Below, in pieces: positions 1 through 30,500 of a stretch of 30,500 bases of DNA. Source of the stretch: a virus; IMG/VR virus record IMGVR_UViG_3300042468_000890, positions 1 through 30,500 of that record. One strand, 5' to 3'. Each line of letters starts with the position of its first letter. Positions within the stretch are counted from its first letter, which is position 1. The position numbers were made by a program, and so were the translations under genes. The notes beneath the pieces are model-generated. The model searched no databases. It saw only the letters and a program-made list of their open reading frames with translations, and was not told the origin of the DNA.

Positions 1-480
1 GAGATGCCAGACTATGCTAAAGATATAAAACTCAATCTAGACACTACAATTAAACGTAGTGTACTGGGAGAAACAGCAGAGTACGTAGCACTAGCAGCAG
101 CTTTTGCTACTGGTCATCATAAATTGTGGACTTGGATTCACAGTGAAATGACCGATGATCAGGAAGCTAATGCAGCTATTACAGCAGCTAGTTTAATGGC
201 TATGAATAATACTTGGTATCCATATGTAGAGATGACCAAAGATATACAACTAAAAAACTTACCTGCTCAACTACGTATGAATGCAATTAGTACGCATGCT
301 GGAACTACAAAAGAAAAATTTGAGGCGTATAGCCTAGCTGCAAGCATTGTAGGCAAATGTGAATTTTGTGTAAAGGCACACTACGATACACTTCGCAAGG
401 CGGGTTATAGTGTAGAGCAACTGCGTGATATTGGTAGAATTAGTGCAGTAGTAGTTGCTGTAAGTAAAATAATGGTTTAA
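1..480 (+). CDS. ahpD: AhpD-like alkyl hydroperoxidase, 5' end cut by the window edge
   Basis: This is an AhpD/carboxymuconolactone decarboxylase-fold protein. In bacteria AhpD is a thiol-disulfide protein that passes electrons to the peroxiredoxin AhpC and has weak peroxidase activity. Counting from the ATG at base 4, the active-site set is complete: E107, C119-x-x-C122 (CEFC) and H126, with the same spacing as in mycobacterial AhpD. Residues 2-12 (PDYAKDIKLNL) match the stretch that in that family starts about ten residues in, and bases 1-3 continue the open frame. The real start is therefore probably upstream of the window and the ATG at 4 is internal. The stop lies 2 nt before a tRNA gene. 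A peroxide-defence gene is unusual in a phage; it may protect replication from oxidative stress, which is inference. The family call is firm; whether phage or host AhpC is its partner is unknown. Confidence 0.85.
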   Translation, partial: EMPDYAKDIKLNLDTTIKRSVLGETAEYVALAAAFATGHHKLWTWIHSEMTDDQEANAAITAASLMAMNNTWYPYVEMTKDIQLKNLPAQLRMNAISTHAGTTKEKFEAYSLAASIVGKCEFCVKAHYDTLRKAGYSVEQLRDIGRISAVVVAVSKIMV

Positions 481-482
481 AC

Positions 483-557
483 ACTCGGTTAGCTCAGTGG
501 TAGAGCATCTCGTTTACACCGAGAGGGTCGGCAGTTCGAAACTGTCACCGAGTACCA
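483..557 (+). tRNA. tRNA-Val (anticodon UAC), CCA encoded
   Basis: A full cloverleaf can be folded. The acceptor is ACTCGGT (483-489) with ACCGAGT (547-553), followed by A and encoded CCA. The D stem is GCTC/GAGC, the anticodon stem TCTCG/CGAGA around the loop TTTACAC, and the T stem GGCAG/CTGTC around TTCGAAA. The anticodon is TAC, reading GUA/GUG valine codons. GTA is very common in the neighbouring genes, so the tRNA probably supports translation of this AT-rich genome. It lies between the ahpD stop and the next gene with 2 and 14 nt spacing, so it is presumably cut out of a polycistronic transcript. Confidence 0.95.
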
Positions 558-571
558 ACAAGAGTTAGATA

Positions 572-2059
572 ATGCAAAAACAGATTATAGATTTCTTTCC
601 ATACTTTGACCAAACCGGACAAGAATTACTACAACTTAGAATCAATATATTAAAAGATTATGTAGATAAATTTATTATTTGCGAATCTAATAAAACTCAC
701 AGCGGCATACCACTAGAGTATAAACTGGAAAAACGAATAGTAGAACTAGGACTACCTGCTGAAAAGATTGAAATTATAAAATTAGATATTCCGCAAGACG
801 ATAAACTACCAGTAGAATTAATTGATGTATTTAATTGTTATGAAAATAACAAAAATCATCAGTCAATTAGAGCAAGAACCAGAGAGCGATTACAGAAAGA
901 TAGCTTATTACAAGTAGTAAATAACTATGATGACAATACGCTGTTCTTGATAAGCGATAGTGATGAAATTATTAACCCACTATACCTAGACTGGCTAAGT
1001 AGCTCAGTTATAAGTAATCCAGGATTTATTATAAAAGTACCACTAGTACATCTAGAAGGCAGAGCCAATCTGCGTGTTTACAAAGCAGATGGGTCTTTTA
1101 AGCGTTGGGATGGTGGCATGTTTATGTGTACAAAAGCACACCTAGCCAAAGCTACTCCTACTCAAATAAGATCAAATGTTGACAATCCATTTACTATTAG
1201 CTATCTACAACAAGATGGTGTTAAAGTAGAAGATATGGGCTGGCATTTTAGTTGGATGGGCGGAGTAGAAAAGCGAAACATTAAACGTAAATCTTTTACA
1301 CATTATAACGATAGTTTTACCTTTATTAAAGGTAACAGCTATAATGGTAATGAAATGGTAAAGCTTCACAATGAAGAACCTAGCATAGGCACTATATCTC
1401 CTAGTGGAGAAGTAGACACTGTGTTAAAGGAGTATAAACTTGATCTATTGCCTAAAGAAATATTTTTGTTTAGCAATATTAAAGACTATCTATTACCAGA
1501 AGAAAATAGTAAACATGCTATTCTAGAACGCGAATATATTAACGCATGTAATACTAAAGGCGATATTAACGAACACCTGCCAGTGCTAAAAGAGTTAGCT
1601 AAAAATTGTTCAACCATTATTGAAATGGGTACTCGTTTTGGCGATAGTACTAGAGCGTTTTTAACTACTAGTGCTAAATTTACTGCTTATGACCTAGAGC
1701 TAGACGCTGCTGTTAACGAGCTGTTTGAAATAGCCAAAGAACTTGGAAAAAATGTTAACTATATTAAAGCAGATGTATTACGTCTAGATATTGAGGAAAC
1801 CGATCTATTATTTATAGATACATGGCACTCATATAGTCAGTTAAAACAAGAATTAAAATTACACGGCAATAAAGCTAAAAAATATCTTGCATTTCATGAT
1901 ACTCAAACCTATGGTACTATAGATGAGGCAAGTGATACTAAACTAGGATTATTACCTGCAATAATTGAATTTATAATAGAAAATCCACACTGGAAATTTT
2001 TACTGCACAGAACAAATAACAACGGCTTAACTATACTAGAAAGAACTAATAATGTCTAG
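572..2059 (+). CDS. GT17-like glycosyltransferase fused to a class I methyltransferase
   Basis: This 495-residue protein has two domains. Residues 1-260 resemble glycosyltransferase family 17 (beta-1,4-GlcNAc transferase type): an N-terminal DFFPYF segment, CESNKTHSG at 37-45, the metal-binding-like DSDEI at 129-133, and GWHFSWMGG at 223-231. Residues about 335-490 resemble an SAM-dependent methyltransferase of the Methyltransf_24 type: glycine-containing motif I EMGTRFGDST at 351-360, an acidic residue at 374, IDTWHS at 415-420 and FHDT at 441-444. A plausible role is transfer of a sugar and O-methylation of it or its acceptor; donor and acceptor are unknown. The ATG follows the tRNA by 14 nt with only a weak ribosome site. 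The gene overlaps the next glycosyltransferase by 8 nt, so the two are probably translationally coupled. Confidence 0.8.
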   Translation: MQKQIIDFFPYFDQTGQELLQLRINILKDYVDKFIICESNKTHSGIPLEYKLEKRIVELGLPAEKIEIIKLDIPQDDKLPVELIDVFNCYENNKNHQSIRARTRERLQKDSLLQVVNNYDDNTLFLISDSDEIINPLYLDWLSSSVISNPGFIIKVPLVHLEGRANLRVYKADGSFKRWDGGMFMCTKAHLAKATPTQIRSNVDNPFTISYLQQDGVKVEDMGWHFSWMGGVEKRNIKRKSFTHYNDSFTFIKGNSYNGNEMVKLHNEEPSIGTISPSGEVDTVLKEYKLDLLPKEIFLFSNIKDYLLPEENSKHAILEREYINACNTKGDINEHLPVLKELAKNCSTIIEMGTRFGDSTRAFLTTSAKFTAYDLELDAAVNELFEIAKELGKNVNYIKADVLRLDIEETDLLFIDTWHSYSQLKQELKLHGNKAKKYLAFHDTQTYGTIDEASDTKLGLLPAIIEFIIENPHWKFLLHRTNNNGLTILERTNNV

Positions 2060-2824
2060 TATACCAGTAATTGGTACAGCCATTGTCAATGGGGTGCATT
2101 GGTTGATGCGTCTACTGGACAGCATAGACTATCCAGTAGATAACTTTGTTATATTTAATAACAACGGCAGAGATCAAATAACAAAAGAGTTAGATAATCT
2201 TTGCAGAGATCATAAGTACATAAAGTCTATAAAAGTTTGTCATATGCCAACAAATATAGGTTGTGCAGGAGCTTGGAATTTAATTATTAAAAGTTACTTT
2301 ATGCAACCATATTGGATAATCACCAACCACGATGTAGCTTTTACCAGCGGATTTTTAGAGGATATGTATAACAAAGCCCAAGAACCAAATATTGGTATGG
2401 TACATGGTTCTCCAGGTGAGTTCGGCATAGGTACTTGGGACATATTCTTAATAAAAGATTGGGTAGTTCAAAAGTACGGCTTATTCGATGAAAACTTATA
2501 TCCTGCCTATTGCGAAGATTGGGATTATCTACTTCGTTTTGTACATGATCCTATTGCTATAGCTTATCTAAATAAGCCATACTACCATGGCGATACTTTT
2601 GAGTATGCTATAAGCGGTAGTCAAACCTGGCGAGAAGATATGAGCCTAAAAGATAAAATTGATCTTGCTAGACATATAAATGAAAGTTGGTATATAGGTG
2701 CAAAATGGGGCGAGCAATGGGTTGAATTTAACCCTAGCAAATATCCATTCAACAATGAACAAAAAGACTTGGGTTACACAAAGTATAACCTAGACTTTGT
2801 ACGCTATAAGTATACAGGATTTTA

Positions 2825-2825
<1 letters not shown>
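2052..2825 (+). CDS. GT2-like (GT-A fold) glycosyltransferase
   Basis: A 257-residue protein with features of family 2 glycosyltransferases of the rhamnosyltransferase-like group: an N-terminal nucleotide-binding strand (IPVIGTAIVNG), NIGCAGAWN at 68-76, a DxD-like NHDV at 92-95 in the metal-binding position, and CEDWDY near 154-159, where the family carries the ED catalytic-base motif. No membrane segment is seen, so it is probably cytoplasmic. It overlaps the GT17-methyltransferase gene by 8 nt and likely works on the same glycan. Its UAG stop shares its last base (2825) with the first base of the following tRNA, so translation termination and tRNA processing compete for the same RNA. Substrate unknown; the family call is good. 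Confidence 0.75.
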
Positions 2826-2903
<78 letters not shown>

Positions 2904-2909
2904 AAAAAC

Positions 2910-2936
2910 AAAACCCAGCTTAGGCTGGGTTTTTTG
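2910..2936 (+). terminator. Intrinsic terminator after the tRNA-Ile2 gene
   Basis: The stem CCCAGC (2914-2919) / GCTGGG (2924-2929) has a 4-nt loop, is flanked by A residues upstream and followed by six T residues. It closes the glycosyltransferase-tRNA unit, and a new promoter starts 17 nt downstream. Confidence 0.9.
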
Positions 2937-2952
2937 TTGTAAAAAAATTATA

Positions 2953-2981
2953 TTGATTTGTTGGTTGTAGTTTGCTATAAT
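2953..2981 (+). promoter_or_regulatory. Sigma70-like promoter with extended -10 (P1)
   Basis: TTGATT (2953-2958), a 17-bp spacer, and TATAAT (2976-2981) preceded by TGC, an extended -10. The predicted start near 2988 gives a leader of about 20 nt containing the ribosome site of the gene at 3009. It sits just after the terminator at 2910-2936. Confidence 0.88.
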
Positions 2982-3008
2982 ATTTATTCGATATTCAAGG
3001 AAAGGACT

Positions 3009-3218
3009 ATGGAGTACGATAAAAAATATGTTGTTGCTTTTCAACATCCTCAAGATGAAAACATTGAACTAGAAATTGTTTGGGGTGTAAACCCACTAGA
3101 TGCAATGCTAACTTTTCTAGACTATGACCATGTTCCGGATGGTATTGATAGTGCAGTTGACCTACAAGATTGGTTGTGGGATACAGAGGAATCATTAATT
3201 AATTGTATTGAGGTGTAA
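3009..3218 (+). CDS. Small acidic protein of unknown function
   Basis: A 69-residue protein starting MEYDKKYVVAF. The open frame reaches back to 2958, but that would put the start inside promoter P1. The ATG at 3009 has a strong purine-rich ribosome site (AAGGAAAGGA, 2998-3007) and lies about 20 nt after the predicted transcription start, so I chose it. The product is acidic, has no membrane segment and looks like a small alpha/beta domain (strand KKYVVAFQH, strand LEIVWGV, then helices). No family recognised. It is the first gene of an operon, and its stop abuts the next ATG directly. Confidence 0.75.
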   Translation: MEYDKKYVVAFQHPQDENIELEIVWGVNPLDAMLTFLDYDHVPDGIDSAVDLQDWLWDTEESLINCIEV

Positions 3219-3626
3219 ATGGCAAAAGGTAAAACTAGTAGTAAAAGTGACCAAAACTACTGGTCAAGATACAAAAGTAATAAAGTCTGGGAAGTTAATC
3301 GCAAGCGTAAACTAGCACGACATATTAAAAAACATCCTAACGATAAAGTAGCTGAGCGCGCAACTCAAAATATTAAGTATCGTCGTAAAACACCTAAAGA
3401 TCCACAGTGGACTCCAGGCAATATTCATATTGCTAAGTTGTTCAAAGATTTTGCAGGATTTGTTAATCGTGATATGTTCAATAGCAATCATAAGCTTCAG
3501 CTAGAAGCATTATCCGGCTACAATAAACCCAAAACTGGTACTAAAACTAATCAAACTAGCAAAGTAGATTTTTCAATTGGTGCGCGAGCGCACGATAGGT
3601 ACGGTCGCCCAGTATGGATGCACTAA
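3219..3626 (+). CDS. Basic protein of unknown function
   Basis: A 135-residue, strongly Lys/Arg-rich protein. Its N-terminal half is rich in basic runs (VNRKRKLARHIKKHP at about 26-40, YRRK further on), suggesting contact with nucleic acid; this is inference from charge only. The C-terminal part carries a charged stretch ending GRPVWMH. Its ATG follows the previous stop with no gap, and it overlaps the next gene by 13 nt, so the three small genes from 3009 form one unit under P1. No family recognised. Confidence 0.7.
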   Translation: MAKGKTSSKSDQNYWSRYKSNKVWEVNRKRKLARHIKKHPNDKVAERATQNIKYRRKTPKDPQWTPGNIHIAKLFKDFAGFVNRDMFNSNHKLQLEALSGYNKPKTGTKTNQTSKVDFSIGARAHDRYGRPVWMH

Positions 3627-3874
3627 CAGTATACCTAGTATTTGCAATAACTACAGGTATATGTTGTTGGTTATTCTTTTATGTACCCATAGTCAGTGAA
3701 GCTAAAAGATTGGGCATAAACAATACTTTTACACGCAGCCCTGTTATTAGCAGTGTAACATACATATGTATATCTATTCTAGTAGCTCCTAGTCTATTTA
3801 TACCTATATTTAGCGAAGAGAAAGGCAAGCTATTTCGAGAAGCATTACGCTCCGAAGTACTAAAACAAGACTAA
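3614..3874 (+). CDS. Small membrane protein, two predicted TM helices
   Basis: An 86-residue protein with two hydrophobic segments, about residues 5-28 and 45-66, separated by a short polar loop (SEAKRLGINNTFTRSP), and a charged C-terminal tail (EEKGKLFREALRSEVLKQD). It is likely an inner-membrane protein. Two adjacent Cys lie in the first helix. It is the last gene of the P1 unit; promoter P2 follows 10 nt after the stop. Function unknown: it is too far from a recognisable lysis set to call a holin. Confidence 0.65.
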   Translation: MDALTVYLVFAITTGICCWLFFYVPIVSEAKRLGINNTFTRSPVISSVTYICISILVAPSLFIPIFSEEKGKLFREALRSEVLKQD

Positions 3875-3884
3875 AATTTTTTAT

Positions 3885-3913
3885 TTGATTTTAGTAGTTA
3901 TATACTGTATAAT
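3885..3913 (+). promoter_or_regulatory. Sigma70-like promoter (P2)
   Basis: TTGATT (3885-3890), a 17-bp spacer and TATAAT (3908-3913) followed by ATTATTT. The -35 hexamer is identical to that of P1. The predicted start near 3920 gives a leader of about 24 nt with GAAAGG (3932-3937) as ribosome site before the ATG at 3944. Confidence 0.88.
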
Positions 3914-3943
3914 ATTATTTCTATTGACGATGAAAGGCTACAT

Positions 3944-4216
3944 ATGAAACTACTTGAATTTACTTACACTAAACAAGCTGGTGATGTTAGTAAACGAGCA
4001 GTTATTGAACTTGTAACCCCAACAACCTTTGTTGAGGGTTGGGACGTAACTAGTCTCGATAATAACGAATTTGCTAAGTTTGCTCAGTCAATGGGTGAAT
4101 TACGTCGCCGTCAGCACGAGGAAACAATGCAACTATTACAGGAATTTGATCTCAAACATAATTACAGGCGATTTAAGCCTGAAGGTATGAGCGATGTTCA
4201 AGTAGAGTATGTCTAA
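3944..4216 (+). CDS. Unknown protein, possible WYL-like fold
   Basis: A 90-residue protein. The N-terminal pattern (LEFTYTKQAGDVSKRAVIE, then VEGWDV) followed by a helix and RRFKPEGM is loosely like the core of WYL domains, which bind ligands or nucleic acids and regulate transcription. The match is weak and the Trp-Tyr-Leu signature itself is absent, so this is only a hint. It is the first gene after promoter P2, with GAAAGG as ribosome site, and overlaps the next gene by 8 nt. Confidence 0.7.
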   Translation: MKLLEFTYTKQAGDVSKRAVIELVTPTTFVEGWDVTSLDNNEFAKFAQSMGELRRRQHEETMQLLQEFDLKHNYRRFKPEGMSDVQVEYV

Positions 4217-4457
4217 ATTTAGAATATGGGACAGTATTCAAATACATGAAACAGTAAAATATGGTATAGAACTCCGTACTAAACTAGAGCAACTGTGTGT
4301 TGAAAACAACAAAACTTTAGATGAGTTGCCAGATAGTTTAGTTCCTAGCGGCCTACTTTATATGTTAGTTGCTAGTAACGAAGCAATGTATCATAAATTA
4401 TTAGAACGCGATTTAATAGAAACACTTAATCCAAAACAAAACCCAAATATACACTAA
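4209..4457 (+). CDS. Unknown small helical protein
   Basis: An 82-residue soluble protein with mostly helical, mixed-charge composition (LRTKLEQLCVENNKTLDELP, then LLYMLVASNEAMYHKLLERD). It has no membrane segment, repeat or motif that I recognise. It overlaps the previous gene by 8 nt and is followed 15 nt later by an HTH-like gene, so it belongs to the P2 operon. Confidence 0.65.
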   Translation: MSKFRIWDSIQIHETVKYGIELRTKLEQLCVENNKTLDELPDSLVPSGLLYMLVASNEAMYHKLLERDLIETLNPKQNPNIH

Positions 4458-4472
4458 AGGAATAGAATTATT

Positions 4473-4847
4473 ATGGCAACGCAAAGCGCATGGACAGATG
4501 AACTCAAAGCTAAAGTTATTGAAATGTATGAGCAGGCAGGCCCAACCCCTGAAAGCTCAACTGAAATCATCAAGGACATTGCAGAAGAAATTGAAATGTC
4601 ACCAAACGGCGTACGTATGGTGTTAGTACAAGCTGGAGTATATGTTAAGAAAGACTCTAGTGCAGGTTCAACTAAGACAACTAAGACTGCTTCAGGTGAA
4701 GGCAGTAAGCGAGTAAGTAAAGAGGATTCGATTGCAGCACTTAAAGCAGCCATTGAAGCTAAGGGCGGCCCTATCGACGACGACATTCTTGGTAAACTTA
4801 CCGGCAAAGCCGCAGTTTATTTTGCCAGTGTTTTAAAAGCAGCTTAA
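4473..4847 (+). CDS. HTH-like DNA-binding protein, single module
   Basis: A 124-residue protein. Residues about 6-58 form one HTH/SANT-like module: WTD at the start, a helix, KDIAEEI, then a recognition-helix-like SPNGVRMVLVQAG. A Ser/Thr/Lys/Gly-rich linker (about 60-82) leads to a C-terminal helical domain ending in FASVLKAA. The module matches those repeated four times in the protein at 9363-10112, so the two look like paralogues. The ribosome site is AAAGGAATAG, 16-7 nt before the ATG. Codons lean to GCA/GCT, GTT and CTT more than in the neighbours, suggesting higher expression. A hairpin terminator follows immediately. Probably a nucleoid-like or regulatory DNA-binding protein; exact role unknown. 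Confidence 0.75.
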   Translation: MATQSAWTDELKAKVIEMYEQAGPTPESSTEIIKDIAEEIEMSPNGVRMVLVQAGVYVKKDSSAGSTKTTKTASGEGSKRVSKEDSIAALKAAIEAKGGPIDDDILGKLTGKAAVYFASVLKAA

Positions 4848-4851
4848 TTGT

Positions 4852-4875
4852 GGCGGCCTAGTGCCGCCTTTTACT
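4852..4875 (+). terminator. Intrinsic terminator joined to the next ribosome site
   Basis: GGCGGC (4852-4857), loop CTAGT, GCCGCC (4863-4868), then TTTTACTT. The next gene's GGAG ribosome site starts 4 nt later and no promoter lies between, so some read-through is needed. Confidence 0.85.
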
Positions 4876-4888
4876 TCTGGAGAATCTA

Positions 4889-5515
4889 GTGGCTAGAGTA
4901 CGTAAAAGAACTGAGCTTGAAGAAGAAAAAATGACTGATAGCAATCTTAGTCGCGTAATCAGATTGCTAGAACCTGAAGAAGGTAAAAAACCAATTACTA
5001 AAAAAGATGCCTGTCAAATGCTTGGCATGACGTATAACACTACTAGACTTGCTACTATTATTGAGCAGTTTAAGGAACGTCAACGTAGAACTGCTGAACA
5101 ACGTGCTAAATTACGTGGCAAAGCTGTTACCAAAGACGAAAAGATATTTATTATACAAGAATATCTTAGTGGTGGCACTATTGATAGTATTACTAAGAGT
5201 ACATATCGCGGCGTAACTATTGTAAAACAAGTGCTAGAAGAGTATAGTGTACCATTACGTGTACCTGGTCAAACCTACTTTAATCCACAGCTTATACCAG
5301 ATGGTGCTACTCGTGATAAGTTTGAAGTTGGAGAGGTTGTGTGGAGTGCTAGATATTTATCACTTGCAAAAATTTACAGTGAAAAATTATCGGAGAAACA
5401 CGGGTGGATATATCATATGTGGCTAATGGACGAAAAGCAAAAACAATATTGTTGGCAGCCTGCTTACGAATTAGCCAGTTTGCAACAAATTCGAGAACTT
5501 GGAGTACAGGTATGA
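4889..5515 (+). CDS. HTH-like protein of unknown function, GTG start
   Basis: A 208-residue protein. The GTG at 4889 is supported by GGAG six bases upstream. The N-terminal half is basic and helical. Two stretches look like HTH units: residues about 20-60 (ITKKDACQMLGMTYNTTRLATIIEQF) and 80-120 (VTKDEKIFIIQEYLSGGTIDSI, then GVTIVKQVLEEY). The C-terminal part (about 135-208) contains KFEVGEVVWSARY and a Trp/Tyr-rich strand region, perhaps a small beta domain. A DNA-binding or regulatory role is likely, but no family is recognised. It depends on read-through of the terminator at 4852-4875 and overlaps the next gene by 4 nt (ATGA). Confidence 0.75.
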   Translation: MARVRKRTELEEEKMTDSNLSRVIRLLEPEEGKKPITKKDACQMLGMTYNTTRLATIIEQFKERQRRTAEQRAKLRGKAVTKDEKIFIIQEYLSGGTIDSITKSTYRGVTIVKQVLEEYSVPLRVPGQTYFNPQLIPDGATRDKFEVGEVVWSARYLSLAKIYSEKLSEKHGWIYHMWLMDEKQKQYCWQPAYELASLQQIRELGVQV

Positions 5516-5685
5516 GTAACACGTTTAAAGAAGGTGCAATTGGTGTAATAATTTTTGTAGTGGCTTTTGTACTAATAATTGGAGCACCTATGGCAGGCAG
5601 CTATGCACAAAAGCAAAGCTGTATTGAACTGGGTATGAAGGAGCGATATAGTGCCACTGATATTATGTTAATATGTGGTAAGTAG
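5512..5685 (+). CDS. Small single-TM protein
   Basis: A 57-residue protein starting MSNTFKEG at the ATGA overlap with the upstream stop; a longer reading from 5404 would run deep inside the upstream gene and is unlikely. Residues about 9-30 form one hydrophobic helix (GVIIFVVAFVLIIG). The C-terminal part has two Cys (CIELGM, MLICGK) that could form a disulfide if outside the inner membrane. Function unknown. It ends 3 nt before the next ATG. Confidence 0.6.
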   Translation: MSNTFKEGAIGVIIFVVAFVLIIGAPMAGSYAQKQSCIELGMKERYSATDIMLICGK

Positions 5686-5688
5686 TAT

Positions 5689-6678
5689 ATGTACAATAAT
5701 TTTGTTAAATTCGTACTAGAAAGTGGTGGTAGTATACAGCCATTATTTCTAGATTTTAAACTTACAAATGGTACTGGAATATTTAATCCATCGGTTTACT
5801 ATGACGTTGCAACTGATAAATTATTAGTAAATATTAGACACTGCCAATACACGCTTTATCATGCAGAAAAGTGTGTATTTGATTCACAGTGGGGCCCTCT
5901 ATCTTATCTAAACCCAGAAAATGATATGACCCTTACGACAACTAATTATTTATGCGAATTAAATAAAGATAATCTTAGTATTCAAAAAGTATCAAAAATT
6001 GACACAAGTAAACTAGATGTTAAACCTATTTGGGAATTTGTAGGTTTAGAAGATGTTAGAGTAGTTAGATGGGATAATATATTGTATGCTACCGGAGTTC
6101 GTAGAGACACTACTCCACATGGACAAGGTAGAATGGAGTTATCTGGTATAGAACTTAATGCAGACAGTGCAAAAGAGTTTTCTAGATATAGAATAAAATC
6201 TACTGGCGATGATAATAGCTATTGTGAAAAAAATTGGATGCCAATAGAGCATATGCCGTTTCACTACATGAAATGGTGTAATCCTTCAGAAATTGTAAAA
6301 GTAGATACTGAAAATAACACAACACAAACAGTTCATCTTGGAACTCATAGAGACTTTTATAAAGACTTTAGAGGCGGATCACAAGTAATTAGGCTAAATG
6401 ATAACTTTAGTTTTGCTTGCGTACACACAGTCAATTTATTTAAGTCAGAAATTGGCGCTAAAAATGCCATTTATAGACATTGTTTGATCTTTTGGGATAA
6501 TGACTGGAATGTTCATAAATGGACTCCGGAGTTTAGTTTTTTAAACGGTGATATAGAATTTTGTACTGGAATGACTAAATTTAGGGATAATTTCATATTA
6601 ACATTTGGATTTCAAGACAATTGTTCTTTTGTACTTAGTGTACCTTGCCATGTAATGGAGCAAATATGTCTGACGTAG
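5689..6678 (+). CDS. Beta-propeller protein, GH130/GH43-like glycosidase or phosphorylase relative
   Basis: A 329-residue protein with the blade pattern of five-bladed propellers of the GH130 (beta-mannoside phosphorylase) and related families: NPSVYYD near 34-40, LEDVRVVRWDN in the middle, where the family has its EDPR-like catalytic segment, EKNWMPIEH, and a C-terminal blade with FCTGMTKFRDNFILTFGFQDN resembling the family's closing SYG.aD motif. The ED of LEDVR is present, but the usual Pro is replaced by Val. Enzyme activity is therefore possible but not certain, and a sugar-binding role is the alternative. It overlaps the following TPR-like gene by 13 nt, and both probably act on the same glycan. 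Other glycan genes lie at 572-2825. Confidence 0.6.
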   Translation: MYNNFVKFVLESGGSIQPLFLDFKLTNGTGIFNPSVYYDVATDKLLVNIRHCQYTLYHAEKCVFDSQWGPLSYLNPENDMTLTTTNYLCELNKDNLSIQKVSKIDTSKLDVKPIWEFVGLEDVRVVRWDNILYATGVRRDTTPHGQGRMELSGIELNADSAKEFSRYRIKSTGDDNSYCEKNWMPIEHMPFHYMKWCNPSEIVKVDTENNTTQTVHLGTHRDFYKDFRGGSQVIRLNDNFSFACVHTVNLFKSEIGAKNAIYRHCLIFWDNDWNVHKWTPEFSFLNGDIEFCTGMTKFRDNFILTFGFQDNCSFVLSVPCHVMEQICLT

Positions 6679-7250
6679 AAGATTTAGATACCTTATTTCG
6701 TATTTATGCATCAGATACTGAAAATGCAAATAATAATCGTATCATCGCAGACTATTATTATACAGCAGGACAATTTGCTGGTGCATTATCATTTTATCTA
6801 AGAGCTGCTGAACGTACCGATAATCAAGATTTACAATATTACAGTTTGATAAAAGCTGGTAGATGTTTGGAAATACCTGGAAATAGACGACATACAGTAC
6901 GTACATTATTTAGTCATGCAATTAACGTATTTCCTAATAGGCCAGAAGCATACTATTTTATGAGTAGAAATCATGAGTGGAGTCAAGAGTGGATTCCAAG
7001 CTATACATATGCTAATTTAGGCCTAATATTAAGCAGTGGTGATAAAGATCACAGATATATAAATCTAGTAGAATATCCAGGAAAACATGGTTTAATTTTT
7101 CAAAAAGCTATATCTGGTTGGTGGTGGGGTAAATGTAGTGAATCACGAAATTTACACAAACAACTAATTAGTGAATATTTTAATGTTTTAGATCAAAACT
7201 ATTTAACGGCTATAGGTAATAACTTAAATATTATCTATAGGAGGCGTTAA
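6666..7250 (+). CDS. TPR-like helical repeat protein
   Basis: A 194-residue protein. The frame can be read from 6645, but the ATG at 6666 has a well-placed GGAG (6657-6660, 5-nt spacer) and gives MSDVEDLD, so I chose it. Residues about 18-115 look like two to three tetratricopeptide repeats (ADYYYTAGQFAGALSFYLRA; YYSLIKAGRCLE; PEAYYFMSRNHEWSQEW). In phages such repeats often accompany glycosyltransferases, as I recall, and here the partner is the propeller protein encoded just upstream with a 13-nt overlap. Likely a protein-protein scaffold. The C-terminal part contains GWWWGKC and is unassigned. Confidence 0.65.
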   Translation: MSDVEDLDTLFRIYASDTENANNNRIIADYYYTAGQFAGALSFYLRAAERTDNQDLQYYSLIKAGRCLEIPGNRRHTVRTLFSHAINVFPNRPEAYYFMSRNHEWSQEWIPSYTYANLGLILSSGDKDHRYINLVEYPGKHGLIFQKAISGWWWGKCSESRNLHKQLISEYFNVLDQNYLTAIGNNLNIIYRRR

Positions 7251-7532
7251 ATGGACAGTAACATACTGTATGAGAGACTAATAGAAGAAAATCTAGAAAA
7301 AGGTTTTCAAGTACGACTGGTAATTAATGACTTTAGAGAAGTTACTTATATACAACTTCGTAAATACTTTCTAAGCTATGAAGGCGAATGGATTCCTAGT
7401 AGAGAAGGCGTTAGTATACCTGCTAGTATTGAAAATATACATAGTTTATTATACGGATTGTTGGATATTTGTGCCAAAGCTGAAGGTGAAGAAGTAATTA
7501 AATTCTTTCATAATCACATTACAAAAAAATAA
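7251..7532 (+). CDS. PC4/p15-like ssDNA-binding protein
   Basis: A 93-residue protein whose residues about 19-75 fit the PC4 (transcriptional coactivator p15) fold: VRLVINDFREVTYIQLRKYF, then GEWIPSREGVSIP, then a helix. This matches the PC4 pattern of a strand with basic and aromatic residues, DIREYY, G-x-W-x-P-x-x-x-G-hydrophobic-S-hydrophobic, and a C-terminal dimerising helix. Such proteins bind single-stranded or melted DNA as dimers and act in transcription or replication. The ATG directly follows the upstream stop, with GGAGG about 6 nt before it. Promoter P3 begins 2 nt after its stop. Function in transcription switching is inference. Confidence 0.8.
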   Translation: MDSNILYERLIEENLEKGFQVRLVINDFREVTYIQLRKYFLSYEGEWIPSREGVSIPASIENIHSLLYGLLDICAKAEGEEVIKFFHNHITKK

Positions 7533-7533
7533 C

Positions 7534-7562
7534 TTGAACTAAAGACCCTAAACTGCTATAAT
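7534..7562 (+). promoter_or_regulatory. Sigma70-like promoter, leaderless ligA transcript expected (P3)
   Basis: TTGAAC (7534-7539), a 17-bp spacer and TATAAT (7557-7562) preceded by TGC (extended -10). The usual start point, about 7 nt after the -10 box, falls at 7569-7570, which is the A of the ligA ATG. No ribosome site is visible before that ATG. Confidence 0.88.
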
Positions 7563-7569
7563 ATTATTT

Positions 7570-8526
7570 ATGAATAAATTACATAAACTATTAGATAAAG
7601 CAAGTGAAGCGTACTATCAAGGTACACCCACTATTCCAGACTACATGTTTGACATGCTAGCAGAGGGTTGCGGCTATAACAAAGTTGGAGCGGCTGTGCA
7701 TGGCAAAAAAGATAAGCACGTACACCGCATGTATAGCCTGCAAAAGTTCTATGAAGATGAAGGCAAAGCTGATCCACTAGCAGGCCTAGACGTTACTACC
7801 AGCATCAAACTAGATGGTGCAGCTATTAGCCTGCTATATGTAGACGGCGTACTAGTGCAGGCACTTACTCGTGGTGATGGTATTGAGGGTCAGGTCATTA
7901 CAGATAAAATGTATGAGCACGGTAGTCTAGTGCCATTAAGAATTAATCTTGGTAATGTAACTGTACAAGTTACTGGCGAGATTGTGGCTCCACTGCATGT
8001 GGAAAATAGCCGTAATTATGCAGCAGGCAGCTTAAATCTCAAAGACTTGGATGAGTTTAAAACCAGGGCAATTGAGTTCTTTGCCTATCAAATAACACCA
8101 AGCCTAGACCCTACCTGGTCTGGTGATATGCGTGTGCTTAAACAACTAGGATTTAACACTGTACTAGAACCTGAACTTGCCAAGATTTATCCTAGTGACG
8201 GCATTGTTGTTAGACTGAATAATAATCATCAGTTTGAACAAATGGGATATACTAGCAAACATCCTCGTGGTGCATATGCTCGCAAAGAACGTGCACAGCA
8301 CGTAGAAACCAAACTACTAGCAGTTGAGTGGCAAGTAGGTAAAAGTGGTAAAGTTACCCCAGTGGCTATCCTAGAACCTGTTAAGATTGGTGATGCACTA
8401 GTCAGCAGAGCTACACTAAACAATCCAGGTTTTATCGAAGCCCTTGACTTGCGTATTGGTGACACAGTAGCTGTAGCCAGGGCAGGTGAAATCATACCTT
8501 GCATACTGCATAAAGTTGATGCGTAA
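7570..8526 (+). CDS. ligA: NAD+-dependent DNA ligase, N-terminal subunit (adenylation and OB domains)
   Basis: This is the front half of a bacterial-type LigA, which uses NAD+ to seal nicks. Residues 11-30 keep the YY...P...D...D.L pattern of the NMN-binding domain Ia. The nucleotidyltransferase domain has the adenylation lysine K80 in KLDG, RGDGIEG at 101-107, GEI at 136-138 and DGIVVR at 210-215. The OB domain includes GKVTPVAILEPV followed by LVSRATLNN (260-285). The protein stops after the OB domain at 318 residues, where full LigA (about 670) continues into zinc finger, HhH and BRCT domains; those are in the next gene. I recall the same split in phage T5. The ATG lies at the predicted transcription start of P3. 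Confidence 0.93.
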   Translation: MNKLHKLLDKASEAYYQGTPTIPDYMFDMLAEGCGYNKVGAAVHGKKDKHVHRMYSLQKFYEDEGKADPLAGLDVTTSIKLDGAAISLLYVDGVLVQALTRGDGIEGQVITDKMYEHGSLVPLRINLGNVTVQVTGEIVAPLHVENSRNYAAGSLNLKDLDEFKTRAIEFFAYQITPSLDPTWSGDMRVLKQLGFNTVLEPELAKIYPSDGIVVRLNNNHQFEQMGYTSKHPRGAYARKERAQHVETKLLAVEWQVGKSGKVTPVAILEPVKIGDALVSRATLNNPGFIEALDLRIGDTVAVARAGEIIPCILHKVDA

Positions 8527-8558
8527 ATTTTGTTGGCCCAGGCAAAGAAAATTTTAGC

Positions 8559-8587
8559 TTGTAACAATGTAGTCAATACTGTATAAT
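8559..8587 (+). promoter_or_regulatory. Sigma70-like promoter for ligB (P4)
   Basis: TTGTAA (8559-8564), a 17-bp spacer and TATAAT (8582-8587). The predicted start near 8594 gives an approximately 12-nt leader to the first ATG at 8606. The box lies in the 79-nt gap between the two ligase genes, so the halves can be transcribed separately. Confidence 0.85.
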
Positions 8588-8605
8588 AATATCTTAAGTT
8601 AAAAA

Positions 8606-9370
8606 ATGAATATGAAGATTGAAATACCAACACATTGTCCTTGTTGTAATTACAAACTTGAATTGGTCAACGATCAGCTATTCTGCCGCAACCAGGCATG
8701 TGATGCACAACTTAGCAAGCGTGTAGAACACTTTTGCAAAACAATGGGCATCAAAGGTATGGGCGCAAAAACTATTGAAAAGTTGGGCTTAGCAGACATT
8801 ACTGAAATCTACTACTTAGATCAAGCAGAAGTTGCTAATCAATTAAGTAGTACTAAAACTGCTGAAAAACTTCTCAGTGAGATTGAAAAGAGCCGCAGTG
8901 CCCCACTTAATCAAGTACTAGCAAGTTTTAGTATTCCACTTGTTGGCAATACTGCCAGTACCAAGATTAGCAGTGTAGTAAATCATATTGATGAAATTAA
9001 CTTAGAAACCTGTAAACAAGCTGGACTAGGAGATAAAGTAACAGAAAATCTACTAAGCTGGCTTGAATTAGATTTCCAAGAAATGCGAGAGTTCTTACCT
9101 TTTTCATTTCGCAGTGAAATGCCTGTAGTAAATACTAGTGGTAAAACTGTATGTATTACAGGCAAATTATCTTCTTATAAAACTAAAGCCGAAGCCTACA
9201 AGCAACTAACAGATCACGGATTTCGTATTAGCGAATCTGTAACTAAAACTACGGATTATTTGGTTGACGAAGAAGATAAAAGTAGTACAAAACGTAAAAA
9301 AGCCGAACAACTCGGAATACAAATTATCACAAACTTAAATACTTTTTTAAGAGAACATATCAATGACTGA
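8606..9370 (+). CDS. ligB: NAD+-dependent DNA ligase, C-terminal subunit (zinc finger, HhH, BRCT)
   Basis: This is the back half of LigA. Four cysteines C11, C14, C27 and C32 form the zinc finger. Helix-hairpin-helix repeats follow at about 45-165 (GIKGMGAKTIEKLGL, FSIPLVGNTASTK, GLGDKVTENLLSW), and a BRCT domain occupies about 177-248 (GKTVCITGKLSSYKTKAEAY, TDYLVDEED). These parts clamp DNA and should associate with the adenylation subunit encoded just upstream; neither half should be fully active alone. ATGs at 8606 and 8612 are both possible, and no good ribosome site precedes either. It has its own promoter (P4) and overlaps the next gene by 8 nt. Confidence 0.9.
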   Translation: MNMKIEIPTHCPCCNYKLELVNDQLFCRNQACDAQLSKRVEHFCKTMGIKGMGAKTIEKLGLADITEIYYLDQAEVANQLSSTKTAEKLLSEIEKSRSAPLNQVLASFSIPLVGNTASTKISSVVNHIDEINLETCKQAGLGDKVTENLLSWLELDFQEMREFLPFSFRSEMPVVNTSGKTVCITGKLSSYKTKAEAYKQLTDHGFRISESVTKTTDYLVDEEDKSSTKRKKAEQLGIQIITNLNTFLREHIND

Positions 9371-10112
9371 AAAAGCCAAAAAATGGTCTGACGCTACTGT
9401 TGACCAACTTATGAAACTTGTTGGTAGCCAGCGTCCTGTTAGTGCCGCTACTGTTGAACATGCTGCTGAATCACTTGGCGCAGATTTTACTGCTCGTAGC
9501 GTTGCTAGCAAACTACGTCAACTTGAGATCGAAGTTGCTAGTATGGCCAAAGAAAAAACCAGTGCCTTTACAGAAGATGAGGGAGCCGAGCTTGCTGAGT
9601 TTGTTATTAGCAACACTGGTGAACTTACCTACAAACAAATCGCCGAAGAATTCATGGACGGCAAGTTTACTCCAAAACAGATTCAAGGCAAGTTGTTAGC
9701 CCTTGAGCTTACTGGCAGTGTTAAACCTGCTGAAAAAGTAGAAGTTGCTCGTACATATACTGATGCTGAAGAAGCTAAGTTTATTGCAATGGCTGAAAAA
9801 GGTGCGTTTATTGAGGATATTGCCGCAGCCCTTAACAAGACTGTAGCAAGCGTTCGCGGTAAAGCTCTTAGCCTTACTCGTAAGGGTCAAATCGCTAAGA
9901 TTCCTGCGCAAAAGAACAGTTATGCAAAAGAGAATGTTGATCCTGTTACCCAACTTGGCAGCAAGATTCATTCAATGACCGTTGCAGAAATTGCAGCTGC
10001 TGTTGATAAAACAGAACGTGGTCTTAAGACACTTTTAACCCGTCGCGGTATTAAAGTTGCAGACTACGATGGAGCTGCTAAGCGTGCTAAAGCAGAAGCC
10101 AAAGCTGCTTAA
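9363..10112 (+). CDS. Protein with four tandem HTH-like modules
   Basis: A 249-residue protein built of repeated units of about 50 residues: module 1 about 8-58, module 2 about 69-120, module 3 about 132-180, module 4 about 195-237. Modules 1-3 open with an aromatic-S/T-D/E signature (WSD, FTED, YTD), and modules 2-4 contain an IA-type turn (QIAEEF, DIAAAL, EIAAAV). All end in a recognition-like helix (SVASKLRQL, QIQGKLLAL, SVRGKALSL, GLKTLLTRRG). The tail is Ala/Lys-rich. This looks like a DNA-coating or architectural protein. Its codons (GCT, GTT, CTT, CGT) differ from the CTA/GTA-rich neighbours, suggesting high expression. It overlaps ligB by 8 nt and is followed by a terminator. Single-module paralogue at 4473-4847. 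No named family assigned. Confidence 0.8.
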   Translation: MTEKAKKWSDATVDQLMKLVGSQRPVSAATVEHAAESLGADFTARSVASKLRQLEIEVASMAKEKTSAFTEDEGAELAEFVISNTGELTYKQIAEEFMDGKFTPKQIQGKLLALELTGSVKPAEKVEVARTYTDAEEAKFIAMAEKGAFIEDIAAALNKTVASVRGKALSLTRKGQIAKIPAQKNSYAKENVDPVTQLGSKIHSMTVAEIAAAVDKTERGLKTLLTRRGIKVADYDGAAKRAKAEAKAA

Positions 10113-10129
10113 TTAGGCAACAAAACCCA

Positions 10130-10168
10130 GGCTGGGAGACGTAAAAAGCTCCCAGCCTTTTTACTTTT
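10130..10168 (+). terminator. Intrinsic terminator after the tandem-HTH gene
   Basis: GGCTGGGAG (10130-10138), a 10-nt loop, CTCCCAGCC (10149-10157), then TTTTTACTTTT. The ribosome site TAGG of the next gene begins at the end of the T-tract, with no promoter between, so the downstream replication genes seem to depend on read-through. Confidence 0.9.
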
Positions 10169-10177
10169 AGGCTCAGT

Positions 10178-10477
10178 ATGAAAGTTACAATTACCTATCA
10201 CGACAATCAGAGTTTTACAGTAGAAGAAGTAGTAAAACTAGCTACTGATAACTATGGACGTACAGCACAAGTTGAGGTAATGCCTGAGTCAACAATGGCC
10301 TATGACCATATTTACTTTGGCCTACAACAACTAGTAACACATGAACAGCTTAGTCTCTTATTTGAACGAGATGCAAGCTATCAACAAGATATTAAAAAAC
10401 TACGAGAAGAAGTACTTTATAAAGTAACGGAAATTATAGATCAAGTAATTATAGACAATGAATCGAAAGTAGGTTAA
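10178..10477 (+). CDS. Unknown protein preceding the replicative helicase
   Basis: A 99-residue protein. The N-terminal about 40 residues look like small beta strands (MKVTITYHDNQSFTVEEVV, RTAQVEVMP). The rest is a long charged helix (QQDIKKLREEVLYKVTEIIDQVIID) that could form a coiled coil. No motif recognised. The ATG is preceded by TAGG (10168-10171) immediately after the terminator. It ends 2 nt before the helicase TTG start, so it may be a helicase partner or loader; that is a positional guess only. Confidence 0.65.
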   Translation: MKVTITYHDNQSFTVEEVVKLATDNYGRTAQVEVMPESTMAYDHIYFGLQQLVTHEQLSLLFERDASYQQDIKKLREEVLYKVTEIIDQVIIDNESKVG

Positions 10478-10479
10478 AC

Positions 10480-11862
10480 TTGGATACAAGTGCAGTAGTC
10501 TTAAATAAACTACTAGCAGAGCAAAACCTAGAATTATGGGCGCGGCTCAAACTAGTATTTTTAGACCCTGCGTATTCCTCTCTTTACAGTGCAATCAATA
10601 AACATTACGAAAAGTACCATCAGGTACCTAGTTTTGATGATCTAGCATTAACACTAAGGGAGGGGCCAGCGTCTAAGACGTTAGCGACTCTCCGCTTAAC
10701 TGAGGTTCCTGACGTTTCAGCAGAAATAGCACTAGATGCCTTAATAGATCAATATACGCAAAACGAAACTGTAAAATTATTAGATAAATTTGTAGATAAA
10801 TTACCGCTATATGACAGCAATGAAATAAAAGAGAACTTGTCTACTATAGCTATGACTATAGAGGAAAAAACACATACCAGTGAAAAAGTATTTACTATGG
10901 CTGATATGATGTTATTTAGGCATCCCGATGACTTGGAGAAAGAACGTGTTTACTTGGGACTTAATAATACTTTTGATGCTGTACTTGGCGGTGTGGCTAG
11001 ACAAGAACTCATACTCATCGGCGGTAAACGAGGCAGCGGCAAAAGTATTACTAGTAGTAATATTTTTATTAATCAGTATGAGAATGGGAATAGTTCTATA
11101 TATTTCTCAATTGAAATGACCGCTTATGAGGTTATGGAACGCAACCTTAGCATACTAGCAAATGTAGATTTACAGCGATTAAAACAGAATAAACTAACAG
11201 ATGAAGAAGTACTAAAAGTGGTAAAAGCCAGAGCAGGTATGTTTCAAGAATCAGATCAAACTGTATTAGATTTTTTGCGTCATCGCGATAGATTTAAGTT
11301 TGAAGAACAACTAGTGCGTAATCATCAGTTAAAGCCAGACAATCAAATGATTATTGTTGACGACAGAGATTTAACTATTAGCAGTATAGATTTACATATT
11401 GGTAAAGCTAAAGCTAAATTTGGTGATAAATTGCAAGTTGTAGTGGTAGACTACTTAAATCAAATTGTGATTGAAGGCGCGGATATGTATGACTGGAAGC
11501 CTCAGATTGAAGTGTCTAAGAAACTAAAGAATTTGGCAAGAAAGTATGAAGTTGTACTAGTAAGTCCCTATCAGATTGATGCAACTGGTGAAGCAAGATT
11601 TGCTAAAGGTATTTTAGATGCGGCAGATATTGCACTGGTAATGGAAGCACACGATAAAAGCAGCAATGCTATTAGTTTTGAAACTACTAAAATTCGTGGC
11701 GGAAAAGAGATGAAATTTACTAGCCCAATAGACTGGGAAACTCTTAGAATTAGTCCACAAAGTATTGACAAACCACAAGAAAAAGAAACAATTAAAAAAG
11801 CCGGAAAGAAAAAAGATCTTAAACAAGACGACACAGCAGCAGATTTACCTTGGGACGCATAA
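10480..11862 (+). CDS. dnaB: DnaB-type replicative DNA helicase, TTG start
   Basis: A 460-residue protein with the RecA-like core of DnaB/gp41-type helicases: Walker A GGKRGSGKS at 181-189, a catalytic-Glu region FSIEMT at 209-213, Walker B VVVVDYLNQI at 320-329, and a C-terminal TKIRGGKE segment at the arginine-finger position. Residues 1-130 are a divergent N-terminal domain. It should form a hexamer that unwinds DNA at the fork with the primase encoded next. The frame has no early ATG; TTG at 10480 with AGG seven bases before it is the best start. The C-terminal tail is Lys-rich then acidic. The stop is followed directly by the primase ATG. Confidence 0.9.
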   Translation: MDTSAVVLNKLLAEQNLELWARLKLVFLDPAYSSLYSAINKHYEKYHQVPSFDDLALTLREGPASKTLATLRLTEVPDVSAEIALDALIDQYTQNETVKLLDKFVDKLPLYDSNEIKENLSTIAMTIEEKTHTSEKVFTMADMMLFRHPDDLEKERVYLGLNNTFDAVLGGVARQELILIGGKRGSGKSITSSNIFINQYENGNSSIYFSIEMTAYEVMERNLSILANVDLQRLKQNKLTDEEVLKVVKARAGMFQESDQTVLDFLRHRDRFKFEEQLVRNHQLKPDNQMIIVDDRDLTISSIDLHIGKAKAKFGDKLQVVVVDYLNQIVIEGADMYDWKPQIEVSKKLKNLARKYEVVLVSPYQIDATGEARFAKGILDAADIALVMEAHDKSSNAISFETTKIRGGKEMKFTSPIDWETLRISPQSIDKPQEKETIKKAGKKKDLKQDDTAADLPWDA

Positions 11863-12711
11863 ATGAGTGATCCAATCCTAGAACTACTACAAAAGAACGG
11901 CCTAGGCTATAGTGTAAGTGGCCGTGATTACCTAATTAAATGTTTAAATCCAGAGCATGAAGATAATAATCCTAGTTTTAGAATCGACCGTGTTAGTGGT
12001 GCTGCCCATTGTTTTAGTTGTGGGTTTAAAACTAACATCTTTAAATATTTTGGGGTCTTTACTAATCCTGTGCCACTTAGGATTGCTAATCTCAAGAAGA
12101 AATTACAAGAACTTAGCGCAAATCAAGAGATTGCCATACCATTAGGGCACACTCCGTGGACTAAACCATTTCGTGGCATTAGTGCTAGTACACTAAAACA
12201 TTTTAATGCGTTCTATACCAATCAAGTAGAAAAACTACAAGATCGTATTGTATTTCCTATACAAGATGTTACTAATAGAATTAAAGTGTTTGTCGGCAGA
12301 CATACACTTAGTAATGTAAATCCTAGATATATAAATTACCCCAGTGGAGTACAACTACCACTATTTCCCAGCTACCTAGAAGAACCAAGTCGCAGTATAG
12401 TTTTAGTAGAAGGCGTGTTTGATATGCTTAATCTTTATGATAAAGGAATTAAAAATGCGGTCTGCTGTTTTGGCACAAATACATTGCAAAATACTGCAAA
12501 ACAAAAACTATTACCATTTAAAGCACAAGGTGTTACAAACATATACATCTTATTTGACGGCGATGAAGCAGGCGAAAAAGCAGCAAAACAACTTAAGCCG
12601 GTTCTAGAAGAAGATGATTTTATAGTAGAAATAATGAAGCTGCCAGACGGTGTTGATCCTGGTGAATTAGATCAATTTGATGTAATGAGCATAAAAGAGT
12701 ATATTCAATGA
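11863..12711 (+). CDS. dnaG: DnaG-type DNA primase
   Basis: A 282-residue, short DnaG-like primase. The zinc-binding domain has C27, H32, C50 and C53 (CLNPEH, CFSCG). The TOPRIM domain carries the catalytic glutamate in LVEGVFD (E183) and the metal-binding DGDEAG at 232-237. It lacks the long C-terminal helicase-binding domain of bacterial DnaG (about 580 residues), as is common in phages. It makes RNA primers for lagging-strand synthesis. It begins directly after the helicase stop and overlaps the polymerase gene by 4 nt (ATGA), so helicase, primase and polymerase are translationally coupled. Confidence 0.92.
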   Translation: MSDPILELLQKNGLGYSVSGRDYLIKCLNPEHEDNNPSFRIDRVSGAAHCFSCGFKTNIFKYFGVFTNPVPLRIANLKKKLQELSANQEIAIPLGHTPWTKPFRGISASTLKHFNAFYTNQVEKLQDRIVFPIQDVTNRIKVFVGRHTLSNVNPRYINYPSGVQLPLFPSYLEEPSRSIVLVEGVFDMLNLYDKGIKNAVCCFGTNTLQNTAKQKLLPFKAQGVTNIYILFDGDEAGEKAAKQLKPVLEEDDFIVEIMKLPDGVDPGELDQFDVMSIKEYIQ

Positions 12712-14987
12712 AAATTGCTGTAATTGATAAAGCCCCTAACAGAACCAGATATAAAGATTATTTTCAGTTTGACTTTGAGCATTTTCACATGAGTTCAAAG
12801 CCAATTACTAAATTGCTGAAAAAAGACGTTGATCTTGATATAGATACTGATCTCTATGACCTAGTGATCTTGGTAGGTGCTGAAGCGGCTAAAGAATATG
12901 CCAAAATTACTAGTGTTACAAATTACGCAGGTCAATTAGTAAACGAAAAGTTTATACCTATTAGCAATCCTGCAATGCTGGCATTTAAGCCAGAGGGAAA
13001 ACCAGACTTTGAACGTGCCCTAGACAAAATACACAAACATATTAACGGTGAAGTTAAGGGTGTTAAGCAAGGTGATTTTTGCGGTATTGACCGTGAAGAA
13101 GATGCTTATGCCTTTTTCCAAGAAGTCTTAGAAAATGCACAAGGTGTGGTTGCTATAGACACAGAAACTACAGGCCTATATCCCCGTGATGGATATGTAC
13201 TAGGCGTTAGTATAAGTTATAAGCTAAATCACGGCAGATATATTAGTTGTGATTGTATTGGTGAGAGTGCCTTTAAATTACTAGAAGAAATTTGTAGCCG
13301 TTTTACTATAGTCTTTCATAATATGAAATTTGACTATAAAATGCTGAAATATCACCTAGGCCTAGACTTTGACCGTACACGAGTACATGACACTATGGTT
13401 ATGCACTATGTGCTTGATGAAACTGATGGTCATGGCCTAAAAGACTTAGCACTAAAATATACCGATTATGGTGACTATGACGCTAAACTGGATGAATTTA
13501 AAAAAGAGTACTGTCGTCAGCATGGTATGCTCAATGAGAACTTTACCTATGACCTAATTCCTTTTGACATTATCAGCGAATATGCTAGTATAGACACAGC
13601 AGTTACACTAGAGCTATTCAACAAGTTTTGGCCTATTGTTCAAAAGAATACTAACCTACATAAAGTATACACAGAAATCTTAATTCCAGGTACTCTATTC
13701 TTAATGGACATGGAAGAAGTAGGAATACCTATTAGTCGTGAGCGTATGCAACTAGCAGATACTTACCTAACTACCAAGATTGAAGAAGCTAAACAGCATA
13801 TTTATACTTTTGACGAAGTTAAGCTGTTTGAAAATAATGAACAGAAAATGTTCAATCCTAACAGTGTTATGCAACTGCGTAGTATACTATTTGATTATGT
13901 TGGATTAACACCAACTGGTAAGAAAACTAGTACAGGTGCTATTAGTACAGATGCAGAAGTCCTAGAGCAATTGAGTGAAGAACATGAGCTTCCTAAAGCG
14001 ATCCTACAAGTACGTAAACTATCCAAAATCCAAAACACATATATACACAAAATACTTCCTGAGCTTGATAGGGATGATAGGATTCGTACTAATTTTAATC
14101 TTATCTTTACCACTAGTGGCCGTCTTAGTAGTAGTGGAAAGTTTAATGCGCAACAGATACCGCGTGATGACCCTATTATCAAAGGTTGTATCAAAGCTCC
14201 AAGTGGCTACAAGATTGTTTCGCAAGACTTAAGAACTGCTGAAATGTATTATGCTGCTGTGCTCAGTGGAGACAAGAATCTGCAAAAAGTGTTTACTGAT
14301 GGCGGTGACTTTCACAGTAGTATTGCTAAAATGGTATTTGATTTACCCTGCGACGTTGAGCAGGTAAAAAAGATTTATCCAGATATGCGTCAAAGTGCCA
14401 AGGCTATTAGCTTTGGTATCTTGTATGGCAGCGGAGCAGATAAGGTTAGTGTAACAGTTACTAAAGCAACAGGTCAACACTACCCTGTAGATCGTGCCCG
14501 TGATGATATTAAGCAGTACTTTACAACTTTTAAGAAACTTAAACAGTGGTTAGATACCCGCAAAGAATTTATTCAACAAAATGGATATACTTACTCGTTT
14601 TTTGGCCGAAAAAGACGGCTTCCTAACGTATTCAGCAGTGACAAAGGAATCGCAGCCCACGAAGTACGAAGTGGAATTAATTCAGAAATCCAATCGCTGG
14701 CAAGTGACGTTAACCTACTCGGAGCTATTGGAACTGCTAGAGAAATTATCGAGCGCGGACTTGACGCAAGAATCTTCATGCTTGTCCATGACTCAATCGT
14801 GGCACTTGTTAAGACCGAGCATGTAGAAAAATACTGTGACATTTTACGAAAAAATACTCAATATGACTGGGGCTGCAATATTAGTGGCTTTCCTATTGGT
14901 GTAGATCAAGACATTGGAGATGACTATAGCTTTGGACATTTTGAGGAAACCTACAGGACTGAAGGACTTAGTTTGGCCCGTATTTAG
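12708..14987 (+). CDS. polA: Family A DNA polymerase with 3'-5' exonuclease
   Basis: A 759-residue replicative polymerase. The proofreading domain is intact: exo I DTET at 151-154, exo II NMKFD at 205-209 and exo III YASID at 292-296. The polymerase motifs are: motif A D507 in QDLRTAE, motif B R561...K565...FG..YG (RQSAKAISFGILYG), and motif C HDS at 694-696. Motif A differs from the usual DYSQIELR in having DLRTAE, and motif C has HDS instead of HDE. Residues 1-125 are an N-terminal extension without the 5' nuclease domain; that activity is supplied by the separate gene at 21460. The gene overlaps the primase by 4 nt. Confidence 0.95.
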   Translation: MKIAVIDKAPNRTRYKDYFQFDFEHFHMSSKPITKLLKKDVDLDIDTDLYDLVILVGAEAAKEYAKITSVTNYAGQLVNEKFIPISNPAMLAFKPEGKPDFERALDKIHKHINGEVKGVKQGDFCGIDREEDAYAFFQEVLENAQGVVAIDTETTGLYPRDGYVLGVSISYKLNHGRYISCDCIGESAFKLLEEICSRFTIVFHNMKFDYKMLKYHLGLDFDRTRVHDTMVMHYVLDETDGHGLKDLALKYTDYGDYDAKLDEFKKEYCRQHGMLNENFTYDLIPFDIISEYASIDTAVTLELFNKFWPIVQKNTNLHKVYTEILIPGTLFLMDMEEVGIPISRERMQLADTYLTTKIEEAKQHIYTFDEVKLFENNEQKMFNPNSVMQLRSILFDYVGLTPTGKKTSTGAISTDAEVLEQLSEEHELPKAILQVRKLSKIQNTYIHKILPELDRDDRIRTNFNLIFTTSGRLSSSGKFNAQQIPRDDPIIKGCIKAPSGYKIVSQDLRTAEMYYAAVLSGDKNLQKVFTDGGDFHSSIAKMVFDLPCDVEQVKKIYPDMRQSAKAISFGILYGSGADKVSVTVTKATGQHYPVDRARDDIKQYFTTFKKLKQWLDTRKEFIQQNGYTYSFFGRKRRLPNVFSSDKGIAAHEVRSGINSEIQSLASDVNLLGAIGTAREIIERGLDARIFMLVHDSIVALVKTEHVEKYCDILRKNTQYDWGCNISGFPIGVDQDIGDDYSFGHFEETYRTEGLSLARI

Positions 14988-15477
14988 ACTAGGCGAACGT
15001 GAGCCGCAGCAGCTAGGCGGCTTAATTTTTTATAGTAAACAATATATAGATACCGACACAGTAACCTTTACACACAGGTATCGCGTAGTAGATGATAAAA
15101 ATATTGATAAACCAACTCTTGGCTTACGCAGATTACAGATAGGTAAAGAACTGTTTCCTATTGGTACAGCAATATATTTCTTACAAGATGTTATAAAATT
15201 AGCCAAGTCTACTACCTGGTTTATTGACAGCAGTGGACAACTATTTCAGCACAAAAAATCTACGCGCGCCAAGCTGGCTACATACAGGATCAAACAAGTT
15301 TTACCCGCGCAGGGCATAGGATGTGTGTTAGAAATTACAGGTCTAGCTGAACGCTTTAAAAGTCTACAAATACCAAAAGATACCGAGCCTTATGCAGGTA
15401 TACTAACTTATAGCGGTAGCAATTTATTATACGGATATTACAGTGAACCAATTAAAACAACCTGGAGACTAGTGTGA
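14920..15477 (+). CDS. Unknown protein between polymerase and helicase, start uncertain
   Basis: A protein of about 185 residues containing PVFRLGEREPQQLGG, a charged strand-rich centre and RIKQVLPAQGIGCVLEI. No known domain seen, only a mostly beta pattern. The frame is open well into the polymerase gene. The ATG at 14920 overlaps it by 68 nt and has GGAG with no spacer; TTG at 14914 is another option. The best ribosome-site match, GAAGGA at 14961-14966, is followed in frame only by TTA and GTT, so the start is unresolved. It overlaps the helicase gene by 4 nt (GTGA). Its place between polymerase and a D10-type helicase suggests a replication role, by position only. Confidence 0.65.
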   Translation: MTIALDILRKPTGLKDLVWPVFRLGEREPQQLGGLIFYSKQYIDTDTVTFTHRYRVVDDKNIDKPTLGLRRLQIGKELFPIGTAIYFLQDVIKLAKSTTWFIDSSGQLFQHKKSTRAKLATYRIKQVLPAQGIGCVLEITGLAERFKSLQIPKDTEPYAGILTYSGSNLLYGYYSEPIKTTWRLV

Positions 15478-16766
15478 AAGCTATTATTAGTAATAGAATC
15501 TACATGGATAATCCAGGTAGTGCTGCTAGTAAATTTATAATGAACTCACTAACCTATAAAATTCAAAAGAATACTGGATCTAAGAAGTTTGTTAGTGTAG
15601 AAACTATTAAAAACTATAAAAGTTTTACTGGTGGCATATTAAGTGTACCGCAAGGTCGCACAGACCTAATACCTGAAGGTTATACTATAGTAGATAAACG
15701 AGTAACTAATCCTGTACCCTTTCCTACAGCCAAGTATAGTTTACGACCAGATCAACAAGAAATATACGATCAAGTTACAGATACCTGCTTTATTAATGCC
15801 TTAGTAGGCTGGGGTAAAACTTTTACTGCACTACACATTGCACGCAAATGGGGTCAAAAAACACTTGTAGTAACGCATACTACTGCGCTACGGGATCAGT
15901 GGCGTGAAGAAATTGAAGCATTGTTCGGATTAACACCTGGACTAGTAGGCAGTGGCACATTTGACGTAGAAGATCACTTTATTGTAGTTGGCAATGTACA
16001 AAGTATAGTAAAAAATTTAGAAAAGATTAACAAAGAATTTGGCACGATCATTTTAGATGAAGCACATCATTGCCCTGCTAGTACATTTAGTCAAACTATA
16101 GACAGCTTTCATGCTAGATATAGACTAGCATTAAGTGGCACAATGATTCGTAAAGATGGCAAACATGTAATATTTCAAGACTACTTTGGTACAACAATAT
16201 TTAAGCCAGAGCAGGCCAATACTATAAATCCAGTAGTGCACCTAGTAAAAAGTAATATTACACTAAAACACAATGTGCCTTGGGTAGAAAAAATCAATGA
16301 GCTAACACAAAGCGAATATTACAGAAAATATATTAGTGCATTGGCCAGTTATCACATTGAGCATGGACATAGTGTACTAGTAGTAGCTGATCGCGTAGAA
16401 TTCTTGGAGAAAGTAAAAGAATATGTTGGAGAAACGTGTTTGTTGGTTACTGGCGACACCAGCTTTGAAGAACGCCAATATGCAAAAGAGCAAATCCTCA
16501 CAAAACAAAAAATGTGCATTGCTGGTAGCCGCCAAATCTTCAGCGAAGGAATCTCAATTAACATACTCAGTTGTGTCATCCTAGCAGTACCAATGAGTAA
16601 TGACAGTCTACTAGAACAAATCGTTGGCCGAATTATGAGACCACATCCAGGTAAATTAAATCCAATAGTAGTAGATATTCAATTTAGCGGCTGGGCAGAT
16701 AAAAAGCAAAATAATGACAGACTAGGACTGTACATGAAAAAGGGCTGGGAAATAGTATCGGTATAG
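15474..16766 (+). CDS. uvsW: SF2 helicase, UvsW / T5 D10-like
   Basis: A 430-residue superfamily 2 helicase. The N-terminal about 85 residues precede a Q-like RPDQ motif; then Walker A GWGKT (112-116), motif Ia VVTHTTALRDQW, DEAHH (195-199), SGT (221-223), and in the second RecA domain VLVVADR, AGSRQIFSEGISI and the arginine-finger motif QIVGRIMRPHPG. This set fits T4 UvsW and T5 D10, which remodel branched DNA and R-loops. The start is GTG at 15474 with GGAG seven bases upstream, and it overlaps the previous gene by 4 nt. Promoter P5 begins 10 nt after its stop. Confidence 0.9.
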   Translation: MKAIISNRIYMDNPGSAASKFIMNSLTYKIQKNTGSKKFVSVETIKNYKSFTGGILSVPQGRTDLIPEGYTIVDKRVTNPVPFPTAKYSLRPDQQEIYDQVTDTCFINALVGWGKTFTALHIARKWGQKTLVVTHTTALRDQWREEIEALFGLTPGLVGSGTFDVEDHFIVVGNVQSIVKNLEKINKEFGTIILDEAHHCPASTFSQTIDSFHARYRLALSGTMIRKDGKHVIFQDYFGTTIFKPEQANTINPVVHLVKSNITLKHNVPWVEKINELTQSEYYRKYISALASYHIEHGHSVLVVADRVEFLEKVKEYVGETCLLVTGDTSFEERQYAKEQILTKQKMCIAGSRQIFSEGISINILSCVILAVPMSNDSLLEQIVGRIMRPHPGKLNPIVVDIQFSGWADKKQNNDRLGLYMKKGWEIVSV

Positions 16767-16776
16767 AAATTTTAAC

Positions 16777-16805
16777 TTGCCTGGGACACTACATTGTGTT
16801 ATAAT
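16777..16805 (+). promoter_or_regulatory. Sigma70-like promoter, near-leaderless transcript expected (P5)
   Basis: TTGCCT (16777-16782), a 17-bp spacer and TATAAT (16800-16805) preceded by TGT (extended -10). The expected start near 16811-16812 lies at the second of two adjacent ATGs (16808 and 16811), so the mRNA would have no leader. Confidence 0.83.
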
Positions 16806-16807
16806 AT

Positions 16808-17170
16808 ATGATGAATCAAAGAAAAAGTTTCCGCTTCAATCTTAGTAAATTAGAGCACGCCGCTAAAGGCGACGCAATAAAATTAGTTGAATTACTAGAA
16901 GATTACTATAAGGGATTTAATCTTGGGTTTAGCGGCGGAAGTAGTTACTTAACTAGTCCTGGTCAGCTTTTCTTTGATCGTAACACAGATATACTATTTA
17001 AATCGCAGTATATACAACTAGCGGCACGTAGAAGCTATCAGCAATACAGAGATTTAGGTTACACATATTTAGACTTAAGTTATTATCCAGACCTAAAAAT
17101 CGACGCAATAAAATACAATCCGCTATTAACAATTACAAACAACAAATTATATTTCAAATACGAGGAATAA
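16808..17170 (+). CDS. Unknown protein upstream of the SSB gene
   Basis: A 120-residue protein, or 119 if the second ATG (16811) is used. The latter fits better with promoter P5, whose predicted transcription start is at about that base. No ribosome site is present. The N-terminus is basic (NQRKSFRFNLSKLEHAAKG), followed by a Gly/Ser-rich loop and Tyr-rich segments (YQQYRDLGYTYLDLSYYPDL). No membrane segment and no family recognised. The stop abuts the SSB start directly, so it is co-expressed with the SSB. Confidence 0.65.
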   Translation: MMNQRKSFRFNLSKLEHAAKGDAIKLVELLEDYYKGFNLGFSGGSSYLTSPGQLFFDRNTDILFKSQYIQLAARRSYQQYRDLGYTYLDLSYYPDLKIDAIKYNPLLTITNNKLYFKYEE

Positions 17171-17812
17171 ATGGCACTTAGCTTTAAACAAACTAAAGGT
17201 AAAGCAGCTACAAACAAAGTAGAAACTTACGAATACAAAGACGGTGAAAATACTGTTAGATTAGTTGGCGGAGTTTTGCCACGTTATATTTACTGGACTA
17301 AAGGCACTAACAATAAAGATATTCCTATTGAGTGCTTGGCCTTTAGCCGTGAAAAAGAAAAGTTCGACAATCTAGAAAAGGATCATGTACCCGATTATTA
17401 TCCTGATCTAAAATGCAGCTGGAGCTACTCTATTAACTGTATCGATCCTAAGGATGGTAAGGTCAAAGCACTTAATCTAAAGAAGAAATTGTTTGAGCAA
17501 ATTCTTACAGCAGCAGAAGATTTAGGTGACCCTACCGACTACGATACAGGCTGGGATGTAGTATTTAAACGTCAAAAAACTGGCCCACTTGCATTTAATG
17601 TCGAATACACACTACAAGTATTACGTTGCAAGCCTCGTGCCCTTACAGAGGTAGAACGAGCAGCTGCAGATAGTGCACAAAACATTGACGACAAGTTTCC
17701 AAGACCTACAGCAGATGAAGTAAAAGCTCTCTTAGAAAAAATCACCACAGCTAGTGCTGAAGATGATGATTTGGATGAAAGTCAAGCTGAAGCCATCAAA
17801 GAGTTAGGTTAA
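17171..17812 (+). CDS. 32: gp32-like single-stranded DNA-binding protein
   Basis: A 213-residue protein. The centre fits the T4 gp32-type OB fold: NTVRLVGGVLPRYIYW (27-42), CIDPKDGKVKALNLKKKLFEQI (90-111), YDTGWDVVFKRQKTG (124-138) and a strand with VEYTLQVLRC. The N-terminus is basic (KQTKGKAATNK) and may aid cooperativity. The C-terminus is acidic (AEDDDLDESQAEAIKELG), the typical SSB tail that recruits partners. C55, H72, C82 and C90 could bind zinc as in gp32, though the spacing differs and this is uncertain. Codons lean to favoured ones (CTT, GTT, CGT), fitting abundance. A strong terminator follows directly, suggesting it is made in excess over the downstream nuclease genes. Confidence 0.85.
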   Translation: MALSFKQTKGKAATNKVETYEYKDGENTVRLVGGVLPRYIYWTKGTNNKDIPIECLAFSREKEKFDNLEKDHVPDYYPDLKCSWSYSINCIDPKDGKVKALNLKKKLFEQILTAAEDLGDPTDYDTGWDVVFKRQKTGPLAFNVEYTLQVLRCKPRALTEVERAAADSAQNIDDKFPRPTADEVKALLEKITTASAEDDDLDESQAEAIKELG

Positions 17813-17819
17813 TAATAGG

Positions 17820-17853
17820 GCCCAGTAATTTAGGTTACTGGGCTATTCTTTTT
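17820..17853 (+). terminator. Intrinsic terminator after the SSB gene
   Basis: GCCCAGTAA (17820-17828), a 6-nt loop, TTACTGGGC (17835-17843), then TATTCTTTTT. GGA of the next gene's ribosome site follows the T-tract and its ATG is at 17863, with no promoter between; partial read-through is expected. Confidence 0.9.
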
Positions 17854-17862
17854 GGAAAAACA

Positions 17863-18822
17863 ATGCAAGTATTATTTACAGCCGATATTCATATAAAATT
17901 AGGGCAAAAGAATGTACCTGTAGAGTGGGCTAGAAATAGATATAAATTGTTATGGCAACAATTAGCTGAGCAACAAAGTAAAGCAGATTTATTTGTAATA
18001 GGTGGTGATGTATTTGACAAATTACCTAGTATGGATGAACTAGAGATTTATTTTGATATGATTAGCCACTGTAATATAAATACAATTATTTATAGTGGTA
18101 ATCATGAAGCTGTTAAAAAGTCCACAACGTTTTTAACAAATCTAGCACGAGCTACTAATTTAATGAATCGTAAAGTTATAGTAGTAGATGACTACTATAG
18201 TGACTATGGTATTGAATTTGTACCCTATAACAAACTAAAAGACTTTGAACAAAATAATCCTTGGCCTGAAGGTGGCCAAGTACTTTGCACTCACGTTCGT
18301 GGTGCAATACCACCACATGTAACACCTGAAGTAAATTTAGATATTTTTAAACCTTGGAATGTAGTATTAGCCGGAGACCTACATAGCTATGAAAATTGTC
18401 AACACAATATTCTTTATCCTGGCAGCCCTGTCACTACCAGTTTTCACCGCCATCCTGTTGACACAGGTGTAATTTTACTGGATACAGATACACTTAAACA
18501 TAGTTGGATTAGGCTAGAATTACCGCAGCTTATACGCAAAACTGTTAGTGCCAGTGACCCTAAACCGCCAACACCGTATCACCATACAATTTATCAAGTT
18601 GAGGGTGATTTGCAGGAGTTGGGTGAACTAGAAGATAATGAGCTAATTGACCGCAAAGTAATCAAGCGTACCAGTGATGTGCAATTGATGCTAGACAATG
18701 AAATGAGCTTAATTGAAGAAGTACGTGAGTACTTGCGCTATATACTTGGCCTGCCTGAAGAAACTGTAGAGCGTGCTGCGGTTGAGGTGCAAAATCAACT
18801 GGACAAAATAGAAAATGACTGA
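17863..18822 (+). CDS. sbcD: SbcD/Mre11-like nuclease subunit (T4 gp47, T5 D12 type)
   Basis: A 319-residue metallophosphoesterase with all motifs: D8 and H10 in ADIH, GDVFD with D49, GNHE at 79-82 (N80, H81), H144 in THVRG, and GDLHS at 171-175 (D172, H174). With SbcC it forms an Mre11-Rad50-type complex that opens DNA ends and hairpins and feeds recombination-dependent replication. The C-terminal about 90 residues are acidic and helical, probably the SbcC-binding and capping part. The ribosome site GGA lies just after the terminator T-tract. It overlaps a small ORF at 18815 by 8 nt. Confidence 0.92.
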   Translation: MQVLFTADIHIKLGQKNVPVEWARNRYKLLWQQLAEQQSKADLFVIGGDVFDKLPSMDELEIYFDMISHCNINTIIYSGNHEAVKKSTTFLTNLARATNLMNRKVIVVDDYYSDYGIEFVPYNKLKDFEQNNPWPEGGQVLCTHVRGAIPPHVTPEVNLDIFKPWNVVLAGDLHSYENCQHNILYPGSPVTTSFHRHPVDTGVILLDTDTLKHSWIRLELPQLIRKTVSASDPKPPTPYHHTIYQVEGDLQELGELEDNELIDRKVIKRTSDVQLMLDNEMSLIEEVREYLRYILGLPEETVERAAVEVQNQLDKIEND

Positions 18823-19006
18823 ATATCATCCCAACATGATCTATGTAGCTAGAATAATGGCTGAGCGTGATTGCGGCGATCAAGAACGTTGGTTTGATTA
18901 CTATGAACAGGCAAAAAGCACAATATTGTTAGTAGAGCAATTGGGCTTTTTAAATAAAAAGAAGTTTTGGAAAAATGATAACAATCAAAGAACTACGTTG
19001 GAGTAA
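18815..19006 (+). CDS. Small unknown protein between sbcD and sbcC
   Basis: A 63-residue protein (MTEYHPNMIYVARIMAERD, then a helical Lys-rich C-terminus). It fills the 152-nt gap between sbcD and sbcC in a genome where genes are otherwise packed, overlapping sbcD by 8 nt and sbcC by 32 nt. The ribosome site is weak, so translation may depend on coupling to sbcD. No family recognised. The packing supports a real gene, but a spurious frame cannot be excluded. Confidence 0.55.
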   Translation: MTEYHPNMIYVARIMAERDCGDQERWFDYYEQAKSTILLVEQLGFLNKKKFWKNDNNQRTTLE

Positions 19007-20777
19007 TTGTTTTAGTTATGGAGCTAATAACGTTATCAACTTTGTAAAAGCTCCACTAACGCAACTAGTAGGAAAAAACGGTCACGGAAAAAGCAGCATA
19101 GCCCTTATACTAGAAGAAGTATTATTTAATAAAAATAGCAAAGGTATTAAAAAAGCTGATATTCTTAACAGATATATCAAAGAAAAATCTTATAGTATAG
19201 AGCTAGATTTAGAGCGCGATAACAATGAATATACTATTAAGTGTACTCGTGGCGCACAGCAAACTGTAAAATTGCTAAAAAATGGTCAAGATATTAGTGG
19301 GCATACAGCTACACAAACCTATAAGATTATTGAAGATATTATAGGCATAGATCACAAGAGTTTTGCACAAATCGTTTATCAAAGTAATGCTAGCAGCCTA
19401 GAGTTTTTAACTAGTGCTGATACTGCTAGAAAAAAGTTTTTAATAGAAATATTAAATCTTACCAAGTATACCCGTGCAAGCGAAGTATTCAAAGAGATTA
19501 CGCTAGAGTTAGGCAAAGAATTAAGTAGTTGTCAGGCAAAAATAACTACAATTAATAATTGGTTAGACAAGTATGAAAAAACTGACTTAACAGTAAAAAG
19601 TTTTCACATAGTAGAAACCTTAGACAGTGAACTACCTAAACAAGTTGCAGAACTTGAATTAGAAATCGCCAACTTAGATAAAACTAATCGTAAAATAATA
19701 CAAAATAATACTTATAAACAACAGTTTAATAGTATAGATCTTATGATACCAACGCCTGCTGCTGTAGATCAGGGCGAGATTAAAAAGTTACATCAACAAC
19801 AAACTGAGCACATGAAAACTGTGCGAGATGGTGAAACGTTTATTAAAAAGCTTAACAGTTTGCATGGTATATGCCCTACTTGCTTTAGTAACATAGATGA
19901 AAATAAAGTACAACAACTTGTAACAGAAAAAACTGATGAAGTTGAAAGTGCCAGAGCTAGTGCTGCGGCTGCATTAATAGTCAGCAGCCAACTAGAAGAG
20001 CAAGATAAATTATATCAAAAAAGCGTTAAGCAGCACGCAGAATGGGAAAAATTACACCTACTAATAGATAACTCACTACCACAAAAAACACTAGTAAAAG
20101 ACGAATTACAAACTAAATATGATACTCTTGCTAGTACACTAGCACAAACTCAACAACGTATCAAACAAGCAGAAGAAAATAACCTAAAAATTCAGCAACA
20201 TAATAGTCGTGTAGAAACTATTAAGCAGCAGTTGCAAGAGATGGCTGCAGAGTTAGAAGAGCATAGTTTTCAATTAAATATAATGAATGAACGTATGAGT
20301 ATACTACAAGTACTCACTAAAACGTTTTCAACTACAGGTCTTGTAGCATATAAAATAGAATGTTTAGTAAAAGATCTAGAAGATATTACTAATAAGTATC
20401 TTGTAGATTTAAGTGATGGTAGGTTTCAAATTAGTTTTAAGGTAAATAGCAGTGATAAATTAAATGTTATTATTACCGATAATGGCAAAGATATTGACAT
20501 TAACGCACTTAGCGGTGGCGAAAAAGCCCGTGTAAATGTTGCCACACTGTTAGCCATACGCAAGTTAATGCAAACTCTAAGTAGTAGTAGAATTAATCTG
20601 CTTATCTTAGATGAAACTGTTGAAGCCTTGGACATGGATGGCAAAGATAAACTAGTAGAAGTATTATTAGGCGAAGAGCACCTAAATACATTTTTAGTTA
20701 GCCACGGATTTAGTCATCCGCTATTAGAGAAAATTAATGTTATCAAGCGTAATAACGTATCTCGTATTGAAGGATAG
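18975..20777 (+). CDS. sbcC: SbcC/Rad50-like ATPase (T4 gp46, T5 D13 type)
   Basis: A 600-residue SMC-like ATPase, partner of SbcD. Walker A GKNGHGKSS is at 33-41. Two coiled-coil arms (about 165-290 and 310-445) flank a zinc hook CPTC at 300-303. The ABC signature LSGGEKAR is at 512-519 and Walker B LLILDE at 542-547, followed by the D-loop ALDMDG. The coiled coils are short compared with bacterial SbcC (over 1000 residues), normal for phage versions. The ATG has GGA seven to nine bases upstream. It probably processes DNA ends for repair and genome replication. Confidence 0.93.
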   Translation: MITIKELRWSNCFSYGANNVINFVKAPLTQLVGKNGHGKSSIALILEEVLFNKNSKGIKKADILNRYIKEKSYSIELDLERDNNEYTIKCTRGAQQTVKLLKNGQDISGHTATQTYKIIEDIIGIDHKSFAQIVYQSNASSLEFLTSADTARKKFLIEILNLTKYTRASEVFKEITLELGKELSSCQAKITTINNWLDKYEKTDLTVKSFHIVETLDSELPKQVAELELEIANLDKTNRKIIQNNTYKQQFNSIDLMIPTPAAVDQGEIKKLHQQQTEHMKTVRDGETFIKKLNSLHGICPTCFSNIDENKVQQLVTEKTDEVESARASAAAALIVSSQLEEQDKLYQKSVKQHAEWEKLHLLIDNSLPQKTLVKDELQTKYDTLASTLAQTQQRIKQAEENNLKIQQHNSRVETIKQQLQEMAAELEEHSFQLNIMNERMSILQVLTKTFSTTGLVAYKIECLVKDLEDITNKYLVDLSDGRFQISFKVNSSDKLNVIITDNGKDIDINALSGGEKARVNVATLLAIRKLMQTLSSSRINLLILDETVEALDMDGKDKLVEVLLGEEHLNTFLVSHGFSHPLLEKINVIKRNNVSRIEG

Positions 20778-20781
20778 TATA

Positions 20782-20958
20782 GTGCGAGCTAAAAGATTTG
20801 AGAAGTTACTAGAGCGCAAGCGCAAAAAAGTAGACAAAGCTCAACAAAAAATTGAACAAGCAGATCAAAATAGTCAAACACTGTATACTAACCTAGACGG
20901 TAGTATTGACTGGGATAGATTGGCTAAGCACGTAAGTGAGGCCACACGTGGTAGATAG
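20782..20958 (+). CDS. Small basic coiled-coil protein, GTG start
   Basis: A 58-residue protein. The frame is open from 20737 inside sbcC, but AAGGA (20770-20774) precedes a GTG at 20782 by 7 nt, just after the sbcC stop, so I chose that start. The first half is a highly basic helix (RAKRFEKLLERKRKKVDKAQ), and the second half contains DGSIDWDRLAKHV. It overlaps the nuclease gene by 11 nt. No family recognised; possibly a small DNA-binding or nuclease partner. Confidence 0.6.
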   Translation: MRAKRFEKLLERKRKKVDKAQQKIEQADQNSQTLYTNLDGSIDWDRLAKHVSEATRGR

Positions 20959-21409
20959 TCGTCAAAAAGGCGCACGTACGGAAACTATTGCACGTGATAT
21001 GCTGCGTAAGCATACTGGTTTAAATTGGGAAAGGGTGCCTGGAAGTGGTGCCCTTGACCCTAAACATCAGCTAAAGGGCGACTTATACATACCTGGTGAA
21101 AAGAACAGGTTTTGTGTGGAAGTAAAAGGCTATGCTGATGACCATATAAATAGTGGGCTACTAACACATAAAACACCACAATTGCTAGAGTGGTGGCAAC
21201 AAGCACATCGTCAAGCACGTCAAGTAGATAAACTACCACTACTTATATTCAAGCATGATCGCAGCAAATTATTTGTGGCAACTGTGGTATTTGATGATGA
21301 CGCAATGCTAGAAAAGCGTTGGCTAATGTATTGTACAGATGACTATGAGTTCTATATTTTCTTGTTAGAAGATTGGCTTAACTTGAGCAATGTTAAATTT
21401 ATAGATTGA
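20948..21409 (+). CDS. PD-(D/E)XK nuclease, Holliday-junction-resolvase-like
   Basis: A 153-residue protein with the motif order of Hjc-like PD-(D/E)XK nucleases: an N-terminal GARTE with a conserved Glu, then KGDLYIPG providing the active-site Asp, then VEVKGY providing E-x-K, and a following helix LLEWWQQAHRQA with basic residues. It would cut branched or recombination intermediates. T5 encodes small proteins in the equivalent place before its flap exonuclease. Starts GTG 20936 and GTG 20948 are possible; 20948 has GAGG with a 6-nt spacer and is preferred. The stop codon TGA lies inside the -35 box of promoter P6. Confidence 0.75.
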   Translation: MVDSRQKGARTETIARDMLRKHTGLNWERVPGSGALDPKHQLKGDLYIPGEKNRFCVEVKGYADDHINSGLLTHKTPQLLEWWQQAHRQARQVDKLPLLIFKHDRSKLFVATVVFDDDAMLEKRWLMYCTDDYEFYIFLLEDWLNLSNVKFID

Positions 21410-21434
21410 CAAATTTTATCAACAGTGATATAAT
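21406..21434 (+). promoter_or_regulatory. Consensus sigma70 promoter (P6)
   Basis: TTGACA (21406-21411), a 17-bp spacer and TATAAT (21429-21434) preceded by TGA (extended -10). Both hexamers match consensus perfectly, making it the strongest promoter seen here. Predicted start near 21441, leader about 19 nt. The upstream gene's TGA stop is within the -35 box. Confidence 0.92.
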
Positions 21435-21459
21435 AATAGATTACACTCAAGAAAATGAT

Positions 21460-22296
21460 ATGAAACCTTTTACAGAATTTGAAACAACTGAAAAAACACT
21501 AATGATAGTTGATGCGCTTAATCTTGCATTTCGCTATAAACATAGCGGCGCAAGAGATTTTGCAGAAGATTATTATCGTACTGTTGAAAGCCTAAAAAAG
21601 AGTTATAAAGCTAAGTGGGTTATTATAGCAGCAGATCAAGGGTCTAGTAGCTATCGTAAAGAAATCTATCCGCTGTACAAACAAAATCGTAAAGACAAGT
21701 ACGAATTGCAAACCGAGCAAGAAAAACTAGAATTCGAACTGTTCTTTGAAGATTTTACAGCTACACTAGAACTACTTGGCGAACACTATCCAGTATTACG
21801 TTTTCAAGGTGTAGAAGCAGATGATATTGCTGCGTATATAGTAAACAAAAAACGAAAGTTACCTGCTGATCAAATCTGGTTAATGAGTAGTGATAAAGAT
21901 TGGGATTTGTTAATTAGACCTGGCGTAGGGAGATTTAGCTATGTTACTAGAAAAGAAGTTACGTGGGATAACTGGAACGATCACTACGCATTTGAACCTG
22001 AGCAGTATATTAGTGTTAAGTGTCTTATGGGCGATACTGGCGATAATGTCCCTGGTATTCCTGGTGTGGGACCTAAACGTGCTCAGCAACTTGTTGAAGA
22101 ACATGGTACTACTTGGGACATTATTAACAGTATTCCTATACATGGTCGTTATAAGTATATTGAAGCGATCAACCAAAACAAACAACAATTAGAGCTTAAT
22201 TACCAACTTATGGATCTTGTTACCTATTGCGGTGATGCAATAGGTGTGGACAATTGCAAACAAATTGACGAAATATTAGAGTTAACTATCCGATGA
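21460..22296 (+). CDS. 5'-3' flap exonuclease (T5 D15 type)
   Basis: A 278-residue FEN-type nuclease. The metal-binding acidic clusters are present: VDALNLAF near 17-24, EADD at 119-122, SDKD at 144-147 and GDTGDN at 191-196. They are followed by the helix-three-turn-helix DNA-binding segment GIPGVGPKRA at 199-208. It removes 5' flaps and RNA primers, the activity missing from the polymerase at 12708. A longer reading from TTG at 21406 would start inside promoter P6, so the ATG at 21460 is the right start. The gene overlaps dut by 4 nt. Confidence 0.93.
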   Translation: MKPFTEFETTEKTLMIVDALNLAFRYKHSGARDFAEDYYRTVESLKKSYKAKWVIIAADQGSSSYRKEIYPLYKQNRKDKYELQTEQEKLEFELFFEDFTATLELLGEHYPVLRFQGVEADDIAAYIVNKKRKLPADQIWLMSSDKDWDLLIRPGVGRFSYVTRKEVTWDNWNDHYAFEPEQYISVKCLMGDTGDNVPGIPGVGPKRAQQLVEEHGTTWDIINSIPIHGRYKYIEAINQNKQQLELNYQLMDLVTYCGDAIGVDNCKQIDEILELTIR

Positions 22297-22778
22297 AACA
22301 AACTATAGACTTTTTTAATATTAATAAAACTTATGATCACAATCGTGATTTAACGGTCAAGCAAGTAGTAGAGTGCAGAGTAGATAATGCTGCCTACTTA
22401 CCCAAACGTGCTAATCCTACAGATGCAGGTGCAGATTTACGCAGCACTGAAAAGTGTGAACTCTATCCTGGCGAAACAAAATTGTTAGATAGTGGTGTAG
22501 CCATAAAAATTCCACAGGGCTTTGGTGGCTTTGTATTTAATAGATCGGGACAAGGCTCAAAGGGAATTATTGTGCTTAATGGCGTAGGCGTTATTGACAG
22601 TGATTATCGTGGAAATATAAAAATCGCACTAAAAAATATTAGTGACAACAGATATACAATAGAAGTTGGAGATAGAATTGCACAGCTGGTTATCTTACCA
22701 GTTATCTTATGCGATTTTGTCGACAGCTGGAATGATACAGAACGTGGTACTGGAGGGTTTGGTAGCACAGGAAAATAG
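22293..22778 (+). CDS. dut: dUTPase (trimeric dUTP diphosphatase)
   Basis: A 161-residue protein with all five dUTPase motifs: DAGADLRS (44-51), RSGQGSKG (84-91), GVGVIDSDYRG (97-107), GDRIAQLVI (126-134) and the C-terminal RGTGGFGSTGK (151-161). It hydrolyses dUTP to dUMP and pyrophosphate, keeping uracil out of DNA and feeding dTMP synthesis. The first about 22 residues are an extra N-terminal segment. It overlaps the exonuclease gene by 4 nt and is followed 8 nt later by the ribonucleotide reductase. Confidence 0.97.
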   Translation: MKQTIDFFNINKTYDHNRDLTVKQVVECRVDNAAYLPKRANPTDAGADLRSTEKCELYPGETKLLDSGVAIKIPQGFGGFVFNRSGQGSKGIIVLNGVGVIDSDYRGNIKIALKNISDNRYTIEVGDRIAQLVILPVILCDFVDSWNDTERGTGGFGSTGK

Positions 22779-22786
22779 GAGCAATT

Positions 22787-24751
22787 ATGCAGGTAAGTAC
22801 AAGAGCACAAGTCATTACACGACGAACATATAATAGACCCACCAGTGATGATGGCAAACAATTTGAAACATGGGCACAAACAATTAGACGAGTACGTGAA
22901 CATCAACACTGGTTGTGGGAACGCAGCGTAGGTCGTCAACTGTATTTTAACGAAGTAGAAGAATTAGAACAGCTAGAACAATTAATGCTAGCTAGAAAAG
23001 TGTTAATGAGTGGCCGTACATTATGGCTAGGTGGTACAAACGTAGCGCAAACCCGTGAAGCGTCACAGTTTAACTGCAGCTTTACACAAGTAGAAACAGT
23101 ATATGACGTAGTAGACGTATTATGGCTACTACTACAAGGCTGTGGCGTAGGATTTAAACCCATTGTAGGTACGCTAAATGGATTCTCAAAACCTATTAAA
23201 AATATCAAGGTTGTTAAAAGCCAACGAACAGCTAAGGGTGGACTTGAACACAATGTTGAAACCTGGGATGCAGGCACAAAAACTTGGACGATACAAGTTG
23301 GAGACAGTGCCGAAGCCTGGGCCAAGTCTATTGGAAAGTTGCTTGCGGGTAAGTATCCTGCTGATACTCTCGTACTTGATTTTAGCCAACTAAGACCTGC
23401 TGGGGAAAGGTTAAAAGGATATGGATGGATTAGCAGTGGTGACAGTGCTATCTCAAAAGCTTATGTTGCAATTGCCAACATACTTAATGGTAGGGCTGAT
23501 AGCCTTCTCACTAGGATGGATATTCTTGACATTGTTAATCATCTCGGAACGATCTTGTCCAGTCGTAGATCGGCTGAAATTGCTCTTTTCGACTATGGTC
23601 AACCGGAGTGGGAAGAATTTGCAATAGCTAAAAAAGACTTTTGGTTGTATGGTCGTGAACACCGTCAGCAGAGTAATAATAGCTTAGTATTCAAAGAAAA
23701 ACCAACTAGAGCCGAGCTAAAGCATATATTTAATCTTATGCAAGAAGCTGGTGGTAGTGAACCAGGATTTATTAATGAACAAGAAGCTCTCAGACGTGCT
23801 CCGTGGTTTAAAGGAGCAAATCCATGCGTCGAAATCTTATTGGGCAACAAGTCCTTCTGTAACCTTACAGAAACGGACATCTCCAAGTTTAAAGGCGACA
23901 CCGCTGGACTACACGATGCGATCAGATTGGCTGCCAGGGCAAATTATCGTCAAACCTGTGTTAACCTTAAAGACGGGATCTTACAAGAAGCATGGCACCT
24001 TAACAACTATTTCCTACGTCTCTGCGGGGTTGGTCTAACAGGTATTGCAATGCGTCCAGATATGAATAGTTATGACTATGAATATCTTAAGCGTACAGCA
24101 ACTAGTGCTGCTATTAGCATGGCTGATGAACTAGGATTACCACGTCCTAAAAATGTTACCTGCGTTAAGCCATCAGGCACGTTAAGTAAAATCATGGATT
24201 GTACAGAAGGTGTGCACAAGCCACTAGGCAAGTACATTTTCAACAACGTACAGTTTAGTACCTATGATCCTGTTATTCCACTTATGCGTGAAGCAGGATA
24301 CAAAGTGATGAATCATCCTACAGACCCAACTGGTGTGCTAGTAACATTTCCTGTTGAGTGGAAAGATGTGCCATTTCATAAGGAAAACGGCAAGGAAGTC
24401 AATCTTGAAAGCGCAGTACATCAGCTAGAACGTTATAAGCTGTTGCAAACTAGTTGGACACAGCAAAACACATCGGTAACAATTAGTTACGATCCTAGTG
24501 AAGTCTCGGAGATTATTGACTGGTTATTAAATAACTGGGATTGTTATGTAGGTGTAAGTTTTATTTATAGAACTGATCCTACAAAAACTGCACAAGATTT
24601 AGGCTATCTCTATCTTCCACAAGAAGTTGTAGATGAACAAACTTATAAAGATTATGTATATAATCTCAAACCCGTTGATCTAGAAGGCGCTAACAGTTTT
24701 GATGAGATTGTTGGTGATGATTGTAGTACTGGAGCTTGTCCAATAAAATGA
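22787..24751 (+). CDS. nrdJ: Adenosylcobalamin-dependent ribonucleoside-triphosphate reductase (class II)
   Basis: A 654-residue monomeric class II ribonucleotide reductase of the Lactobacillus RTPR type. C97 and C358 are the redox pair. The active site NPCVE (345-349) holds the thiyl radical C347 and E349. The C-terminal swinging cysteines are C646 and C651 (CSTGACPIK). Spacings C347-C358 (11) and C646-C651 (5) match those I recall in the L. leichmannii enzyme. It makes dNTPs from rNTPs using coenzyme B12 without oxygen or iron. It is shorter than the 739-residue reference, so the allosteric insertion may be reduced. Ribosome site AGGAG lies before the ATG. It overlaps the next small gene by 4 nt. 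No B12 riboswitch seen upstream. Confidence 0.95.
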   Translation: MQVSTRAQVITRRTYNRPTSDDGKQFETWAQTIRRVREHQHWLWERSVGRQLYFNEVEELEQLEQLMLARKVLMSGRTLWLGGTNVAQTREASQFNCSFTQVETVYDVVDVLWLLLQGCGVGFKPIVGTLNGFSKPIKNIKVVKSQRTAKGGLEHNVETWDAGTKTWTIQVGDSAEAWAKSIGKLLAGKYPADTLVLDFSQLRPAGERLKGYGWISSGDSAISKAYVAIANILNGRADSLLTRMDILDIVNHLGTILSSRRSAEIALFDYGQPEWEEFAIAKKDFWLYGREHRQQSNNSLVFKEKPTRAELKHIFNLMQEAGGSEPGFINEQEALRRAPWFKGANPCVEILLGNKSFCNLTETDISKFKGDTAGLHDAIRLAARANYRQTCVNLKDGILQEAWHLNNYFLRLCGVGLTGIAMRPDMNSYDYEYLKRTATSAAISMADELGLPRPKNVTCVKPSGTLSKIMDCTEGVHKPLGKYIFNNVQFSTYDPVIPLMREAGYKVMNHPTDPTGVLVTFPVEWKDVPFHKENGKEVNLESAVHQLERYKLLQTSWTQQNTSVTISYDPSEVSEIIDWLLNNWDCYVGVSFIYRTDPTKTAQDLGYLYLPQEVVDEQTYKDYVYNLKPVDLEGANSFDEIVGDDCSTGACPIK

Positions 24752-24909
24752 ACGATATTGAATTAAAATTTACACTTACTTATTCAGAAGCAAACGCAAT
24801 CTTAGCTGGCTTGCAGGAACTGCCAGCTAAGATTGCAAATCCTATTATTCAAAAAATGCAGCAGCAAGCACAAACGCAGTTGCCTAAACCTGAAGAAACT
24901 AATAGCTAG
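24748..24909 (+). CDS. Small protein (53 aa) coupled to nrdJ
   Basis: The ATG overlaps the nrdJ stop by 4 nt (ATGA) and the frame stays open for 53 codons to TAG at 24907-24909. The protein begins MNDIELKFTLTYSEANAILAG, continues with LQELPAKIANPIIQKMQQQAQ and has a Pro/Glu/Gln-rich tail. A strand followed by a helix is likely. The coupling and the terminator 3 nt after the stop support a real gene. I have a memory of similar small proteins beside phage reductase genes but cannot confirm it here. The coding sequence carries a perfect 15-bp inverted repeat (24796-24836). Confidence 0.7.
   Translation: MNDIELKFTLTYSEANAILAGLQELPAKIANPIIQKMQQQAQTQLPKPEETNS
24796..24836 (+). repeat. Perfect 15-bp inverted repeat inside the 53-aa gene
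   Basis: The left arm GCAATCTTAGCTGGC (24796-24810) and right arm GCCAGCTAAGATTGC (24822-24836) pair perfectly around an 11-nt loop. No T-tract follows, so it is not a classical terminator. It would form a stable RNA hairpin 75 nt before the terminator at 24912 and could act as an RNase III site, mRNA stabiliser or pause site. Confidence 0.9.
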
Positions 24910-24911
24910 GA

Positions 24912-24940
24912 AAAAGCCCGCGATATGCGGGCTTTTATTT
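24912..24940 (+). terminator. Intrinsic terminator after the nrdJ unit
   Basis: AAAAGCCCGC (24912-24921), loop GATAT, GCGGGCTTTT (24927-24936), then ATTT. The carbamoyltransferase ATG at 24943 follows after 2 nt, with no promoter or ribosome site between. Confidence 0.9.
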
Positions 24941-24942
24941 AT

Positions 24943-26580
24943 ATGAGAATATTGGCTTTTAATATAGCGCACGATAGTTCAGTATGTGTTATTAACAATG
25001 GTATAATCGAATACTTTTGCAAAGAAGAACGGTTAAGTAGAGTTAAGCGAGACAAACATCCTTTTAAAGCATTAGAATTATATAAAAGTTTAAATTTAGG
25101 CAAAGTAGACTACGCATTATATAGTGTTCCTAGTAATGATGAATCTGATATAGAAATTACATATAAGCACTATATTAGAAAAATGTTTGGTGTTGAGCTA
25201 GAAAACTTTTCTAGTTTACTACATCACAGCTGTCACGCAAATTTAGCCTACTACAACAGCAAGTTTGATACAGCTTTGGTTTTTGTTATTGACAGAAATG
25301 GGTCAATATTTTTTGTAAATAGACATCCTGCTGCGCGTGAGTCTGAATCTGTATTTTTATTTACTAAAAATACTAGCAAAGCTATCTACAAACGTTTTTG
25401 GCTAAATGATAACTATCAAGGTCAAAAGTTACTGATAGCACGCGAACTAGAGGGTTTTTATCCAGATTGTGATATAATGGCTAATACTCATATGGGTATA
25501 GTAAAAGTATACGAAGCAGCAACAACTCTTATAGGTCAAAATGATTTGGAAAATGGTAAGACTATGGGTTTATCTGCCTATGGAAAAAATGATTTTGACT
25601 ATAAACTTTTTGATAGTTATGGCAACCCACTAGATCACTTATTTACTACAGCACAACAAACCTGTTTCCTAGAATTACAGGACAAAACTGTTAATAAAAT
25701 AACTACTGATAACTATGAATTTTATGCAGACATTGCAAAACAAGTGCAACTTCAAACACAGTTTGTAGTTAAAAACTTAATAGAATACTATGTAAATAGT
25801 ACAAATATTAACAATGTTTGCATTGTTGGTGGATATGGTTTAAATATTGTAGCAAATAATTATTATATTAAAAGTATTCCAGGTGTAAATTTTTATTTTG
25901 AGCCTATATCAGACGATACTGGTGTACCTATAGGTGCTGCTATGTTAAAATATAACATGCTAACTAATAGGGTTCCTAAACCAATAGATAATAGCTTTTT
26001 TCACTACTACAACTACAACGAACCACTAACACTTGGTAATAAAACTACACTAAAAGAATTGTGTAAACTTTTAGCAAATAAACAAAGTTTAGCTATTTTT
26101 GAAGGTCAGCCAGAATCGGGACCAAGAGCACTAGGACATAGATCAATATTATTTGATCCTAGGAACTTAGACGGAAAAGATCTGGTAAATAAAATAAAGC
26201 AACGAGAGTGGTATAGACCATTTGCAGCAGTAGTACTAGAAAGTGAATTTACAAAGTATTTTGATACACTAGGACTTGATAAGTCTAGGGATATGACTAT
26301 AAACTTTGATGTAAAACCAGAATTTGCTGAATATATACCTAGTGTTATTCACGTAGACAATACATGTAGAGTTCAAACTGTATCCCATGGATTTTTATTT
26401 GAGCTACTATTAGAATTCTTTAACCAAACAGGTTGTCCAATACTACTAAACACAAGTTTAAATTTAGCAGGCGAACCACTAGCACAAACAAAAAATGATG
26501 CTATTAATATATTCAATAACAGTAGCTTAGACGCAATTTATTTTGTAGACGATAATAAATTAATAAAAAAAGCCCAGTAG
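24943..26580 (+). CDS. NodU/CmcH-family carbamoyltransferase
   Basis: A 545-residue protein of the NodU/CmcH/TobZ family, which moves a carbamoyl group from carbamoyl phosphate via carbamoyl-AMP onto hydroxyl groups. The N-terminal Kae1/HSP70-like domain starts ILAFNIAHDSS and has HHSCHANLAYY near 95-105 (metal-binding His set) and VIDRNGS. The C-terminal YrdC-like domain carries QPESGPRALGHRSIL, a family hallmark, and ILLNTSLNLAGEP. Frame reading from ATG 24925 would start inside the terminator stem, so ATG 24943 is preferred. No ribosome site is visible, an oddity. The substrate could be a phage glycan or a DNA base modification. Its stop codon lies inside the bidirectional terminator. Confidence 0.88.
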   Translation: MRILAFNIAHDSSVCVINNGIIEYFCKEERLSRVKRDKHPFKALELYKSLNLGKVDYALYSVPSNDESDIEITYKHYIRKMFGVELENFSSLLHHSCHANLAYYNSKFDTALVFVIDRNGSIFFVNRHPAARESESVFLFTKNTSKAIYKRFWLNDNYQGQKLLIARELEGFYPDCDIMANTHMGIVKVYEAATTLIGQNDLENGKTMGLSAYGKNDFDYKLFDSYGNPLDHLFTTAQQTCFLELQDKTVNKITTDNYEFYADIAKQVQLQTQFVVKNLIEYYVNSTNINNVCIVGGYGLNIVANNYYIKSIPGVNFYFEPISDDTGVPIGAAMLKYNMLTNRVPKPIDNSFFHYYNYNEPLTLGNKTTLKELCKLLANKQSLAIFEGQPESGPRALGHRSILFDPRNLDGKDLVNKIKQREWYRPFAAVVLESEFTKYFDTLGLDKSRDMTINFDVKPEFAEYIPSVIHVDNTCRVQTVSHGFLFELLLEFFNQTGCPILLNTSLNLAGEPLAQTKNDAINIFNNSSLDAIYFVDDNKLIKKAQ

Positions 26581-26601
26581 AGCAATCTACTGGGCTTTTT
26601 T
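26566..26601. terminator. Bidirectional intrinsic terminator between convergent units
   Basis: The 15-bp stem (26566-26580 with 26587-26601) has a GC-rich core GCCCAGTAG/CTACTGGGC flanked by A6 and T6 and a 6-nt loop. It can end transcription from both sides: the + strand carbamoyltransferase, whose UAG stop is in the left arm, and the - strand operon. Confidence 0.93.
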
Positions 26602-26604
26602 GTT

Positions 26605-27249
26605 TTATAGACTTAGTGGCGTATCTAAGTCGCTATCTTCATCATCTATAGTATTATCATTATCATGCATATCGTCTAGTTGACTAAATACCTCTACAAG
26701 TATATCACGATATGGTTGATCTACACGGTGTAAGTCTAAGAGGTAAATATCTAGGTGATCATTTCGCAATAATTCAGCATGGTACATAAACTGACCAAAT
26801 GCTTCTAAGTCTTCGCTGATGTTTTCGTTGGCATAATTTTCAATTACCTGTGCTGCCATCATACGCAGTGGCTTACTAATCATGCCTTTTTGCGCTACAC
26901 GTACTAGCTGCATTGCTTTGTTTTCACGATCACGCATAATTTGATTGCGCTTGGCAGTACTCCAACTATATCCGCCGTCACCGCCCCAAAGATCCCAAGC
27001 TACACGACCTTTACTAGGAAATCCTTCTTGTCCACTGTAAAAACCAGTTGCCTGTTTATCTACTTCATGTCTGCTAAAAAAGCTGTACATGCGTAATACT
27101 ACGCTTGCGCTTAATGGATCTCTATCTTTTAATTGATTAGCTCTGGCTAAGCCAACAAGTGTACCGCCAGCTTTACCTTCACTTTTCCATTTTAGTGCTC
27201 GTCTAGCAGCACTAGCCATTCCGCTTGTTGGTTTATAAGTTTTAGCCAT
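26605..27249 (-). CDS. Conserved phage-type domain protein (AARRALKWKSEGKAGG family), function unknown
   Basis: A 214-residue protein. Its first about 105 residues match a domain I recall from many phage proteins: AARRALKWK, GGTLVGLARANQLKDRDPLS, VLRMYSFFSRHEVDKQA, GRVAWDLWGGDGGYSW and then a basic helix. Its biochemical role is not known to me. The rest is helical and acidic, with a very acidic tail (DDMHDNDNTIDDEDSDLD). AGGAG lies nine bases upstream of the ATG. It is the last gene of the - strand operon, ending 4 nt before the bidirectional terminator stem. Confidence 0.7.
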   Translation of the reverse strand: MAKTYKPTSGMASAARRALKWKSEGKAGGTLVGLARANQLKDRDPLSASVVLRMYSFFSRHEVDKQATGFYSGQEGFPSKGRVAWDLWGGDGGYSWSTAKRNQIMRDRENKAMQLVRVAQKGMISKPLRMMAAQVIENYANENISEDLEAFGQFMYHAELLRNDHLDIYLLDLHRVDQPYRDILVEVFSQLDDMHDNDNTIDDEDSDLDTPLSL

Positions 27250-27260
27250 TACAACTCCTA

Positions 27261-28481
27261 TTATCGCATACGATTGTCATCAATAAATTTAATTTCATCT
27301 ACTAGAGCATCTGCATCCGTTTTAAAATTATTAAAGTCAGCTTTACTAATAGTCTTTAATAATTCTTCTAGTAGTTTTTGTGCTTCTTGATTATGTTCGT
27401 GCCTAGCAGCATATAACCAACGAAAAGCATTTTTATTATCAGCAACTTGTAAGTAGTATTTACCCAAATTTAGCATACTAGATACGTTGCGTTTCATTCC
27501 ACTGTCTTTAAGGTCGCCTAAAATACTTTCTATTTCGCTTTGGCTGCTTAATGGATCATTAAAAATCATAGTAGCTAATTTTTGATTAGCAGTTTCATTG
27601 ACTTTAGCTGCATGCCGTAAAAATTGCATAGCTAAACTATGACTTTCGTCTTTTACTAGGTCTACTATTTTTAATGCCGTTTCACTACTAACTTTTTGAT
27701 GTATTTCTCTAAAAACAGCATACGCATAGGTTTTTAACTCATTGGGCAAGCTGCTTTTCTGTAACAAATTTATTAATTCATCTAGTGCCTTTTGATCGCC
27801 TTTTAGTGCACGCCACATAAATATTCTAGTAGCTGCACTATAATTACCGTCTTGTTTGAAAGTTATACCATCATTTAAACTACGATTTCTGGCTGCTTGA
27901 TCATTAACTACGGCTGAAATTAATTCATTGTGTGTTTTTGCAGTGGATTTTTTAGTACTTTTGTTTAAGTGTGGGTTAGGTTCACTGCCCTCTATTACCA
28001 CACTCCAAATTTCCATTGGTTCTACATTTTTAAATTCTTGCAAGCCACGACTAACAAATTTATAATCTTTTATTTTTGTACTAACTAGTCTATATACACT
28101 ATCAGTTAATGTAACACCACCATAATCAGCAAGACTTTCTGTACGAGCTGCTAAGTTTACAGCATCACCCATTAAGTTAGTGCCATAGACCCAAACTTCG
28201 CCTACATGCATGCCTATACGCCAACGCATGCCATTATTTAATTTGCGGATATGGTGTTGCATGTCTATGCCAAATCGCACTGCATCTACAGCACTGGCAA
28301 ATTCAATGAGTACACTGTCTCCGCCTGTATTAAATAAACGTCCTCGATAAGTGTTTATTAATTCGTCAATAACAGCACGGCAAGCATCTAATTTAGCTAG
28401 TGTTCCTGCTTCATCACGCTGCATTAGGGTACTATAGCCAATAACATCACTACAGATTATGGTGGCAAGTTTAGTTTCCAT
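27261..28481 (-). CDS. Class III nucleotide cyclase with C-terminal helical repeats
   Basis: A 406-residue protein. Residues 1-165 form a complete class III adenylate/guanylate cyclase domain: metal-binding D12 (SDVIGYS) and D55 (GDSVLIEF), transition-state residues N109 and R113 (GDAVNLAARTE), and the closing LQEFKNVEPMEIW. The two positions that set purine choice hold N51 (Lys in mammalian adenylate cyclases) and N102 (Asp there), so the substrate cannot be assigned. Related bacterial cyclases with an FNT motif exist, as I recall. Residues about 190-406 are alpha-helical, Sel1/TPR-like (MLNLGKYYLQVADNKNAFRWLYAA), and probably regulatory. No signal peptide or membrane segment. It overlaps the upstream small membrane gene by 11 nt, and no good ribosome site is seen, suggesting coupling. 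Confidence 0.9.
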   Translation of the reverse strand: METKLATIICSDVIGYSTLMQRDEAGTLAKLDACRAVIDELINTYRGRLFNTGGDSVLIEFASAVDAVRFGIDMQHHIRKLNNGMRWRIGMHVGEVWVYGTNLMGDAVNLAARTESLADYGGVTLTDSVYRLVSTKIKDYKFVSRGLQEFKNVEPMEIWSVVIEGSEPNPHLNKSTKKSTAKTHNELISAVVNDQAARNRSLNDGITFKQDGNYSAATRIFMWRALKGDQKALDELINLLQKSSLPNELKTYAYAVFREIHQKVSSETALKIVDLVKDESHSLAMQFLRHAAKVNETANQKLATMIFNDPLSSQSEIESILGDLKDSGMKRNVSSMLNLGKYYLQVADNKNAFRWLYAARHEHNQEAQKLLEELLKTISKADFNNFKTDADALVDEIKFIDDNRMR

Positions 28482-28659
28482 TATGCTTTTGTTCTTTTAT
28501 TAATCTGTTAACTTGATCCCAGAGTGCAGTAATCTGTCTATCATAATTTTTTTCAAGATAATCTAGTCTAACTTTAATCGTAACAGCATAAGCAGCTATA
28601 GCAACTATTCCAGCACCTAAAAACCATAATTTACCAACAGCGTCTGTAACTGCTTCCAT
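28471..28659 (-). CDS. Small TM plus coiled-coil protein (XhlA-like layout)
   Basis: A 62-residue protein with one hydrophobic helix at about 10-28 (LWFLGAGIVAIAAYAV), then a charged heptad-like helix (VRLDYLEKNYDRQITALWDQVNRLIKE). This layout resembles XhlA-type membrane/lysis accessory proteins, but in those the coiled coil precedes the membrane segment, so the resemblance is only partial. Strong ribosome site AGAGGAG. It overlaps the cyclase start by 11 nt, so the two are made together; it may anchor the cyclase at the membrane or belong to lysis. Both are guesses. Confidence 0.65.
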   Translation of the reverse strand: MEAVTDAVGKLWFLGAGIVAIAAYAVTIKVRLDYLEKNYDRQITALWDQVNRLIKEQKHNGN

Positions 28660-28661
28660 GC

Positions 28662-28958
28662 TTATAACTCCTCTTTATACTTATTACTTAAAAACCCAAC
28701 TGTAGCATTTATCTTTTCCATGTGTTTGCTAGTAATTCGTTTTAGTTGAAGTATTCTTTCTAGTTCTAGTATAAATTCGGCTATATCTTCTGGATAGCTA
28801 GACTGCGTAAAGCAGTCTAGCATCTGTACTATAGTTTCTCTATATTCGTCTTGTTTATTTATTCTTGGTTTTGCGGCAGGCCTATCTACATGATCTAAGT
28901 AATATCTAACCCAGTATATTCCTTGATTACGATTTTTAGGTGGGAGTTTAAGTCTCAT
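28662..28958 (-). CDS. Unknown protein downstream of phoH
   Basis: A 98-residue soluble protein: basic N-terminus (MRLKLPPKNRNQGIYWVRYYLDHVDRP shortened here to its key parts RLKLPPKNR and YWVRYYLDHV), then three helices (ETIVQMLDCF, IAEFILELERILQL, MEKINATVGFLSNK). No family recognised. Its ATG overlaps the phoH stop by 4 nt (ATGA) and its stop lies 2 nt before the next ATG, so it is tightly coupled in the operon. Confidence 0.65.
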   Translation of the reverse strand: MRLKLPPKNRNQGIYWVRYYLDHVDRPAAKPRINKQDEYRETIVQMLDCFTQSSYPEDIAEFILELERILQLKRITSKHMEKINATVGFLSNKYKEEL

Positions 28959-29641
28959 TGTTTATAGGCCATAATTATTTGTTTACAGAGTTTACTGCGA
29001 ACAATATCTTCATCACGAAATCTAACAACCTCAATGCCTTCGATATGTTCTAATCTATTAGTAGCATCTAAGAGTCCGCTATTGCTAATATCGCTTTGCT
29101 CGTGATCTCCGCTAATTATAATTTTACAGTTTTTACCTATGCGTGACAAGATCATTTTCAGCTCATCCCTAGTAGCATTTTGTGCTTCGTCTAGGAGTAC
29201 TATACAGTCGTCAAATGTTAGTCCTCGCATAAATCCTAACGGTTTAGGTTCTATTTGTTTTTTACTCAGTGCATACTCATAAAATCCTTTACCTAGGCTA
29301 TTAGTAAAAATTTGATCAAACGGTTCTAGGTATGGTGCGTATTTTTCTTCTAGTGTACCAGGTAAGAAGCCTAATCCTCGTCCAGTTTCTATATTAGGTC
29401 TGGTTAGTATTATTTTTTTAATGCGCCGGTGAAATAACTCACCGGCTGCATATGTGGCTGCAATATAGGTTTTACCTGTACCTGCGCTACCTATACCAAA
29501 AACAATACTATTACTATGTATTGCCATTAAATATTCTTCTTGAATATAATTTAATGGAGTTACATTTTCAAAACCTATTTCTAGCGGGATTACGTTATCG
29601 CGTTGAACGCTTCTTAGCTTTTTAGCACTGCTCTTGGCCAT
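28955..29641 (-). CDS. phoH: PhoH-like ATPase
   Basis: A 228-residue P-loop ATPase of the PhoH family: Walker A GSAGTGKT (51-58), ILTRPNIETG (78-87), the family segment LGFLPGTLEEKYAPYLEP (90-107), Walker B VLLDEAQN (148-155) and SGDHEQSD. The family is related to SF1 helicases, and bacterial PhoH2 is an RNA helicase/RNase when fused to a PIN domain; here there is no PIN domain. It is very common in marine and freshwater phages, with no settled function. AGGA lies 7 nt before the ATG. The first about 15 residues are basic. Confidence 0.93.
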   Translation of the reverse strand: MAKSSAKKLRSVQRDNVIPLEIGFENVTPLNYIQEEYLMAIHSNSIVFGIGSAGTGKTYIAATYAAGELFHRRIKKIILTRPNIETGRGLGFLPGTLEEKYAPYLEPFDQIFTNSLGKGFYEYALSKKQIEPKPLGFMRGLTFDDCIVLLDEAQNATRDELKMILSRIGKNCKIIISGDHEQSDISNSGLLDATNRLEHIEGIEVVRFRDEDIVRSKLCKQIIMAYKQ

Positions 29642-29662
29642 ATTATATCCTAGTAGTTAAAG

Positions 29663-29965
29663 TTACTTTTTATCAGGTACTTTGTGTCCGTCTAATTTTT
29701 CGTGAACCTTAACTTCTTTACACACTTGTTCTGGCTTACCATCTTTGCCAATAACAGGCTTACCATCTTTTACTTTATCAATACAAGCCTTTTCTTTTTT
29801 AGCTTCTTCTTTTTTAGCAGGAGCCTTTTCTTCTTTCTTAGCTGGCTCATCCTTTTTAGCTTCTACTTTAGCTGGTGCTTTTTCTTCCTTTTTAACTGGA
29901 TCAGCTGCTAATGCTGGTTGTATTAAAAGTGCTGAAGCTACAAATGCTAATAGAATTTTAGTCAT
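29663..29965 (-). CDS. Secreted Lys/Glu/Ala/Pro-rich repeat protein
   Basis: A 100-residue protein with a clear Sec signal peptide: MTK, hydrophobic core ILLAFVASALLI, and a cleavage site after ALA (residues 18-20). The mature protein is almost wholly K/E/A/P with a KKEEKAPAK-type repeat at about 25-57, then a more ordered part with two Cys (ACIDK, VCKEV) and GKPVIGKDGKPEQ. It should lie in the periplasm, with a possible disulfide. The extended charged rod resembles the middle of TolA or TonB-like proteins, but no such domain is present. AGGA ribosome site. Possible periplasmic or virion-surface spacer; function unknown. Confidence 0.75.
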   Translation of the reverse strand: MTKILLAFVASALLIQPALAADPVKKEEKAPAKVEAKKDEPAKKEEKAPAKKEEAKKEKACIDKVKDGKPVIGKDGKPEQVCKEVKVHEKLDGHKVPDKK

Positions 29966-29976
29966 ATAGTTTCCTA

Positions 29977-30429
29977 TTATAGTTCTGGAAATGGTTGTTG
30001 AGGAGGTGCGGCTTTGCCGCCAAACCCAACAGTTACTTGATTGCCGCCAGTTGATGGTGCTATGCTTATGCTGCCGTTGTTACCTAGGGTAACCATAGGA
30101 GTAGACATAGGTGGTGGGCTTGGTGGCTTATCCCAACCTTTATTTGCAGCTTGTAGGGCTGCTTTTTGAGCTTCCTTATCACCACTAGCTAACATAATAC
30201 CACTAAGAGTACCTGTTAAAAAAGTAGCTATAGGAATAATCAATTCAAAAAATTTGTTATCTACAGGGCTAATACCATTCATAGGTTGTGTTACAAATAT
30301 TAAGCTGTAGAGTACTACAAATACGATACCAAATAATGTTAATGCTAGTACCATACCTATAAAAAATTTAAGCCTAGCCATTAACTCATCTTCAGTATAG
30401 CGCGGGCCTTCCCATAGGTCTTTAATCAT
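29977..30429 (-). CDS. Two-TM membrane protein with Pro/Gly-rich tail
   Basis: A 150-residue protein. After a charged N-terminus (MIKDLWEGPRYTEDELMARL) come two hydrophobic helices, about 22-47 (FFIGMVLALTLFGIVFVVLYSLIFV) split by no charge, and 61-82 (FELIIPIATFLTGTLSGIML). The C-terminal about 65 residues are rich in Pro, Gly and Asn (PPSPPPMSTP, then GNNGSISIAPSTGGNQ). The layout could suit a holin or virion/membrane anchor, but no family is recognised. Its ATG overlaps the upstream stop by 4 nt, so it is coupled to the partial gene at the window edge. Confidence 0.7.
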   Translation of the reverse strand: MIKDLWEGPRYTEDELMARLKFFIGMVLALTLFGIVFVVLYSLIFVTQPMNGISPVDNKFFELIIPIATFLTGTLSGIMLASGDKEAQKAALQAANKGWDKPPSPPPMSTPMVTLGNNGSISIAPSTGGNQVTVGFGGKAAPPQQPFPEL

Positions 30430-30500
30430 TTACAATCCTTTGCTGCTTGAACTGGGGTTGATGTTGGTAATTTATTGTTATTATTTACACGATCTTTTTC
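30426..30500 (-). CDS. 3' end of a gene running in from the right edge
   Basis: The last 24 codons of a - strand frame are open from the window edge to a TGA that overlaps the next ATG by 4 nt (ATGA). The visible C-terminus reads EKDRVNNNNKLPTSTPVQAA and ends KDCK. It is polar and low-complexity with one Cys, as in secreted or lipoprotein tails, but too short to name. The overlap pattern, the same as elsewhere in this genome, is the main support. Confidence 0.55.
   Translation of the reverse strand, partial: EKDRVNNNNKLPTSTPVQAAKDCK

Follow-up and report, generated by a model that had tools for sequence, protein, structure and literature searches.

Introduction

What does a phage do with a nucleotide cyclase of its own? 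That phages break down or sequester cyclic-nucleotide signals is known; a signal of this kind made by the phage itself has, to our knowledge, been little explored, the pelagiphage case apart. The window analysed here, which is the whole of a 30.5-kb IMG/VR virus record, carries an open reading frame for a class III nucleotide cyclase (Table 1). We put the probability at about 0.6 that this is an active, probably membrane-linked phage cyclase, which would make a 3',5'-cyclic nucleotide (cNMP) late in infection.

The phage would be T5-like, judging by its replication genes: the DNA polymerase (which shares up to 49% identity with polymerases of Enterobacter and Vibrio phages), the split NAD-dependent ligase, a D5-like regulator and an SbcCD-like pair all resemble those of T5-like phages, in which a split ligase of this kind is known. 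The preliminary description had placed the cyclase beside phoH and genes for membrane or secreted proteins, and the same strand does carry a PhoH-like ATPase together with one-TM, two-TM and signal-peptide-like proteins. A carbamoyltransferase gene on the opposite strand is convergent with this operon, and a relative of the protein encoded at the start of the window occurs in another cyclase-bearing contig (L013).

Table 1. Features of the window (30.5 kb); positions are counted from its first nucleotide
Feature	Position	Strand	Basis or remark
Class III nucleotide cyclase, 406 aa, ATG start	27261..28481	-	PF00211; AlphaFold2 model; Foldseek; 12-member phage alignment
Catalytic domain, residues 1-165	27987..28481	-	alignments; median dN/dS 0.13
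Codon of D12	28446-28448	-	
Codon of N51	28329-28331	-	
Codon of D55	28317-28319	-	
Codon of N102	28176-28178	-	
Codon of N109	28155-28157	-	
Codon of R113	28143-28145	-	
All-helical C-terminal domain, Sel1/TPR-like, residues 184-405	27267..27932	-	profile search; model; median dN/dS 0.21
Partner c1, 62 aa, one predicted TM helix and charged helical tail	28471..28659	-	
98-aa ORF	28662..28958	-	no match in Pfam or PHROGs; retained in L242, where c1 and cyclase are missing
PhoH-like ATPase	28955..29641	-	PF02562, 225.6 bits; phrog_170
100-aa Lys/Glu/Pro-rich protein, signal-peptide-like N-terminus	29663..29965	-	sequence; no match in Pfam or PHROGs
150-aa membrane protein (c3), two hydrophobic segments	29977..30429	-	phrog_25359; relatives in at least 472 viral contigs
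214-aa protein, downstream of cyclase	26605..27249	-	phrog_2859; right-hand edge of the c1-cyclase unit
Nol-like carbamoyltransferase	24925-26580	+	phrog_1601
NAD-dependent DNA ligase, as two split genes	7570-9370	+	
Protein with CxxC-x2-H pattern, AhpD/carboxymuconolactone-decarboxylase-like by eye	1-480	+	no match in PHROGs

A class III cyclase with a helical C-terminal domain

The assignment to class III, as claimed in the preliminary description, is confirmed. The Pfam family Guanylate_cyc (PF00211) matches the protein with 41.6 bits against a cut-off of 21.9 and is present in 15/15 cyclase-bearing viral records, and the nearest solved structures, by sequence and by fold alike, are class III cyclases: 3mr7, 1ybt/1ybu (Rv1900c) and Ma1120. 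An AlphaFold2 model of the monomer has a mean pLDDT of 89.6, with a weak linker at residues 174-180, and a pTM of 0.50, which leaves the arrangement of the domains uncertain. When the catalytic part was searched with Foldseek, Rv1900c came closest (1ybu; TM-score 0.90 by target length), followed by 3mr7 and Ma1120.

Alignments with class III cyclases place the catalytic residues D12, D55, N109 and R113, all intact, at the positions proposed for them earlier. Together with N51 and N102 they are invariant among 12 aligned phage members that are 72-82% identical to the window's protein, and the four are kept in nearly all relatives of a wider residue listing. The family is under purifying selection, with the median dN/dS values given in Table 1; these values and the many close relatives described below put the gene far beyond chance. 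Profile, fold, the two metal-binding Asp and the transition-state Asn/Arg are those of a class III nucleotidyl cyclase, and the enzyme is apparently catalytically competent.

The helical C-terminus, which had been suggested as a regulatory element, is Sel1/TPR-like by profile search and model: it matches a TPR repeat protein (6deh, E 4e-9) and a SEL-1 repeat protein (8sxq, E 9e-9), Sel1 proteins are found among the weaker BFVD matches, and the helices are visible in the model. This domain could indeed be regulatory and is likely to be a docking site, through which the enzyme may be held at the membrane.

The Asn-Asn pair and the substrate

At the purine positions, where an ATP-specific adenylyl cyclase has Lys and Asp or Thr (K/D or K/T), the phage enzyme has N51 and N102 instead. 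Both had been located correctly, since they align with the columns that hold Lys and Asp in K/D cyclases such as 3mr7 ('VKTTGD ... GDIFGDAVN'). This Silicibacter pomeroyi protein, the best sequence match among solved structures, differs by that K/D pair, whereas the catalytic domain of M. tuberculosis Rv1900c (1ybt/1ybu), the best structural match, shares the Asn at the Lys position ('VNTAGD') but has D at N102 and H at N109 and is fused to an alpha/beta hydrolase.

The pair had been presented as a peculiarity of the phage, and this view we reject. Chromosomal relatives from marine alphaproteobacteria and from a Burkholderiaceae MAG carry both N51 and N102; the seed patterns used to fetch the chromosomal loci favoured N51, while N102 was not selected for. 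Ten of 53 class III domain hits in which all key columns were readable are N/N, in a set that combines five genomes chosen for such genes with the single best hit from each genome of a class sample. The count therefore speaks for N/N being common in those genomes and not for its true frequency. In a maximum-likelihood tree the phage clade groups with the bacterial N/N cyclases and nests inside the N/N part, among the chromosomal members. Moreover, five phage members have D102 instead of N102; these natural variants (L039, L040, L045, L046 and L060) also show D106 changed to E.

Because N/N is common in the nearest chromosomal cyclases of aquatic proteobacteria and five phage members have D102, the pair looks inherited from bacterial ancestors and is not evidence for a new substrate. 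The sequence does not reveal which nucleotide is used; ATP is our first guess and GTP the second. In all likelihood a 3',5'-cNMP is formed.

Distribution and descent of the cyclase

The gene's occurrence in relatives, which had been named as a check, is broad: two scans of the viral collection found proteins 62-82% identical, most of them full length, in dozens of other viral contigs. Among these are contigs as long as 400, 183 and 150 kb, as well as a group that has lysozyme genes and tail-fibre-like genes. The class III cyclases in a set of 50,697 phage records are all distant ones, one of which is that of pelagiphage HTVC008M. In the tree, 43 phage cyclases form one clade with 100/100 support, which sits near L071, a Burkholderiaceae MAG contig, and a marine viral group (L066-L070), and which spans contigs whose other genes differ. 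We propose that the cyclase is exchangeable phage cargo, descended from a chromosomal N/N subfamily of aquatic proteobacteria.

The chromosomal N/N cyclases, for example those of HIMB11 (L075) and of the Burkholderiaceae MAG (L071), share with the phage enzyme the catalytic-domain clade, N51/N102 and the motifs NTGGDS and N-L-x-GD-x-VN. Those of alphaproteobacteria differ in having another, longer C-terminus, for a total of about 610 aa. L071 is the nearest cellular full-length relative and matches the phage cyclase over residues 1-399 at 34%; among 150 genomes of its bacterial family no full-length cyclase of its type was found besides its own. At L071:5001-7105 this cyclase is followed directly by a protein with a cNMP-binding (CNB) domain, with FlhB and RpoN genes upstream. 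The two may be an ancestral pair of cyclase and receptor, and the CNB protein suggests that the product is a conventional cNMP. The phage genes, in contrast, are not adjoined by such a protein.

The surroundings of the phage copies hold further recurrent genes. Upstream of the cyclase module, several phage groups share genes for two large repeat proteins that look secreted (457 and 791 aa, of no Pfam family), as at L002:2-3747 and in its relatives. A gene for coproporphyrinogen III oxidase of the heme pathway lies close to the cyclase in the large-phage contigs L007, L010, L011, L024, L026 and L055, an assignment tested with PF01218 on the L007 copy, with which the other five cluster.

Linkage to membrane-protein and lysis genes

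A feature that the preliminary description missed is the company the gene keeps. A small predicted membrane-protein gene directly adjoins the cyclase in 47/47 phage loci, against a background of 0.239 such genes per ORF; since the loci are related and TM segments were called by a simple hydropathy threshold, this is strong but not independent evidence. The adjoining families vary (c1, c10, c20, c22 and c61), so there is no single universal partner, and in other groups other small TM or coiled-coil proteins are coupled to the cyclase. All of these coupled membrane proteins are candidates for the docking partner.

The partner in the window's lineage is c1, whose 3' end shares 11 bp with the start of the cyclase gene. 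It lies near the cyclase in 32/47 loci, and the same pair, with a 1-bp overlap, is found in L057 and L058, which represent a phage that has a terminase and unrelated neighbours. Three close relatives whose ribonucleotide reductase (RNR) is 95-97% identical to the window's (L242, L243 and L246) lack both genes: there, phoH, followed in L242 by the 98-aa ORF, runs to the 214-aa ORF without c1 or cyclase. On the showing of these three relatives, c1 and the cyclase are gained or lost together in this lineage, as a two-gene unit.

Conversely, c1 does not need the cyclase. Among 80 fetched contigs with the c1 family, 34 have the cyclase and 46 do not, which leads us to reject c1 as an exclusive cyclase effector; in the 50,697 phage records c1 found no match. 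The two-TM protein c3 is rejected as a partner as well, the cyclase being present in only 5 of 80 fetched contigs of this family, which occurs in at least 472. In 46/46 of the cyclase-free c1 contigs a holin-like gene lies within 0.5 kb, and a lysozyme gene does so in 43, the other three contigs ending within that distance. By this context, the c1 family belongs to the lysis cassette in every one of the 46 cyclase-free contigs examined.

In nine loci (L034, L035, L038-L040, L042, L045, L046 and L060) the cyclase itself is flanked by the gene for a holin-like membrane protein of 160 aa on one side and that for a phage lysozyme on the other. The order in L040 is c1, c31, holin-like c20, cyclase, lysozyme; this cassette recurs in L178 and L156 with no cyclase in it. 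Between L040 and L178 the shared genes c31, c20, c1 and lysozyme are 81-94% identical (c20 94%, lysozyme 81%), and the GTGA start/stop overlap of the lysozyme is kept in both, with the stop of the cyclase in L040 and with that of c20 in L178. In L179 (10373-11863) a different ORF, endonuclease-like by eye, lies between the holin-like gene and the lysozyme, and hence this spot takes other cargo too. A literature search restricted to papers outside subscription turned up no nucleotide cyclase described from the lysis cassette of a phage. The linkage to lysis and membrane genes is probably a new pattern and a stronger observation than the Asn-Asn pair.

Comparison with known cyclase systems

Pelagiphage HTVC008M sets a precedent for a class III adenylate cyclase in a tailed phage (PMC9599517). 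Its enzyme is about 24% identical to that of L066 over 40% of the query and differs in architecture, with 612 aa, a hydrophobic N-terminal half, K/S at the two specificity positions and a place in a curli-secretion cluster. We rejected a curli-cluster cyclase of this type for the present family, given that architecture and a search of 30 of the present cyclase records in which no CsgG (PF03783) was found.

A link to Pycsar immunity had also been raised. PycC belongs to the same superfamily, and the phage cyclase may possibly work as PycC does, by making a cNMP; membership in the system finds no support. PycC profiles match weakly, at E 3e-4 for the window's cyclase and 2.5e-7 at best in the family, and 15 viral records with the cyclase, of which many are fragmentary, yielded no CNB domain (PF00027), so that a Pycsar-type operon is not seen. 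No effector gene of CNB, TIR or TM type was found with the phage cyclase, whose context is one of lysis or membrane genes.

A possible mode of action

What the analysis shows directly is the sequence, a fold prediction, residue conservation, purifying selection, a single phage clade, the linkage, the insertion sites and joint presence or absence; that the enzyme is active, what it acts on, its dimerisation and docking at the membrane, and its timing, receptor and benefit are inferred. The cyclase would homodimerise, like other class III enzymes that have just one catalytic domain. Its Sel1/TPR-type C-terminal domain may dock it to the small membrane protein or the lysis machinery, or may sense either. 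Late in infection the enzyme would convert ATP, most likely, and perhaps GTP too, into the 3',5'-cyclic nucleotide, which would then act on cNMP receptors of the host. A phage-encoded CNB receptor was rejected on the same 15 records, mostly fragments, and the receptor would consequently be the host's or one unlike PF00027.

As to purpose, we rank host reprogramming first, lysis timing second and interference with immunity third; these judgements concern what the enzyme is for and overlap with the main statement. Host reprogramming is a tentative choice. Here the cyclase would be a free-standing auxiliary gene that raises host cAMP or cGMP and drives CRP-type regulation, the lysis neighbourhood being a permissive insertion spot in a late operon. 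The other cargo in the c20-lysozyme spot (L179) fits this, as do the jumbo-phage copies that adjoin replication genes and the coproporphyrinogen oxidase gene, the lack of a phage receptor in the 15 records and the CNB protein next to the nearest bacterial copy. Against it stand the membrane-protein gene that adjoins the cyclase at all 47 loci and the joint coming and going of c1 and cyclase.

A device for lysis or membrane timing is a somewhat doubtful reading. Here c1 or the holin-like proteins would be under the control of the cyclic nucleotide, or of the cyclase as a protein, and this would set when, or even whether, the cell bursts. Speaking for it are the insertion point, which lies precisely between the holin-like gene and the endolysin and preserves their translational coupling, the lysis-cassette role of c1 in 46/46 cyclase-free contigs and the coupled small proteins of other groups. 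Yet c1 and c20 are no more than holin-like (c20 matches the phrog_3427 holin at E 1.6e-4, which is weak), c1 is too small for a known cNMP-binding fold, and beside the jumbo-phage cyclases no lysis gene was identified. More doubtful still is a full second-messenger switch, by which a phage-made cyclic mononucleotide, through or with a small lysis-cassette membrane protein, would control lysis or membrane state.

An immune role is unlikely. By flooding the cell, the cyclic nucleotide could confuse, saturate or pre-empt immunity of the CBASS, Pycsar or Panoptes type, or c1 and cyclase could form a Pycsar-like pair for superinfection exclusion; a cyclase next to a small membrane protein does recall how cyclase-effector immune pairs are laid out, 37/42 members are matched by PycC models, if weakly, and decoy nucleotide signalling exists in bacteria (PMC12657218). 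However, the best structural and sequence neighbours are bacterial cyclases, PycC matches are weaker than those of PF00211, neither a CNB nor a TIR effector was found beside the cyclase, and c1 is elsewhere a lysis-cassette protein. That the cyclase fold is kept as a non-catalytic scaffold, for dimerisation or structure, is very improbable, as the metal and transition-state residues rank among the most conserved alignment columns and the catalytic part has the lowest dN/dS.

This cyclase is shared by many unrelated phages of aquatic habitats, and what is new is its distribution and its neighbourhood. A clade common to unrelated phages, its membrane and lysis genes and the natural empty sites together make a question testable: does a phage make a second messenger of its own and, if so, is it host metabolism, immunity or lysis timing that is steered by it?
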